From a virus, in IMG/VR virus record IMGVR_UViG_3300048694_000950, positions 1-51,985 of that record: DNA of 51,985 nt; one strand, written 5' to 3'. Positions 1-51,985 of the stretch are shown here, piece by piece. Under the pieces are notes generated by a model. The model did no database searches. It was not told the origin of the DNA and worked only from the letters and a program-made list of their open reading frames with translations. A program made the position numbers and the translations under genes. Each line of letters starts with the position of its first letter. The stretch's first letter is position 1.

Positions 1-2
1 TA

Positions 3-878
3 CGCGATGTTGCTGAAATGCTTGACAATGTACTTCAGTATTTTATTGATAATGCGCCTTCCGCCATTGAGCGTGCAAGGTATTCTGCCCAGCGTGAGCG
101 CAGCATTGGTATCGGTGCTTTGGGTTTCCATGCTTATCTACAAAAGCAAAACATCCCTCTAGAGGGAGTGATTGCTAAATCTCTTAACAATCAAATCTTT
201 AAACATATTAGGGAGAAGGGTGATGAGGCGAATGTACAACTGGGCGCTGAACGTGGTGAAGCGCTTGATGCTCGTGGTACTGGGAAGCGTTTTAGTCATA
301 TGTTCGCCATTGCTCCTAATGCTTCAAGTTCTATCATTATGGGCAATACAAGTCCTTCGATTGAACCGTACCGCGCGAACGCATATAGACAAGATACTCT
401 GTCGGGTGCTCATCTAAACAAGAACAAACATCTGGATAAAATCATTCGTCAGCATTGCGATACTCCACCAGCTGATGGAAAGATCGGTATGGAGTATGAT
501 GAGATTTGGTCGAGCATCATTGCAAACGACGGATCCGTCCAGCACCTAGACTTCCTCGATGAGTGGACAAAGGACGTGTTCAAAACATCAATGGAGATTG
601 ACCAGCGGTGGATTATTGAGCACGCAGCCGACCGCCAACATTACATTGACCAAGCACAATCGTTGAATGTATTCTTTAGACCGGATAGTGACATTAAGTA
701 CATCCATGCTGTTCACTTCCTTGCTTGGAAACTCGGTCTGAAGACAATGTATTACTGCCGTAGTGAGAAGCTCGCTAAAGCAGATAAAGTATCGAAGAAG
801 ATTGAGCGTGTGATCATGCAAGAGATCGATCTCAAAGCAGTTGCAGACGGCGATGTATGTCTAGCTTGTGAGGGGTAA
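3..878 (+). CDS. nrdA: Ribonucleotide reductase class Ia alpha subunit, C-terminal part (5' truncated by window edge)
   Basis: Reduces ribonucleoside diphosphates to deoxy forms for phage DNA synthesis. The reading frame is open from base 3, so the true start lies upstream. The SPSIEP loop and the C-terminal FFRPD...MYYCRS region fit the end of NrdA. The protein ends in CLACEG, the mobile cysteine pair that is re-reduced by thioredoxin. The stop is followed one base later by a thioredoxin-like gene and then nrdB, so all parts of the enzyme system are co-transcribed. An internal Met at base 18 is not the start. Family assignment is firm. Confidence 0.95.
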   Translation, partial: RDVAEMLDNVLQYFIDNAPSAIERARYSAQRERSIGIGALGFHAYLQKQNIPLEGVIAKSLNNQIFKHIREKGDEANVQLGAERGEALDARGTGKRFSHMFAIAPNASSSIIMGNTSPSIEPYRANAYRQDTLSGAHLNKNKHLDKIIRQHCDTPPADGKIGMEYDEIWSSIIANDGSVQHLDFLDEWTKDVFKTSMEIDQRWIIEHAADRQHYIDQAQSLNVFFRPDSDIKYIHAVHFLAWKLGLKTMYYCRSEKLAKADKVSKKIERVIMQEIDLKAVADGDVCLACEG

Positions 879-879
879 G

Positions 880-1128
880 ATGAAACTACTTAAATTTGAA
901 GCAGAATGGTGCACGCGCTGTAAACAGGTTGATAGGGTTTTGGAAACAATGACGTTGCCTTTTCCCATTGAAAGAGTAGATGCTGATAAAAATACAGCAG
1001 CTCTTTTAGAGTATGGTGTTAGAGGTATACCTCACATGATTCTCCTCGACGAGAATCATAATGTCGTGACCCGCATTGGCGGTGTATTAAACAAACAACA
1101 ATTAGAAGAAGCACTCAACATACAATGA
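880..1128 (+). CDS. Thioredoxin/glutaredoxin-like reductant of ribonucleotide reductase
   Basis: Small 82-residue thioredoxin-fold protein with redox motif WCTRC near residue 12 and the cis-proline segment GIPHM near residue 51. It lies between nrdA and nrdB, so its likely job is electron delivery to the NrdA C-terminal cysteines. I chose ATG 880, just after the nrdA stop, with the GAGGGG of the nrdA end as ribosome binding site; a GTG at 868 would overlap nrdA. Its own stop overlaps the nrdB start (ATGA). Confidence 0.9.
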   Translation: MKLLKFEAEWCTRCKQVDRVLETMTLPFPIERVDADKNTAALLEYGVRGIPHMILLDENHNVVTRIGGVLNKQQLEEALNIQ

Positions 1129-2114
1129 ACGCGACCAGAAGAAAACTTAAATTAACAGACGAACGCAATTACTTCAAACCATTCAGTTATCCATGGGCAT
1201 ACGATGCATGGCTCAAGCACGAACAAAGTCATTGGCTCCATACGGAAGTACCGATGCTAGAGGATGTGAAAGATTGGAAAAACAGACTCAACGAACAGGA
1301 AAAGCACTTCCTGACCAACATCTTACGATTCTTCACGCAAGGCGACATCGACGTGGCGGGTGGGTATGTAAAGAATTACCTGCCGTACTTTCCGCAGCCG
1401 GAAGTGCGTATGATGTTGACTGGATTTGCTGCGAGGGAGGCACTTCATGTGGCTGCTTACAGTCATTTGATTGAGACCTTAGGGATGCCGGAATCGACAT
1501 ACAACGAATTCCTCGAGTACCAGGAGATGAAAGACAAGCACGATTACTTCTTGTCCGTTGCGGGCCAGGACGCGAATACGATAGCACAACAGATTGCAGC
1601 ATTCAGTGCGTTCACGGAAGGGATGCAACTTTTCTCGAGTTTTATTATGCTGCTAAACTTCCCGCGCCATGGCAAGATGAGGGGAATGGGTCAGATCATC
1701 ACATGGTCAATCGTTGACGAGACAATGCATGCTGAGTCGATGATCAAGCTGTTTAGAACATTTATTGAAGAGAACAAGGACATTTGGAATGATGAGCTCA
1801 AAGGCCAAATTTACACGATTGCAGAAAAGATGGTCGAGCTTGAAGAGCGTTTCATTGATCTTGCTTTCTCTCTTGGCCCTATGGACAATCTATCCAGTGA
1901 TGATGTTAAGCATTACATCAAATACATTGCTGACAGACGCCTTATCAGTCTTGGGCTCAAGGGTGTCTTTAAGGTGAAGAAGAATCCTCTTCCTTGGGTC
2001 GAGGAAATGATCAACGCACCAACACATACAAACTTTTTTGAAAACAGAGCAACCGATTATGCAAAGGGTGCTCTTTCTGGATCATGGGCTGATGTATGGG
2101 CGAAAGCAGCGTAA
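1125..2114 (+). CDS. nrdB: Ribonucleotide reductase class Ia beta subunit
   Basis: Holds the diiron centre and tyrosyl radical that start catalysis in NrdA. At 329 residues it is slightly shorter than E. coli NrdB. Metal ligands are visible: D74, then EALHVAAY placing E105, H108 and radical Tyr Y112, and a second ligand helix DETMH. The radical tyrosine is kept, so this is the classical rather than a Tyr-less form. Its start overlaps the thioredoxin stop and its end overlaps the next gene by 19 bases. Confidence 0.95.
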   Translation: MNATRRKLKLTDERNYFKPFSYPWAYDAWLKHEQSHWLHTEVPMLEDVKDWKNRLNEQEKHFLTNILRFFTQGDIDVAGGYVKNYLPYFPQPEVRMMLTGFAAREALHVAAYSHLIETLGMPESTYNEFLEYQEMKDKHDYFLSVAGQDANTIAQQIAAFSAFTEGMQLFSSFIMLLNFPRHGKMRGMGQIITWSIVDETMHAESMIKLFRTFIEENKDIWNDELKGQIYTIAEKMVELEERFIDLAFSLGPMDNLSSDDVKHYIKYIADRRLISLGLKGVFKVKKNPLPWVEEMINAPTHTNFFENRATDYAKGALSGSWADVWAKAA

Positions 2115-2776
2115 CATTCAAAGATGGCACGGTTTATAACCTAGAGGAAAACTTCCCTAGCAGTGCCCGCAGGGTTGCATTATCAATGTCTGGAGGCGTG
2201 GAATCCACGCTTCTTGCGTGCATTTTAGCGGAGCGTTACGGTAAGGATAATGTCTTGGTGTTTTCTGGCGAATACAAGGGACGTAGATGGTGGGAATCAA
2301 CACATCCAGCGTTCGTTTGTAAACAGCTAGGGATCAAACAGCACATACCTGTTCCACAGACGAATCACCATATGTCACCAAGTGATAATTGGGCAATGTT
2401 CTCCAGAGCCAGACAGTTGTATAATTTTGATTTATGGTTCAACGGAACAAACGCAAAGTTGTTTTCCGGACGCAATGTTACCGACAAAGACACAGTTGAA
2501 CGAATCAAGAAGCAAGGTTATCTTGTACCGTTTGTGTGGCTAGAGAAGTGGCAAACAATCGAGTTGTATTACCTACTCAAGCAGCCATCTCTTATTCAAT
2601 TGACGCACTCATGCACTGAGCAGCCACCGGAGAAGGGCCACTGTGGTAAGTGTTATTGCTGCCACGAACGCGCATGGGGGTTCCATGTTCTTGGAAAGAA
2701 AGATCCTACTACATACTGTATACCCTATGAGGAAGTAATTCTCAGCGCGGGGAAAAATATACAGGAGATGGTATGA
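2096..2776 (+). CDS. PP-loop ATPase, QueC-like (7-cyano-7-deazaguanine synthase family)
   Basis: 226 residues. The PP-loop SGGVES at residues 32-37 binds ATP. A C-terminal cysteine cluster (C173, C183, C186, C189, with CGKC then CCHER) resembles the zinc site of QueC, which makes preQ0 from CDG. In phages QueC can serve 7-deazaguanine DNA modification that blocks restriction. No folE, queD, queE or dpdA-like gene is in the window, so the pathway is unproven and another amidoligase-like role is possible. The start overlaps nrdB by 19 bases; no better in-frame start precedes the PP-loop. Confidence 0.65.
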   Translation: MGESSVTFKDGTVYNLEENFPSSARRVALSMSGGVESTLLACILAERYGKDNVLVFSGEYKGRRWWESTHPAFVCKQLGIKQHIPVPQTNHHMSPSDNWAMFSRARQLYNFDLWFNGTNAKLFSGRNVTDKDTVERIKKQGYLVPFVWLEKWQTIELYYLLKQPSLIQLTHSCTEQPPEKGHCGKCYCCHERAWGFHVLGKKDPTTYCIPYEEVILSAGKNIQEMV

Positions 2777-2958
2777 TAGAAAACGAAAACGATGCACCCC
2801 ATATTTGTTTTGAGTGTGATTCGGAATTCATTGTACATACACCATATGAATCAGACATGCAAGTTTCTTTCTGTCCGTTCTGCGGAAGTGAAGTTGAATT
2901 GACGGAAGAAGAGCTAGATGAAGAGGAAGATGGTCTGTTCGATGATGATTACAAATGA
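2773..2958 (+). CDS. Small acidic zinc-ribbon protein
   Basis: 61 residues with two cysteine pairs, CFEC near residue 13 and CPFC near residue 34, the spacing of a zinc ribbon. The C-terminal third is very acidic (runs of E and D). Start overlaps the previous stop (ATGA) and end overlaps the next start. Function unknown; a nucleic-acid or protein adaptor is possible. Confidence 0.7.
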   Translation: MIENENDAPHICFECDSEFIVHTPYESDMQVSFCPFCGSEVELTEEELDEEEDGLFDDDYK

Positions 2959-3350
2959 CATGGTTTTTCAAAGGCGAACCTTATGAACAACCATCAGAAG
3001 AGTATTACGGTTTTGTATACAGAATAACAAACCTCCAAACACAACGTGCCTACATTGGTAAAAAGTTGTTTTGGTTTAAGAAAACAAAGATACTCAAAGG
3101 CAAGAAGAAAAGATATCTTGCACCTTCTGATTGGAAAACATATTATGGTAGCTCAAAAGAAGTTCAACGAGATGTAGAGGCGCTGGGGATTGAGTCGTTC
3201 CGTAGAGATATAATTGTCCTTTGTAAAAACAAAGGTGAATGTTCTTATTACGAAGCAAAAGCGCAGTTCGATCATGCTGTTCTCTTGAACCCTGAAATGT
3301 ATTACAATGACTGGATTATTTGTCGTGTGCACAGAAAGCATATATTATGA
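2955..3350 (+). CDS. GIY-YIG-type endonuclease-like protein
   Basis: 131 residues. YGFVYRI followed by AYIGKK matches the GIY-YIG core, and YYGSS plus a downstream arginine fit the catalytic region. Free-standing GIY-YIG enzymes in T4-like phages are often homing or mobility nucleases, but this one sits inside a coupled operon (overlaps on both sides) and lacks an obvious target-recognition domain, so it may be a resident phage nuclease. Function beyond the fold is inferred. Confidence 0.7.
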   Translation: MTWFFKGEPYEQPSEEYYGFVYRITNLQTQRAYIGKKLFWFKKTKILKGKKKRYLAPSDWKTYYGSSKEVQRDVEALGIESFRRDIIVLCKNKGECSYYEAKAQFDHAVLLNPEMYYNDWIICRVHRKHIL

Positions 3351-3550
3351 GACCACAACCACGTCCATCCTACAATGTAAAACCAAACATGACCTTGGTC
3401 AATCGTTTTAACAACGAAACCGTAAAAGGCGACTTGATCAATGAGGAAGAGATTGAGGGAAAGCCGTTTTATGTTATGCGCGTTGGTCAGAGAGTTATGA
3501 AACTCGCTAAGGACGCGTATGCACAGAAAAAAATGATTGTAACCCGTTGA
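3347..3550 (+). CDS. Hypothetical small protein
   Basis: 67 residues, start ATG 3347 overlapping the GIY-YIG stop. Proline- and arginine-rich N-terminus (MRPQPRPSY), then a lysine-rich end. No known domain seen. Last gene of the nrd operon; the next promoter's -35 box overlaps its stop codon. Confidence 0.6.
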   Translation: MRPQPRPSYNVKPNMTLVNRFNNETVKGDLINEEEIEGKPFYVMRVGQRVMKLAKDAYAQKKMIVTR

Positions 3551-3575
3551 CATGAACAGTCAATTGTGTTACACT
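3547..3575 (+). promoter_or_regulatory. Sigma70-type promoter
   Basis: TTGACA at 3547-3552, 17-bp spacer, TACACT at 3570-3575. It drives the monocistronic HTH gene that follows, with an untranslated leader of about 60 bases. Confidence 0.75.
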
Positions 3576-3644
3576 AGCCGTTCACTTGTACCAACAAGTG
3601 TGTTTTATTAAGACACTGTTTTATTTCATGAAAGGAAAGTGAAG

Positions 3645-3899
3645 ATGTCTCAAAAATCCCGTCTCGCGCAAGCGTTCGTTAATGGTGCAGAGCTGACCAC
3701 CAAGCAAATCCGTGCTCAGTTCAAGATTGCTTCTCCCACAAAAGTTGTAAGCATGCTCCGTTTGGAAGATGGTATGTCTATCTACGCAAACAAGCGCGTT
3801 GACACCAAGGGTCGCGAAACCACAAAGTTCCGCCTTGGCTCTCCTCGTTCAAGCGTGATTGCAGCTGGCTATCGCGCTGCTGCTCTTGGCCTTGTCTAA
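3645..3899 (+). CDS. Small helix-turn-helix protein
   Basis: 84 residues, basic. An N-terminal helix-turn-helix is suggested by LTTKQIRAQFKIASPTKVVSML. Start ATG 3645 follows a GAAGGAAAG ribosome binding site; the in-frame ATG 3639 overlaps that site. It has its own promoter and is followed by a hairpin terminator, so it is expressed as a single unit. Probably a DNA-binding regulator or nucleoid-type protein; target unknown. Confidence 0.7.
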   Translation: MSQKSRLAQAFVNGAELTTKQIRAQFKIASPTKVVSMLRLEDGMSIYANKRVDTKGRETTKFRLGSPRSSVIAAGYRAAALGLV

Positions 3900-3920
3900 A
3901 CTTTAGACTTGTGCTACAAT

Positions 3921-3946
3921 AAGGGGACCTTGTGTCCCCTTTTTTA
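3921..3946 (+). terminator. Rho-independent terminator
   Basis: Inverted repeat AAGGGGAC / GTCCCCTT with a 5-base loop followed by T6, directly after the HTH gene. Confidence 0.75.
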
Positions 3947-3957
3947 TGGAGAATAAT

Positions 3958-4305
3958 ATGAACGAATTCTTTGGTCAAGGCGCTGAAAGCTTGATTGCAC
4001 AAACAGAGTTTAAGAGCACTGCTAACTATTACGTCAAAGCATCTGAAATGGAAAAAACAGCATTCAAGAAGTGGATGAAGTCCATGCTTGTAATGGGTCC
4101 TGTGTCCGTCACGTTCAGAAAAAAAGATGGTACTGAACGTGAAATGTTATGTACCCTTCAGGAAGGAGTTGTTGTTCCTCATGAGAAGACAACTGACCGC
4201 GTGAAGGAAATCAATGACGAGGTGTGTGCTGTGTGGGATATAGATAAAGGAGCATGGCGTTCTTTTCGCTATGATTCTATTGTAACTATTCGTCTTGATA
4301 TATGA
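3958..4305 (+). CDS. Conserved phage protein, DUF2693-like
   Basis: 115 residues. The segment VTFRKKDGTEREM...CTL and the C-terminal WDIDKGAWRSFRYDSI resemble the SH3-like DUF2693 proteins seen in phages and bacteria. ATG 3958 has GGAG at a good distance; ATG 3946 has none. It overlaps the nucleotidyltransferase start by four bases. Biochemical role unknown. Confidence 0.6.
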   Translation: MNEFFGQGAESLIAQTEFKSTANYYVKASEMEKTAFKKWMKSMLVMGPVSVTFRKKDGTEREMLCTLQEGVVVPHEKTTDRVKEINDEVCAVWDIDKGAWRSFRYDSIVTIRLDI

Positions 4306-4796
4306 TTAAAGATAAAAAAGTTGGGTTCACCTGCTCAACATTTGACTTACTCCATGCGGGTCATATCCTTATGCTCGAGGAAGCAAAACAGCAGTGTGAC
4401 TACCTCATATGTGGTCTGCAGACCGATCCAACAATTGATCGGCCAGATACCAAAAACAAGCCTGTTCAATCTGTCGTTGAACGGTACATCCAACTGAAAG
4501 CTGTTCGGTTTGTTGATGAAATCATTGTTTACTCAACCGAACAAGATCTAATCGACCTCCTTCAGTTCCTTCCGATCGATGTTCGCATCCTCGGTGAAGA
4601 GTACCGTGATAAGGAATTTACTGGTAAGAAAGAATGTGAGTATCTTGCTATTGCGTTCTATTTTAATGGACGCACTCACAGATTCAGTAGCACCGAACTT
4701 CGAAAGAGAGTGTCGCAGTTGACTTCCATTCAACCAGCACCAGAGGCTGATAGTAAACCAGCTGTGATGAAGAAGGAATCTTGGTCCGAGCCATGA
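4302..4796 (+). CDS. Cytidylyltransferase-like nucleotidyltransferase (TagD/RfaE-C type)
   Basis: 164 residues. FDLLHAGH holds the HxGH nucleotide-binding motif at about residues 18-21, and RFSSTELRKR is the ISTSxLRxR-like C-terminal motif. Such enzymes join CTP or ATP to glycerol-3-phosphate, ethanolamine phosphate or a sugar phosphate. With the epimerase and glycosyltransferase that follow in overlapping frames, it probably makes an activated precursor for a glycan placed on DNA, virion or host surface. Substrate unknown. Confidence 0.8.
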   Translation: MIKDKKVGFTCSTFDLLHAGHILMLEEAKQQCDYLICGLQTDPTIDRPDTKNKPVQSVVERYIQLKAVRFVDEIIVYSTEQDLIDLLQFLPIDVRILGEEYRDKEFTGKKECEYLAIAFYFNGRTHRFSSTELRKRVSQLTSIQPAPEADSKPAVMKKESWSEP

Positions 4797-5710
4797 AAGT
4801 ACTTGTAACAGGTGCATGTGGTTATATCGGTAAGGTTCTTTGCTCGATGCTGATTGAGCAAGGTCACCGAGTGTTCGCCTGTGATAACGACCTTCATGCA
4901 AGCGACCCTCCTAACGTTATAAGGCGATATAGATGTTCTTTCGATGATGACTACATCATTAGAGAGATGCAAATATACAACATCGATGTCGTTGTTCACC
5001 TTGCTGCAACGAGCACAATAGGTCCAGATGCCACTGATCCACTTCTCTACCACTATAACAATACTGCAAGAACTATTGCCTTCCTTCATAAGCTGAAAAA
5101 GTTTAATTGGGATGGCCAAATTGTATTTGCAAGCACCGCAGCGGTGTACGATTATTACGGTCGTCCCGTTCATGAAGCAGATCGGCTGATCCCTTCATCC
5201 TTGTACGGTAGAACAAAGCAAGAGTGTGAGAAGATATTCCAGCATTGGGATAACAAGACAATATTCCGTTTCTTTAATGTGGCAGGAGCATACAATGGGT
5301 TCGGTGAAGAACAGGGTGACACGCATCTACTCTCCAAAATATGTCATAGCATTATTAATGATCAAGAACTTATTGTTTTTGGTAATGATTATCCCACTCG
5401 TGATAATACGTGTGTTCGTGACTACGTGCACGTCGCTGATGTCTGTAGTGCAATCATTCTTGCCGCTGAAGAAGAAGTCCAAGGTACATACAACCTCGGA
5501 ACCGAAAGAGGGTTGACTGTAAAAGAAATGATTGACCAATTCGAGATGCACACGGGACAGCGTGTGTTTTGGAAGTTTGGTGCGAGGCGAGAGGGTGATC
5601 AACCTTACCTCGTTGCTAATCCAAATTGGTTCATAAGGAAGACTGGTTTCCAATATAAATACACTATCCGAGATATTATTAATTCGTCATGGGAACATTA
5701 TGGGCATTGA
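4793..5710 (+). CDS. NAD-dependent sugar-nucleotide epimerase/dehydratase (GalE-like SDR)
   Basis: 305 residues, Rossmann fold with TGACGYIG at residues 6-13 and catalytic YGRTK (YxxxK) about two fifths in. Extended SDR enzymes of this kind convert UDP- or CDP-sugars. Start ATG 4793 overlaps the cytidylyltransferase stop (ATGA). The middle gene of a three-gene sugar operon. Confidence 0.85.
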   Translation: MKVLVTGACGYIGKVLCSMLIEQGHRVFACDNDLHASDPPNVIRRYRCSFDDDYIIREMQIYNIDVVVHLAATSTIGPDATDPLLYHYNNTARTIAFLHKLKKFNWDGQIVFASTAAVYDYYGRPVHEADRLIPSSLYGRTKQECEKIFQHWDNKTIFRFFNVAGAYNGFGEEQGDTHLLSKICHSIINDQELIVFGNDYPTRDNTCVRDYVHVADVCSAIILAAEEEVQGTYNLGTERGLTVKEMIDQFEMHTGQRVFWKFGARREGDQPYLVANPNWFIRKTGFQYKYTIRDIINSSWEHYGH

Positions 5711-6698
5711 AGTAAACGAAATTTCAGAAAAATCAAACGGTGGCACTGAGCTGATGCTCCGAGGCCTACAAAGTCGACTCGACCCAGAGTTGATCAAAGA
5801 CATTCAAATCATTCCGTCAAGGGTAAGGCAATTAGATGAGGACAAGATCCGAATCCTTTGGTTGCATGACCTGCCCGGCGACCCAGAATCAGAACACTTG
5901 AAAGATGGTGGCCACAATCGGTTCCATCTGCTTGTGTTTGTCTCGAACTGGCAAATGCAACAATACATCCAATACTACGGAATCCCGTGGAGCAAGTGTG
6001 TTGTTATTGAGAATGTGATCGAGTCTATATCTTCTGCTACAATCAACAAACCAGCAGACAAAATTAAACTGATATACCACACGACGCCCCACAGAGGTCT
6101 TGAGATTCTTGTACCTGTATTTGAGAAGTTGTGTGAACAACATAGTGATATTGAGCTTGATGTATTTTCGAGTTTTAAGATCTACGGTTGGGAACAACGA
6201 GATGAACCATATCAACAGCTGTTTCAGCGATGTAAAGATCACCCACAAATAAACTATCACGGTACAGTACCGAACATTGAAGTACGAAAAGCTGTTGCGC
6301 AGGCACATATCTTTGCATATCCTTCTATCTGGCTAGAAACATCTTGTCTGAGCTTGATGGAAGCAATGAGTGCTGAGTGTGTATGCATCCATCCCAACTT
6401 TGGAGCTCTCCATGAGACGGCTGGCGGCACTACAGTAATGTATCAGTGGAACGAAACACCAAACGAACACGCTGGCATTCTCTACGCACATCTTGAAAGC
6501 GTTATCAAAGCGTTGAGAGAAAAGAATGAGGCTTTGGCCAATGTTGTGAAGATCCAAAAAAGTTATGCTGATCTTCGGTACAGTTGGAACCGCGTGATGA
6601 ACGTTTGGCATGACATTCTGACCGGTATCAAACAACGCTATCCCGATAAGGAGAGCCGTGGTCTCCCGCAAGCAGTATTTCATTATAGAGTTAGTTGA
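5700..6698 (+). CDS. Glycosyltransferase family 4-like (GT-B fold)
   Basis: 332 residues. The C-terminal donor-site region SLMEAMSAECVCIHPNFGALHE has the EAxxxGxPV-type spacing of GT4 enzymes, and an N-terminal SNGGTELM matches a glycine-rich acceptor loop. It overlaps the epimerase end. Expected to transfer the sugar made by the two upstream enzymes; acceptor unknown (DNA base, capsid protein or host glycan). Confidence 0.8.
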   Translation: MGIEVNEISEKSNGGTELMLRGLQSRLDPELIKDIQIIPSRVRQLDEDKIRILWLHDLPGDPESEHLKDGGHNRFHLLVFVSNWQMQQYIQYYGIPWSKCVVIENVIESISSATINKPADKIKLIYHTTPHRGLEILVPVFEKLCEQHSDIELDVFSSFKIYGWEQRDEPYQQLFQRCKDHPQINYHGTVPNIEVRKAVAQAHIFAYPSIWLETSCLSLMEAMSAECVCIHPNFGALHETAGGTTVMYQWNETPNEHAGILYAHLESVIKALREKNEALANVVKIQKSYADLRYSWNRVMNVWHDILTGIKQRYPDKESRGLPQAVFHYRVS

Positions 6699-6723
6699 CC
6701 TGATTAAAAGAAAGAGGTACAAT
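6695..6723 (+). promoter_or_regulatory. Sigma70-type promoter
   Basis: TTGACC at 6695-6700, 17-bp spacer, TACAAT at 6718-6723. The -35 box overlaps the glycosyltransferase stop. It serves the nuclease gene at 6748. Confidence 0.7.
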
Positions 6724-6747
6724 CATTGTACAACTAACTAGGTTTTT

Positions 6748-7602
6748 ATGATACTACTAGACTTATCACAGGTAATGATTTCTAATATTATGATGCAAGT
6801 CGGACAGCACGCTGATACCGTGCAGCCCGACCTGATCAGACACATGGTAATCAACACAATTCGATCTCTCAAAACAAAGTTCGGCGCTGAGTATGGTGAG
6901 CTTGTAATTGCTTGCGATGCAAAGCGCTATTGGCGCAGAGATGTGTTTCCCGCTTATAAGGGTAACCGTAAAGCTGACCGAGAGAAATCAAACATTGACT
7001 GGACAGTCATTTTCGACACACTCAACCAAATCAAGAACGAGCTCCGTGAACATTTTCCATACCGTGTCATCCAGGTAGATGGAGCTGAGGCGGATGATGT
7101 GATTGGCACACTCGTTATGGAATTCGGTTCTGAGCTAAATAATGGAGACAAGATCCTTATCCTTAGTGGAGATAAGGACTTCGTACAGCTTCAGCGGTTT
7201 GGTAACGTAGAACAATACGACCCAGTCCGTAAGAAAGATATGTCTTCGACTAACCCGGAGCGCTTCCTCAAGGAGCTTGTACTGTCAGGGGATCGTGGTG
7301 ATGGTGTGCCGAATGTACTATCACCCGATAATTGTATAATTGAGGGACAGCGGCAAAAGCCTTTAAGGGCAGCTAAGATTGATCAACTACTTGCAACAGA
7401 ATGGGAATCTCTGTCTGAAGAGATTCAACGAAACTGGAACCGTAATAGTATGCTAATTGACCTACGATGCATACCACAGATATTACGCACGTCGATTGTG
7501 CAAGAATACCACGCACAAGCAGGCAAGCCGCGCGACAAAATCTTCAACTACTTTATTCAACACAAAATGAAAATGCTCATGGAGCATATTGGTGAATTTT
7601 AA
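6748..7602 (+). CDS. 5'-3' exonuclease / T4 RNase H-like flap nuclease
   Basis: 284 residues. Metal-binding signatures of the FEN/T4 RNase H family are present: an N-terminal LLDLS, then YKGNR, then EADDVIG, then SGDKDF, and GDRGDGVPNV just before the helix-hairpin-helix. The family removes RNA primers from Okazaki fragments and trims 5' flaps. Its stop overlaps the start of the next gene (TAATG). I see no upstream SD of quality; the leader is about 18 bases. Confidence 0.85.
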   Translation: MILLDLSQVMISNIMMQVGQHADTVQPDLIRHMVINTIRSLKTKFGAEYGELVIACDAKRYWRRDVFPAYKGNRKADREKSNIDWTVIFDTLNQIKNELREHFPYRVIQVDGAEADDVIGTLVMEFGSELNNGDKILILSGDKDFVQLQRFGNVEQYDPVRKKDMSSTNPERFLKELVLSGDRGDGVPNVLSPDNCIIEGQRQKPLRAAKIDQLLATEWESLSEEIQRNWNRNSMLIDLRCIPQILRTSIVQEYHAQAGKPRDKIFNYFIQHKMKMLMEHIGEF

Positions 7603-8027
7603 TGAGAACAAGCATCTCCGAAATCCTTCTGTCATGCTCAAAGCAGACAACGACAAAAGATAAAATTGCAGTACTGCAGCAAAACGATTGCGTACCGCTC
7701 CGTGTCGTACTCTCTTATGCACTAGATCCACGCGTCAAGTGGCTTCTACCAGCAGGTGTACCTCCATACAAACCAACAGATCATCTAGATCAACAAGGTA
7801 ACTTGTACCGCAACATACGAAAGATTAATCTTTTTGTTGAGGGCGGTGATCATCCAAACATGCACACTATTAAGCGTGAAACACTATTCATCCAATTCCT
7901 CGAGGGACTGGATCCTGATGATGCAAAATTAATTTGCAGCATTAAGGACAAACGGATCCCTTACAAAGGCATTACAGCCAATCTCGTCAACAGCGCATTC
8001 CCAGGACTCATCCCTGAAAAGGAGTAA
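7602..8027 (+). CDS. Conserved T4-like phage protein, DUF6433-like
   Basis: 141 residues. VKWLLPAGVPPY, a central LFVEGGDH and a C-terminal AFPGLIPEKE match my memory of a conserved small protein that follows RNase H in cyanophage-type T4-like genomes. Function unknown. Translationally coupled to the nuclease. Confidence 0.6.
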   Translation: MRTSISEILLSCSKQTTTKDKIAVLQQNDCVPLRVVLSYALDPRVKWLLPAGVPPYKPTDHLDQQGNLYRNIRKINLFVEGGDHPNMHTIKRETLFIQFLEGLDPDDAKLICSIKDKRIPYKGITANLVNSAFPGLIPEKE

Positions 8028-8035
8028 GAAGCAAA

Positions 8036-8215
8036 GTGCAAAAGCAGTATCGTAAGCAGAGTGATAGCAACCGGTATGATAGAGATGAAAGAGAGATTAG
8101 TCACTTCTATAAAGCGCAAAAAACGCTGCAAAATAGAAAGATGATGAAGAATTTGGATAAAGCGTTACGCAACAAAGATTACAAACGCTTGACACAAGTG
8201 GATGATGATTATTAA
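8036..8215 (+). CDS. Small basic protein (GTG start)
   Basis: 59 residues starting at GTG 8036, with AAGGAG about ten bases upstream inside the end of the previous gene. Highly charged (R, K, D, Q), no hydrophobic segment, predicted all-helical. Coding is supported by the good ribosome site and by the fit between neighbours: the next gene's SD overlaps its stop. Confidence 0.55.
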   Translation: MQKQYRKQSDSNRYDRDEREISHFYKAQKTLQNRKMMKNLDKALRNKDYKRLTQVDDDY

Positions 8216-8225
8216 GGAGATACCC

Positions 8226-8543
8226 ATGTTTAAGTTTATTAAGAATTTATTTTCGCCAACACCTATACCTTCGGAGAAGCAGTCTCATCCTCTCGATGGA
8301 CCCACCCGCGCAGCGCATGCAAAGGTTGCTCCTGTTGTAGAGATAACGTCAGATGAATTGCTTGCTCAGGAATCGATTCCTCGTCCTGTTGTTGCACAAC
8401 CGGTACCAGAGAAGAAACCCCGCAAGCCACGCGCGAAAAAAGAACAGCCATCGGAAGCCTCTGCCGAATGGCCGTTCGGTACCGCTACCGCTATTACACC
8501 AACAAAGAAGCCTCGTAAGCCACGTGCAAAGAAAACCAGCTAA
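8226..8543 (+). CDS. Lysine/proline-rich protein with two KKPRKPRAKK boxes
   Basis: 105 residues, start ATG 8226 after AAGGAG. The C-terminal half holds two identical KKPRKPRAKK boxes about 33 residues apart, like AT-hook or histone-tail DNA-binding sequences. The N-terminus (MFKFIKNLF) is amphipathic. Probably a disordered DNA-binding or condensing protein; unproven. Confidence 0.65.
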   Translation: MFKFIKNLFSPTPIPSEKQSHPLDGPTRAAHAKVAPVVEITSDELLAQESIPRPVVAQPVPEKKPRKPRAKKEQPSEASAEWPFGTATAITPTKKPRKPRAKKTS

Positions 8544-8782
8544 TGCCTACTTACGCGTTTCGTAACAAACAAACTCAAGAAGTTTTTGAAAAGTTTATGT
8601 CTATCTCTGCCAGAGAACAATACCTGGCGGAGAATCCTGATATTGAAACGGTTGTTAGCGCACCTGCAATTGGCGACATGACAAATAACAAGAAGCCAGA
8701 TGCAGGGTTTCGAGATGTTTTAAAAGAGATAAGGAGAAAGCACGACGCGCGGTTCACCCGCTCTACTATCAACACGTTCTAA
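8543..8782 (+). CDS. FmdB-like small conserved phage protein
   Basis: 79 residues. The opening MPTYAFRN...TQEVFEKFMS and the central APAIGD resemble FmdB-type proteins of T4-like phages, but the zinc-ribbon cysteines are absent. Start overlaps the previous stop (TAATG). Function unknown. Confidence 0.6.
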   Translation: MPTYAFRNKQTQEVFEKFMSISAREQYLAENPDIETVVSAPAIGDMTNNKKPDAGFRDVLKEIRRKHDARFTRSTINTF

Positions 8783-8795
8783 AAGGAGAATTATA

Positions 8796-9530
8796 TTGAA
8801 CGTAGCACTTGCTTATAGTAATCTTGCAGACGATTTTGTTCCACAAAAAAAGGAAAGAAAGCGTAAGTTAATTCAAAATAATAAAGAGTTGTTAAGTGTA
8901 AAGAAAATCACACCTCTAACATGGGCTCAGACGAATATGATTGAGGCGTTTGCGCGAGGAGCAAACGTGATTGCGGTAGGTTCAGCTGGTACAGGTAAAA
9001 GCTATATTGCTTCTTATCTTGCGTTAGCTGAGTTGTTTTCAAAGCAAGTAGAAAAGATTGTAGTCGTGCGAAGTGCAGTCCCAACAAGGGATATGGGTCA
9101 CTTGCCTGGCACGTTGCAAGAAAAGTCAGAAGTGTATACAATACCGTATAAGCAGATCTTCAACGATCTTTGCGAAAACGGAACTGCATGGGACATCTTG
9201 CAAAAGAAAAATATGGTTGAGTTTATTACAACCTCTTATGTGCGTGGTATAACGCTTGAGAATTCTGTTGTTATCGTTGATGAGTTCCAATCAATGACAG
9301 CTCATGAATTGTATAGCGTTCTCACTCGCGCTGGTAAAGGTACGCGTCTGATTGTTTGTGGTGATACAAAACAAACAGACCTCGATGGAAGAAAAGAAAA
9401 GAGCTGCTATGATTGGTTCATGCAAGTCGCAACGAAGATGCCTGAGTGGTTCGATGTTACGAACTTCTTGCATAACGATATTGTTCGATCAGACTTCGTC
9501 AAAGCGCTCATTATGGCAGTAGAAGATTGA
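8796..9530 (+). CDS. phoH: PhoH-like P-loop ATPase (TTG start)
   Basis: 244 residues. Walker A GSAGTGKS at residues 62-69, Walker B VVIVDEFQ, and CGDTKQTDL as sensor motif define the PhoH family, common in marine and freshwater phages. PhoH proteins are predicted RNA helicase or nuclease-linked ATPases; the phage role is not settled. It starts at TTG 8796 with AAGGAG upstream; no ATG fits. The stop overlaps the exonuclease start (TGATG). Confidence 0.85.
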   Translation: MNVALAYSNLADDFVPQKKERKRKLIQNNKELLSVKKITPLTWAQTNMIEAFARGANVIAVGSAGTGKSYIASYLALAELFSKQVEKIVVVRSAVPTRDMGHLPGTLQEKSEVYTIPYKQIFNDLCENGTAWDILQKKNMVEFITTSYVRGITLENSVVIVDEFQSMTAHELYSVLTRAGKGTRLIVCGDTKQTDLDGRKEKSCYDWFMQVATKMPEWFDVTNFLHNDIVRSDFVKALIMAVED

Positions 9531-10237
9531 TGTTTAATATTCCCCAACGCACTAAGTATTTTGACTTGTCAGAGCAGTTTCCTAGTTACGATCTACCAAC
9601 AGAAACTATTGACGGCAAGCGCCACTATATTACACCTGAAGGCAATCGCTATCCATCAGTGACAACGGTATTATCGACAATGAATGCCGACGCGATAACC
9701 AACTGGCGTCAGAGCGTTGGGGAAGAACAAGCAAAAAAAATCAGCCAGCAAGCATCAACACGCGGTACCGCGGTTCACTTGCTAGCTGAGAAGTATCTTC
9801 GCAATGAAGATGACTATCTCAAAGGTGCAATGCCAAGTAACGTTGCGTCGTTCAAACACATCCGTTCGTATCTTGACGAGTGGTGCGATCAAGTGTACGC
9901 CAATGAGATTGCATTGTATTCAGATGACTTGAAGACTGCCGGTCGCTGTGACATGATCGGTAGGCTGCATGGGATCAGAACGATTGGTGACTTTAAAACA
10001 GCAAAGAAGGCCAAGAAGGAGGAGTGGATTCAGAACTACTTCTATCAGTGTACAACCTATGCGTTAATGTTGTACGAACGTCAAAAAGTCTGGTGTCCAC
10101 AAATTTGTGTTATGATTGCAACTGATGATGATGGTCTACAGGTTTTCCTTAAAAGAACATCGGATTATGTGGAAAAAGTACGCACTTTTTTTGATAATTA
10201 CCACAATCCTGTAACACTTTTGAACCATGTTGACTGA
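9530..10237 (+). CDS. PD-(D/E)XK exonuclease (RecB/Cas4-like)
   Basis: 235 residues. GTAVHLLAE, then AGRCDMIG, then GDFKTAKK carry the H, D and DxK residues of the RecB-type nuclease core, followed by a QCTTYALM helix that fits the conserved Q-x-Y motif. Probably processes DNA ends in recombination or degrades host DNA. Start ATG 9530 is coupled to phoH. Confidence 0.8.
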   Translation: MFNIPQRTKYFDLSEQFPSYDLPTETIDGKRHYITPEGNRYPSVTTVLSTMNADAITNWRQSVGEEQAKKISQQASTRGTAVHLLAEKYLRNEDDYLKGAMPSNVASFKHIRSYLDEWCDQVYANEIALYSDDLKTAGRCDMIGRLHGIRTIGDFKTAKKAKKEEWIQNYFYQCTTYALMLYERQKVWCPQICVMIATDDDGLQVFLKRTSDYVEKVRTFFDNYHNPVTLLNHVD

Positions 10238-10258
10238 TGTTCAAGGTTGAGCTATAGT
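10230..10258 (+). promoter_or_regulatory. Sigma70-type promoter
   Basis: TTGACT at 10230-10235, 17-bp spacer, TATAGT at 10253-10258. The -35 box overlaps the end of the exonuclease gene. It drives the small protein at 10312. Confidence 0.65.
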
Positions 10259-10311
10259 ACACGTACTGAATTGTTATTCAGTTTTGTTCAACTTTCCTTT
10301 AAGGTTAAATT

Positions 10312-10626
10312 ATGTCTAACGTGATCCCTGGTACCAATATTGAACACTCTCCTGGTGTTCTGTCCGCCTTTGCTCAGTATAAAGCTGACAAAGAAGCACG
10401 CGAAGTTGCTAAGCAGGCTGAGGCCTCTGCTGAAGTCGTTGTCGAAAAAGCACAAAAAGTTGCTAAAGACAAGGCTCCTCGTACAAACAACAAAAAAGAT
10501 GCTGCACGCAAGATCTTTGATGCCAACCAAGGCAAAGGCAAAGGCGAAATCGCTCGTCTGATTGCCGCAGAACTTGAAATTACCTACGCAAACGCATACT
10601 ACTACGTTACGCGTGTTTTCAAGTGA
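10312..10626 (+). CDS. Small protein with ITYANAYYY C-terminal DNA-binding-like domain
   Basis: 104 residues. An Ala/Lys-rich coiled N-terminal half (about residues 20-60) is followed by a compact domain, GEIARLIAAELEITYANAYY and VTRVFK. The same domain ends the proteins at 37473 and, in diverged form, 25293. The pattern of helix, turn and aromatic helix suggests a winged or HTH-like nucleic-acid-binding unit. It has its own promoter and terminator, so it is probably abundant. No named family recognised. Confidence 0.7.
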   Translation: MSNVIPGTNIEHSPGVLSAFAQYKADKEAREVAKQAEASAEVVVEKAQKVAKDKAPRTNNKKDAARKIFDANQGKGKGEIARLIAAELEITYANAYYYVTRVFK

Positions 10627-10633
10627 TATAGAT

Positions 10634-10653
10634 AGGGCCTCTCGGCCCTTTTT
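10634..10653 (+). terminator. Rho-independent terminator
   Basis: AGGGCC / GGCCCT hairpin with TCTC loop and a TTTTTC tail, right after the preceding gene. Confidence 0.7.
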
Positions 10654-10669
10654 CTATTGGAGAAAACAT

Positions 10670-10801
10670 ATGCGCTACACCCTGACGACTCTTACAGGCA
10701 AATGCATGGAGTTTCATATTCTCGCTTGTGCAAGGTTGTTTCAGTCGTTTCTGGGGGGCGTGATTGAAGAGGTTCATGATGGTGGAATTGAGTGCAGTTG
10801 A
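10670..10801 (+). CDS. Hypothetical 43-residue protein
   Basis: Starts at ATG 10670 after GGAGAAAAC. No known domain. It overlaps the next small gene by 23 bases. Coding is plausible but not certain. Confidence 0.45.
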   Translation: MRYTLTTLTGKCMEFHILACARLFQSFLGGVIEEVHDGGIECS

Positions 10802-10928
10802 GTGGGATCATAACTTTGATTGTTATGTTGCCACCCTTTCGGATGGTGAATTCTTTTTGTTAGAATCAAAGAATCTACGTGAGGCTGAGCAGGAAGCCCA
10901 GCGCGTTATTGATCAATACAATGATTAA
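10779..10928 (+). CDS. Hypothetical 49-residue acidic protein
   Basis: ATG 10779. Sequence pattern DHNFDCYVATLSDGEFFLL then a helix rich in E, A and Q (LREAEQEAQRVID) looks like a small beta-alpha fold. Overlaps both neighbours, as is usual in this genome. Function unknown. Confidence 0.5.
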   Translation: MVELSAVEWDHNFDCYVATLSDGEFFLLESKNLREAEQEAQRVIDQYND

Positions 10929-11004
10929 GAACATTTTTCAATACTTTCGTAACAAGTGGACAGCTTACAAAATACGCAAGCGGTCAAGTAAGTTTACATA
11001 CTAA
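10921..11004 (+). CDS. Hypothetical 27-residue basic peptide
   Basis: ATG 10921 to a stop that overlaps the next start (TAATG). Basic and aromatic (IFQYFRNKW). It may be a real micro-gene or just part of a leader that couples translation to the SGNH gene. Confidence 0.35.
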   Translation: MIKNIFQYFRNKWTAYKIRKRSSKFTY

Positions 11005-11711
11005 TGAGAGCACTCGTTTCCGTCGGGTGCTCTTTTGCTTTTGGTCATGGAATGTCCGATCCAACCAAAACATATGCGCATCTTCTTGCAACCAAGTACA
11101 ACAGCGCACTGTTCGATTATTCGCGCGCCGGTTGTTCAAACGAATACATTGCATCTGCAACAGCAGCGGCCGTGAGAGCTGCTTTGAGAACAAATAAACC
11201 TGAAGATATTGTTGTACTTGTTGCATGGACCGATCAAGCGCGAATGACGGTGTTTGATAATGAGAAAAACGATATTGTATCCGCTTTCCCTCACTTGAAT
11301 AGAGTGCCATCAACTGTTGATAAACTGATTGGCAAACACGCTTGGCACGATAGCTTCGGCCTTTACAAACTATTTCATTCTTTCAATTACGTCAATATGT
11401 TATGTCGTGCATTGAACATTAGATGTATTCACATTGCGAGCATGTGTGCTGTGTATATGCCGTTTCCTAGTGGACTACCAAAGAGTAATTTTTCAAAAGT
11501 ACCAACTAACGCTGTGTTCGATATTTTTGATCATACCGATCGAACCGACATACAGAGATTGTTTTCCCATAAAGACTCGTTTCTTGGTCTGATACAGACG
11601 AACGAAAATCGTTTTTGTATTGGACCAAGTGACATTCATCCCAATGAAGAGGCACATCAGTGCTGGACGGAGAAATTGATTGAAAGATACGACCACATAT
11701 TGGGGGCTTAG
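11004..11711 (+). CDS. SGNH/GDSL-hydrolase-like protein
   Basis: 235 residues. VGCSFAFGHG at the N-terminus fits block I (nucleophile Ser in GCS), the conserved Gly/Asn blocks follow (RAGCSNEY), and SDIHPNEEAH near the C-terminus fits the DxxH block V. Such enzymes remove acyl groups from lipids, glycans or other esters. It overlaps the carbamoyltransferase-like gene, which suggests a joint role in decorating a glycan or metabolite. Confidence 0.7.
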   Translation: MRALVSVGCSFAFGHGMSDPTKTYAHLLATKYNSALFDYSRAGCSNEYIASATAAAVRAALRTNKPEDIVVLVAWTDQARMTVFDNEKNDIVSAFPHLNRVPSTVDKLIGKHAWHDSFGLYKLFHSFNYVNMLCRALNIRCIHIASMCAVYMPFPSGLPKSNFSKVPTNAVFDIFDHTDRTDIQRLFSHKDSFLGLIQTNENRFCIGPSDIHPNEEAHQCWTEKLIERYDHILGA

Positions 11712-12588
11712 CTATGGCCATCACGATGCGGCTGCTGTTGTTGTTAAGGACAATCAACTAGTATTCTCACAACGAGCGATGATGCGGGACATACCTGACT
11801 CATTGCTGGCTGATATGATATGTCAGCATGGAATTCCAAACCACATCTATACTCACGAGAGTAAAAAACGTGACCTCATCCGTAAACTAAAGACTGGTGA
11901 TTGGTGGAGGCTTATTGTACCGACTCCTTCGTTTCCGAGTAATGTGCCGATCACACAAGGTAACCATCACCTATCACATGCTGCCTATGGCTTCTATTCA
12001 TCGCCATACAAAGACGCTGTGGTTGTTGTTGCGGACGCGATAGGTGAACAAGAGTCACTTGGTGTATACAGAGCGCAGGATGGATTACTCAATCCCAAAC
12101 CGCTATTCACTTTAAAGTTTCCCCATTCACTGGGACTGTTTTATAGTTACCACGTCGCTCTTGTAGGACTCGAACCTAATCGTGATGAGGGTCGGTTCAT
12201 GGAAATGGTGTCTCGGCATGAAAAGCAATCGAGTGGTTTGGTTGATGGGTTCGAGATACAGGGGTTTGACTTTATTTGTAAAAAGAAGTACCATCTACGA
12301 CCTTCACCGCTGAGTTTGGACTATGGCATGAAATGCAAAGTAGCTACAGATACACAGAAGGTTTTGGAAACATATCTATCACGTCTTGGTAGCGCGTACA
12401 AACATTTAAGTAACAATGTTGTCTTCACCGGTGGAGTTGCTTATAATTGGCTTGCGCACGGTTCATTAGCAAAACACTTTACAGGTTTTTTTGTTCCTAG
12501 ATTTCCAGGTGATGCTGGGAGCGCGCTTGGGGCTGTGTTACAACATACAAACAAATATATCAACGTGGATAATCTTTTCAATGGGTAA
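11680..12588 (+). CDS. Carbamoyltransferase-like protein, N-terminal domain only (NodU/CmcH family)
   Basis: 302 residues beginning at TTG 11680. GLSYGHHDAAAVVV, NHHLSHAAYGFYSS and FTGGVAYN are hallmarks of the Kae1-like domain of NodU/CmcH/TobZ O-carbamoyltransferases. Bacterial members are about 550-600 residues and have a second C-terminal domain, missing here; the frame ends cleanly, without frameshift signs. It may act as a stand-alone carbamoyladenylate transferase. It overlaps the SGNH gene by 32 bases and the next gene by 8. Confidence 0.75.
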   Translation: MKDTTTYWGLSYGHHDAAAVVVKDNQLVFSQRAMMRDIPDSLLADMICQHGIPNHIYTHESKKRDLIRKLKTGDWWRLIVPTPSFPSNVPITQGNHHLSHAAYGFYSSPYKDAVVVVADAIGEQESLGVYRAQDGLLNPKPLFTLKFPHSLGLFYSYHVALVGLEPNRDEGRFMEMVSRHEKQSSGLVDGFEIQGFDFICKKKYHLRPSPLSLDYGMKCKVATDTQKVLETYLSRLGSAYKHLSNNVVFTGGVAYNWLAHGSLAKHFTGFFVPRFPGDAGSALGAVLQHTNKYINVDNLFNG

Positions 12589-12787
12589 AAAGAAACTTTC
12601 CTTTTTGTATAGTGGGACGGAAGTAATTACGGACGATTACCGTGTTGCTGTTGTCGATATGCATCATTCGAATGAGAATGTCGCTATCCGTTATCACAAT
12701 CCACTTTGGCCGTTTCCTGAGTGGGATAGCAAAACACGTAAACAACTTACACCTGTTGAGTTTGAAATTGAAGAGGCTTTGTTTTGA
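12581..12787 (+). CDS. Hypothetical small protein
   Basis: 68 residues from ATG 12581, overlapping the carbamoyltransferase stop by eight bases. N-terminus KKKLSFLYSG then a WPFPEWDSKTRKQL segment. No known domain; joined by overlap to the AAA ATPase downstream. Confidence 0.55.
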   Translation: MGKKKLSFLYSGTEVITDDYRVAVVDMHHSNENVAIRYHNPLWPFPEWDSKTRKQLTPVEFEIEEALF

Positions 12788-13950
12788 GTACCGTGAGTAC
12801 AGACATACGGCGAATGCTGAATGAGATACGAGCTGCGAGCTCGGACGGGCCACCTGTGCTTGCCCGTCCGCGAAGACGTTCTTCGGTTAAAATACGCCGG
12901 ACAAAGCGTTTGTTTCGGCGTTGGTCATGGGATACAGTAGATGTAAAGAGGAATATTTTGGAACAGAACGATATCTTTTTGGGTGCGAGCGATGTAAGCG
13001 ATTACATCAGCGGTCGAATTGCAATGCAACGCGATGCAGAAGGCCTTGGCATGGAACATCACCGAACAACTATTCTTTGTGATCGCAATCGGTGGTTTGC
13101 TTCTCTTGCTAATTTTGAGGGGCTACGGATCACAAAGTTTGGTGATTCGCAAGGGTTTGTCATTGATGATGAACAACTTTGCTATTTCAGATACGAAATC
13201 AACTCCGCTTCAATCATTGTTGATGCGTATGGCAGTGAGCAGTTTGTTGATCATTGGACACATTGGCTCGAAGATACGTTCGAGGTTGTCGATAATGTGA
13301 TCGAATGGATTTACAGCAACGATGGCCAGAGTGTGGAGGTTCCTCTTCGTAGCGATCGCATCCCCCTTGCAGCAATGTATCCATGGCTTGGTGATGAGTC
13401 GCTTGAGTCATACTACGATCGGTTCATGGAGAGCGAAGCATCTATTCTGTTGCTGATCGGCCCACCTGGTACTGGCAAGACTACGTTCATTCGTGGTTTG
13501 CTGCATCACGCAAAGGAAAGCGCTATTGTCACGTATGATGCAACAATCCTTGCAAAAGATTATGTGTTTGCTAACTTTGTCGAGGGTGACCGTAACATTA
13601 TGGTCATTGAAGATGCCGATGAGTTTCTCGGAGCACGTACTGATGGTAATGGCCTCATGCACAAGTTTCTCAACGTTGGTGATGGGCTTGTTACAACAAA
13701 GAATAAGAAGTTGATCTTCTCAACAAACCTACCATCTATCCGTGACGTTGACGCGGCATTGACCAGACCTGGTCGGTGCTTTGACATTATTCATTTCGAA
13801 GTGCTAAACGAACAACAAGCGCGAGAACTTGCAAAGCAAGTCCATGTTGACTTTGAATCCAATAGTAGTGGAAAGTATAGTATTGCGGATATCTTTCACA
13901 AGCAAGTGATTGCTCCGAAGACTAAAACAAGACCAATGGGATTCGTATGA
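12784..13950 (+). CDS. AAA-type ATPase
   Basis: 388 residues. An N-terminal part of about 210 residues has a basic stretch (ARPRRRSSVKIRRTKR); an AAA core follows, with Walker A GPPGTGKT at 226-233, Walker B IMVIEDAD, sensor STN and arginine-finger region TRPGR. This order resembles BCS1-like or proteasome-type AAA proteins. It could remodel a protein or nucleic-acid complex. Start is TTG 12784 with GAAGAGG upstream; GTG 12793 is an alternative. Overlaps both neighbours. Confidence 0.8.
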   Translation: MSTVSTDIRRMLNEIRAASSDGPPVLARPRRRSSVKIRRTKRLFRRWSWDTVDVKRNILEQNDIFLGASDVSDYISGRIAMQRDAEGLGMEHHRTTILCDRNRWFASLANFEGLRITKFGDSQGFVIDDEQLCYFRYEINSASIIVDAYGSEQFVDHWTHWLEDTFEVVDNVIEWIYSNDGQSVEVPLRSDRIPLAAMYPWLGDESLESYYDRFMESEASILLLIGPPGTGKTTFIRGLLHHAKESAIVTYDATILAKDYVFANFVEGDRNIMVIEDADEFLGARTDGNGLMHKFLNVGDGLVTTKNKKLIFSTNLPSIRDVDAALTRPGRCFDIIHFEVLNEQQARELAKQVHVDFESNSSGKYSIADIFHKQVIAPKTKTRPMGFV

Positions 13951-14150
13951 AGACATTCACTGCATACGTGCAGCAAGAAGGTGATGATTTGATTCTTCCC
14001 CTTCCCGATGAGCTACTTAAAGAGGTAGGTTGGCGGGAAGGGGATGTACTTGTATGGGAAATTGATCAATTAACCGGCCAAGTCACGCTCCGTAAGAAGC
14101 CAGCTTGGTATGATATATTATGGAGTAAAATACGGAAATGGAAAAAGTAA
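13947..14150 (+). CDS. AbrB/SpoVT-type DNA-binding protein (MazE antitoxin-like)
   Basis: 67 residues. LILPLPDELLKEVGWREGDVL is the swapped-hairpin AbrB signature. No toxin partner overlaps: the next gene is a secreted protein. So it is more likely a small regulator than half of a toxin-antitoxin pair. Basic tail KIRKWKK. Confidence 0.7.
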   Translation: MKTFTAYVQQEGDDLILPLPDELLKEVGWREGDVLVWEIDQLTGQVTLRKKPAWYDILWSKIRKWKK

Positions 14151-14593
14151 ATGGACGCCGTGGCTTTCTTAAAGGTTTTGGCATTGGCGGGGTTGTACTT
14201 GGTGGCGCTGCCAGTGGTTATCTCGCTGCTACTAGAGAGATCGCCAATGTGGCCAGTGCCAGCGTTCCTGCTGGCGGTGGCAATCCTACTAACGTTGGAG
14301 TCGTTCCAGCAGCACCCGACATTGCTCACCTAGCACCTAAGGCTAACGCCACCTCTTTGGTGATTACAGGAGACAATCGTCCTCCCCCACCACCAGCACC
14401 TATACCAGCGTGCAATAATGGTTATACATTTACCGTGCCGCCGACGATGAATGCTTCAATCAGCATTAGTGGTAACTACACTCAACAGTGTCCTTCTAAT
14501 GAACTAAACAAAGTTGCTATGGCTGTTGGTAAGGACGATAGGTTGTGGATCAAGGTTGGTGATCAGTGGAAACGAGTAGTATTGGAGGGATAA
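14138..14593 (+). CDS. Putative Tat-exported proline-rich protein
   Basis: 151 residues. NGRRGFLKGFGIGG at the N-terminus is a twin-arginine signal (RRxFLK), followed by a Gly/Ala hydrophobic stretch and an ASA site. A proline run (RPPPPPAPIP) sits mid-protein, and two cysteines in the second half could form a disulfide. The C-terminus has a small beta-rich segment with WIKVGDQWKRV. Export of a phage protein by the host Tat pathway is unusual; a virion surface or periplasmic role is possible. Confidence 0.6.
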   Translation: MEKVNGRRGFLKGFGIGGVVLGGAASGYLAATREIANVASASVPAGGGNPTNVGVVPAAPDIAHLAPKANATSLVITGDNRPPPPPAPIPACNNGYTFTVPPTMNASISISGNYTQQCPSNELNKVAMAVGKDDRLWIKVGDQWKRVVLEG

Positions 14594-14594
14594 T

Positions 14595-14834
14595 ATGGGT
14601 GGATATGTAACTGCATCTGTTGATGTGGATGTCGACGATCTTCTTGATGAAATTGATACGGAGGACCTGATCACTGAACTTGAACGTCGTGGTAATGACT
14701 ACAATACGAGATATATTGACGCTGATGATGCTCGTCAGAAGCTGACAAAGATCTGGGAGCTTCGCCGCGTAGGTAAAGATTACGACAAAGAGCTTGATGA
14801 TCTGATTTATTATGTACTGGGTAAAGTTGTATGA
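14595..14834 (+). CDS. Hypothetical acidic protein
   Basis: 79 residues with GGAGG six bases before ATG 14595. Rich in D and E, with a regular DVDVDDLLDEIDTEDL opening. The end overlaps the next start. No domain recognised. Confidence 0.6.
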   Translation: MGGYVTASVDVDVDDLLDEIDTEDLITELERRGNDYNTRYIDADDARQKLTKIWELRRVGKDYDKELDDLIYYVLGKVV

Positions 14835-15055
14835 ACTTTCGTAAAGAGCTTGAGGAATTAATCAACAAAGCATCAAGAGAGAACGATTCCGATACCCCCG
14901 ATTGGATTCTCGCTCAGTATCTCGATAACTGTTTGAATACATTCACGGTTGCTGTACGTGATCGCGATCGGTGGTGGGGATTTAAAACTTGGAGTAACAA
15001 TGAAGAAGTTGAAGATAATTCAGTGCAGAGACCATCTGATGTGGTACAGCCGTAA
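14831..15055 (+). CDS. Conserved small phage protein
   Basis: 74 residues. FRKELEELINKAS followed by DTPDWILAQYLDNCLN is a pattern I have seen in many phage hypothetical proteins. Overlaps the previous stop (ATGA). Confidence 0.6.
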   Translation: MNFRKELEELINKASRENDSDTPDWILAQYLDNCLNTFTVAVRDRDRWWGFKTWSNNEEVEDNSVQRPSDVVQP

Positions 15056-15194
15056 AGTCGGACAGCTTGTTCCGTACTTGGGTGAGGATGTAGATTTCAA
15101 AGGTCCGATCTACTGGAGCAGAGAGGATGCTGGATATAAGAATATGGTTTTCCAATGCGACGCAGAGATTGTCGAAGTGGATGTTAACAATTGA
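15000..15194 (+). CDS. Hypothetical small protein
   Basis: 64 residues from ATG 15000, overlapping the previous gene by 56 bases in another frame. CRDHLMWYSRKVGQLVPYLGED reads as real coding sequence. No SD is obvious, so translational coupling is likely. Confidence 0.5.
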   Translation: MKKLKIIQCRDHLMWYSRKVGQLVPYLGEDVDFKGPIYWSREDAGYKNMVFQCDAEIVEVDVNN

Positions 15195-15207
15195 TAGGAG
15201 TGATGAT

Positions 15208-15531
15208 ATGAGTTATAGAATGGAAGAAGAGATTGGCAAGACTGTTCCTGGTACGTGGAGCGGCATGGATGCAAAGGTCACCCGTGGCAGTATCATTGGT
15301 GATCTGTTTGAGGAGAATGCAAAGCTATGTTCCGTCCTCGATGACCGGATTATGCACCTCGAGGCTGCATTGGAGATTATACTGAGGAACGAGCCGCCAC
15401 GTGCGGAGAAAGAATCCGCTGGACTATCTCGTGCTAGTACCCCACTGGAGAGACGTGTTGAGGAACGTAACAGCCACCTGTCTAATTTGATTCAGAAACT
15501 TTATAGTGTCACGGAACGTATTTCACTATGA
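15208..15531 (+). CDS. Hypothetical protein
   Basis: 107 residues from ATG 15208 with TAGGAG upstream. Mostly helical; an E-x-R-rich C-terminal half suggests a coiled coil (LERRVEERNSHLSNLIQKLY). Overlaps the next start. Confidence 0.6.
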   Translation: MSYRMEEEIGKTVPGTWSGMDAKVTRGSIIGDLFEENAKLCSVLDDRIMHLEAALEIILRNEPPRAEKESAGLSRASTPLERRVEERNSHLSNLIQKLYSVTERISL

Positions 15532-15689
15532 ATGACATCCCTGCATTACTTTATAACTTTGCATTGATTGCAGGGACGACGTGGCTCGTTGTTGAATTAG
15601 ATTGGTCAATGTGGTGCTATCTGTTAACAATATGCTTCTTAGTCACAAAGACCGGTAGCTCGGAGAAGAAAGATGAAAGAACTGAATGA
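15528..15689 (+). CDS. Small membrane protein
   Basis: 53 residues, ATG 15528 overlapping the previous stop. Two hydrophobic segments (LLYNFALIAGTTWLVV and WCYLLTICFLV) predict one or two membrane helices, with a charged C-terminus. Overlaps the next gene by 17 bases. Confidence 0.5.
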   Translation: MNDIPALLYNFALIAGTTWLVVELDWSMWCYLLTICFLVTKTGSSEKKDERTE

Positions 15690-15942
15690 CCATGAGTTGC
15701 TTGAACAAATAAGCAAGCAGCTTGAAGAACAACGCAAGCTGATCGATAGCCTAGCTGCACGTCTCAGTGAACTAGAACGTAAGATGAGGGATCCTTATAA
15801 GGATCCATATATGCCGTTCCCTTCTCAGCCGTTCAAGGTGTATAATGTATGTCCAACGTGTGGGTTGAGACTCGATAATGTAATGAGCTATTGTTGTTCA
15901 CATATTGATTGCCCGACAGGTCTTGGTCCTGTGAGATGTTAA
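15673..15942 (+). CDS. Coiled-coil protein with C-terminal zinc-binding cysteines
   Basis: 89 residues. Residues 1-40 form a heptad-like helix (LLEQISKQLEEQRKLIDSL); the C-terminal half has CPTC then CC and a final C, typical of a small zinc knot. Function unknown. Confidence 0.6.
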   Translation: MKELNDHELLEQISKQLEEQRKLIDSLAARLSELERKMRDPYKDPYMPFPSQPFKVYNVCPTCGLRLDNVMSYCCSHIDCPTGLGPVRC

Positions 15943-15943
15943 A

Positions 15944-16159
15944 ATGAAGTATTGGACAATATCATTTCCAGGTGAATTTGGTCAGCACGTTGTTGAGACG
16001 TGGAGTGAAGATCAGATTATTGAGTCGTACTACAAGCACTGGGCACAGAAGATGGTAATGAACGTTCCCAATTCGAATTTAAGCAAAGAGAGTTGTATTG
16101 ATGACTGGACTGTGGTACACTGGGCTGTAGAAACAGATCAATGGGGAAATAAAATATGA
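15944..16159 (+). CDS. Hypothetical protein
   Basis: 71 residues, tryptophan-rich. The ending DDWTVVHWAVETD is a pattern I have seen in other phage small proteins. End overlaps the next start. Confidence 0.55.
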   Translation: MKYWTISFPGEFGQHVVETWSEDQIIESYYKHWAQKMVMNVPNSNLSKESCIDDWTVVHWAVETDQWGNKI

Positions 16160-16545
16160 GTCAAGTGGTAAAAGCGATTGTTGCAACAGATTCTACTAAT
16201 CGTAAATTGATTGCAAAGGGGTTATCTCCTTTGTTCCTGGATGTGTTTAAACCAAGGTCTGAGATCTCCGACGTGACAGACTCAAGACACTTCGTTGCCA
16301 AGGAGTATAGGATTGGTGTACAGATTGGTAGTCAGGCACAAGTTGCTGATCATGAATATCTGAAAGATCCAGACGCACTATATGAAGCGATCGTTAGAAC
16401 GAAGCAACAAGTGATAGAGGCCATCTTTGGTGAGTTTCGTCAGGACTTTCGTCGGATTGAAAAAGCAATCTATGATTTTCAGTATGAGGAAGCAGGTAAA
16501 CTTCTTCATGCTATGGAACACAAAATGTTTGAGGAGTGGGAGTAA
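16156..16545 (+). CDS. Hypothetical protein
   Basis: 129 residues. Two parts: an N-terminal beta-rich segment and a C-terminal helical one (ALYEAIVRTKQQVIEAIFGEF). No family recognised. Stop overlaps the next start (TAATG). Confidence 0.55.
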   Translation: MSQVVKAIVATDSTNRKLIAKGLSPLFLDVFKPRSEISDVTDSRHFVAKEYRIGVQIGSQAQVADHEYLKDPDALYEAIVRTKQQVIEAIFGEFRQDFRRIEKAIYDFQYEEAGKLLHAMEHKMFEEWE

Positions 16546-16889
16546 TGTTTGTCCTTCGTAGTACATACCAGAAACAGCTTGACAAGAACGCTGAGCTGAT
16601 TGAAGATCGTGATAGTCTCAGAACAAAGTTGGTTAATGCTTTGCATGCAGGTGATGAGCATATTAACCGTAATGCTGAGTTTGCTATTGACTTTGAGCAA
16701 ATGAATCCGTTCTCGATTGAGCGTAACAGAGGCGATGAGAACATACCAGTAACTGTCTTTGGTTATTTTGATAAAGACGGAGCTCCTGCTGAGTGGTTTT
16801 TGTATTGCTCGCTTGAAAGACATAATCGGTTCGTGGAAGAATTTCATGAGTACAAAGCGAAACAAGAAGGCAAGCGCACTAAAAGCTGA
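16545..16889 (+). CDS. Hypothetical protein
   Basis: 114 residues from ATG 16545 on the TAATG overlap. The N-terminal third is a coiled coil (KQLDKNAELIEDRDSLRTKL); the rest is mixed. Lysine-rich tail. No family recognised. Confidence 0.55.
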   Translation: MFVLRSTYQKQLDKNAELIEDRDSLRTKLVNALHAGDEHINRNAEFAIDFEQMNPFSIERNRGDENIPVTVFGYFDKDGAPAEWFLYCSLERHNRFVEEFHEYKAKQEGKRTKS

Positions 16890-16898
16890 GAGTAAGTA

Positions 16899-17180
16899 AT
16901 GAACATTTCACTAGATTACGATAACACATACACGCGTGATCCTACGTTCTGGGATGTATTCATTATGAATGCAGTACAGCGTGGTCATACTGTGTATTGT
17001 GTAACGATGAGAACTCCTGCAGAGGGTGAAGAGGTCAGACGAGACCTTGCTCAGAAGGTCAAGGCAATCTATTTCACATCACGTAAGAACAAACATGACT
17101 TTATGTTTGAGCAGTTGATCTCTATCGATGTTTGGATAGATGATATGCCTTTCTTCATCATGAACGATGCTAAATCATGA
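16899..17180 (+). CDS. HAD-superfamily phosphatase-like protein
   Basis: 93 residues. LDYDNT at residues 5-10 is the DxDxT nucleophile motif of HAD enzymes and WIDDMP near residue 80 is the C-terminal acidic motif. Short single-domain HADs of this type are frequent in T4-like phages. Substrate unknown; nucleotide or nucleic-acid 3' phosphate is a guess. Confidence 0.7.
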   Translation: MNISLDYDNTYTRDPTFWDVFIMNAVQRGHTVYCVTMRTPAEGEEVRRDLAQKVKAIYFTSRKNKHDFMFEQLISIDVWIDDMPFFIMNDAKS

Positions 17181-17539
17181 AAGCATTCTTACATGGCAAA
17201 ATCCACGCTAAGAAGTATGGCGGAGTCCCAGATGACTACGCAGACATCGACGATTTCATTGACTCAACCAAATCAGCAGTTGCTGACGTCAGACATCGAG
17301 CAATTCTACACTCGGCATTTGGATGCTATCTCGTCGAAAGGGTATTCGGCAGGACTCGTTCCAATTCAGAAGGGCGTGAGTATTCCCCACGAGATATCGC
17401 TGAAGATCACATCCAGCAAGACCTAGGTTTTATTCCTACAATGGAACAGTACCTCAACAACATGACAATCCAGCCTTGGATGTCAGGTACAGAGAAAAAG
17501 AATCCCCGCAACCGTAAATTTATTAAACTGGAAGATTAA
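17177..17539 (+). CDS. Conserved phage protein, DUF6915-like
   Basis: 120 residues. HAKKYGGVPDDY, DVRHRAILHSAFGC and AEDHIQQDLGFIPT fit a family found in phages and bacteria that I remember as DUF6915. Several conserved His and Asp residues could bind metal. Coupled to the HAD gene by overlap. Confidence 0.6.
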   Translation: MKAFLHGKIHAKKYGGVPDDYADIDDFIDSTKSAVADVRHRAILHSAFGCYLVERVFGRTRSNSEGREYSPRDIAEDHIQQDLGFIPTMEQYLNNMTIQPWMSGTEKKNPRNRKFIKLED

Positions 17540-17541
17540 TT

Positions 17542-18048
17542 ATGAGCAAACTGCAAGAAGAATTTGATAAGCTGATCGCTGAACGCCAAGAGCTGAACAA
17601 GCGTTTCCAAGAGAAAGCACAGGAAGTATTCAAAGAAACAACGAAAGAGTTCTTTGAAAAGAATCCTGGTATTACTGCTGTGATCTGGACTCAGTACACT
17701 CCATACTTCAACGATGGTGAAACTTGTACGTTCGGTGTTGGCGACCCATATTTCACTAATGCTGATGGTGAAGACATGGAAGATGTTACCAGCTATGGTG
17801 AGTATGATGGTGATAATGAAGAAGTGTGGTCCGAATCTTCTTGGTCGCTGTCGTCTGATAGCGAATACGCTCGCAAGAACCGCGAAGGTAAGGACATGAG
17901 CGGTATTGATATTGCTTCCGTTGATCATTTCTCCAGCATGATTCAGTCTAGCGAAATGGAAGACATTATGCTGATGATGTTCGGTGATCATGCTCGAGTT
18001 ACTGCAACGCGTGAAGGGTTTGAAGTTGATGAGTACGACCATGACTAA
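17542..18048 (+). CDS. Hypothetical acidic protein
   Basis: 168 residues. N-terminal helix pair, then an acidic Ser/Trp-rich middle (EEVWSESSWSLSSDSEY). No family recognised. Overlaps the next gene by eight bases. Confidence 0.6.
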   Translation: MSKLQEEFDKLIAERQELNKRFQEKAQEVFKETTKEFFEKNPGITAVIWTQYTPYFNDGETCTFGVGDPYFTNADGEDMEDVTSYGEYDGDNEEVWSESSWSLSSDSEYARKNREGKDMSGIDIASVDHFSSMIQSSEMEDIMLMMFGDHARVTATREGFEVDEYDHD

Positions 18049-18301
18049 ACTATACACTGTCACTGTACATTTCGATTACGTTGTCGTTGCGGAAGATGTC
18101 AATGATGCAGACCTCGTTGCTCGGGAGTATGCAAGAGACGCAATGGGTGACATTGGTCAATGGGATATTGATATTGACGTCGTTGAGGGTGTGAGTGCTC
18201 AAGGGTGGGACGGTGACTGTATTCCGTATGGCGGAGACGGCAACACTCGCACAAAGGAATACTTGAATGAAGCTCAGTCCGAATCATCCACAGGAGCTTA
18301 A
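18041..18301 (+). CDS. Hypothetical protein
   Basis: 86 residues from ATG 18041. YTVTVHFDYVVVAEDVNDADLVA suggests a ferredoxin-like alpha/beta fold. Overlaps both neighbours. Confidence 0.5.
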   Translation: MTKLYTVTVHFDYVVVAEDVNDADLVAREYARDAMGDIGQWDIDIDVVEGVSAQGWDGDCIPYGGDGNTRTKEYLNEAQSESSTGA

Positions 18302-18596
18302 AGACTTCATCAACAACTTCGTACCTGCTCCGTATGCTAACCTAGACGAAGCAGGGATGAAGAAGATGAAGAAGTTGATTGCTCAGTACGAAAAGAAGTC
18401 CAAGGAATACTGGAACAAGGCTGTCGGTATGCGAGCGACAATGAAGACGATGTGTCCTCATGTTGACAAAGTCCTTGAATCGAGGTATCATGCTGGTGAT
18501 TACTACAGCAAAGCATATACGGATTATACTGTAAAGTGTGCTGACTGTGGTGATATTCTTTTTACAACTGATGAAACACATTCATATTATGGATAA
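18267..18596 (+). CDS. Hypothetical protein with cysteine pair
   Basis: 109 residues, ATG 18267. Helical lysine-rich first half, then a C-terminal CADCGD pair that, with C67 and H68, could bind zinc. Overlaps both neighbours. Confidence 0.55.
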   Translation: MKLSPNHPQELKDFINNFVPAPYANLDEAGMKKMKKLIAQYEKKSKEYWNKAVGMRATMKTMCPHVDKVLESRYHAGDYYSKAYTDYTVKCADCGDILFTTDETHSYYG

Positions 18597-19524
18597 CAAA
18601 GTTAAACGTGGGTTCAAGAAAAAGACAATCGAGCAGACGATCCGTAACAAGATCAAAGGCTGGCTTGGCTCTATTGAAGATATTGCTCTTCGCGATGAGG
18701 TGAAGAATCATTACATTGTCACTGGTGGCGCAATCACATCGATGCTGCTCGGTGATCTTCCTAATGATTATGACATTTACATTGATGATGCAGATATTGC
18801 AGCAAAGCTAGCGAACTATTATGTTAGCCGTCTTCCTGCTGTTGACAACGAGATGACTCGTACTCCTATTGTTGAAGTACCACCAGAGCGTAACCGTGTA
18901 TCGATCAGAGTAAAGTCTGCCGGCATTGCTGGTGAAGATATCAATCAGGACAAGTATGAGTACTTTGAGATGTATCCTAATGCAGGAGACCGGATTGCTC
19001 AATACCTTGACGGTGCAATGCAAAAGAACACAGGCAAGTATTCCGTCCTTGCCATGACGACCAATGCTATTACGTTGACTGATCAGATTCAGATTGTTCT
19101 ACGGTTTGTTGGTCCAGCTAATGAAATTCACAAGAACTATGACTTTGTCCATACCACAAACTATTTCACCGAGTCAGAGGGTGCTATACTTAACCAGCCT
19201 GCTCTGGAATCTATCCTTGCCCGCGAGCTCAAATACGTTGGCTCGCTGTATCCGATCTGCTCCGTATTCCGTATCAAGAAGTTTATCCAACGAGGATGGA
19301 CGATTACAGCTGGAGAAATGCTGAAGATCGCTTGGGACATCAGTAAGCTGAACCTCAACGACCGTGAAGTGTTGCAAGACCAGCTAACAGGCGTTGATGC
19401 TGCATACTTCAATCAATTGATTAGTATGTTGAAAGAAGGTGAAGAGATCGACCGTACATATCTGTTTGAGCTCGTTAACCGCGTATTTGATCAAGATTGG
19501 GAAGTGGAGTCTAATGATGAGTAA
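18589..19524 (+). CDS. Nucleotidyltransferase-fold protein
   Basis: 311 residues from ATG 18589. TGGAITSMLLGDLPNDYDIYIDD holds the GG-x(n)-DxD motif of the polymerase-beta-like nucleotidyltransferase superfamily (tRNA CCA-adding, aminoglycoside and toxin-type enzymes). The phage tRNAs already encode CCA, so a CCA-adding role is not required. Protein or RNA modification is possible. Later parts are helical and unassigned. Confidence 0.65.
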   Translation: MDNKVKRGFKKKTIEQTIRNKIKGWLGSIEDIALRDEVKNHYIVTGGAITSMLLGDLPNDYDIYIDDADIAAKLANYYVSRLPAVDNEMTRTPIVEVPPERNRVSIRVKSAGIAGEDINQDKYEYFEMYPNAGDRIAQYLDGAMQKNTGKYSVLAMTTNAITLTDQIQIVLRFVGPANEIHKNYDFVHTTNYFTESEGAILNQPALESILARELKYVGSLYPICSVFRIKKFIQRGWTITAGEMLKIAWDISKLNLNDREVLQDQLTGVDAAYFNQLISMLKEGEEIDRTYLFELVNRVFDQDWEVESNDE

Positions 19525-19708
19525 GTTTTTCAATGTTTTAATGTATCAATGCTATGCACACACAATGTCTTTGATGGATGTGTTTGTCTTGGCAATCATT
19601 ATTCCTGGACTGTGCGGTACATATTCATACTGGTTGCTGCTGCTAGCAATTCCATGGATGTTCTACAGCTATCACCAAGCACGTAAGTGGAATAACTGGA
19701 GCAACTGA
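19517..19708 (+). CDS. Small membrane protein
   Basis: 63 residues from ATG 19517 (ATG 19514 also in frame), overlapping the previous stop. Two hydrophobic segments (VFVLAIIIPGLCG and YWLLLLAIPWMFYSY) predict an inner-membrane protein. Confidence 0.55.
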   Translation: MSKFFNVLMYQCYAHTMSLMDVFVLAIIIPGLCGTYSYWLLLLAIPWMFYSYHQARKWNNWSN

Positions 19709-20175
19709 TGGACTTAGCGTTACTTGTATACGGGATCAGTTTGCTTGGCGGGCTGAAATCGTTTCTGATCTTTGTGGCGGTGATTGCTGGCGTTGCTGCT
19801 GCAGTTTGTGGTGTATATACTGCAACGTGGTTCTTTGATGGGTATGAGTATTCATGGAATCTTGAGAACGGTAAGTTGAAACCTCAGCTTGCAACCGCAC
19901 GAGAGACAATGAAGAAAGGATTCAAGTATTGTTTGATTGCGTTCATTGTTCTTTTACCGCTACCGAACTTTATTCCTAGTGAGAAGACTGCATACACGAT
20001 GGTCGGTGCTTATGCTGCGCAGAAGGTTGCTGAGAATCCCGAAGTAAAGAACATCAGCAGCAAAGTGATTACTATTATTAACCAGAAGCTTGATCATTAC
20101 ATTGAGCAAGGAATTGAAGATGCAACAGACAAAGTACGACACGAGAGCGGAAAGAAAGAAAAAGCTGCAAAATAA
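19708..20175 (+). CDS. Membrane protein
   Basis: 155 residues. A first hydrophobic segment at about residues 17-42, a second at about 72-88 (YCLIAFIVLLPLP), and a charged helical C-terminus. Could be a phage envelope-interacting protein; no family recognised. Confidence 0.6.
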   Translation: MDLALLVYGISLLGGLKSFLIFVAVIAGVAAAVCGVYTATWFFDGYEYSWNLENGKLKPQLATARETMKKGFKYCLIAFIVLLPLPNFIPSEKTAYTMVGAYAAQKVAENPEVKNISSKVITIINQKLDHYIEQGIEDATDKVRHESGKKEKAAK

Positions 20176-20362
20176 AGTAAAGGTCCTTTGGATCATTGCT
20201 TTTGCTCAAGTTTGGCTATGGCCTCAGTGGTTTATGTATGTTGTTGGCAGTAGTCCTGTAGCTGTCAGCAGTTTCTTGACGATGGTTGGTGCTGTGGTTT
20301 ACAATATTTGCATACTGATCAATACGTATGAAAAGATGAGTAATTTGTGGTTGGATGATTAA
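20120..20362 (+). CDS. Small membrane protein
   Basis: 80 residues from ATG 20120, overlapping the previous gene by 56 bases. A basic N-terminus (RAERKKKLQNKVK) precedes two hydrophobic helices, predicting a cytoplasmic N-terminus. Confidence 0.5.
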   Translation: MQQTKYDTRAERKKKLQNKVKVLWIIAFAQVWLWPQWFMYVVGSSPVAVSSFLTMVGAVVYNICILINTYEKMSNLWLDD

Positions 20363-20364
20363 TT

Positions 20365-20784
20365 ATGGAAGAAGATTTTAACGACTTCCATCAGTATGAC
20401 ATAGCACTAGACAAGATTATACAATCACGAGGGCTTTCATCGATTGTCAAACAACTTGCGCAAGAGCTGAAGGTTAATCCATACAAGACCGTTGGTAGCT
20501 TCTTTGATAACTTATCAAATGTTGATTTAGACATTTTGATGGAGAAGCTAGATAGGGAAGACTTCGAGGAATTACTGTTGATCACTGAATTGTTAGCGCG
20601 GGCAGAGGGTGCTGGTGCTAATGATTTAGAACAGATAACTCATAATTTCAATGTAATGACCGTCATGATTGCAGGTGAGGCACTTGCTCGTAAGGGGTTA
20701 GTTGAAGCGTACCATTATAATATGTCATTTGGTGAAGATTCAAAAGATAAACCAATATTCAAACCAATAATTCAAGATGAATAG
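20365..20784 (+). CDS. Hypothetical protein
   Basis: 139 residues, leucine-rich and helical. No family recognised. Base use turns AT-rich from here to 21.3 kb. Overlaps the next gene by eight bases. Confidence 0.55.
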   Translation: MEEDFNDFHQYDIALDKIIQSRGLSSIVKQLAQELKVNPYKTVGSFFDNLSNVDLDILMEKLDREDFEELLLITELLARAEGAGANDLEQITHNFNVMTVMIAGEALARKGLVEAYHYNMSFGEDSKDKPIFKPIIQDE

Positions 20785-21292
20785 ACGTCCATTATTTTTT
20801 ATTTCACGTGAAAAAGAGAGTGAATTAATTAATAAATTGCTAACAATTGTAGATAATCGTAAATTTAATCCGCAAGACACTGTATTATTGATGGTTTCGC
20901 CAGATTATTCAGCGACTGTTGCTATGCATTTGGCGCATGCGTGGAGTGTTAGTGGTGAAATAATTCCGATTATTGCTGTTGATGTTCCATATCCAGATGA
21001 GGATCATAAGCCGTATCAAGACCAATTAAGGTCAAAGTATATGGAAATCAAGCAGTACAAGAATATTATTGCTGTCGAGGCTGGGATTATCAGAGGTGGT
21101 AATTGGGCTTGGATACTTGATACGTTGACGAGAGAGTTTGAATATAGCAGGGATGATATTACGTTAATTGCTTTATGTGAGAATGTTGAAAGCAGGACTG
21201 CATCTGATTATGTTGGTGATTATTACAATGATCATGAGCAGGAATTAATGTTTTATTTCGAGAGATACAACAAGCATTGGCCGGTAAGATGA
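20777..21292 (+). CDS. Hypothetical alpha/beta protein
   Basis: 171 residues. Alternating strand-helix pattern (DTVLLMVSPDYSATVAMHLAHAW, IIPIIAVDVPYPD, DITLIALCENVESRT) suggests a Rossmann-like or phosphoribosyltransferase-like fold. No motif settles it. Coupled to the hydroxylase-like gene (ATGA), so the two may act together. Confidence 0.55.
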   Translation: MNRRPLFFISREKESELINKLLTIVDNRKFNPQDTVLLMVSPDYSATVAMHLAHAWSVSGEIIPIIAVDVPYPDEDHKPYQDQLRSKYMEIKQYKNIIAVEAGIIRGGNWAWILDTLTREFEYSRDDITLIALCENVESRTASDYVGDYYNDHEQELMFYFERYNKHWPVR

Positions 21293-21846
21293 ATCATATC
21301 GAACACACGGGGTATACATTACCTGCAGATCAATTGATAAAAGACTGGCAGAGTGTATCGAGTATATGCAATGTTAATCAAGTTAATTTGAGGAAGCCAG
21401 CATATGTTGAAGATCATGTTGCGTTATTGTTTGGTGCTGGTAGTCTTTACAAAGACGGTAAGATGTGGGAGTGTGAGGCAAACTGGACTGAGTACATTGA
21501 TATGTTCAGCCATCTATACACCGTGAGGGTTGCTGGGAAGTTATTGGAACAGATTGCGGCAGAGTATGACGGTAAAATCGGAAGGCTGCGGTATATGGTA
21601 ATGGAGCCAAAGAGTTGTCTGACGTATCATACAGATCCAGACGACATAATGAGGCTTCATATTCCTATTATTACATCAGAAGGCGCGATGTTTATTAATG
21701 ATAGACAAGTCGATGTAATGCAGCATGTAGGTGCTGTATATAAGTTCAATAGTACGGTGAAGCATACAGCAATCAATGCTTCGAGAGAGAGAAGAGTGCA
21801 CCTGGTAGCAAGTGTTTACAAACCAATTATTTTGGAAATTAAGTAG
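21289..21846 (+). CDS. Aspartyl/asparaginyl beta-hydroxylase-like 2OG-Fe(II) oxygenase
   Basis: 185 residues. YHTDPDD followed by RLHIPI, then VYKFNSTVKHTAINAS and RRVHL match the AspH family: HxD and distal H bind iron and R binds 2-oxoglutarate. Such enzymes hydroxylate Asp/Asn side chains or small molecules. Start ATG 21289 overlaps the previous stop; the alternative TTG 21277 is less likely. Confidence 0.75.
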   Translation: MNHIEHTGYTLPADQLIKDWQSVSSICNVNQVNLRKPAYVEDHVALLFGAGSLYKDGKMWECEANWTEYIDMFSHLYTVRVAGKLLEQIAAEYDGKIGRLRYMVMEPKSCLTYHTDPDDIMRLHIPIITSEGAMFINDRQVDVMQHVGAVYKFNSTVKHTAINASRERRVHLVASVYKPIILEIK

Positions 21847-21861
21847 CCAATTAAATAATTG

Positions 21862-21890
21862 TTGACCGGAATTAAAAAACTCGGTATAAT
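21862..21890 (+). promoter_or_regulatory. Strong sigma70-type promoter giving a near-leaderless mRNA
   Basis: TTGACC at 21862-21867, 17-bp spacer, TATAAT at 21885-21890. The start ATG at 21898 is seven bases after the -10 box, so transcription should begin at or next to the start codon. Confidence 0.75.
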
Positions 21891-21897
21891 CACCGCC

Positions 21898-22176
21898 ATG
21901 GACTACGGAAACACAATCTTAATCACGGTAGCAATCCTTACACTGTACGGTGCTATTAGGCTGGTGACAGACGTCATATCAATCATTTCAGCAGCGGCAA
22001 GAACAATAGCAAAAGTCTCTCGTAAGATATTCAGTAACTCCGCACAAACAGTGAAGAAACAGAGAGAAATCATTGATCTGCCGTATAGAGCAATACGCAC
22101 AGAGAAGATTGACAAAAGACACAAGTACATCGTCAATGAGGATGCGTGCAGAGCATACCTAGCAAGCCGCAAATAA
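21898..22176 (+). CDS. Small membrane-anchored protein (leaderless gene)
   Basis: 92 residues from ATG 21898. One hydrophobic helix (NTILITVAILTLYGAI) at the N-terminus, then a basic cytoplasmic part. There is no room for a ribosome binding site. Last plus-strand gene before the repeat region. Confidence 0.6.
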   Translation: MDYGNTILITVAILTLYGAIRLVTDVISIISAAARTIAKVSRKIFSNSAQTVKKQREIIDLPYRAIRTEKIDKRHKYIVNEDACRAYLASRK

Positions 22177-22190
22177 TATTATAGTATCCT

Positions 22191-22260
22191 GGTAACGAAA
22201 GCGGTTACCGACCTGTTTACCGGAAGTGGTTACCGATCGGTTTACCGGTTTGTTTACCGG
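22191..22260 (+). repeat. Five tandem TTACCG-type repeats, iteron-like
   Basis: GGTTACCG or GTTTACCGG occurs at 22203, 22215, 22228, 22240 and 22252, a period of 12-13 bases, with an inverted GGTAAC at 22191. The set lies between convergent gene blocks. It could be an initiator or regulator binding array. Confidence 0.7.
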
Positions 22261-22428
22261 ATAGCATTGCTAATATTAGTCAGTTTCCGTTACTATTTTG
22301 TATTGTAGGAAATGCTCTTTTAAACCGCAGCCGGTGTGTTGGTACGTCAACCGACCAGCAGCGAGAGCTACCACTCTCTGAGGGTAGCAGCAGGCGGCTG
22401 AGTCAACGGGTGCAACCACCCATAGACA
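22261..22428. other. Non-coding region between convergent gene blocks
   Basis: I find no gene. It contains one hairpin, GCTACC / GGTAGC near 22359-22386, that may end transcription from either side. The GC content rises compared with the repeats. Confidence 0.5.
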
Positions 22429-22590
22429 TTACCAATGGATCGGTATGAACCCCAGCAGGTACAGTGCAATCATCGCCAGTGTGAAGACAATGACGACTGC
22501 AGTTGTCTCCAGCAGCCACAGAGTGAATCGGCCGGCGAGCAGAGCGATGGCACCGAATATGCCAAGTCTAGTTGCGGATGGCAGCTTCAT
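22429..22590 (-). CDS. Small membrane protein
   Basis: 53 residues with AGGAG upstream of its ATG at 22590. Two hydrophobic helices (LGIFGAIALLAG and VVIVFTLAMIALYLLGF) separated by a short loop. Last gene of the four-gene minus-strand unit. Confidence 0.6.
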   Translation of the reverse strand: MKLPSATRLGIFGAIALLAGRFTLWLLETTAVVIVFTLAMIALYLLGFIPIHW

Positions 22591-22591
22591 G

Positions 22592-22780
22592 TTACTCTCC
22601 TACAGGTGCGAACAACTTGGCACCTTCACGCATGAATGCGCGGAACTGCCTATGCACTAAAGTGCCCTCGAACTCATCTTCATGAGCCTGGATGTACATT
22701 AAAGCCTCAAGGACGCCAGAGGTGCCGAGGTATTTGTTGATGCTTTCGCATTCAGCCATCAGCTCAGAATAGTTAGACAT
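22592..22780 (-). CDS. Hypothetical small protein
   Basis: 62 residues from ATG 22780. Helical, no known domain. Ends two bases before the next minus-strand gene begins and overlaps its upstream neighbour by eight bases. Confidence 0.55.
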   Translation of the reverse strand: MSNYSELMAECESINKYLGTSGVLEALMYIQAHEDEFEGTLVHRQFRAFMREGAKLFAPVGE

Positions 22781-22967
22781 AATCAAACTCACTTTCTTGG
22801 TTATCAAAAAGAGCCAGCTCTTCGCCCTGCTCTGCAATTAGGTATTCTTCGTACATTGCCTCGGCCTCCTCCTTAGAGGAGGACTTGAACACAACAGAGT
22901 AGCCTTTAACGACCAACCACTCCGGCAGCTCTCTGTCGGTGCAGTAAACTAGACTGTATTTGCTCAT
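22773..22967 (-). CDS. Hypothetical small acidic protein
   Basis: 64 residues from ATG 22967 (GTG 22970 possible). YSVVFKSSSKEEAEAMYEEYL suggests a beta-alpha unit. A GGAGTGA ribosome site precedes it. Confidence 0.55.
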   Translation of the reverse strand: MSKYSLVYCTDRELPEWLVVKGYSVVFKSSSKEEAEAMYEEYLIAEQGEELALFDNQESEFDYV

Positions 22968-23176
22968 CACTTCACTCCTGTAAGCAGATTAATGTAGAAC
23001 TGCTGCTTAGCCTTGGGCAGCTCCAGCAGCATGTTGGTCACCATCGACTCAAGATATCCCGCAGCATATGCGTGGGAGGGGAGACCGTTGAAAGACGGAT
23101 ACTTTGCAGCCATCCGGTCGGTCGAATTGCGGACAATCTGGGCGACGTCGTCGCGGTTGGTCAGTTTGGTTCCCAT
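22967..23176 (-). CDS. Hypothetical small protein
   Basis: 69 residues from ATG 23176 with AGGAG upstream. First gene of the minus-strand unit. No known domain. Confidence 0.55.
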   Translation of the reverse strand: MGTKLTNRDDVAQIVRNSTDRMAAKYPSFNGLPSHAYAAGYLESMVTNMLLELPKAKQQFYINLLTGVK

Positions 23177-23212
23177 TTCAATATACTCCTGTGTTCGTTG
23201 TCGTTGAGGTCA

Positions 23213-23242
23213 ATTATAACGTGAAAATGAACAACACGTCAA
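23213..23242 (-). promoter_or_regulatory. Sigma70-type promoter, minus strand
   Basis: Read on the minus strand: TTGACG (23242-23237), 18-bp spacer, TATAAT (23218-23213). It drives the four small minus-strand genes. Confidence 0.7.
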
Positions 23243-23268
23243 CAAGTACTTGACTGGATTGTATGGTC

Positions 23269-23297
23269 AACAGGGGGCTTAGCCCCACACTGTTGCG
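23269..23297. other. Hairpin in the divergent promoter region
   Basis: CAACAG / CTGTTG arms enclose GGGGC / GCCCC. There is no T tract. It sits between the divergent promoters, so an operator or insulating structure is possible. No gene is seen in 23177-23472 apart from the two promoters. Confidence 0.4.
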
Positions 23298-23419
23298 CCG
23301 GAGCGCTCTCGCCGTCCATCCCCAGTGTGCCCGTTCGATCGCATGCCCCCATTATCTTTGTTTTTCGCAAACACGTCAACAAATGTCCTTCAAGTTCGGT
23401 CTGGTAATATAGTGCTATG

Positions 23420-23448
23420 TTGACCGAATTACGTTTTTGTGAGATACT
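23420..23448 (+). promoter_or_regulatory. Sigma70-type promoter
   Basis: TTGACC at 23420-23425, 17-bp spacer, GATACT at 23443-23448; opens the long plus-strand run of tiny genes. Confidence 0.7.
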
Positions 23449-23472
23449 GGAGGCATATTAAGAGAGAAACAA

Positions 23473-23631
23473 ATGCAAATGACACGTGAACGAGTTGAGC
23501 GTACGCTCGAGCGAATGGATGAGATGGTTGCAATGCTGGAGGGCTTGGGCAAGACTGAGTCTGCCCGGCTGCTGCAGAATGCAATCGATGAGATCGATTA
23601 CGACCTCGAGGGCGTAGAATTAGGAGAATGA
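23473..23631 (+). CDS. Small helical protein
   Basis: 52 residues from ATG 23473. Amphipathic, with RVERTLERMDEMVAMLEGL suggesting a coiled coil. First gene after the promoter. Confidence 0.55.
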   Translation: MQMTRERVERTLERMDEMVAMLEGLGKTESARLLQNAIDEIDYDLEGVELGE

Positions 23632-23633
23632 GA

Positions 23634-23933
23634 ATGTGTAAAGATCAAACGTGTCCCGTCTGTAACGGTACTGGCGCTATGCCGTGCCCGGAGCACCTGC
23701 GTGCTTATGGTAAGCAGTATGGCTGGTATGGCTATAATGCAGAGAATGATACAGTCGACTGCACCAATTGCGGTGCTCAGTATATGTACGGCCGCCCCAG
23801 CGGCAAGGTTCGTGCGAATAAAGATGGTGCTCCGTGCACTCACAGCTACGAAAGCAAGAATGTCGGTCGTTGCTTGACTGAGTACACTTGCCGTCACTGC
23901 GGCGATCGTTATCAGATTGATTCTGGTGATTGA
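23634..23933 (+). CDS. Cysteine-rich zinc protein (DnaJ-type zinc finger at N-terminus)
   Basis: 99 residues. CPVCNGTG near residue 8 is a DnaJ-like CxxCxGxG unit; further CTNCG and CRHCGD pairs follow, so two or three zinc sites are likely. ATG 23634 is chosen for its seven-base distance from TAGGAG; ATG 23628 is too close. Confidence 0.6.
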   Translation: MCKDQTCPVCNGTGAMPCPEHLRAYGKQYGWYGYNAENDTVDCTNCGAQYMYGRPSGKVRANKDGAPCTHSYESKNVGRCLTEYTCRHCGDRYQIDSGD

Positions 23934-23945
23934 ATAACCTTACAG

Positions 23946-23975
23946 TTGACTAAGGTATTGTTTTGACCTTATAAT
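23946..23975 (+). promoter_or_regulatory. Early-type promoter with CCTTACAG upstream box
   Basis: CCTTACAG, then TTGACT at 23946-23951, an 18-bp spacer, and TATAAT at 23970-23975. The same upstream box and AAGGTATTGTTTT spacer recur at 24767 and, partly, 25851. Confidence 0.75.
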
Positions 23976-23996
23976 GGGGTCAACACAGGAGAGAAC

Positions 23997-24149
23997 ATGA
24001 TTTACATTGTTGAATACACAAACGAAGACTGCGTTGGCAATCAGTGCCTGCAGATGGAGATCGAAGCATATGACCGCGAAGAGGCATATGAGATTCTCGA
24101 TGACATCTATCCCGACCTCGCTGTCGATGCAATCTATCCAAAGGAGTAA
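23997..24149 (+). CDS. Hypothetical small acidic protein
   Basis: 50 residues from ATG 23997 after AGGAGAG. YIVEYTNEDCVGN then EIEAYDREEAYEIL suggests a beta-beta-alpha fold. Confidence 0.5.
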   Translation: MIYIVEYTNEDCVGNQCLQMEIEAYDREEAYEILDDIYPDLAVDAIYPKE

Positions 24150-24153
24150 TGTA

Positions 24154-24405
24154 ATGGCTTTTCTGAAAGACTTTGTCCGTCCCACATCGGTTGTCCGCAG
24201 CGTGATGTACAGCTACGGCAAACACAAAGAGTTGGTGTTCACTAACAGCTACGAGCGCTGCCGCACGGTGAAATGCTACGGCTACAATGCTGAGATGGCT
24301 GAGGTGATTGGCCACGCGCTGCGCGCACTCGGCGTGAAAGAATTCTCTGTTAAGAGCTTCCACCGCAGCACAATCGTTCGTATCCCCCGCACGGAGCAAC
24401 CATGA
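24154..24405 (+). CDS. Hypothetical small basic protein
   Basis: 83 residues from ATG 24154 after AGGAG. ECR-type basic residues throughout; AEVIGHALRALGVKEF then STIVRIPR suggests an alpha/beta fold. End overlaps the next start. Confidence 0.55.
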   Translation: MAFLKDFVRPTSVVRSVMYSYGKHKELVFTNSYERCRTVKCYGYNAEMAEVIGHALRALGVKEFSVKSFHRSTIVRIPRTEQP

Positions 24406-24758
24406 TTAACGTCGAACATCCTGAAGTCAAAGTCCGCCCCCACTATCTGCAGGGCGCGCTGAGTGATCCCAATTTCATCCGTGCGCTGGCCACGCAGCTC
24501 GTGGCGAATCAAGTGGAAGCGCACGTCGACATGATCGCTGATGCCGGCTCGGAGGAGTATGGCTCGTACAAAGAGGTCGCGGATTGCGTGGGGAATGCAA
24601 AAGAGACACTTGATGACTACTTGGCTGAGCTGCTTGAGGAATTCTGTACCAATCTGCATGCAGAGCTCAAGAACGTGTCAATCAAGACGAACGCTGTGCT
24701 GCTTAAGGCTGACAATGATATCGACGTCGACGTCACTGTATCCTATAATGTAAAATAA
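24402..24758 (+). CDS. Hypothetical protein
   Basis: 118 residues, ATGA-coupled to the previous gene. Helical first two thirds, then a beta-rich acidic end (ADNDIDVDVTVSY). No family recognised. Confidence 0.55.
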   Translation: MINVEHPEVKVRPHYLQGALSDPNFIRALATQLVANQVEAHVDMIADAGSEEYGSYKEVADCVGNAKETLDDYLAELLEEFCTNLHAELKNVSIKTNAVLLKADNDIDVDVTVSYNVK

Positions 24759-24766
24759 CCTTACAG

Positions 24767-24795
24767 TTGACCAAGGTATTGTTTTCCAAGATAAT
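24767..24795 (+). promoter_or_regulatory. Early-type promoter giving a near-leaderless mRNA
   Basis: CCTTACAG box, TTGACC at 24767-24772, 17-bp spacer, GATAAT at 24790-24795. ATG 24802 follows after six bases. Confidence 0.75.
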
Positions 24796-24801
24796 AGACG
24801 C

Positions 24802-24972
24802 ATGACAAACAAAAACACAATCAAAGCTGCTCTGACCGAGTTGGTACTCAATACCTACTTGGACATTGATCAGGTGGAGGCAGCGTATGCTGCAGCATTC
24901 CCTAACGAGGATGCAGAGGTGCTCGGAGAGATCTGGGTGGAAGTAATGTCTGAACTGCCGGAGCTGAACTAA
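24802..24972 (+). CDS. Small acidic protein (leaderless gene)
   Basis: 56 residues, ATG six bases after a -10 box, so no SD is possible. All-helical and acidic (VEAAYAAAFPNEDAEVL). No family recognised. Confidence 0.5.
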   Translation: MTNKNTIKAALTELVLNTYLDIDQVEAAYAAAFPNEDAEVLGEIWVEVMSELPELN

Positions 24973-25073
24973 TGTTTGATTATATCATGAAACCTGTTGA
25001 ATTGCTAGGGGCACTTATTGAGGGTGTTCTTGTTTGGGTAACCGATAACTTGCCGGAGATTAAATTCCTATGA
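24972..25073 (+). CDS. Hypothetical 33-residue hydrophobic peptide
   Basis: ATG 24972 on a TAATG overlap; the stop overlaps the next start. One hydrophobic segment (LLGALIEGVLVWV). May be a single-span membrane peptide. Confidence 0.4.
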   Translation: MFDYIMKPVELLGALIEGVLVWVTDNLPEIKFL

Positions 25074-25291
25074 ATATGTCGTACTGTATGTTTGAGAATA
25101 CGCTGGGCGATCTGGGCCAGTGTGTGGATGCAATGGGCAATGCTGAGTCGCTTGCTGAGCTCACTGAAGATATGAGTGAATACGAGCGTCGTGCGTTTGA
25201 TGCGATGTGGCGGGTGTGCCGTGACTTCCTTGCGGAGCACGAGCGTTTGCTGAATACAGCTGTTGACCAAGAAGACGGAGTCGAGGTATAA
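25070..25291 (+). CDS. Hypothetical small acidic protein
   Basis: 73 residues, ATGA-coupled. Helical, E-rich (AESLAELTEDMSEYERR). An alternative start is ATG 25076. Confidence 0.5.
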   Translation: MNMSYCMFENTLGDLGQCVDAMGNAESLAELTEDMSEYERRAFDAMWRVCRDFLAEHERLLNTAVDQEDGVEV

Positions 25292-25292
25292 T

Positions 25293-25712
25293 ATGGATGT
25301 TGGTTCGAAAGTAATGGAGAGTGTTGTGTCTAATCTGAATGCCCACAATGATTATCTGCAGCGTAAGCTGGACCACTATAACAAGTGGCTGTGTGACCCT
25401 GCCCGCCCTGTTGGCTCGGGTCCCTATCCTGGCTTCCCTGAGGACGTCAAGCTGAAGGCTGGTGTTGCTAAGCTGCAAGCCGAGGCGAAAGCTAAGGTCG
25501 AAGCGAAAGCTGCAAAGCCTAAGGCCGAGAAGGCTCCGAAGGTGAAGCGTGCTCGTAAGGCCGAAGGTCCTACGAAGCAAGAGCGTGCTGTTGAGCTGTA
25601 CAAGCGTCTCAACGGCTCGAAGGTCGAAGTGATCCAAGCGATCCAGACCGAGCTCGGAATGTCGCTAGCTGGTGCTACGACTTACTTCTACAACGCCAAG
25701 AAGTTGGCCTAA
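25293..25712 (+). CDS. Lysine/alanine-rich DNA-binding-like protein with diverged ITYANAYYY domain
   Basis: 139 residues from ATG 25293. A long Ala/Lys repeat region (KAKVEAKAAKPKAEKAPKVK) like histone H1 tails lies at residues 60-90. The last 45 residues (TKQERAVELYKRLNG ... TELGMSLAGATTYFYNAKK) align with the end of the proteins at 10312 and 37473. Probably a nucleic-acid-binding or nucleoid protein. A strong terminator follows. Confidence 0.65.
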   Translation: MDVGSKVMESVVSNLNAHNDYLQRKLDHYNKWLCDPARPVGSGPYPGFPEDVKLKAGVAKLQAEAKAKVEAKAAKPKAEKAPKVKRARKAEGPTKQERAVELYKRLNGSKVEVIQAIQTELGMSLAGATTYFYNAKKLA

Positions 25713-25800
25713 TAGAAGTGGCGCCCGTGCAATGCGGGTGCCGTGTACCACCGCAGTGCAACGCTGCGGCCGTTTGATTCTCCTTTGTTAGTACTTGATA

Positions 25801-25827
25801 GCCCCGCCTTTGTGCGGGGCTTTTTTT
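25801..25827 (+). terminator. Rho-independent terminator
   Basis: GCCCCGC / GCGGGGC stem with a six-base loop and T7 tail. Two GC-rich hairpins also lie upstream at 25722-25770. Confidence 0.85.
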
Positions 25828-25850
25828 ATATTGTAGGATAACCTTACACG

Positions 25851-25879
25851 TTGACCGGGTATTGTTTTTGTCAGATAAT
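25851..25879 (+). promoter_or_regulatory. Early-type promoter
   Basis: CCTTACA box, TTGACC at 25851-25856, 17-bp spacer, GATAAT at 25874-25879. The initial transcribed region repeats AGGAGAGAAC seen before 23997. Confidence 0.75.
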
Positions 25880-25902
25880 GGGGGCACAACAGGAGAGAAC
25901 AG

Positions 25903-26079
25903 ATGCTAGTACGTGAATTGATAGAGCTGCTGATGCAAGCCAACCCCGAGGGGGATATGGAAGTGGAAATGGCAATGAACCAAGAGTACCAAAACGGTAT
26001 CGAGGCTCATGAGGTGCGTGAAGTGATGGATGAAGACCGCAACGGTGTTCGTCGTCACTATGTCCTGATAGGAGACTGA
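25903..26079 (+). CDS. Hypothetical small acidic protein
   Basis: 58 residues from ATG 25903 with AGGAGAG upstream. LVRELIELLMQANPEGDMEVEM is a pattern I have seen in phage and bacterial small proteins of unknown role. Confidence 0.55.
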   Translation: MLVRELIELLMQANPEGDMEVEMAMNQEYQNGIEAHEVREVMDEDRNGVRRHYVLIGD

Positions 26080-26080
26080 T

Positions 26081-26227
26081 ATGAATACCAACCCAATTCT
26101 GCTGCTCGCTGCGCAGGTACTTGCACCTAAGTCCCTCGCAGCATACATGGCCGCTGCTGCCCTTCGCTTGCGTGAGCAGACGGTCCAGTCAGTCAAGCAC
26201 GAGGCTAAACTTCCCGCAGGAGAGTAA
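26081..26227 (+). CDS. Hypothetical alanine-rich small protein
   Basis: 48 residues from ATG 26081 with GGAG upstream. One moderately hydrophobic Ala-rich helix. No family recognised. Confidence 0.45.
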   Translation: MNTNPILLLAAQVLAPKSLAAYMAAAALRLREQTVQSVKHEAKLPAGE

Positions 26228-26228
26228 G

Positions 26229-26420
26229 ATGAGAGTAGACCCCCGCAATGTAGGCCCCCTCTATAGGGTGACGATGACGGAGTATGAGCGCGGCTATGGC
26301 CAGCGGCATATGGGCGAGGCGTACTTCACAACGGAAGAAGAAGCGAAGCAATTTTGCCGGCAGTATGCTAGCGGCGACTCAGAGTGCTACTTCAGGGCCG
26401 AGTACCAGAAGGTAATGTGA
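26229..26420 (+). CDS. Hypothetical small protein
   Basis: 63 residues from ATG 26229 with AGGAG upstream. AYFTTEEEAKQFCRQY suggests a small alpha/beta fold. Confidence 0.5.
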   Translation: MRVDPRNVGPLYRVTMTEYERGYGQRHMGEAYFTTEEEAKQFCRQYASGDSECYFRAEYQKVM

Positions 26421-26434
26421 CACTTTTTAGATAG

Positions 26435-26463
26435 TTGTGCGTTTGTCGAAAAGACCTTATAAT
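26435..26463 (+). promoter_or_regulatory. Sigma70-type promoter
   Basis: TTGTGC at 26435-26440, 17-bp spacer, TATAAT at 26458-26463. A leaderless in-frame ATG lies at 26470 and an SD-led ATG at 26491. Confidence 0.6.
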
Positions 26464-26490
26464 GGGGTCATGACGAACAAAGGAGCTGTG

Positions 26491-26715
26491 ATGAATAAAG
26501 ATCTGGAAATTTTTGGCATGTCCCGCGAAGACATCCGTGCAGACTACATGGACGGTCTGACAGCCCGCTGCTGCGGCCTGGAGATGGTTGTGATGGGTAT
26601 CCTGTCGGACTGCCAGGAGCTGACGGCTCTCGGCTCGAGCGATGCTGTCCGCAAGCAACTGAACGTTGCGAAGTTCATCCTGTCGGAAATGATGGAAGCT
26701 AAGGAGCGTGTATGA
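26491..26715 (+). CDS. Hypothetical small protein
   Basis: 74 residues from ATG 26491, which has AAGGAG upstream; the in-frame ATG 26470 would start seven residues earlier at the transcript's first bases. Helical, no family recognised. End overlaps the next start. Confidence 0.55.
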   Translation: MNKDLEIFGMSREDIRADYMDGLTARCCGLEMVVMGILSDCQELTALGSSDAVRKQLNVAKFILSEMMEAKERV

Positions 26716-27035
26716 GCAAGCTGTTGATCACCACTCAGGTGTATGAGAACTACGGCGCCCATGACTGGGACGGTGAGGGTGAGTGCCCGCAGTACTGGAA
26801 GGCTAAGGGCGGCGAAGAATATGTCGTCAAAAACTTCAAGAAGTTCAGCATGGTCACCGACGTCGTGATGGCTGTTCGCGATCAGATTGAGTGCGACGGT
26901 GAATACTTCCGCGAGAGTATTATTGGCTGGGAAGTCGTTGCTGACGACTACCTCACGGACTTCGAGCGCAGCCAGCTTGAGTATGAAGGCCGTATTATGT
27001 TCCCTGCAAAAGAATTGGAGTTTGAATATGCCTAA
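26712..27035 (+). CDS. Hypothetical phage protein
   Basis: 107 residues. LLITTQVYENYGAHDWDGEG then CPQYWKAKGGEEY is a pattern I recall from other phage small proteins. Overlaps the next gene by eight bases. Function unknown. Confidence 0.6.
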   Translation: MSKLLITTQVYENYGAHDWDGEGECPQYWKAKGGEEYVVKNFKKFSMVTDVVMAVRDQIECDGEYFRESIIGWEVVADDYLTDFERSQLEYEGRIMFPAKELEFEYA

Positions 27036-27609
27036 TTGGTGTCAAAACACGCTCGTGCTCGAGCACGAAGACCCCGCCATGATCATTCGCGCGGTCAATG
27101 CATTCGCTGATGGTCGCTTTTGCGATGAATTTATTCCGTGTCCTGCGGAGCTGAAGGACGCTACATCACCGAATCGCGAGGAAAAGTCCGCCGCAGTTCT
27201 GATTGAGAAGTATGGGTATGCCGACTGGTACTCGTTCCAAGTGAACAATTGGGGAACGAAATGGGATTTCGGCTCGAGTGATGGGATCAATGAATTCACT
27301 GAGACGTCTCTGACCGTCTATTTTGACTCTGCGTGGAGCCCTCCTATCGCCCTGATGGAGAAGCTGGAAGATCTTGGGTTCACTGTCGATCTGATGTATA
27401 ACGAGCCGGGGATGGCTTTCTGCGGTCGCTATGCGGATGGGTTCGATGACTACCACGAATACAGCGGAATGGATTCTGAAGAAGTCGCTGCGAACATCCC
27501 TAGCGAACTCGACGAAGCGTTCTGCATCAGTGAGAACATGGCTGAGTGGGAGGCGCAAGAGTACGCTAATAACCTTCCCGTCCCGGATATCCACGAAGAG
27601 GAAGATTAA
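27028..27609 (+). CDS. DUF1281-like (YubB ferredoxin-like domain) protein
   Basis: 193 residues from ATG 27028. MPNWCQNTL opening, FIPCPAEL, NWGTKWD and FDSAWSPPIALMEKL are the signature of the DUF1281/YubB family carried by plasmids and phages. The acidic C-terminus (HEEED) is extra. Biochemical role unknown. Confidence 0.75.
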   Translation: MPNWCQNTLVLEHEDPAMIIRAVNAFADGRFCDEFIPCPAELKDATSPNREEKSAAVLIEKYGYADWYSFQVNNWGTKWDFGSSDGINEFTETSLTVYFDSAWSPPIALMEKLEDLGFTVDLMYNEPGMAFCGRYADGFDDYHEYSGMDSEEVAANIPSELDEAFCISENMAEWEAQEYANNLPVPDIHEEED

Positions 27610-27642
27610 CCTTACAAACCAGCCTGGTACTAAAGTGCCAGG

Positions 27643-27671
27643 TTGACCGTCGTCACGTTCTAACGTATAAT
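27643..27671 (+). promoter_or_regulatory. Sigma70-type promoter with overlapping hairpin
   Basis: TTGACC at 27643-27648, 17-bp spacer, TATAAT at 27666-27671. The hairpin CCTGGTAC / GTGCCAGG ends just before the -35 box; it may terminate upstream transcription or act as an operator. Confidence 0.7.
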
Positions 27672-27703
27672 TGACTTCATCACAAACGCAAACGGAGAAC
27701 AGT

Positions 27704-28009
27704 ATGGCTTGGTCGATCTATAAAGACAGCTCTCGCAGCTACAAGGATTGGGAGCGGTGCTACACCGCATGGTATGTTGACCATGATGTCGACACGAACC
27801 ACTTCCCCAACAAGATCAAATTCCTGCACGACGGATATGTCGATGTATACTTCGACGAGGACTGCATCACGTGCAAAGTAACGGGTGGCGAATGGGACCG
27901 CGATACGCACGACAAGATCTTCCAGATGGTCGCCAGGACGTACCACGGCGTCTTCATTGAGGGGTTCGAGAAACGTGCCGGTCGTATCAATGTGATTATG
28001 GGGAGCTGA
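27704..28009 (+). CDS. Hypothetical protein
   Basis: 101 residues from ATG 27704 after CGGAG. Many aromatic and charged residues (AWSIYKDSSRSYKDWERCY), beta-rich pattern. No family recognised. Confidence 0.55.
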   Translation: MAWSIYKDSSRSYKDWERCYTAWYVDHDVDTNHFPNKIKFLHDGYVDVYFDEDCITCKVTGGEWDRDTHDKIFQMVARTYHGVFIEGFEKRAGRINVIMGS

Positions 28010-28203
28010 TGATGACGCTAGTAGAGAGCAATTATATCGAGCAGCAGATGTTCCAGGTCGCCCCGCTGCCCATAGACGCAGACCACTATCCGTACGGGTT
28101 TGATATCCAGATCCGCTCTGCAGGTGGGCGCAAGACGAACTACTTGAAGATTACGCCGGAGCAGTTCAAAAAGATCGAGGATGTATTGCGGGGGGCTCTA
28201 TGA
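28009..28203 (+). CDS. Hypothetical small protein
   Basis: 64 residues, ATG 28009 (or 28012) on a TGATG overlap. DIQIRSAGGRKTNYLKITPEQFKKIEDVL is a beta-beta-alpha pattern. End overlaps the next start. Confidence 0.5.
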   Translation: MMTLVESNYIEQQMFQVAPLPIDADHYPYGFDIQIRSAGGRKTNYLKITPEQFKKIEDVLRGAL

Positions 28204-28394
28204 AAAATCCTATCCCCCGTAGCAGCCTGTTTGGTACCCCCCGTGATCTAGAAGCGCTGGATCAGCAGATCCGTACCCTCAGTACAGAAGCAGAGCGCGC
28301 GCTTGCATACACGTATACGATGCTTGCGTTCAACCTTGCACACAAAATGGTCGAAGCAGAAAAAGCTGGACTATCCGTAAGTGAGGCAGTATAA
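28200..28394 (+). CDS. Hypothetical small helical protein
   Basis: 64 residues, coupled on both sides. Two helices predicted (DLEALDQQIRTLSTEAERALAY and a C-terminal one). No family recognised. Confidence 0.5.
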   Translation: MKNPIPRSSLFGTPRDLEALDQQIRTLSTEAERALAYTYTMLAFNLAHKMVEAEKAGLSVSEAV

Positions 28395-28843
28395 TGAGCG
28401 GATGGCGTAAGAGACAGATAGCGAACCTGCAGGCCGCAGCAGAGATCCATGCAGGGGACGGTGGGTATGAGATTGGTAACGCCAACGACCATGCTGCGTT
28501 TGTTTTCGAGCGCAATAAGTCTCTGATGTTTGACTTCCATGAAGCGATTCGCCGTATGCACGAAGGCGCTGTGATCCAATACTTCGGTACCGTCAATGGA
28601 GATGTGTATCATCCGAGGGGTGCTGTGTATTGCATGCAGCGGGGTGTTGTGTTTATGTGGCGAGACGACAAAGCGGTTCCTAAGTCATGGGGCAGTATGG
28701 TATATGATCCGGACTTCAGATACATTGATACTTACCACCGCGTAGACCCGCGGGGGTGGCCGCAAGAGGAAAAAAAGCACGGATGGAAAGATGACATCAA
28801 AAAGATGACGGGGTATTCCCGTATAGGAAGGAACAACATATGA
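28394..28843 (+). CDS. Hypothetical protein
   Basis: 149 residues. Many Trp, Tyr and His; GTVNGDVYHPRGAVYCMQRG suggests a beta-rich centre. Coupled by overlap to the next gene. No family recognised. Confidence 0.5.
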   Translation: MSGWRKRQIANLQAAAEIHAGDGGYEIGNANDHAAFVFERNKSLMFDFHEAIRRMHEGAVIQYFGTVNGDVYHPRGAVYCMQRGVVFMWRDDKAVPKSWGSMVYDPDFRYIDTYHRVDPRGWPQEEKKHGWKDDIKKMTGYSRIGRNNI

Positions 28844-29103
28844 AAAACCGTTATGGTGACGTATACACGTTTGAGAAACTGTCTGACAATCAGTACACAA
28901 TCACCGGCACGTTGAAGTATTGGCGGTATGGTGGTAAGGAAGGTCAGGAGAGGCTCGACCTCTCTGACCTGGGGTTTGTTGACCCGTCCGGCGGCCCTTT
29001 CATTGGTATTGGGATGATGATCGAAGGGCGCAAGGTCGTTCGGATCGGTGTCGTTGGAAAAGACCTCGATAATCCTAAGCGTATTGTCTTTGACGTCGAA
29101 TAA
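28840..29103 (+). CDS. Hypothetical protein
   Basis: 87 residues, ATGA-coupled. Beta-rich pattern (TFEKLSDNQYTITGTLKYWRYG). No family recognised. Confidence 0.5.
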   Translation: MKNRYGDVYTFEKLSDNQYTITGTLKYWRYGGKEGQERLDLSDLGFVDPSGGPFIGIGMMIEGRKVVRIGVVGKDLDNPKRIVFDVE

Positions 29104-29312
29104 TGAACAAATATATTGAACAGCTTGCAGTCGCCGCTGGCTCTACACACAAGCAGAGCCTCGGCGTCTATCAGTTCTACGGTGACGAGCTGGAAACTTT
29201 TGTTGCGCTGATTGTTGCCGAAGCAATCGAAGTGATGTATAATACCGAGCAGATCGAAGCTGCGCAGTTGGTCGACCGCACGCTGAGAGAACACTTTGGA
29301 ATTAATAAATGA
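29103..29312 (+). CDS. Hypothetical small protein
   Basis: 69 residues on a TAATG overlap. Helical (ETFVALIVAEAIEVMYN), ending in LREHFGI. A similar helical ending is seen in several T4-like phage small proteins. Function unknown. Confidence 0.5.
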   Translation: MNKYIEQLAVAAGSTHKQSLGVYQFYGDELETFVALIVAEAIEVMYNTEQIEAAQLVDRTLREHFGINK

Positions 29313-29431
29313 AAAAATTTCTGGTCGTCTGGCTCAAGGATGGGCAGAAGATATGTTGCATGCGTAGAGCGGAAACGAAAGAAGACGTCGAGAAGATGTT
29401 TAACCATCCAGTGAGGATTGTGGAGCTATGA
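29309..29431 (+). CDS. Hypothetical 40-residue protein
   Basis: ATG 29309, coupled on both sides (ATGA). KKFLVVWLKDGQKI then KEDVEKMFNHPVRIVEL is a complete beta-beta-alpha-beta pattern for so short a protein. Confidence 0.45.
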   Translation: MKKFLVVWLKDGQKICCMRRAETKEDVEKMFNHPVRIVEL

Positions 29432-29652
29432 CTATCCCTGTAGAAAGAACAAACGCTGTCAACTGGACTCGTGATTTCCTTTACGAACTGATCGACCCGA
29501 AGAAGACGCCGCGCGTCCCCAAAGCAATCCGTCAGCGCGCACATCACCTGCTCCGCCACTATCCACTGGCATTCGATATGGAAATGATTGCAAACCGTGA
29601 GGATGGGGACGTCCCAATTGGCTACAAGGTGTTTGGGAAAAGCTGGTCATGA
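29428..29652 (+). CDS. Hypothetical small protein
   Basis: 74 residues, ATGA-coupled. Helical and basic; RQRAHHLLRHYPLAFDMEMI is the most structured part. No family recognised. Confidence 0.5.
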   Translation: MTIPVERTNAVNWTRDFLYELIDPKKTPRVPKAIRQRAHHLLRHYPLAFDMEMIANREDGDVPIGYKVFGKSWS

Positions 29653-29849
29653 CGGAAGAACGAGAGCACATTGGGTGGTGCGAGCGTGAGGAAGGGTACT
29701 ACAAGATCTACGCTCCTCCTAAGGGCTCAATCGTCACACACGCATTCATCTTGTGCAAGTATTGCAACGGCGCAATCTATCATTGCATGGGCCCCAAATA
29801 CGATGCTGTGTGTTTCACTTGTTACGAGAAAGATCCAGATGACCGATGA
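29649..29849 (+). CDS. Small zinc-ribbon-like protein
   Basis: 66 residues with CKYC and CFTC pairs about 18 residues apart, a zinc-ribbon spacing. Overlaps the next gene by 11 bases. Confidence 0.55.
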   Translation: MTEEREHIGWCEREEGYYKIYAPPKGSIVTHAFILCKYCNGAIYHCMGPKYDAVCFTCYEKDPDDR

Positions 29850-30066
29850 ACGATATGATGTTGTAACAGACGTTCTACAAAAACACCACGATAAGCTGTG
29901 GGATATGTCTAAGAACAAAGAGGACTGGGGAATGATGGACTTCATTCGCCTGGAGCAGATGGACCAGATCAAACAAGCAATTAAGCTGTGGCGAAACCAT
30001 CTGCATGTCGGTGAAGGAAAGTATTCAGATGTTGTGAGTGATGGTGGAATGGACCCGAGGAATTAA
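29839..30066 (+). CDS. Hypothetical small protein
   Basis: 75 residues from ATG 29839. Helical, with WRNHLHVGEG near the C-terminus. No family recognised. Confidence 0.5.
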   Translation: MTDERYDVVTDVLQKHHDKLWDMSKNKEDWGMMDFIRLEQMDQIKQAIKLWRNHLHVGEGKYSDVVSDGGMDPRN

Positions 30067-30068
30067 TT

Positions 30069-30245
30069 ATGATTAGAACTATTGTGTTATTTTTTATTAT
30101 TGCTGCTGTGTTCCACCTTGTGATTGGTGCGTGGCGTGCAGCAACAGGCCAGGAACGTTGGTCTTTTATTAAGACGTTGACCTATAGCGTTGGTCTCGCT
30201 ATACTATCGGCTGTAGCAATGACGCTACTTGTGATTTTCTTTTAA
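30069..30245 (+). CDS. Small membrane protein
   Basis: 58 residues from ATG 30069. Two hydrophobic helices (TIVLFFIIAAVFHLVIGAW and VGLAILSAVAMTLLVIFF) joined by a short polar loop. It directly precedes the SPFH lipoprotein and may be its membrane partner. Confidence 0.55.
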   Translation: MIRTIVLFFIIAAVFHLVIGAWRAATGQERWSFIKTLTYSVGLAILSAVAMTLLVIFF

Positions 30246-30253
30246 GGATGAAT

Positions 30254-31045
30254 ATGAAACGCGTTTTTACTATTGCAACTCTCGCCGCTGCTGTTCTTGC
30301 TACTGGCTGCACGCGGATTGAGACGGGTGAGGTCGGTGTCCGTGTTGGCTTTGATAAGCAGGTGCAATCTGGTGAGCTGCTCCCTGGCTCCTTCAACCAA
30401 GTGCTGATTGGTGATGTGCTGACGTTCCCGATCAAGGACGTTAACGTCAAACTGGATGACATGACGCCCGTTGCAAAAGACAACAGCACGATGAAAGACT
30501 TTGATGCGGTTGTGATCTATAACATCAACCAGAGCCAAGTCGCAGAGCTGTACAGCTCCAAGAGCCAAGCATTCCACGCTCGGCATAACGGTGACATCTA
30601 TCTGATGTACAACTACATCACGCAGACTGCTCGTAATGCGATCTACAAAGAAGCCCGTAAGTATGAGGCACTTGACATGGCTGACAACCGCCAGGTTATG
30701 GAAGCGGCTATCAAGGAACAAATCCAAAAGTCTTTGGCAGAGGAAAAGCTGGACGGCAGCCTGCTTATTGGCCAGGTGCTGATCCGTAATGTTGTCCCTG
30801 CAGACTCTGTCGTTGCATCGGCCAATGAACTGGTCCGTGCCAAGAATGAGCTGAAGCAAAAAGAAGTCGAAGTGAAGACCGCTAAGATGGAAGCTGAGCG
30901 TATGCAAGCGCTGAGCAACCAAGGCGCTCAAAGTATTGCATACATGCAAGCTCAAGCAATGATTAACATCTCTGAGGGCATCAAGAACGGTAGGGTTCAG
31001 ACGATCGTCGTCCCAAGCAACTTCACCGCGCTGATGACGAAGTAA
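30254..31045 (+). CDS. SPFH/band-7 (prohibitin-like) lipoprotein
   Basis: 263 residues from ATG 30254 with AAGGA upstream. A lipoprotein signal ends in LATGC, predicting a lipid-anchored cysteine at about residue 19. The SPFH domain follows, and a long Ala/Glu/Lys coiled coil (NELKQKEVEVKTAKMEAERM) fits the prohibitin/HflK type. Related phage proteins are known in large myoviruses. The role may be membrane scaffolding or shielding against FtsH-type proteolysis; both are inference. Confidence 0.75.
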   Translation: MKRVFTIATLAAAVLATGCTRIETGEVGVRVGFDKQVQSGELLPGSFNQVLIGDVLTFPIKDVNVKLDDMTPVAKDNSTMKDFDAVVIYNINQSQVAELYSSKSQAFHARHNGDIYLMYNYITQTARNAIYKEARKYEALDMADNRQVMEAAIKEQIQKSLAEEKLDGSLLIGQVLIRNVVPADSVVASANELVRAKNELKQKEVEVKTAKMEAERMQALSNQGAQSIAYMQAQAMINISEGIKNGRVQTIVVPSNFTALMTK

Positions 31046-31113
31046 CACTTTCCCTCTAGTTGTGCAATACGTGGTATTGAAGTAAAATACAGGCATTGTA
31101 ACAAGGAGCAAGC

Positions 31114-31488
31114 ATGAGCACACGTTCAGCAATTGGATTCATTAACGCAGCCGGTCAGTTTGAGGCGATCTACTGCCACTACGATGGCTACCCCAAACAC
31201 GTTGGCAAGATTCTCGTTGAGCATCACAACAGCATTGACGCTGCACATGAGATCACTCGTGGTGCAGACATTCGTAACTTTGACCATGACGGTACGATTG
31301 CTCGCTACGGCGACGGTGACGGCGAGGTGCAAACGTTTGTCTCGGTCGAGGAAGCACTGGACAACGGATTCGATTATGCGTATGTGTTTAACACCGAGCA
31401 TCAACGTTGGGTCTGCTATGGTAAAGATCGTCGCCCGTTGTTTCATGTTGTTGAGTATGATATCCCTGGCAATAAGGTGGTAGCATGA
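31114..31488 (+). CDS. Conserved phage protein
   Basis: 124 residues. STRSAIGF opening, YCHYDGYPKHVGKIL and the C-terminal half are a pattern I have seen in many phage genomes. It might be a small enzyme of unknown activity. AAGGAG precedes the ATG. A weak promoter (TTGTGC ... TAAAAT) lies at about 31060-31088. Confidence 0.65.
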   Translation: MSTRSAIGFINAAGQFEAIYCHYDGYPKHVGKILVEHHNSIDAAHEITRGADIRNFDHDGTIARYGDGDGEVQTFVSVEEALDNGFDYAYVFNTEHQRWVCYGKDRRPLFHVVEYDIPGNKVVA

Positions 31489-31658
31489 ACTTGCGTCAAC
31501 TGATTACAGAGTACATTGTGTTTGCATACGACGAGCAGCAATTGCTCGACAAATTCCATGTCAGTGTAGCAGAGCTCAGCTCACTTGCTGATGTCGACCT
31601 GCTCGAGATTTACGATACGACACTTTTGTTTGAAACTCCTGAATACCAGGACAGTTGA
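31485..31658 (+). CDS. Hypothetical small acidic protein
   Basis: 57 residues, ATGA-coupled. Helical (QLLDKFHVSVAELSSLADVDL). Its stop codon lies within the -35 box of the next promoter. Confidence 0.5.
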   Translation: MNLRQLITEYIVFAYDEQQLLDKFHVSVAELSSLADVDLLEIYDTTLLFETPEYQDS

Positions 31659-31683
31659 CCTCCGAACGTTTTTGTCGTATAAT
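31655..31683 (+). promoter_or_regulatory. Strong promoter giving a near-leaderless mRNA
   Basis: TTGACC at 31655-31660, 17-bp spacer, TATAAT at 31678-31683; start ATG 31691 follows after seven bases. Confidence 0.75.
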
Positions 31684-31690
31684 TGATATT

Positions 31691-31996
31691 ATGGCAAAAC
31701 GATCCGCAAGAAAAACTTTACGCGAGGGGCATGCTGATACCAGCAAGCCTCTCGTCCTTTATTCCAAACGTGTAGACCACGCTCGCATCGGGGTTGAGCG
31801 TGATCAGTTTCTACACGTTGGTGATATTGTTCATTTTGACTGGGGCGGTGAGAATTGGGGTATCGTTTACGATATCTTTGACAACCGTGGCGGTGAAGTG
31901 CTATTCATTCGTAACACAAAAGGGTTCACCGGTGAATGGCTTGCCGGCAAGACGGAATTCCGTTTTCCTGCTGAATTGTGTAGGGTGATAAAATGA
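31691..31996 (+). CDS. Hypothetical protein (leaderless gene)
   Basis: 101 residues. A basic start (AKRSARKTLREGH) precedes a beta-rich part (VGDIVHFDWGGENWGIVYDIF) like a small SH3/KOW barrel. No room for an SD. Coupled to the SWIM gene by overlap. Confidence 0.55.
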   Translation: MAKRSARKTLREGHADTSKPLVLYSKRVDHARIGVERDQFLHVGDIVHFDWGGENWGIVYDIFDNRGGEVLFIRNTKGFTGEWLAGKTEFRFPAELCRVIK

Positions 31997-32310
31997 AACT
32001 GTATAGCGAACACACAGAGTGGGTCGGTAGTGGTGTCAACCATTGGTACTTGCTCAACGATAACCGTACCATGATGTATGCATACCGTCCGTTCGGTCGC
32101 GGTCCTGTTGTGCGGTTGCGTACGCCTCTTCCGTTCTACGAGAAGGGTCGTAAGCTGCAGCTCGAAGCTGACTTTGCCAATGCTGATCCGGGCACGGTTG
32201 TTGTTGAAGGATCGAACGGCAATAAGTATTTTGTCAACACTATCAACCGCTCGTGCTCTTGTCCCTCTTACAAGTACCGCGGTGGTTGCAAGCACGTGGA
32301 GTCACTATGA
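31993..32310 (+). CDS. SWIM zinc-finger protein
   Basis: 105 residues. SCSCPSYKYRGGCKHVE at the C-terminus is the CxC...CxH pattern of SWIM domains, which bind DNA or proteins. The first 75 residues are beta-rich. ATGA-coupled on both sides. Confidence 0.65.
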   Translation: MKLYSEHTEWVGSGVNHWYLLNDNRTMMYAYRPFGRGPVVRLRTPLPFYEKGRKLQLEADFANADPGTVVVEGSNGNKYFVNTINRSCSCPSYKYRGGCKHVESL

Positions 32311-32480
32311 GGCAATACAAAAAGTTTGAAGACTGGTTTGAGGAAATTGAAAATTACGGAATGCGGCTCGAGCGGTTCCACGATGAGTTCTCGATGCTCG
32401 ATCATGTCAAGCGAGAGCGAATGATTGAGTGGCTGCGCGCAGCTTGGGATTGTGCAAGAATGCAGAAGGAGCAAAAATGA
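32307..32480 (+). CDS. Hypothetical small protein
   Basis: 57 residues from ATG 32307. Helical (FEDWFEEIENYGMRLERF). Coupled on both sides by ATGA overlaps. Confidence 0.5.
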   Translation: MRQYKKFEDWFEEIENYGMRLERFHDEFSMLDHVKRERMIEWLRAAWDCARMQKEQK

Positions 32481-32731
32481 AATACGTACTTGCGGTTTTT
32501 TTAATGGTGACGTCAGCAGCGTATGCCTGTGATGCAGCAACGCTGGCTCAAATTGAACAACTCAAAGTTGAGATTGCGCGCCGGCAAGCTGCAATCGAAA
32601 TCATGAAGAGTGATGGCCGTGCAACGGGCAGGTTTGAAATGGCACTGTTTCGTTTGCAGCAAAAGCTGAAAGAACTTTCAAACTGTAACACTAACGAGCT
32701 ACGTGGTCTTGATATCAAGAAGATGGTATAA
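32477..32731 (+). CDS. Small periplasmic protein
   Basis: 84 residues from ATG 32477. Signal peptide MKYVLAVFLMVTSAAYA followed by CD, then a helical coiled-coil region and a second cysteine. Exported; a soluble periplasmic or lipid-linked role is possible. Confidence 0.55.
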   Translation: MKYVLAVFLMVTSAAYACDAATLAQIEQLKVEIARRQAAIEIMKSDGRATGRFEMALFRLQQKLKELSNCNTNELRGLDIKKMV

Positions 32732-32756
32732 TACATTCATTGTTTAGGAGAACACA

Positions 32757-33029
32757 ATGCCTGTTTTGAAAACCCAATCCTCTTCCGCTCCCCGTCTCAA
32801 GAACGAGACTCTTGGCAATGACGCTCTGACTGAGCTGTACAAAGCATACGAGCTGATGGACTTCGATAATTTCCGTGTATTTGCGGAAGGTGTGGTCATG
32901 GCTGGCGGTGGCAAGCAGCCCCGCAAGCTCGAGATCATTAACAGCATGTATTCACCGACAGCGACCAAGTCGCAGATTCTGACAAAGGCGCAGAATTTCA
33001 TTCTCGCCGGTATGGGGCTCGGCGTATGA
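32757..33029 (+). CDS. Hypothetical protein
   Basis: 90 residues from ATG 32757 with AGGAG upstream. Glycine and lysine near the middle (MAGGGKQPRKLEII). No family recognised. End overlaps the next start. Confidence 0.55.
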   Translation: MPVLKTQSSSAPRLKNETLGNDALTELYKAYELMDFDNFRVFAEGVVMAGGGKQPRKLEIINSMYSPTATKSQILTKAQNFILAGMGLGV

Positions 33030-33202
33030 CAGAAGAAGACCGTCAAATACGACAAGAGCTCAGCGCGCTGTTTAGTGCGCTTGACTATGCAAAGCTGAAC
33101 GGCTTGGAATATGAATTCATGGAATTCTTTCTAAGCGATTATGGTAACACCAAAAGCGTGCCTAGTGCTATCTGGTACGCCAACTGTGAATGGGATCTGT
33201 AA
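33026..33202 (+). CDS. Hypothetical small acidic protein
   Basis: 58 residues, ATGA-coupled; stop overlaps the next start (TAATG). Helical. No family recognised. Confidence 0.5.
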   Translation: MTEEDRQIRQELSALFSALDYAKLNGLEYEFMEFFLSDYGNTKSVPSAIWYANCEWDL

Positions 33203-33618
33203 TGGACAAGTATGATGATTTTGAAAACGAGTTGAAGTCGAAATATCCTAACCTGTTTGACGGCCAGGATATTGGACTCTGGGTTGATGAGGGTTGGCAT
33301 CATATTATTTTTTCTCTGTGCCGACAGATCAATGCCTGGGTCAATTTTGTCAATAATGATCCCAAGAGGGAAAAGATTGATGTGAAGATTAGCCAAATCA
33401 AAGAAAAGTTTGGCGGGCTTCGTTTCTATTATGATGGTGGTGATCAGTACATTGCGGGGATGGTCCAGATGGCTGAGATCTGGGCCAGCCATACCTGTGA
33501 GGTGTGTGGTGAACGCGGCACCTCACGTAGCGGCGGATGGATCAAGACACTATGTGATGAACATGACAAGGAAAGGAAAGCAGCGTATGAAAAACGTTTT
33601 GGAAACAATACTGTATGA
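33202..33618 (+). CDS. Conserved phage protein with CxxC zinc site
   Basis: 138 residues from ATG 33202. IKEKFGGLRFYYDGGD and then CEVCGERGTSRSGGWIKTLCDEH are a pattern that recurs in many phage hypothetical proteins; the Cys pair plus C and H probably bind zinc. Overlaps the next gene by 32 bases. Confidence 0.65.
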   Translation: MDKYDDFENELKSKYPNLFDGQDIGLWVDEGWHHIIFSLCRQINAWVNFVNNDPKREKIDVKISQIKEKFGGLRFYYDGGDQYIAGMVQMAEIWASHTCEVCGERGTSRSGGWIKTLCDEHDKERKAAYEKRFGNNTV

Positions 33619-33760
33619 GATCGCAGCACGGCTATTCCTAGCCCTGCTTGGCGTGCTCGTTATCGTTGTTGGCCTGATTTCACCGAACCGTTGTCTTAAG
33701 GGAATCCGTGCTGCTGCGCTCGATAGTATGGGTGACCTAATTCTCCGCACGCGAAAATAA
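33587..33760 (+). CDS. Small membrane protein
   Basis: 57 residues from ATG 33587. One long hydrophobic helix (ARLFLALLGVLVIVVGLI), then a basic tail. Confidence 0.5.
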   Translation: MKNVLETILYEIAARLFLALLGVLVIVVGLISPNRCLKGIRAAALDSMGDLILRTRK

Positions 33761-33763
33761 TTG

Positions 33764-33792
33764 TTGACCAAACGGTGTTTTTGTGATATACT
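33764..33792 (+). promoter_or_regulatory. Sigma70-type promoter
   Basis: TTGACC at 33764-33769, 17-bp spacer, TATACT at 33787-33792; serves the gene at 33817. Confidence 0.75.
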
Positions 33793-33816
33793 GGGCTTTC
33801 AGTTTAGGAGTTAACC

Positions 33817-34083
33817 ATGTCTGAAACGATTCCCGTTGTTCCCCTCAAATTCTGCGAGTTCGACAAAAAGAACCTCGCTCTGAGGCTTGCAAGTGAGTAT
33901 TTTGGTATGCCTAGCCGTTTCACGGTTCAAGGCCTCTACAATAGTGTTACGTTTGTTCCTGTGCCGGAAGGCCACCGCTTGTTTGATCCCGATCAATGGG
34001 ACGGTGAGATGATGGTGTATATTCCCGAGCCAGGCTCGAAGTGTGGTTGGGTTCGCAGCCTGACAATTTATCATGCCTGGTGA
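33817..34083 (+). CDS. Hypothetical protein
   Basis: 88 residues from ATG 33817 with AGGAG upstream. Beta-rich pattern with many Pro and Gly. Overlaps the next gene by 11 bases. Confidence 0.55.
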   Translation: MSETIPVVPLKFCEFDKKNLALRLASEYFGMPSRFTVQGLYNSVTFVPVPEGHRLFDPDQWDGEMMVYIPEPGSKCGWVRSLTIYHAW

Positions 34084-34324
34084 ATATCAGCTCAATTGCT
34101 GCAACAATGCTTGCGACCAGGGCCGTACGTGCCCTATTCGCATTAAGGTTATATGCGATCGAATGTTGGCTAATTTGTTTCCAGACCAACCCGATCTACA
34201 AAATTTATGGTGGAATAGTCCAAACAAAGCCTTTTCCAACCTTGAACCTATTCGCGTACTTGACAATAACCCTCAATCTGTAGTACAATACCTGTACAGT
34301 CAATTTTCTGGAGATTTCTCATGA
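34073..34324 (+). CDS. Hypothetical cysteine-containing protein
   Basis: 83 residues from ATG 34073. LNCCNNACDQGRTCP gives four cysteines in 12 residues, a possible metal site near the N-terminus. A promoter for the next gene lies inside its 3' end. Confidence 0.5.
   Translation: MPGEYQLNCCNNACDQGRTCPIRIKVICDRMLANLFPDQPDLQNLWWNSPNKAFSNLEPIRVLDNNPQSVVQYLYSQFSGDFS
34260..34289 (+). promoter_or_regulatory. Sigma70-type promoter
   Basis: TTGACA at 34260-34265, 18-bp spacer, TACAAT at 34284-34289; inside the end of the upstream gene, ahead of 34321. Confidence 0.6.
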
Positions 34325-34746
34325 TGCAAGCTGGTAAATATTACATCGGCGATTTGTGCTATGTAATGGATGACAAAGAGTGGGATGAATTTTGTAGCAT
34401 TACAATCAAAGGCAATGAGTGCCTCGATGGTGAATTTGAAATGAAGGATGGTCGTAAGTTTGCCACGTACGGTACGATGTGGGGCGATGGCTCTTACCGT
34501 TCTAATATTGGGACGGAGCATGCTGTTGATGCTGGCTTGATTGGATGCATCCGTGTTGAGGACATCCGGGCCAATAAATACGAGAGTATCGAGAGTCTCG
34601 GTGCAATTGTCGAATTCAAAATGCCCTTCACGACTGAAGGTGGCCGAAGCGCTCAAGGTCGCGACTGGGACGGTGTGATCCGTTTTGGTAATGTAATGAT
34701 TGAGACGAATCCTGAATTTGAAGATGAATATGATGAGGAGTATTGA
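34321..34746 (+). CDS. Conserved phage protein
   Basis: 141 residues, ATG 34321 (or 34324) with GGAG upstream. YYIGDLCYVMDDKEWDEFC and a central TMWGDGSY are a pattern I recall in many phage genomes. Very acidic end. Function unknown. Confidence 0.65.
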   Translation: MMQAGKYYIGDLCYVMDDKEWDEFCSITIKGNECLDGEFEMKDGRKFATYGTMWGDGSYRSNIGTEHAVDAGLIGCIRVEDIRANKYESIESLGAIVEFKMPFTTEGGRSAQGRDWDGVIRFGNVMIETNPEFEDEYDEEY

Positions 34747-34748
34747 TT

Positions 34749-34871
34749 ATGGCCAAGATTCACAATAAAGAATTCTTTTTCTTTCTTGATGCCTGGCACT
34801 ACTGTACACAACATAATTTAACAGTCGACCGAATAGCTCGGCTCGACTGGAAGACATGGGTGGTGAGATGA
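34749..34871 (+). CDS. Hypothetical 40-residue protein
   Basis: ATG 34749 to a stop overlapping the next start. Aromatic-rich (EFFFFLDAWHYC). No family recognised. Confidence 0.4.
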   Translation: MAKIHNKEFFFFLDAWHYCTQHNLTVDRIARLDWKTWVVR

Positions 34872-35035
34872 GAATGAAAGATATTCTGTTTCAGGTCGAT
34901 GAGCTACATGAAGCTGGTTTAAGCGTTGAGGAGATTGCGCGACGTTTGAATCTGGACGTCCCCGTAATCATCAGCATGTTTGAATGGCTTGCGCGCCATC
35001 CCTCGAGACAGCGAGACGATGACGGTGAAGTATAA
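34868..35035 (+). CDS. Small helix-turn-helix-like protein
   Basis: 55 residues. AGLSVEEIARRLNLDVPVII is a good helix-turn-helix match, similar to sigma region 4 or resolvase HTH units. It ends inside the Rieske gene and may regulate the operon that follows. Confidence 0.5.
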   Translation: MRMKDILFQVDELHEAGLSVEEIARRLNLDVPVIISMFEWLARHPSRQRDDDGEV

Positions 35036-35852
35036 AAATTCCCACCCACAGATCCTAACCCATAAAGACGTTTTCAAAGTCAGCGAGATTTTCGGATCCG
35101 CTGACTTCGTCGTTACCAAAACAAACAAGCTCTTTGCAAATAGGTGTCCACATCGGCTGCTACCAATCATGCAGCCGGGTAGTGTTGCGGATAGATTGAA
35201 ATGTCACTTACATGGGTGGGAGTGGAGCGCGGACGGTATACCGTGCAATAATCATGTTCCACTTCGCAAACAAGATCGTGCCGTTGTTGGTAACAGTGGA
35301 CTAATATACGTTGACTGGCAAGAGCCTGTCGGTGAGAAGTGGGTCGAGAATCTAAGCACTGAGCAGTTCGTTTACAGTCACAGTACAACGAAACATGGTA
35401 CGGGGTGTATGCGGTGGCAAATGGAGATGCATGTTGACTTACTCCATGTACCTCATATACATCCGCTATTGCATAATTACGTTGATGTGACAAAGTTGAC
35501 AACGTCACGTGGCGATGACTGGATTGCACAGTACCACAAACACGGTTGGTGGTTGTTTGTATATCCATACACCCACATTGAATATGAGCCAGGTTGCCTC
35601 TACATCAGTGAGATGCGTGAATCAGCAAACGGTGGATACGATATCTTCATACACTATTTGTTCAGTCCCTCTACGAGCATGTTGGACCAGGCCCAGTTTA
35701 TTCACATAGCTGAGACAACAATTGAAGAGGATATAGAAGCTGTTAATAGATTATCAGCTTCACGCTACGTCGGACCGCACACACAACAACATCCACTAGA
35801 GGTTGATACGATGCACTTTTACCAATGGTTGAAAGCAAATGGAGAGGTTTGA
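35019..35852 (+). CDS. Rieske non-heme iron oxygenase
   Basis: 277 residues from ATG 35019. CPHR and CHLHGWEW supply the Cys/His ligands of the [2Fe-2S] Rieske cluster. DLLHVPHIH has the D/N-x2-H-x3-H arrangement of the mononuclear iron site. Such enzymes hydroxylate or demethylate small molecules and need a reductase, which the host would supply. Rieske oxygenases of this type are rare in phages. Overlaps the PP-loop ATPase gene by 14 bases and shares an operon with a 2OG oxygenase. Confidence 0.8.
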   Translation: MTVKYKNSHPQILTHKDVFKVSEIFGSADFVVTKTNKLFANRCPHRLLPIMQPGSVADRLKCHLHGWEWSADGIPCNNHVPLRKQDRAVVGNSGLIYVDWQEPVGEKWVENLSTEQFVYSHSTTKHGTGCMRWQMEMHVDLLHVPHIHPLLHNYVDVTKLTTSRGDDWIAQYHKHGWWLFVYPYTHIEYEPGCLYISEMRESANGGYDIFIHYLFSPSTSMLDQAQFIHIAETTIEEDIEAVNRLSASRYVGPHTQQHPLEVDTMHFYQWLKANGEV

Positions 35853-36768
35853 TAATTGGATGTCGTACAGTTTTGACGACGGACCAATAAACGGAGACAA
35901 ACAACATCCATTTGCCCGTTTCAGACTGCATTTTAAAAAAGGGTTCAAAGTCAAACCCCTCAACTACTTCGACGCATTGTTTTACAACGCTGAGGTGGTT
36001 AGAGATAGTTATAGAGAACCGTTCGATGTCTTTCTCTCGGGTGGTATTGATAGTGAAATCGTTGTTCGTGTCAATCATGATCTTGGAATTAAACAAAACG
36101 TTGTGATCATCCGTATGGAGGACAATCACAACGTTCAGGACTATACGCATGCGATGCGTATATGCAAAGACTTGAATATTACGCCAACTGTTATTGATTG
36201 GAATCTTCGACGCTTCATAGAGAACGATGCGTATGATTGTTATCGCCGTACGTTCTGTCCTGTGATTGGACGTATGGTGAGGTGGGCGTGGTTTGATCTT
36301 GTTGACAATATACCTGTCTTTGGTGAAGGTGAGCCCTACTGGCAAAGAGAGACCGCTGACTATACGGATGCTCCTTTGGATGTTTGGAAGTTCCGTTGGC
36401 ATGAGGACTTCTTCACAACAGCCTTCCAGGCTAATATATCAAAACGTACTGTTATTGGTGAGTGGTACAACTACACACCAGAGCCAGTGATGTCCTACAT
36501 GAAGCTGCCTATTGTTCGTGATTTGTTTGCGGATAAATTTCACGGGTTGAAAGATTGCTGGCCCATACGTGTGCAATTGCACCGCCAGCTGTGGCCTGAG
36601 GTAATAGATCGAGAAAAAATGGTTGGATATGAGGGCAGTGGCATGCCTCAGACATATCCCGACTTCATGGTTGATTTCCAAAAACAAGTAATTGCGGAGA
36701 ACATTGAAACCGGCAACACTAGATACAAATACACAGAACAACAACTTGAGAACATTTTCAATGGATAA
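35839..36768 (+). CDS. PP-loop ATPase (asparagine-synthase-like), paralogue 1
   Basis: 309 residues. FLSGGIDS at residues 66-72 is the PP-loop that binds ATP and adenylates a substrate, as in asparagine synthase C-terminal domains and tRNA thiolases. There is no glutaminase domain. The central helix has many aromatic and basic residues. It lies between a Rieske and a 2OG oxygenase in overlapping frames, so the three probably act on one compound. Confidence 0.7.
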   Translation: MERFDNWMSYSFDDGPINGDKQHPFARFRLHFKKGFKVKPLNYFDALFYNAEVVRDSYREPFDVFLSGGIDSEIVVRVNHDLGIKQNVVIIRMEDNHNVQDYTHAMRICKDLNITPTVIDWNLRRFIENDAYDCYRRTFCPVIGRMVRWAWFDLVDNIPVFGEGEPYWQRETADYTDAPLDVWKFRWHEDFFTTAFQANISKRTVIGEWYNYTPEPVMSYMKLPIVRDLFADKFHGLKDCWPIRVQLHRQLWPEVIDREKMVGYEGSGMPQTYPDFMVDFQKQVIAENIETGNTRYKYTEQQLENIFNG

Positions 36769-37426
36769 AGACCGGTTTGTGATTGAGATTGATGACATGC
36801 CCTATGATCAGGCAGCTCTTCTCAAAGTGTTTGAACAAGCAAAACCATACGCTCGGATTAAAGGATTGGGATGGCAGGATAACAGCCACCTCGAGACGTG
36901 GAGTGTTGATACGGCACCAGCTGTCGTCATTTACAGCGGTTCTTATATGAACATTGATTTGGGTAAGAAAGACCTCAACTATAATTTTCTCAGACATGAT
37001 TCTGTTCGTAGGATGATCGAGCGGCTCAACTTCTCTCATCCGATAACGGAAGGAAATGTTGATATGATTTGGTACCGGCCTGGATTTAAGTTCGAGCCAC
37101 ACATCGATCATTATGCTAAGTCGACAATGATGTGGCCAATTATTCCTGAGGACGCGGGTGCGCCAATTGACTTCTACTATAAGAGCAACATTGATCTTTC
37201 TTCTCTTATACAATCAGGCAAGCCAGCTGGTTTTAAGGACCAAGTGACGGAGAATGATATTTGTTGTACTCACTATTACAGCACCGCTGTTCCGACAATT
37301 TTCAACAGTCTTTGGATTCACGGTGTTCGGCCAGTCACAACAGAGCGTGTGTATCTACGACTTCGGATCAATGAGCCTTTCGAGTCGATTGTGAGTAAGT
37401 ACAAAAGTGGTACTTTGGTCCGTTGA
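36761..37426 (+). CDS. 2OG-Fe(II) oxygenase-like protein
   Basis: 221 residues from ATG 36761, overlapping the previous stop. FEPHIDH supplies the HxD iron ligands, WIHGVRP the distal His, and a downstream Arg (VYLRLRI) binds 2-oxoglutarate. The order and spacing fit prolyl-4-hydroxylase-type dioxygenases. Substrate unknown. Third gene of the Rieske operon. Confidence 0.7.
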   Translation: MDKDRFVIEIDDMPYDQAALLKVFEQAKPYARIKGLGWQDNSHLETWSVDTAPAVVIYSGSYMNIDLGKKDLNYNFLRHDSVRRMIERLNFSHPITEGNVDMIWYRPGFKFEPHIDHYAKSTMMWPIIPEDAGAPIDFYYKSNIDLSSLIQSGKPAGFKDQVTENDICCTHYYSTAVPTIFNSLWIHGVRPVTTERVYLRLRINEPFESIVSKYKSGTLVR

Positions 37427-37451
37427 CCGGTTTTAGTTTTTGTGATATAAT
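37423..37451 (+). promoter_or_regulatory. Sigma70-type promoter
   Basis: TTGACC at 37423-37428, 17-bp spacer, TATAAT at 37446-37451; -35 box overlaps the oxygenase stop. Confidence 0.75.
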
Positions 37452-37472
37452 TGGTCATTACTTGGAGATTGT

Positions 37473-37973
37473 ATGACCACAAACATTGATGCAGTTTACG
37501 TTCTTAACAAGCTCGGCCTCGAGCCTGGCATGTCCGTAACTCGCGCACTGACGCAAGTTGGCTTCCGTATCAACGAAAGCTCTCAGCATAGCACAACCGT
37601 TGCTAACAAGATTATTAAATCACTTGGTGGTGAGCCGGAAACAAATCCCGTCTCTGCGGACATCATTGCCAAGGCACTTGTTGAGCAGGCTGTCCTCAGC
37701 GGTAGTTTCTATGATCCTACTGCTGCTATCAAGGTCGCACAGGAAAAGCTTGCTAAAATTAAGCTCACAATGCCGTACGCGTTCGCTGCTACGGCTGAAC
37801 CCATCCGTGCAAAAAAGATGTCTACGCGAGGCGGAGACAAAAAAGAGCGTGCGCGTGTAATTTTCGATCGCGAGTCTGGTAAGACTCCTGGCGAGATTGC
37901 TCGTGTTATTGCAAGTGAGCTCAGTATCACGTACGCAAACGCGTATTACTACGTGAGTCGTGTGTTCAAATAA
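37473..37973 (+). CDS. Two-part protein with ITYANAYYY DNA-binding-like domain
   Basis: 166 residues from ATG 37473 with GGAG upstream. The N-terminal 110 residues are helical. The last 45 (ERARVIFDRESGKTPGEIAR and ITYANAYYYVSRVFK) are nearly the same as those of the protein at 10312, with 15 of 17 final residues shared. Own promoter, so probably abundant. Likely a nucleic-acid-binding protein. Confidence 0.7.
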   Translation: MTTNIDAVYVLNKLGLEPGMSVTRALTQVGFRINESSQHSTTVANKIIKSLGGEPETNPVSADIIAKALVEQAVLSGSFYDPTAAIKVAQEKLAKIKLTMPYAFAATAEPIRAKKMSTRGGDKKERARVIFDRESGKTPGEIARVIASELSITYANAYYYVSRVFK

Positions 37974-37987
37974 GTAACAGGATTATT

Positions 37988-38179
37988 ATGCCCAGTATTC
38001 AAACCCGTCAATGGAACCAGATGGTCTCCTTTCTCATTCACCAAGCCGATCAACCCGTAAATAATAGTTGTCCATATGTCGAAGCATATCTCATCGAAGG
38101 CCAGCGTATCGTTGGTACTCAACAATTTGAAGCCAAGAAACCTAGTAGCGAAGGATCTACGGAGCTCTCCGCTGTATAA
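37988..38179 (+). CDS. Hypothetical small protein
   Basis: 63 residues from ATG 37988. Mixed composition, no family recognised. The 119 bases after it hold no gene; a weak TTGTCT...TAATGT promoter may lie there. Confidence 0.5.
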   Translation: MPSIQTRQWNQMVSFLIHQADQPVNNSCPYVEAYLIEGQRIVGTQQFEAKKPSSEGSTELSAV

Positions 38180-38298
38180 GTTGCGTGTCGAGCGCAATAA
38201 AAAAGCATACGTGCGAAAAGAAAAGCATTGCCTGTTGTCTTTTTCGTAATTTTGATGTAATGTAAGCCTGTTGGCTGAGAATCTTTATAGGTGCAGTA

Positions 38299-38541
38299 AT
38301 GAAGATGGTTAATATTATATCAGAGCGCGACTTTGATGAACTGATCGGTAATGTCCCTGAGGATCTAAAACAAGATTTGTGGGCTGTTTGGCGTGATGAA
38401 CTTAGCACTAATATGTCAAAGGTAGAATTACTTACCAATGCTAATGGTCTTTTGACGTATTATGGTTCAGATCATATTTTAACTGATGTCGATTGGGACA
38501 TGAGTGAGGCGTGTTTTTTGTGGGAAGTCCAAACCTGTTGA
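38299..38541 (+). CDS. Hypothetical acidic protein
   Basis: 80 residues. IISERDFDELIGNVPEDLKQDLW suggests a helical start; Trp-rich C-terminus. The stop overlaps the next promoter. No family recognised. Confidence 0.55.
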   Translation: MKMVNIISERDFDELIGNVPEDLKQDLWAVWRDELSTNMSKVELLTNANGLLTYYGSDHILTDVDWDMSEACFLWEVQTC

Positions 38542-38565
38542 CTTTTTCTCAGAAACACGTATAAT
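38538..38565 (+). promoter_or_regulatory. Sigma70-type promoter
   Basis: TTGACT at 38538-38543, 16-bp spacer, TATAAT at 38560-38565; drives the DUF932 gene. Confidence 0.75.
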
Positions 38566-38600
38566 TAAGGTTCTTTCAACAACTTCTTGAGGTTTTTATT

Positions 38601-39551
38601 ATGGCTCACATGGTCGAAACGATGGCTTACGCCGGTGAAACTCCTTGGCACGGTCTGGGTGTGAAGGTCCCCTCTGATCTTTCTCCTGCCCAAATGCTGG
38701 AAAAAGCCGGTCTTGACTGGACTGTTCGCAAAGTTCCCGCGTTCGCGGACATTGACGGTGCGAAAACCAACGTTGGTTGGTCCGCTCTTGTTCGCTCGAG
38801 CGATAGCGAAATGCTGTCTGTTGTGTCCAATGACTGGAATCCCGTGCAAAACCACGAGGCTTTTGAGTTCTTCCACGAGTACTGCGCTGCTGGTGACATG
38901 GAAATGCACACTGCCGGCTCGCTCCGTGACGGTCAGATCGTGTGGGTTCTTGCTAAGATCAAGGATTCATTTGAGCTGTTCAAGGGTGACACGGTCGAAT
39001 CGTACCTGTTGTTCACTAACCCCCACAAGTTTGGTCAGTCTATCGACGTGCGATTCACGCCGATCCGTGTTGTTTGCAACAATACGCTGACTCTTTCCCT
39101 CTCTCAGAACGCTGACCGCATGGTTAAGAAGAGCCATCGTACGGAATTCGATGCTGCTGCTGTGAAAGAACAGCTGGGCATTGCAACTGACAAGCTCGCT
39201 AAGTACAAAGAGATGGCTGCATTCCTTGGTTCGAAGCGCTACAGCGATGATTCGTTGAAGGACTACTTCAACCGTATCTTCCCTGTCCTTGCATACAACA
39301 AGGAAAAAGGTCCGCAGCGTAAGGATCTGTCTAAGTCTGCTACGCGTGCACTTGAAATTATTGGCACGCAGCCTGGTGCTCATTATGCTGAAGGCAGCTG
39401 GTGGCAAGCGTTCAACGCAGTCACGTACCTGACTGACCATGAGATTGGTCGTTCTGCTGACTCTCGTCTGACTTCTGCATGGTTTGGTCCTAACAAAAAC
39501 CTCAAGGTCAAAGCTCTTGAAACCGCTGTTGAGTTCGCTGAAGCAGCTTAA
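38601..39551 (+). CDS. DUF932 phage/plasmid-like protein
   Basis: 316 residues. ETPWHGLGVKV, SNDWNPVQNHEAFEFF and VRFTPIRVVCNNTL are the marks of the DUF932 (phage/plasmid-like TIGR03299) family, which is common in large phages and plasmids; function unsettled. It has its own strong promoter, highly regular codon use and a hairpin after it, so expression is probably high. Confidence 0.8.
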   Translation: MAHMVETMAYAGETPWHGLGVKVPSDLSPAQMLEKAGLDWTVRKVPAFADIDGAKTNVGWSALVRSSDSEMLSVVSNDWNPVQNHEAFEFFHEYCAAGDMEMHTAGSLRDGQIVWVLAKIKDSFELFKGDTVESYLLFTNPHKFGQSIDVRFTPIRVVCNNTLTLSLSQNADRMVKKSHRTEFDAAAVKEQLGIATDKLAKYKEMAAFLGSKRYSDDSLKDYFNRIFPVLAYNKEKGPQRKDLSKSATRALEIIGTQPGAHYAEGSWWQAFNAVTYLTDHEIGRSADSRLTSAWFGPNKNLKVKALETAVEFAEAA

Positions 39552-39566
39552 CCAGACGTAACATAG

Positions 39567-39589
39567 ATAGCCCAGCTAGTCTGGGCTAT
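39567..39589 (+). terminator. Hairpin after DUF932 gene
   Basis: ATAGCCCAG / CTGGGCTAT perfect nine-base stem with a five-base loop. The T tract is weak (TTCTTGTTT), so termination may be partial. Confidence 0.55.
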
Positions 39590-39597
39590 TCTTGTTT

Positions 39598-40560
39598 ATG
39601 ATATACATTGAAAAACTGATTGTCGACCGTTCCTACTCTCCGGAACAATTCCTGCAGCAGATACCAGAAGACGCGTACAACCGTTCCTGGCCTCTAATAG
39701 TGTGCGGATTTCATTATGATGAAATAATCCACAAACAATCAATGAAGGACTTCTTTGATGGGCGGCCACGCATCAAGCCTTCGGCTGCGTTCCTATCGAG
39801 TATTGAATCGGTTGAGCGAGTGTGCGCTAAAGCACTAAAAATGAACGGAATGGTGCAGCTTGTATCCGCCGCATGCACATCAAGTGCATACGCAACATAC
39901 AATGCATACTGCCTCAGTGCAATGACTGGAACACCTGTTGTCATTGTTGGCGCGTCTCGGCTGCTACCAGAAGGATATGGCTGGTACTGGTTTAATTCTG
40001 TGAGAGCAATCGACGGTGATACTGGTATTCCATTCGATAAGAATAGTCGAGGGTTTCGTCCAGGAGAAGCTCAATTCTTTGCTGTAGTGTCAGCAAAGCC
40101 AATTAATCCAATTGCTGTTGTTGAGGATATGAGGTTTTTCTCGATTACGAGCCAATTTACAGATACAGGCTCGATAGAGCAAGTAGAGAAAAACCTCTTT
40201 GATGGGTTTGATATGCGAGACGTGTGTTGGTGGAATGCACACTCACCTGGAACGCCAATGGGTGATAGAGCAGAGCATACAATTTTCAATAATGTTGTTG
40301 GTGTAGGTGATATGCCGATATCCTCTTTGAAGGGAGAGATTGGCCATACATTGGTTGCCAGTTTTCTCGTGGAGACGGGGCTGGGGATACAATCCCTCAT
40401 GGATGGATATATACCCCCGAACACAGGAATCATCAATCCAATTGTCGATGATCCTCGTATCATTACAAAACCTGTAAGCACAACAGGTAAGACCTTCATT
40501 AAATTTAATATGGGATTTGGCGGAAAGAATGTATTGTCCCGTATTAAAGTGTATGGTTGA
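39598..40560 (+). CDS. Beta-ketoacyl-ACP synthase-like (ketosynthase) protein
   Basis: 320 residues from ATG 39598, shorter than FabF/FabB (about 410). The full catalytic triad of a decarboxylating ketosynthase is visible: C93 in AACTSS, H215 in NAHSPGTPMGD and H250 in KGEIGHTLVAS, with K245. A functional condensing enzyme is therefore likely; acyl substrate unknown. Such genes are very unusual in phages. It sits right after the DUF932 hairpin and its end overlaps the tmRNA promoter. No clear SD is seen. Confidence 0.75.
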   Translation: MIYIEKLIVDRSYSPEQFLQQIPEDAYNRSWPLIVCGFHYDEIIHKQSMKDFFDGRPRIKPSAAFLSSIESVERVCAKALKMNGMVQLVSAACTSSAYATYNAYCLSAMTGTPVVIVGASRLLPEGYGWYWFNSVRAIDGDTGIPFDKNSRGFRPGEAQFFAVVSAKPINPIAVVEDMRFFSITSQFTDTGSIEQVEKNLFDGFDMRDVCWWNAHSPGTPMGDRAEHTIFNNVVGVGDMPISSLKGEIGHTLVASFLVETGLGIQSLMDGYIPPNTGIINPIVDDPRIITKPVSTTGKTFIKFNMGFGGKNVLSRIKVYG

Positions 40561-40585
40561 TTAATCAATCGTATCGGTGTATGAT
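40557..40585 (+). promoter_or_regulatory. Sigma70-type promoter for the tmRNA
   Basis: TTGATT at 40557-40562, 17-bp spacer, TATGAT at 40580-40585; transcription should start near 40592, the expected start of the acceptor piece. Confidence 0.6.
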
Positions 40586-40591
40586 TTAGTT

Positions 40592-40914
40592 GTTATTGCT
40601 GTATGAAGCAAAGAGAAAAGTGTTCTGGACGGGAGTTCGATTCTCCCCACCTCCACCAAAAGCACATACATCGCTACTCACCTGAAATAGCGCGATGGTA
40701 CAGATGATAGTGGTGAAGTAATATCTGCTTAATGTGTGCTTTTGATGGGGGTGACTAGGTTTCGACAGGGCAAAGAGTAACAGAGTGGACAGCACGGTAG
40801 GCGATGACCGTAAATCAAGCAAAAACGTTAAACGCAAACGACGAAAAGTTCGCATTGGCAGCCTAAACGCTGACTAGGGTTTCGGTTGGTTTCCTCGTAA
40901 CAGAATAACCAACC
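40592..40914 (+). ncRNA. ssrA: Circularly permuted (two-piece) tmRNA gene
   Basis: Rescues stalled ribosomes. The 3' acceptor piece comes first: T-arm GGGAG-TTCGATT-CTCCC at 40631-40647, acceptor strand CACCTCC, A73 and encoded CCA ending at 40658. An intervening segment of 88 bases follows. The mature 5' end GGGGGTG then starts at 40747, followed by the conserved GGTTTCGACAGGG. The acceptor strands pair over seven bases and include G3-U70, the alanyl-tRNA synthetase identity element. The tag frame at 40834-40866 encodes ANDEKFALAA and a stop. The coding piece ends after a GGTTGGTT / AACCAACC hairpin. Exact outer ends are inferred. Confidence 0.92.
40659..40746 (+). other. Intervening segment of the permuted tmRNA precursor
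   Basis: The first and last bases of the segment, AAAAGCACA after the CCA and TGTGCTTTT before the mature 5' end, are complementary. They would stack on the acceptor stem and close a loop in the precursor, as in bacterial permuted tmRNAs whose segment is cut out by RNases. Confidence 0.75.
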
Positions 40915-40938
40915 ACTTTATTAACCGAGGAGTTTAAA

Positions 40939-41835
40939 TTGAAAAAAATCTTGTTTATGATAACAGCGTTGCTATTTGCTGTAGCCGTGCAAGCACAGCA
41001 GGTTGTTACTGTTTTGTGGCCTTTTAGTATTGGTTCAAACCAAGCAGCGTATGTCCGTTCAATTATTGAACAGGCAAACCAGCAACAAACAAAATATAAG
41101 TTTATACTAGAGAATAAGCCAGGAGCTGGTGGAACGATAGCAGCACGTGCTGTTCTTGCGAGCAATGAACTAACATTGATGAGCTCGTCAAGCAGCTTTT
41201 TTATCCGGCCAGTCTTGTATCCAAACGAAAGTTATAATGTAGACGATTTCAAGTCTGTCTACATTGAGTGTTTGGGTCAACCACTTGCTCTTGTTAGTAC
41301 CAAATACAAGAACATTTCCGATTTGAAAAAGCAAACACGCATTACAGTAGGCGTTATCCTTGGCAGCTTGACAGAAGGAGTAGCACGTGAGCTAGCCTCG
41401 CAACTACCTAACGTGACAGTCGATCTTATTCCCTACCCTGGTTCACTACAAGCAACACAGGATGTTATTGGTGGTCGTTTAGATGCGAGTGTTGATTTTG
41501 CTGGAGACGTGGTGCAGTGGATTGATACAGGGAAATTGTTTGCAATCGGTATCACGGGAACACGTAGCTTTACCAACTACGCTTCTTTTAAGAGTCAAGG
41601 TGTTGCAGGATTTGACGACCTGATTAGCAACTATCAGTTTATTGCACCAAAGACACTTTCTCCAACCGTGACGGAGGAATTGCACAACATATTTGCTAGT
41701 GCAGCAAAGACATCACCCACACTCAACGAACTTTACAAGCGTGATTTCTGCGCCGCTGCTGATGTTAATTTTAAACAGTCGGAAGTACTGTTTAATAAGT
41801 GGAAGACGTATTGGGCTAAGCAACTGTCAAAGTAA
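40939..41835 (+). CDS. TctC/Bug-type periplasmic solute-binding protein 1
   Basis: 298 residues from TTG 40939 with GAGGAG upstream. Signal peptide ending VQA-QQ, then the TctC pattern ENKPGAGGTIAARAV, GGRLDASVDFAGD. TctC receptors of tripartite tricarboxylate transporters deliver carboxylates to TctAB; the transporter itself is absent, so it would work with host TctAB or act as a decoy or sensor. Seven bases separate it from PP-loop ATPase 2. Confidence 0.8.
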   Translation: MKKILFMITALLFAVAVQAQQVVTVLWPFSIGSNQAAYVRSIIEQANQQQTKYKFILENKPGAGGTIAARAVLASNELTLMSSSSSFFIRPVLYPNESYNVDDFKSVYIECLGQPLALVSTKYKNISDLKKQTRITVGVILGSLTEGVARELASQLPNVTVDLIPYPGSLQATQDVIGGRLDASVDFAGDVVQWIDTGKLFAIGITGTRSFTNYASFKSQGVAGFDDLISNYQFIAPKTLSPTVTEELHNIFASAAKTSPTLNELYKRDFCAAADVNFKQSEVLFNKWKTYWAKQLSK

Positions 41836-41841
41836 AATGAA

Positions 41842-42981
41842 ATGGTAGAGAACCAATACGCGCTTGGCTACTATAAGGTTGGCCAACAAATATACACTTC
41901 AAAAATAGCCGCGTGTATTAAAGCAACAGAAGTAAAGCAAAATGTAAAGTGGTTTTTTAAGGATGAGGAGTTTGATGGATACGATTGGACAAAGGAGCCA
42001 TCTGATACTCTTGCAGTTCTTTACGAGCGCCGAGCTCGTGCAATTAGAGAGCGGTATGATTATGTTGTTTTGAGCTACAGCGGCGGGTCGGATTCTCACA
42101 ACATACTTGAAACATTCCTTAAACATGGATTGTTTATTGATGAGGTTCTTGTTAATACCTTTGAAAAAGCTAACAAGAAGATTGTAAATGATCCAAGTCA
42201 CACCAATGCCGAAAATTATGGTGCTGAATACAGACTACAAATATACCCGCGACTCGAGGAGTTAAGATTAAAATCGCCAGCAACAAAAATAACAATTGCT
42301 GATCAGAGTGATTTTATGATGAACGAGCTGCTGGCACCCTCAGCGAGTCCGGAATGGGTTGTAAAGCAGCGCGAAGTCCTCAATCCGTCTGGCATGTCAC
42401 GGTATAACTATCTTCATCAAAAGGAAGTCAGATTACGGGTTGATAAAAGTAAGAGTGTGTGTGTTATGCTTGGCGTGGAAAAACCAATTACTTTTTTTGA
42501 TACATCTAATCGGTATTACGTGTTGTTTGTGGACAGCGCAACCAACCTTGCTTCCGTTGATCCTCACTTCCATGAATATGATAACACGTCCGTTGAGTAT
42601 TTTTATTGGGGTGATGGGTGCGCAGACCTGATTGCCAAGCAATGTTTTGTAATTAAGCACTGGCTAGAAGCAAATCCACATTACAAACCGTTGTGGTTAT
42701 TTAAGAGTGGGCACCAGTACAAGCAGCACCTTGCTCTACGTCATGCGTTACTGCGAAACGTGCTGTATGACAACTGGAATTCTCAATGGTTTCAAGTTAC
42801 TAAAGGACGTTTGGATTGGTTTGATAGTATTGATGCTTGGTTCTATGCGTCTAATTATGAAGCGCAAAGGCAAACATGGGAACGAGGCATACAATATGTT
42901 CGTGACAAAGCGCATGCGTTTATTGAGGGGAACGGCCTCATGCCGTTTGGAAAGAAATTTTACATAGGAGATATGAAGTGA
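41842..42981 (+). CDS. PP-loop ATPase (asparagine-synthase-like), paralogue 2
   Basis: 379 residues. SGGSDS at residues 80-85 follows YDYVVLSY, and the region before it (DWTKEP, LYERRARAIRERYDY) is shared with the paralogues at 43901 and 46440. C-terminal ends also align (FYW...IAKQCFVIK). It lacks a glutamine amidotransferase domain. Tight spacing with TctC 1 and overlap with TctC 2 suggest a shared substrate. Confidence 0.7.
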   Translation: MVENQYALGYYKVGQQIYTSKIAACIKATEVKQNVKWFFKDEEFDGYDWTKEPSDTLAVLYERRARAIRERYDYVVLSYSGGSDSHNILETFLKHGLFIDEVLVNTFEKANKKIVNDPSHTNAENYGAEYRLQIYPRLEELRLKSPATKITIADQSDFMMNELLAPSASPEWVVKQREVLNPSGMSRYNYLHQKEVRLRVDKSKSVCVMLGVEKPITFFDTSNRYYVLFVDSATNLASVDPHFHEYDNTSVEYFYWGDGCADLIAKQCFVIKHWLEANPHYKPLWLFKSGHQYKQHLALRHALLRNVLYDNWNSQWFQVTKGRLDWFDSIDAWFYASNYEAQRQTWERGIQYVRDKAHAFIEGNGLMPFGKKFYIGDMK

Positions 42982-43904
42982 TTAGAATGATTATTGGGTT
43001 TGTCGCGGCGTTGCTGATGTGTGTATCTGCTTTTGCGCAAACACAAAGAGTGAGTGTAATGTGGCCGTTCACTCCGACAAGTACGCAAGCACTGTACACA
43101 AAACAAATTTTGTTTGAAGCAAACAAACTTCAAAACAAATATGAGTTTATCTTTGAACCAGCCGTGGGTGCTGGTGGTCTACTCAGTGTTCAGAAAACAC
43201 TCAAGGACAACAAGGATGGCCAGTTTGCACTACTAGCTCATACGAGTGCATTCTTTATTCGGCCAGTTCTCTACCCGAAAGATGCATACCTCGATCAATT
43301 CAAGCCTGTCATGTTGATTGCCAAATCAAACGCCGGTTTGGTAGTTGGAAAGCGATCTTTTGATGAGTTGATTGCGAGTAAAAAGATCTCGTTTGCAACA
43401 GCCGGCGCGGGATCACTGACGCATTTGTATGCGGAGCTGATTGTCAAGGAGTTAAAACGTCAAGGACGAGAAATCGACGCGGTGATGGTTCACTTTAAAA
43501 GTGCCCCAGATGCCTTCCTGGCAGTAGCCGGCGGCCATGCTGATGCAACGTTCGATTTTACCGGTAACATTGTTAGGGCTTCTTCGCCTCTAGTAAAGGT
43601 TGTTGGTGTTACGGGGAACGAAGCAACACTTGCTCCCACGCTTCGCAGTCTTGGTTATCCCGAAACTGGTAGCTTACAAAACATTTTTGCTTTTTATGCC
43701 ACTAACGATACACCACAATCAACCGTGAATGAAATTCAAGAGTTGTTTTTGAAGGCTGAAAAGGCCGAATCTGTACAAAAACTCTATCAAATAGATCATG
43801 CTACAAAAGAACCAAGATATGCACAGCCTGGCGACCTTAGCAATTGGTATCAACAAGCAGTAAAAGAGTTTGTACGCGCGGGAAAAGGAATTGTAGTCGA
43901 TTAA
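42978..43904 (+). CDS. TctC/Bug-type periplasmic solute-binding protein 2 (GTG start)
   Basis: 308 residues from GTG 42978; AGGAG lies eight bases upstream, favouring it over ATG 42987. Signal peptide ends SAFA-QT. WPFTPTST, AVGAGGLLSVQ and GGHADATFDF match paralogue 1. Overlaps the end of PP-loop ATPase 2. The stop is shared with the end of the convergent minus-strand gene. Confidence 0.8.
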   Translation: MIRMIIGFVAALLMCVSAFAQTQRVSVMWPFTPTSTQALYTKQILFEANKLQNKYEFIFEPAVGAGGLLSVQKTLKDNKDGQFALLAHTSAFFIRPVLYPKDAYLDQFKPVMLIAKSNAGLVVGKRSFDELIASKKISFATAGAGSLTHLYAELIVKELKRQGREIDAVMVHFKSAPDAFLAVAGGHADATFDFTGNIVRASSPLVKVVGVTGNEATLAPTLRSLGYPETGSLQNIFAFYATNDTPQSTVNEIQELFLKAEKAESVQKLYQIDHATKEPRYAQPGDLSNWYQQAVKEFVRAGKGIVVD

Positions 43905-45073
43905 AAGGTGTAGCCATGAGTATACAAGTCTTTGAATCTGATTGCTCTATTACCTTCATATACAAATAAGTCCGGTCTCACACCACTTTTCATATCAGCA
44001 AGCTGACCTTCGAAGTAATCCACCATACGTTTATCGTCTTTCGTTATATCAATAAACCATTGTGTGTTTTCATGGTAAAAGAAGCGCAAAGCTTTTCTTG
44101 CTTGATAGATTGATGTATCCCAATCAGGGTATATTATTTTTTTGATGAGGTTAGTGTGAGGGTCAATTGTGATATAATGTGTTGATGGTGAGGTTGCATG
44201 GTGGTTAACTTGTATGCGTAGCTCTTGTTGTATGCCCCTTTTAATTTCATGACATTGTTTCACAACAATCTGAGGCATTGTTGGGGTATAATAAAAGTAC
44301 TCTGTCTTTGGTTCTGTTTTATTAAACACATCGGGCGCCCAGTGTCCCATGAGCGTGTTGAAATCGTGGAAGTAACATTCCATTGTTTTGGTTCTTGTCA
44401 AGTAACGAACTTTCGGTTTGTCAATTGCAAGTAGCTGACAAACATTCTTTTTTAATTTTCGCAAGTGATCCGTCATCATGTATTGTCCAATTGTCATAGC
44501 ATGTTGTACGGATCCACCAATTCTTGCCGCGTGCAATTCTCCCTTACCAATCATTTCAAAAGAAGCATTGGTGTAATCTAGAACAGTGATTTTTATTTCC
44601 GGGTGGTGAGCAGCCAACCACTTTAGTACAGGCAGACAAGCGTAATAGTATTCGTATATAACGTTACCAGCACTTTTATCGTCAGGGTTAAACTTATTAA
44701 GCATCTTTTCAGTCGCCTCGACGGGATACCAAACAACAACCTCGTCGAGCTTAATTTTGTTTTTGAGGAACGTCCTCAACACATTCGATGAATCTGCTCC
44801 ACCACTAAATGAAAGAGCAATATAATCGTATTGATCTCTTAATTCTTGCGCCCTATATGCATACAGTTGATCAAGGGTTTGTTGTGGTTCCTTGGACCAA
44901 TCAACTGTACCGTACACTTCATCGAAGAAATGAAATTTTATATTGGACGAGTTAGTTCGCGTTGCGTATCGGAATGCCTCTCCTTTGTCAAAGAAACAGT
45001 TACTCATTCCAACAGACCAAAATCCACTATTGAGAACATAGGCCATTCTCGTAGCCATCTCGCGTGTATACAT
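43901..45073 (-). CDS. PP-loop ATPase (asparagine-synthase-like), paralogue 3, opposite strand
   Basis: 390 residues. SGGADS at 90-95, preceded by VDWSKEP and YRAQELRDQYDYIALS as in the other paralogues. It is the only minus-strand gene of the right half and converges on TctC 2, overlapping its stop by four bases. Its inversion relative to paralogues 2 and 4 suggests a duplication with rearrangement. I see no good promoter or SD for it. Confidence 0.7.
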   Translation of the reverse strand: MYTREMATRMAYVLNSGFWSVGMSNCFFDKGEAFRYATRTNSSNIKFHFFDEVYGTVDWSKEPQQTLDQLYAYRAQELRDQYDYIALSFSGGADSSNVLRTFLKNKIKLDEVVVWYPVEATEKMLNKFNPDDKSAGNVIYEYYYACLPVLKWLAAHHPEIKITVLDYTNASFEMIGKGELHAARIGGSVQHAMTIGQYMMTDHLRKLKKNVCQLLAIDKPKVRYLTRTKTMECYFHDFNTLMGHWAPDVFNKTEPKTEYFYYTPTMPQIVVKQCHEIKRGIQQELRIQVNHHATSPSTHYITIDPHTNLIKKIIYPDWDTSIYQARKALRFFYHENTQWFIDITKDDKRMVDYFEGQLADMKSGVRPDLFVYEGNRAIRFKDLYTHGYTF

Positions 45074-45090
45074 AATTATTTAAACAAATG

Positions 45091-45119
45091 TTGACAAGAA
45101 AAGTAATTTGATATAGTAT
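45091..45119 (+). promoter_or_regulatory. Sigma70-type promoter
   Basis: TTGACA at 45091-45096, 17-bp spacer, TAGTAT at 45114-45119; starts the operon of two oxygenases, PP-loop ATPase 4 and TctC 3. Confidence 0.7.
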
Positions 45120-45143
45120 GTATATGTTGGAGAATCAAAAATA

Positions 45144-45800
45144 ATGCATAGCACTAACACTCACGTATTTGGTTGGTATTATAAGATACTTGCGCTACCG
45201 CCGCTGCCTGATCATCTTGAGCAGAAGCTGTGGGAGCGATATCGCGATCCTAATCTGATAGAATACAAATACACTACGGATTCTTATCTTAACCGTATAC
45301 CGGAACTGAGTCACAAACCGGGTCCCGGGGACGTGGTTGGAAAAAGAAACGGAAAAGCGTTTCCCAACGGTCGCGGATCTAGGTATAAGGTACAAAAGGA
45401 GGTTGAAACGTGGGTGGAGCAACACATAACCACTGACTATGTCGATATTGGACTGTATGTAATATTTGGAAACCAATACGATACTGTTTTGCCACACACT
45501 GATCAGACCCGAGTGTTAAGTTTGTTATATCTTTTGGAGCCTGGCGGGCCCGCCACACACACTGATTTTTGGAAAGAGCGTGATTATAGCGTCCATAGAG
45601 AAATGAAGACATTTGGCACCGACTATGACCAGCTTGAATTGCTCGTTACCGAACAATGGCCGCTGAGAAAGTGGGTTTTGTTGAATACCAACATCTTACA
45701 CAGCGTTGAAGAACTAATAAAAAACAGAGTACAGTTTCAGGTTAGCCTTGACCGTGAGCCAAACATTTTTGCAGAATATATTAAGGAAATTCAATGCTAA
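45144..45800 (+). CDS. 2OG-Fe(II) oxygenase-like protein A
   Basis: 218 residues. LPHTDQTRVLSLLYLLEPGG supplies HxD, and VLLNTNILHSVE...NRVQFQVSL gives the distal His and Arg. Related to the next gene by the shared LLNxxILHSVE block, so the pair arose by duplication. TTGGAGAATC before the ATG is a ribosome site. Substrate unknown. Confidence 0.65.
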   Translation: MHSTNTHVFGWYYKILALPPLPDHLEQKLWERYRDPNLIEYKYTTDSYLNRIPELSHKPGPGDVVGKRNGKAFPNGRGSRYKVQKEVETWVEQHITTDYVDIGLYVIFGNQYDTVLPHTDQTRVLSLLYLLEPGGPATHTDFWKERDYSVHREMKTFGTDYDQLELLVTEQWPLRKWVLLNTNILHSVEELIKNRVQFQVSLDREPNIFAEYIKEIQC

Positions 45801-46450
45801 CACAAATCACATTACCCCAGGTCCCACATCCACCTATGAAATTCATTGACATAGCTAAGTCAATGTCTCAAGACTTTTATAGTGGGAAAATGGATCATAA
45901 CGACAAGCCCGATAATGCTCACGCGTTTAACGTGGGTTATATTGATCGCGAGTACCTAAAACACGGCCAAGTTGAGAAAACGCGTCGACAGCATGTCTTT
46001 AGTATAGGAACGGAGTTTGAGCAATGGGTTGCAAATAACATACACCCGTTTGCATATGAGGCTGGGCTGAGTGTAAGTGTTCCTAAACACCTCACGTTTC
46101 AGGGACCGCATTGTGATCTACGCAGGCGATATGTGTTGAATTATATTATTGATTGTGGCGGAGAAAATGTAAGAACGCAGTGGTGGAGGGAAAAGGGGTA
46201 TCCCTTGGAGAGGGTACATGAGTCAGGTCCAGAGGGCATGGGTTTTTGGGTTAAGGATTACGCTAATTTGGAGTTGATTGATGATGTTGTATTTGGTACA
46301 GGAATATGGGTGTTACTCAACCCTAAAATTTTGCATAGCGTAGAAAACATCACCGGTTATCGTACATTTTTAACTGTAAGCTTACCGGACATGGCACAGT
46401 TCCCTTGGAACAACCGTAATCCAGCTTATTCTATTAAAAATGATTCTTAA
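45794..46450 (+). CDS. 2OG-Fe(II) oxygenase-like protein B
   Basis: 218 residues, overlapping protein A by seven bases. PHCDLRRRYVLNYIIDCGG has the HxD, and WVLLNPKILHSVENI with a later TFLTVSL the distal ligands. Same length as A. Overlaps PP-loop ATPase 4 by 11 bases, so they are expressed as a unit. Confidence 0.65.
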   Translation: MLTQITLPQVPHPPMKFIDIAKSMSQDFYSGKMDHNDKPDNAHAFNVGYIDREYLKHGQVEKTRRQHVFSIGTEFEQWVANNIHPFAYEAGLSVSVPKHLTFQGPHCDLRRRYVLNYIIDCGGENVRTQWWREKGYPLERVHESGPEGMGFWVKDYANLELIDDVVFGTGIWVLLNPKILHSVENITGYRTFLTVSLPDMAQFPWNNRNPAYSIKNDS

Positions 46451-47621
46451 AGAAGATAAGTGGTCAGAGTTTGGGTACTACACAGTTGGTAGCAATCCAA
46501 CACCCATTTACAATTTAACACTGGCCCTTGAACAAAATCTTAAACTCAAGTCTACTATCCGATTTCGTTTCCACGAAACCATATTTGAGGCAGCAAACCC
46601 CAAAATTGAACCTGTAGATAGTTTATTAGATTTATATTCCCGCAGAGTAAGGCAACTCAGAGACAATTATGACTACCTTGTGTTGCTTTACAGTGGGGGT
46701 GCAGACAGTCACAACATATTGAAATGTTTTGAATACACTGATACTAAATTGGATGAAATTGTAAGTTTTGTTGATTCTAGTTACAAAAGTCGTGATAGTA
46801 AGATTAGTTCGGAAATTTACCAAGTTGCTGTACCTGAGGTAAGTGAATACTTAGAGAAATATCCCGAGTGTAAGTATACACTGGCTGAGTGTAGGGACGT
46901 ACAAAACAAACTGTTCCGTGATTCTGATTTTGATTTTGACATATATTACGACCTGGGATATCATTTTACTCCATTCAGCATAATGCACTTTTATGGACTG
47001 CAGTATGAGGATAGATTCCACAAGCTACATAATCAGGGTAAAAAGGTAGCGGTGATTCAAGGAATAGACAAGCCAAAACTTCTCAATGTTGCCGGCAAGT
47101 GGGCGTTCTGCTTCTCCGATTGGTCTTCTCATTTTGGACACAAACATTATTTAAGAGAGTTCCCCTTCTACGATGAGTTTTTTTATTGGACATCTAGTAT
47201 GCCTGAGATACCAATAAAACAAGCTCACGTGATGGGAAGGTACTTGGATTACTTAGACAGTATAGGTGCTAATCATCCTTACCGAGACAACGAAGCAGCA
47301 AATGTTTTGATACGCAAGAGCGGCAAAAAAACAAACTGGGAGTATGTAAACCACATCATATACCCATTTTGGAAAACTGGAACCTTTAGCACAGGTAAAA
47401 CATCCGAGAGCTACATTATTAATGGAAGAGATGATACGCTAGCCAGATCAAAAGATGAGTTGATAACACTTTATAAACATGGCGTGTATCAGAAATTACT
47501 CTTGGCCAAATTGAACGGCCGAGGAATGACCCAATTACAGAGTGACTATAATGCTGAAGACAAAAGGAGTATTATAGGAATAACTCCATTGTATTCAAGA
47601 TTATATTATATACAAGACTGA
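46440..47621 (+). CDS. PP-loop ATPase (asparagine-synthase-like), paralogue 4
   Basis: 393 residues. SGGADS at 85-90 after YDYLVLLY, with the same upstream arrangement (VDSLLDLYSRRVRQLRD) and downstream FFYWTSSMPEIPIKQAH block as paralogues 2 and 3. Thirteen bases separate it from TctC 3. Confidence 0.7.
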   Translation: MILKEDKWSEFGYYTVGSNPTPIYNLTLALEQNLKLKSTIRFRFHETIFEAANPKIEPVDSLLDLYSRRVRQLRDNYDYLVLLYSGGADSHNILKCFEYTDTKLDEIVSFVDSSYKSRDSKISSEIYQVAVPEVSEYLEKYPECKYTLAECRDVQNKLFRDSDFDFDIYYDLGYHFTPFSIMHFYGLQYEDRFHKLHNQGKKVAVIQGIDKPKLLNVAGKWAFCFSDWSSHFGHKHYLREFPFYDEFFYWTSSMPEIPIKQAHVMGRYLDYLDSIGANHPYRDNEAANVLIRKSGKKTNWEYVNHIIYPFWKTGTFSTGKTSESYIINGRDDTLARSKDELITLYKHGVYQKLLLAKLNGRGMTQLQSDYNAEDKRSIIGITPLYSRLYYIQD

Positions 47622-47634
47622 GGAAAATAGAAAG

Positions 47635-48552
47635 ATGAAAAAAACATTGGTTGGAATTTTGCTAGCTTGTCTGCTCATACTGGATGTCGCAGCTGCTCCC
47701 AGCTGTAAGTTGATTGTGATTGTCAACACTGTTCCACCAGGTGGGATAATGGATTCTACAGCCAGAGACATTGCTACCACCATCAAAGAGCAAACAGGCA
47801 CAACTGCTATCGTAGAATCCAAACCTAGTGGCGAGGGGCATGCTGCTCTTTCATACTTAAAAACAGTGCCAGCTGATGGATGCACTGTAGGTTATTTCCG
47901 CAGCAGCTTGTTCCAACGACAGGCATTGGAAGGTGCAGAGTATGATATAATGAAAGAGTTTGTTCATGCCGCTATTGGATTAAAGTTTCCGTTCCTTATT
48001 GCCGGAAGTGCCAAAATGCCAGTAGAAAACTATCGAGAATTTGTACGATATGTGCAGACTAACAGATCGTCTATTAGCAGTGCAGGTGCTCCAAACGATA
48101 TTATCATTGACGGTCTTGAAGAAATATACAATAAGCCAGCCTGGACTCGTCCAATGTACAAAGGCGGCGCTCCACAGATCCTAGACTTACTAGGTGGACA
48201 CACAGACTTCTACGTCGGTATCACTGTTCCGGCATTACAGTATGCTTCTGAGGGAAAGATTAAGGCCTATGCAGTAACGAGCGAGCGCAGACTACGTGGT
48301 TACCCACAAGTCCCTACACTAAAAGAGCTTGGAGTTGATCGCGTAGACTACGGATGGGCCGCAGTCAGTTTACCAGTTGCTGCTAAAGAACACGCTGAGT
48401 GGTGGGGACAGATAGTTAAAACAACATGGGACAAAAAAGATCTTCACAATAAGTATGACCAGGCTGCGGGTATAGTTGGTGAAGACACCGATCCTGTATC
48501 TGCTACGCGATATTTAAATCGTGAGATGAACAGACTTAAAAAGAACAAATAA
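47635..48552 (+). CDS. TctC/Bug-type periplasmic solute-binding protein 3
   Basis: 305 residues. Signal peptide ends VAA-AP. This copy is closest to the bacterial consensus: PPGGIMDSTARDIA, SKPSGEGHAAL, YKGGAPQILDLLGGHTDF and VPTLKELGV. The 3-copy set differs enough to suggest separate acquisition or long divergence. Last protein gene before the RNA region. Confidence 0.85.
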   Translation: MKKTLVGILLACLLILDVAAAPSCKLIVIVNTVPPGGIMDSTARDIATTIKEQTGTTAIVESKPSGEGHAALSYLKTVPADGCTVGYFRSSLFQRQALEGAEYDIMKEFVHAAIGLKFPFLIAGSAKMPVENYREFVRYVQTNRSSISSAGAPNDIIIDGLEEIYNKPAWTRPMYKGGAPQILDLLGGHTDFYVGITVPALQYASEGKIKAYAVTSERRLRGYPQVPTLKELGVDRVDYGWAAVSLPVAAKEHAEWWGQIVKTTWDKKDLHNKYDQAAGIVGEDTDPVSATRYLNREMNRLKKNK

Positions 48553-48566
48553 TTTTTAAAAACCTG

Positions 48567-48595
48567 TTGTCAAACAAAAAGTTGACATATATAAT
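48567..48595 (+). promoter_or_regulatory. Sigma70-type promoter
   Basis: TTGTCA at 48567-48572, 17-bp spacer, TATAAT at 48590-48595; followed by a short transcribed stretch that ends at the terminator at 48769. Confidence 0.7.
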
Positions 48596-48629
48596 GGACA
48601 CAAGTTCAAATTTTTATTGAAAGAAACAA

Positions 48630-48737
48630 ATGTTCTCCTTATCCGTCCCAACAACAAAGCACGAGCAGCCCGACTATACAAGTCTGGCCGCACGCTCATG
48701 CTTTATTGGAAATTGGGATATGAGCCGGGGAACCTGA
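48630..48737 (+). CDS. Possible 35-residue peptide gene
   Basis: ATG 48630 after GAAAGAAAC, 35 codons (MFSLSVPTTKHEQPDY...). The unit has promoter and terminator, so a short transcript is made; whether it is translated or is a small RNA of about 200 bases is open. Confidence 0.35.
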   Translation: MFSLSVPTTKHEQPDYTSLAARSCFIGNWDMSRGT

Positions 48738-48768
48738 AACCGTAGATAGAAAAGTAGCTACAAACAAG

Positions 48769-48807
48769 GAGCCCCGGAAACTAAAAAGTCCGGGGCTCTT
48801 TCTTTTT
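48769..48807 (+). terminator. Strong Rho-independent terminator
   Basis: GAGCCCCGGA / TCCGGGGCTC ten-base stem, ten-base loop, then a TTTCTTTTT tail. Separates the metabolic genes from the RNA region. Confidence 0.9.
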
Positions 48808-48836
48808 GGCTATTACAACCTACAATAACCATGTTG

Positions 48837-48865
48837 TTGACAAGGTTTTTGTTTTGTGTTATAGT
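48837..48865 (+). promoter_or_regulatory. First tandem promoter of the tRNA/ncRNA region
   Basis: TTGACA at 48837-48842, 17-bp spacer, TATAGT at 48860-48865. Confidence 0.75.
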
Positions 48866-48918
48866 TGACGTATTGATTAATTGAACAACTTGTTCAAAAG
48901 ACCAATACAAAATAACTG

Positions 48919-48947
48919 TTGACTGTAGATCAAATTTGATGTACAAT
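48919..48947 (+). promoter_or_regulatory. Second tandem promoter of the tRNA/ncRNA region
   Basis: TTGACT at 48919-48924, 17-bp spacer, TACAAT at 48942-48947, 82 bases after the first promoter. No terminator follows until beyond the window, so the RNA array may be one precursor. Confidence 0.75.
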
Positions 48948-48954
48948 CGACTCT

Positions 48955-49145
48955 AAGGAAGTATCATCTTCCAAAGATTTTGGTTCTTTTACAATTTGTA
49001 GATGGTGAGTCCTGTGCAGGCTTGTTCTTGCACAGGGCCCATTTTAGAGCATACGCGGCTGAGGCTAGGCCGTTGGCAGTGGAGCTAGCTCCGTCCGTAT
49101 GACGGGGTGGACAATTTCAATGTTGTCTGTGTGTTCTAAAATGGG
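48955..49145 (+). ncRNA. Structured non-coding RNA at the start of the array
   Basis: A hairpin CCTGTGCA / TGCACAGG (49011-49036) is followed two bases later by an 11-bp stem CCCATTTTAGA / TCTAAAATGGG (49038-49048 with 49135-49145). The enclosed region has GC-rich arms, including the palindrome GGAGCTAGCTCC. No ORF. It resembles the large ornate RNAs (GOLLD, ROOL) known beside phage tRNAs in location only. Confidence 0.6.
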
Positions 49146-49159
49146 TATAATACTCATAT

Positions 49160-49234
49160 ACACCGTTGGACTTTTGGTGAGGTCACAAGGCTTTCAACCT
49201 TGGCAGACGGGTTCGATCCCCGTACGGTGTACCA
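49160..49234 (+). tRNA. tRNA-Glu(TTC)
   Basis: Acceptor ACACCGT / ACGGTGT, anticodon arm CAAGG-CTTTCAA-CCTTG, T-arm ACGGG-TTCGATC-CCCGT, encoded CCA. Complete cloverleaf. Confidence 0.93.
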
Positions 49235-49356
49235 TTTGTTTTGTTGATTGTAAGCCATGGGCTTGATCATGCCTGCGTAACTGCGTACATAAACGGTAAG
49301 TCTAGCTAGCAATCCCGTTGAGCGACAGCAAATAGTGCAGTCAACAAAACAAATGG
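49232..49356 (+). ncRNA. Long-stem RNA element between tRNA-Glu and tRNA-Cys
   Basis: A perfect 16-bp stem joins CCATTTGTTTTGTTGA (which includes the CCA of tRNA-Glu) and 49341-49356. Inside are hairpins AAGCC / GGCTT and AACGG / CCGTT. The closing stem would hide the tRNA-Glu 3' end until processing. Confidence 0.6.
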
Positions 49357-49364
49357 AATTTTAT

Positions 49365-49441
49365 GTACGTGTGTAGCTGAATGGCGAGGCAAGGGATTGC
49401 AAATCCCCATCATGCAGGTTCGAGTCCTGTCACGTACTCCA
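49365..49441 (+). tRNA. tRNA-Cys(GCA)
   Basis: Acceptor GTACGTG / CACGTAC, T73, CCA; anticodon loop TTGCAAA between GGGA / TCCC; T-arm GCAGG-TTCGAGT-CCTGT. Confidence 0.9.
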
Positions 49442-49446
49442 GTTTT

Positions 49447-49511
49447 AGGATAGATTCAGCAAACTTTATAGCTAAACTTTTGGTTGTCTAGCGACAAAAA
49501 CTATCCTGTTG
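49447..49511 (+). ncRNA. tRNA-spacer RNA element A
   Basis: Stem AGGATAG / CTATCCT (7 bp) with ATTCAGCAA just inside and GTTG just after. The inner part folds GCTA / TAGC around AAC-TTTTG-GTT. CAGCA could pair with the tail TGTTG as a pseudoknot. First of the repeated family. Confidence 0.6.
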
Positions 49512-49516
49512 ATTTT

Positions 49517-49609
49517 GGAGGTCTTGATGCTAAGGCGTGTGCATCCCCGGACTGTAAATCCGGTCCCTCGTGGTAAACATTCGCGGTTCGACTCCGTGGA
49601 CCTCCACCA
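49517..49609 (+). tRNA. tRNA-Tyr(GTA)
   Basis: Acceptor GGAGGTC / GACCTCC, anticodon arm CCGGA-CTGTAAA-TCCGG, long class II variable arm, T-arm CGCGG-TTCGACT-CCGTG, encoded ACCA. Confidence 0.93.
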
Positions 49610-50106
49610 CAATCCCGTCTCCTCGACGTGATAGAGGCGTTGGTAGTACGATATGGCCCGGTGTCAGCATACCGTTAGCGAGCTAAACCTCAGAAACTGA
49701 TATGGTGTACCACACAACAGAAGAAGCAAATGTGGCGACAGGGTTGTAAACTCAAGTTGGGGCGAGGTGGAACCGTAGCCAACAACCTTACGCATGACAA
49801 TTAGGTCGTGAGATATGTGAAAGCTAGGGCCTCGAAATCCTAGTGAGTTGGGACTAATTATCCTAGTAGCAAACAAGTAGCGTTATCACTCGCTTACCCT
49901 AAGCAAAGGCAAGTTATCTGTAAAGGAGCTTGCTCGAGCACAGCCGCAGCCGGCATAATTTGCGGATAATGTGACCAATGTATGTGGTGGTCAAGGCTTA
50001 GTTGTCAGCCGTAAGGTTTTTTTGGTTCCAAAGTGTTCATGGACGCACACGACACTGTCACTGTCGAAGAAGGGGATCGTTACCCCTTGGGACCGCCAAG
50101 ATTTAT
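49610..50106 (+). ncRNA. About 500-nt structured non-coding RNA region (GOLLD/ROOL-like by context)
   Basis: No credible gene. Many local stems are visible: CCTC / GAGG at 49620, TTAGC / GCTAA at 49675, TCAG / CTGA at 49690, GGGTTGT / ACAACCT enclosing GTTGG / CCAAC (49740-49790), CTAGG / CCTAG at 49824, CCGCA / TGCGG at 49942, AAGGGG / CCCCTT at 50070. The last has loop ATCGTTA, the same as the T-loop of the adjacent tRNA-Ile. Position and size fit the giant phage RNAs, but I cannot match a named consensus. Confidence 0.55.
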
Positions 50107-50180
50107 ACCCCGTTAGCTCAAAGGTAGAGCACTCGACTGATAATCGAGCGACCGAGGATCGTTACCTCGACAGGGTACCA
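50107..50180 (+). tRNA. tRNA-Ile(GAT) with unusual T-loop
   Basis: Acceptor ACCCCGT / ACAGGGT (one C-A mismatch), D-arm AGCTCAAAGGTAGAGC, anticodon arm CTCGA-CTGATAA-TCGAG, encoded ACCA. The T-loop is ATCGTTA instead of the usual TTCGAnn: positions 54 and 58 are A and T instead of T and A. Confidence 0.88.
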
Positions 50181-50186
50181 GTTTAT

Positions 50187-50261
50187 GGGGGCAGCAGAGG
50201 GCTGCGGCGTTGCCTTGCAAGCATCGTGTCTAGAAGGGTTCGATACCCTCGGCCTCCACCA
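50187..50261 (+). tRNA. tRNA-Ala(TGC)
   Basis: Acceptor GGGGGCA / GGCCTCC with the G3-U70 wobble that AlaRS reads, anticodon loop CTTGCAA, T-loop TTCGATA, encoded ACCA. Confidence 0.88.
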
Positions 50262-50266
50262 GTTTT

Positions 50267-50325
50267 AGGATGCGTCCAGCAATTTAAAAAATTCAACTTG
50301 TAATTGAAAAATAAGCATCCTGTTG
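50267..50325 (+). ncRNA. tRNA-spacer RNA element B (Thr-type anticodon loop)
   Basis: Stem AGGATGC / GCATCCT, GTCCAGCAA inside, GTTG after. The single inner hairpin is TTCAA-CTTGTAA-TTGAA: a perfect 5-bp stem and 7-nt loop with anticodon TGT, as in tRNA-Thr. No D-arm or T-arm. Confidence 0.6.
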
Positions 50326-50330
50326 TTTTT

Positions 50331-50407
50331 GCCCTCTTACTCCAATTGGTAGAGAGGACGGTCTTAGAAGCCGTAAAGTCTCAGTTCGAATCTGAGAGAG
50401 GGCACCA
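50331..50407 (+). tRNA. tRNA with TAG anticodon (Leu), short variable loop
   Basis: Acceptor GCCCTCT / AGAGGGC, anticodon arm ACGGT-CTTAGAA-GCCGT, T-arm CTCAG-TTCGAAT-CTGAG, encoded ACCA. Anticodon TAG reads CTA (Leu), but it has a short class I variable loop; bacterial tRNA-Leu is class II. Confidence 0.85.
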
Positions 50408-50414
50408 GTTTTAT

Positions 50415-50489
50415 TCCAGTGTAGCACAGCGGTAGTGCAGTTGACTGTTAATCAATTGGTCGTTGGTTCGATCCCAGCCACTGGAGCCA
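50415..50489 (+). tRNA. tRNA-Asn(GTT)
   Basis: Acceptor TCCAGTG / CACTGGA, G73, CCA; anticodon arm GTTGA-CTGTTAA-TCAAT; T-loop TTCGATC. Confidence 0.93.
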
Positions 50490-50494
50490 GTTAT

Positions 50495-50551
50495 CCCGAC
50501 AAAAATATAATTCTGTTTAGAATTTATACTGCAATGTTAATGTCGGGGCCA
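50495..50551 (+). ncRNA. tRNA-spacer RNA element F (minihelix with encoded GCCA)
   Basis: Stem CCCGACA / TGTCGGG (7 bp) followed directly by GCCA, like an acceptor end with G73 and CCA. Only 39 bases lie between, with a hairpin AATTCTGTTTAGAATT. There is no CAGCAA box, so it is a different type from A-E. Confidence 0.5.
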
Positions 50552-50556
50552 TTTTT

Positions 50557-50632
50557 CTCCGTATAGCGTAATCTGGTAGCGTTCCTGATTTGGGGTCAGG
50601 CGGTAGGGGTTCAAATCCTCTTACGGAGACCA
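50557..50632 (+). tRNA. tRNA-Pro(TGG)
   Basis: Acceptor CTCCGTA / TACGGAG with C1-G72, A73, CCA; anticodon arm CCTGA-TTTGGGG-TCAGG; T-loop TTCAAAT. Confidence 0.9.
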
Positions 50633-50641
50633 GTTTTTATT

Positions 50642-50715
50642 CAGTGTGTATGATAGTGGTAGTCGCCGAGGTTTGGAACCTTGTAGTGGTGGTTCGATTC
50701 CACCCACGCTGACCA
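50642..50715 (+). tRNA. Second Pro-type tRNA (TGG)
   Basis: Acceptor CAGTGTG / CACGCTG, A73, CCA; anticodon arm CGAGG-TTTGGAA-CCTTG reads TGG; T-arm GTGGT/GTGG-TTCGATT-CCAC. C1-G72 and A73 fit Pro. A weak D-arm makes the isotype less sure. Confidence 0.75.
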
Positions 50716-50724
50716 GAGAGATTT

Positions 50725-50794
50725 AGAGTAGTTGCAGCAACAACTAAGATCACCAAACTGTTAATTTGTCCTGATCGACAAAGCTACTCTGTTG
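50725..50794 (+). ncRNA. tRNA-spacer RNA element C (Asn-type anticodon loop)
   Basis: Stem AGAGTAG / CTACTCT, TTGCAGCAA inside, GTTG after. The inner arm is GATCA / TGATC closing over CAAA-CTGTTAA-TTTG; the loop is the same as that of tRNA-Asn(GTT) at 50415. Confidence 0.6.
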
Positions 50795-50799
50795 TTTAT

Positions 50800-50875
50800 G
50801 CCCGCGAAGTATTAGCTGGTGGTACGCCGCCTTCGTAACGCGGAAGATTCAGTTCGAGGCTGAACGTGGGCACCA
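50800..50875 (+). tRNA. tRNA-Thr(CGT)
   Basis: Acceptor GCCCGCG / CGTGGGC, anticodon loop TTCGTAA between CCGC / GCGG, T-arm TTCAG-TTCGAGG-CTGAA, encoded ACCA. Confidence 0.85.
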
Positions 50876-50880
50876 TTTTT

Positions 50881-50976
50881 AGGATAGTTACAGCAACTTA
50901 AAGATCGCGATTGGTTCGCAATTTGTCTGAAAAACAAACTTAGCTGGTTCGAATCCAGTATCAATCTATCCTGTTA
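50881..50976 (+). ncRNA. tRNA-spacer RNA element D (Phe-like cloverleaf with expanded junction)
   Basis: Stem AGGATAG / CTATCCT with TTACAGCAA inside, GTTA after. It encloses a D-arm-like GCGA-TTGGT-TCGC, an anticodon arm TTTGT-CTGAAAA-ACAAA (GAA, Phe) and a T-arm GCTGG-TTCGAAT-CCAGT. About 16 extra bases separate acceptor and D-arm and six more follow the T-arm, and no CCA is encoded. Could be a tRNA-Phe with inserts, or a decoy. Confidence 0.5.
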
Positions 50977-50981
50977 GTTTT

Positions 50982-51075
50982 AGGTTACTTACAGCAAAAT
51001 AAAATTTGTAGGTTCGACTCCTACTTTTTCCGCATGGGAAGAAGCGCCAATGGTTGGCAAACCGGTAACCTGTTG
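50982..51075 (+). ncRNA. tRNA-spacer RNA element E (rearranged cloverleaf)
   Basis: Stem AGGTTAC / GTAACCT with TTACAGCAA inside, GTTG after. Inside, the order is T-arm GTAGG-TTCGACT-CCTAC, acceptor-like strand TTTTTCC, GCAT, acceptor-like strand GGGAAGA, then D-arm-like GCCAATGGTTGGC. That is the order expected of a circularly permuted tRNA. No anticodon arm is evident. Confidence 0.5.
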
Positions 51076-51082
51076 TATATGT

Positions 51083-51157
51083 TGGGGGTAAATCGATTGG
51101 AGCAGATACTTGGCTTTGACCCAAGGTGAGTGAGTTCGATTCTCACACCCCCTACCA
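51083..51157 (+). tRNA. tRNA-Gln(TTG)
   Basis: Acceptor TGGGGGT / ACCCCCT with an unpaired U1-U72 (GlnRS prefers a weak first pair), anticodon arm CTTGG-CTTTGAC-CCAAG, T-arm GTGAG-TTCGATT-CTCAC, encoded ACCA. Confidence 0.9.
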
Positions 51158-51173
51158 AATTGAAAGGCATGCT

Positions 51174-51380
51174 ATGTGGTATGTTAAAGATAATACTGGC
51201 TTTGTCAGAGGCAAGGCTGGTAATCTGAGCTTGGCTATGGAAATGGCTAAGTATATTGACGAGTTTGTAGTTATTACAGATGGTGTCACAGAAATTGTTG
51301 GATTGTTTGGTGTGGACAGTATTGTTGACCAAACGTGTCCTGATGGTGTAGAATACTCTTGGAAGAAACGGAGACCGTAA
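51174..51380 (+). CDS. Hypothetical small protein inside the tRNA array
   Basis: 68 residues from ATG 51174 with GAAAGG seven bases upstream; a frame extension into tRNA-Gln is not credible. Alpha/beta pattern (AKYIDEFVVITDGVTEIVGL). No family recognised. Confidence 0.6.
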   Translation: MWYVKDNTGFVRGKAGNLSLAMEMAKYIDEFVVITDGVTEIVGLFGVDSIVDQTCPDGVEYSWKKRRP

Positions 51381-51511
51381 TGGCAAACGTGAAACAAGGT
51401 AACTTGGTGCGACCACCTCAATGGTGGAAGCATCTAAAAGATTTCAAACGAGTGTTTTGGAAAAGCGAGCGTCAAGCTCATAAAAAGGAAATTAAAAATG
51501 AAACTAGGTAA
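51380..51511 (+). CDS. Hypothetical 43-residue basic protein
   Basis: ATG 51380 on a TAATG overlap with the previous gene. Very basic and Trp-containing (VRPPQWWKHLKDFKRVFW). Possibly an RNA-binding peptide; unproven. Confidence 0.5.
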   Translation: MANVKQGNLVRPPQWWKHLKDFKRVFWKSERQAHKKEIKNETR

Positions 51512-51580
51512 ACCCTAGTGTCATCTTAGGCCCCGTATTGGTCTCGGATGGCACGTAAAATCAAATTAATTACGATCCAT

Positions 51581-51657
51581 CCCTTGCTGGCGTTAACGGT
51601 TAGCGTACCGGACTCTTAATCCGCGAGGTCTCAGTTCGAATCTGAGGCAAGGGACCA
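51581..51657 (+). tRNA. tRNA-Lys(CTT)
   Basis: Acceptor CCCTTGC / GCAAGGG, anticodon loop CTCTTAA between CGGA / TCCG, T-arm CTCAG-TTCGAAT-CTGAG, encoded ACCA. A hairpin GGATGG / CCATCC lies directly upstream. Confidence 0.88.
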
Positions 51658-51662
51658 ATATG

Positions 51663-51739
51663 GGGCTGATAGTTTAATGGCTAAAACATCCGGCTTTTAA
51701 CCGGTAAGAGTCAGGGTTCGAATCCCTGTCGGCCCACCA
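51663..51739 (+). tRNA. tRNA-Lys(TTT)
   Basis: Acceptor GGGCTGA / TCGGCCC, anticodon arm CCGG-CTTTTAA-CCGG, T-arm CAGGG-TTCGAAT-CCCTG, encoded ACCA. Confidence 0.9.
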
Positions 51740-51812
51740 TATAAAAACATACTGCGGCAACCTGCCTACGGGAGAGGATACCGAACTTGTGTCGGGTAGT
51801 GTGTTTCTATAT
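51739..51812 (+). ncRNA. Long-stem RNA element after tRNA-Lys(TTT)
   Basis: A 15-base near-perfect stem (51739-51753 with 51798-51812, one mismatch and one wobble) encloses a GC-rich loop with ACCGA / TCGGT. No ORF. Confidence 0.5.
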
Positions 51813-51815
51813 GGT

Positions 51816-51949
51816 ACCATAAAGAACATCCTTGTAGTAGCTACACTGGAGCAACAGTAAAACACTCGATGAAGCCGGACGAAGAGTGAATCTGCCAGGA
51901 AGAGCGGGGCTACCATGGATTCAAGCACCACCAAGGGGTTCTTTATGGT
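51816..51949 (+). ncRNA. Long-stem structured RNA element near the right edge
   Basis: Closing stem of about 17 bp with one bulge (51816-51834 with 51932-51949). The enclosed 97 bases contain CTGG and GGCTACC boxes and no ORF. Confidence 0.5.
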
Positions 51950-51954
51950 TCTAT

Positions 51955-51985
51955 GGTGTTATTAGTGTAGTGGTCTGCACACCGT
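51955..51985 (+). tRNA. Partial tRNA cut by the window edge
   Basis: GGTGTTA would be the acceptor 5' strand and GTG-TAGTGGTCTG-CAC the D-arm, with the anticodon arm beginning at ACCGT. The isotype cannot be read. Confidence 0.5.

Follow-up and report, generated by a model that had tools for sequence, protein, structure and literature searches.

A permuted tmRNA gene in a T4-like phage genome fragment

The window, meaning the whole stretch of 51,985 nt analyzed here, is a linear IMG/VR virus record (IMGVR_UViG_3300048694_000950) and a genome fragment. Its genes include those for ribonucleotide reductase, T4 RNase H, PhoH, a PDDEXK nuclease, and a DUF932 protein, and these sequences point to a T4-like phage with the Methylophilales phage Melnitz as its closest named relative (DUF932 58% and RNase H 49% identical). 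The viral origin given in an earlier note on this DNA is therefore supported by the record and by the gene set. The features of the locus, all on the + strand, are as follows.

39592-40560, +, ketoacyl-synthase-like protein, upstream neighbor, syntenic with the related loci L131 and L132
40557-40585, +, probable sigma-70 promoter TTGATT-17-TATGAT, about 8-9 nt upstream of the acceptor piece
40593-40658, +, acceptor piece of the tmRNA, 5' helix strands to CCA (direct reading, ARAGORN, Rfam; pairing and covariation)
40621-40627, +, P2a left strand, in the acceptor piece
40631-40647, +, T-arm (T-stem strands 40631-40635/40643-40647)
40648-40654, +, acceptor 3' strand CACCTCC (direct reading)
40655, +, A, followed by the encoded CCA at 40656-40658, + (direct reading)
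40659-40746, +, spacer (intervening segment) of 88 nt, predicted to be excised (stem covariation, fold)
40747-40915, +, coding piece (direct reading, ARAGORN, Rfam, covariation)
40747-40753, +, acceptor 5' strand GGGGGTG (direct reading)
40761-40766, +, TTCGAC box (direct reading)
40766-40772, +, P2a right strand, in the coding piece
40834-40866, +, tag frame GCAAACGACGAAAAGTTCGCATTGGCAGCCTAA, encoding ANDEKFALAA and a stop (ARAGORN, direct reading)
40887-40917, +, 3' hairpin GTTGG/CCAAC with loop TTCCTCGTAACAGAATAA (covaries in relatives)
40939-41835, +, TctC-family substrate-binding protein, downstream neighbor
49160-51739, +, downstream array of 13 predicted tRNA genes, also found 3' of the tmRNA in L131 and L132

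The earlier note had read a two-piece tmRNA here from an acceptor half with encoded CCA upstream of the tag half, a tag ANDEKFALAA, a G3-U70 pair, and a TTCGAC box, and each of these was recovered: the CCA precedes GGGGGTG, the tag is read directly and is also called by ARAGORN, the G3-U70 pair lies at 40749-40652, and the box is at the position listed above. The predicted products, about 66 nt (40593-40658) and 169 nt (40747 to about 40915), agree with the 65 and 170 bases that it expected.

The gene matches beta-type models

The locus scored 142.7 bits against Rfam RF04321 tmRNA_permuted (cut-off 47; 40597-40866, + strand) and 133.8 bits, E 1e-40, against RF01850 beta_tmRNA (gathering cut-off 84; 40543-40920, + strand), and ARAGORN predicted a permuted tmRNA at 40566-40957 with the tag ANDEKFALAA*. 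Within clan CL00001, the top-scoring model was beta, ahead of alpha and cyano. The check proposed in the earlier note was a significant beta_tmRNA match with the same break, and such a match was obtained; together with the covariation in relatives described below, the model matches bear out its reading of a phage-encoded, permuted tmRNA of beta type.

The permuted order, the acceptor and T-arm sequences, G3-U70, the tag frame, and the 3' hairpin are common to the window gene and the betaproteobacterial two-piece tmRNAs of RF01850/RF04321. The window gene differs from them in being phage borne, in lacking the terminator hairpin of the beta_tmRNA model, and in having a spacer of 88 nt rather than a short loop (the gap in the model alignment is 77 nt vs 18 unshown positions). 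In the beta_tmRNA alignment, the inner P2 pairs are partly mismatched. A standard one-piece tmRNA (RF00023) was ruled out, because the acceptor/CCA and tag halves are in reversed order. No second or partial tmRNA copy was found within the window.

RNA structure is conserved among relatives

Viral contigs were scanned by pattern, and ARAGORN called at least 163 permuted tmRNAs among the 244 loci fetched; such scans select for the pattern, so these counts are not frequencies. The covariation test used 108 distinct permuted tmRNA sequences; almost all came from viral contigs, and phage or plasmid records supplied a few. Because this set holds few bacterial copies, the constraint described here acts in phages. 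Pairing was scored at constant distances from the CCA and TTCGA landmarks, without an alignment fitted to a structure; slid controls correct for relatedness, whereas shuffled controls do not.

The acceptor stem and the T-stem were both 100% paired, and G3-U70 was kept in 108 of 108 sequences. P2a, which spans both pieces, was 97.9% paired (shuffled 73%, slid 40-58%) with two-sided changes at all 7 of its pairs. In the spacer stem, pairing reached 89.9% vs 60% in shuffled controls, and all 9 pairs showed two-sided changes. The stem of the 3' hairpin also covaries, and its loop is nearly invariant among relatives. L131 and L132 provide an example of compensation: their acceptor stem is GGGCCTG/CAGGTCC, against GGGGGTG/CACCTCC in the window, with pairs 4 and 5 C-G instead of G-C and G3-U70 retained. 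For a coding-piece pseudoknot, a partner strand for the 3' hairpin loop could not be shown. One candidate, CCTCG (40893-40897) with CGAGG (40926-40930), would have buried the tctC ribosome-binding site; it was not supported, since L030 (IMGVR_UViG_3300047557_003004) and other relatives lack the CGAGG strand.

The spacer is predicted to fold with the acceptor stem

The ends of the spacer are complementary (AAAGCACA.../...TGTGTGCTTTTGAT), and the acceptor stem and spacer together give one long predicted hairpin of -43.2 kcal/mol (z = -6.5), a value matched by 0 of 200 shuffled sequences. The complementary ends of the intervening segment, pointed out in the earlier note, are thus real by both the hairpin score and the stem covariation. 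Among relatives, the spacer sequence varies freely and the stem alone is kept, as expected of a processing signal. The only open reading frame (ORF) in the window's own spacer is an 8-codon frame without a Shine-Dalgarno sequence, which was rejected as a gene, and no further Rfam family was found within the spacer.

Promoter and 3' flank

A consensus promoter scan of the window alone performed at chance level (2 found vs 2.0 expected). Scored out of 12 against TTGACA-16/18-TATAAT, the window promoter reaches 9/12, a score seen at 4.6% of control positions; at the homologous position in relatives, a score of at least 10/12 was found in 41 of 95 distinct sequences, vs 1.3% of 1510 control positions. 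The promoter of the earlier note therefore stands in its position, which matches these near-consensus promoters, whereas taken alone the window sequence is no better than chance. No terminator was found between the tmRNA and tctC, and the tctC ribosome-binding site lies directly 3' of the tmRNA; transcription would therefore be likely to read through into tctC. The tctC gene (40939-41835) has a companion at 42978-43904, and this phage window thus encodes two periplasmic binding proteins of the TctC (tripartite tricarboxylate transporter) family. Compared with 50,697 phage records, the first gave no match; in IMG/VR it has one relative (L130, 50% identity).

Two-piece tmRNAs of other phages

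The two-piece tmRNA of phage Melnitz was published in 2022 (PMC9004378), and 53 ARAGORN-predicted two-piece tmRNAs, 50 of them aquatic, have been reported from 18,146 phage genomes (PMC9004378). A tmRNA database holds 79 phage tmRNAs (PMC11915505), and well over 100 permuted tmRNAs like that of the window are present in IMG/VR. The earlier note had implied that a phage two-piece tmRNA is a rarity; given the published cases and the abundance in IMG/VR, that claim to novelty fails. The window gene is a clear beta-type addition to the known phage two-piece tmRNAs. Such genes occur frequently among uncultured phages, and many have a sigma-70 promoter of their own; this makes the use of trans-translation during takeover, in keeping ribosomes free, open to test.

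The Melnitz tmRNA (MZ577097.1 45984-46436) is likewise permuted and borne by a related T4-like phage. It is, however, alpha-type (RF01849), bears a 3'-terminal glutamine riboswitch, and follows PhoH and PDDEXK genes, whereas the beta-type gene of the window lies between the ketoacyl-synthase-like gene and tctC. The tmRNA of S-CAM3 is cyano-type, unlike that of the window. Alcaligenes phage vB_Af_QDWS595 (OK149171.2, Schitoviridae) has a beta-type permuted tmRNA (93.8 bits) that is unannotated in its record; this phage is a podovirus, the tag is ANDNVYAAAA, and the gene is embedded among tRNA genes. An unannotated two-piece tmRNA was also found in Xanthomonas phage Rb1. The Cupriavidus plasmid NZ_CP017753.1 (L129 1871-2188) carries a beta-type permuted tmRNA with the tag ANDKRFALAA, which scored 231.7 bits, at a position where no gene is listed.

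Possible exchange of the tmRNA between phages

The order DUF932, ketoacyl-synthase-like gene, tmRNA, tRNA array is common to the window, L131, and L132. DUF932 is 83-86% identical between the window and these two relatives and the ketoacyl-synthase-like protein 45%, but in the functional pieces the tmRNAs of L131 and L132 share just 63-70% identity with that of the window. The tmRNA of L030 also encodes ANDEKFALAA and is 94.5% identical over 329 nt, but its neighborhood differs (PhoH, PDDEXK). Because the window locus is syntenic with L131/L132 while its tmRNA is nearest to that of L030, the sequences suggest that the tmRNA at a fixed locus was replaced by phage-to-phage exchange, which is the simplest reading. 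To look for the host, bacterial genomes were searched for exact matches to the acceptor piece; the one match lay in a Patescibacteria bin whose own tmRNA is one-piece, and it is uninformative.

L030 also contains an additional, broken copy of the 5' half of the acceptor piece (2626-2673), which is closer to the window sequence than to the intact tmRNA of L030 itself and adjoins an HNH endonuclease-like gene (2674-3225, - strand). We read this as an apparent mobile insertion in the tmRNA gene, which would have supplied a new 5' half in place of the old one.

Proposed processing and function

On the basis of the sequence comparisons above, the window gene is very probably a complete, working beta-type circularly permuted tmRNA of a T4-like phage. 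We infer its processing and function as follows. One precursor would be transcribed from the sigma-70-like promoter, and the spacer stem would stack on the acceptor stem in a long hairpin that presents both cut sites. The 88-nt spacer would then be removed by tRNA-processing nucleases, RNase P at G1 and a 3' nuclease at CCA, and the acceptor stem and P2 would hold the two pieces together after cutting. Host AlaRS would charge the two-piece RNA, which would be delivered to stalled ribosomes in a SmpB-dependent manner; no smpB gene was found in the window, a linear fragment, or in Melnitz, so host SmpB would be needed. The ANDEKFALAA tag, a ClpXP-type degron, would direct the product to host proteases. 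The most likely benefit to the phage, a proposal held with clearly less confidence than the integrity of the gene, would be that ribosomes are kept free while host mRNA breaks down in infection. For another role offered in the earlier note, replacement of a lost host tmRNA, the analysis gave no evidence.

It is very unlikely that the phage RNA counters the host tmRNA, competing for SmpB and AlaRS instead of rescuing ribosomes. A passage of PMC11915505 describes a tag-less tmRNA-like RNA of phage DS6A that inhibits host tmRNA in E. coli, but a pure inhibitor would not need the complete ALAA-ending tag frame of the window, and this frame is kept in relatives while its inner residues vary. A recently captured host tmRNA or a decaying relic without function for the phage is very unlikely: all functional elements are intact in the window, the helices covary across many divergent phage copies, promoters are kept, and the nearest relatives are viral contigs and not bacterial genomes. 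The family is bacterial in origin, given the higher beta_tmRNA score of the Cupriavidus plasmid copy (231.7 bits vs 133.8 in the window), and the dead 5' half copy in L030 shows that relics occur.

An uncut precursor that functions as a permuted RNA in one piece is extremely unlikely; the spacer is long and strongly structured, yet its sequence varies and only the stem is kept, as for a processing signal, and a passage of PMC9004378 describes cleavage into two pieces for known permuted tmRNAs, as in Caulobacter. Since tmRNA genes are well-known integration sites (PMC9004378), an attachment site, or a copy restored after integration into host ssrA, was also considered. This is barely credible here, because the window has a complete gene, served by its own promoter, and no end fragment, the gene occupies a syntenic interior position in L131 and L132, the gene set is that of a virulent T4-like phage, and no integrase, tyrosine integrases included, was found in the window or in Melnitz.

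Small protein genes are nested in the spacers of relatives

Some relatives carry ORFs within the spacer. In 11 of 110 distinct spacers, an ORF of 18 codons or more follows a Shine-Dalgarno sequence and starts no more than 30 nt from the CCA, compared with a mean of 1.6 and a maximum of 5 in 50 resampled control sets. Many of these ORFs stop at the TGA of a conserved TGAT preceding GGGGGTG; the TGAT is conserved for pairing with ACCA, so stop position alone is weak evidence. Between homologues, pN/pS was 0.07-0.38 in the ORF frame and, wherever it is defined, 0.41-4.8 in the remaining two frames, and by this sequence measure some spacer ORFs are under purifying selection.

One family consists of membrane proteins of 38-41 aa with the consensus MSNLILxLLIIVLHxYWVYKLVTYDWSNFEEDQ.... 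A protein search with this family alone returned 16 contigs, and in 15 of them ARAGORN called a permuted tmRNA at the same place. The ORF lies within the spacer in 7 of these and just upstream of the tmRNA in 8; the sixteenth contig ends in an apparent tmRNA start. The nested and adjacent genes are located as follows.

38-41-aa family, inside the spacer: L141 370-495, L192 5281-5406, L200 3512-3637; L245, L246, L254-L257, L259
38-41-aa family, just upstream of the tmRNA: L055 4233-4118 (-), L247-L249, L251-L253, L258, L260
Other nested mini-ORFs: L074 2675-2746 (-), L077 3848-3934, L096 6819-6977 (-), L146 8589-8657 (-), L164 1190-1267, L173 2166-2330, L185 3607-3702, L137 4320-4424, L025 2281-2457, L117 7101-7274 (-), Melnitz L126 46096-46260

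The other mini-ORFs are unrelated and encode 22-58 aa; many products are hydrophobic and some cysteine rich, and in most the Shine-Dalgarno sequence lies just 3' of the CCA. The L074 mini-ORF has a free-standing homologue directly upstream of the tmRNA in L164, L195, and L208. A Pfam search of the nested mini-proteins gave no significant match; those of L117 and L025 may resemble BFD-like [2Fe-2S] domains.

We consider it reasonably probable that in this group of phages the excised spacer is a cargo site for small protein genes, where tmRNA and protein output may compete on one transcript, and, as part of the same reading, that the window spacer is an ORF-less allele of this site. If so, with small protein genes nested in a removable spacer, the permuted gene form would have gained a new use, one that is newer than the finding of the window tmRNA itself; a literature search for reading frames within the intervening segments of tmRNAs turned up no relevant paper, which speaks weakly for novelty.

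Two further observations concern spacer sequence. The spacers of L013, L133, L144, L172, L181, and L221 look unrelated, with the exception of a shared motif like GACGAACCAG..GGTAGCAAACA..GTGGC; no Rfam family matched it in the three scanned (L133, L144, and L172), and it may be a structured RNA. The window spacer (40659-40746) is 98.9% identical to that of L030 (4109-4196), while the functional pieces and flanks are only about 85% identical.
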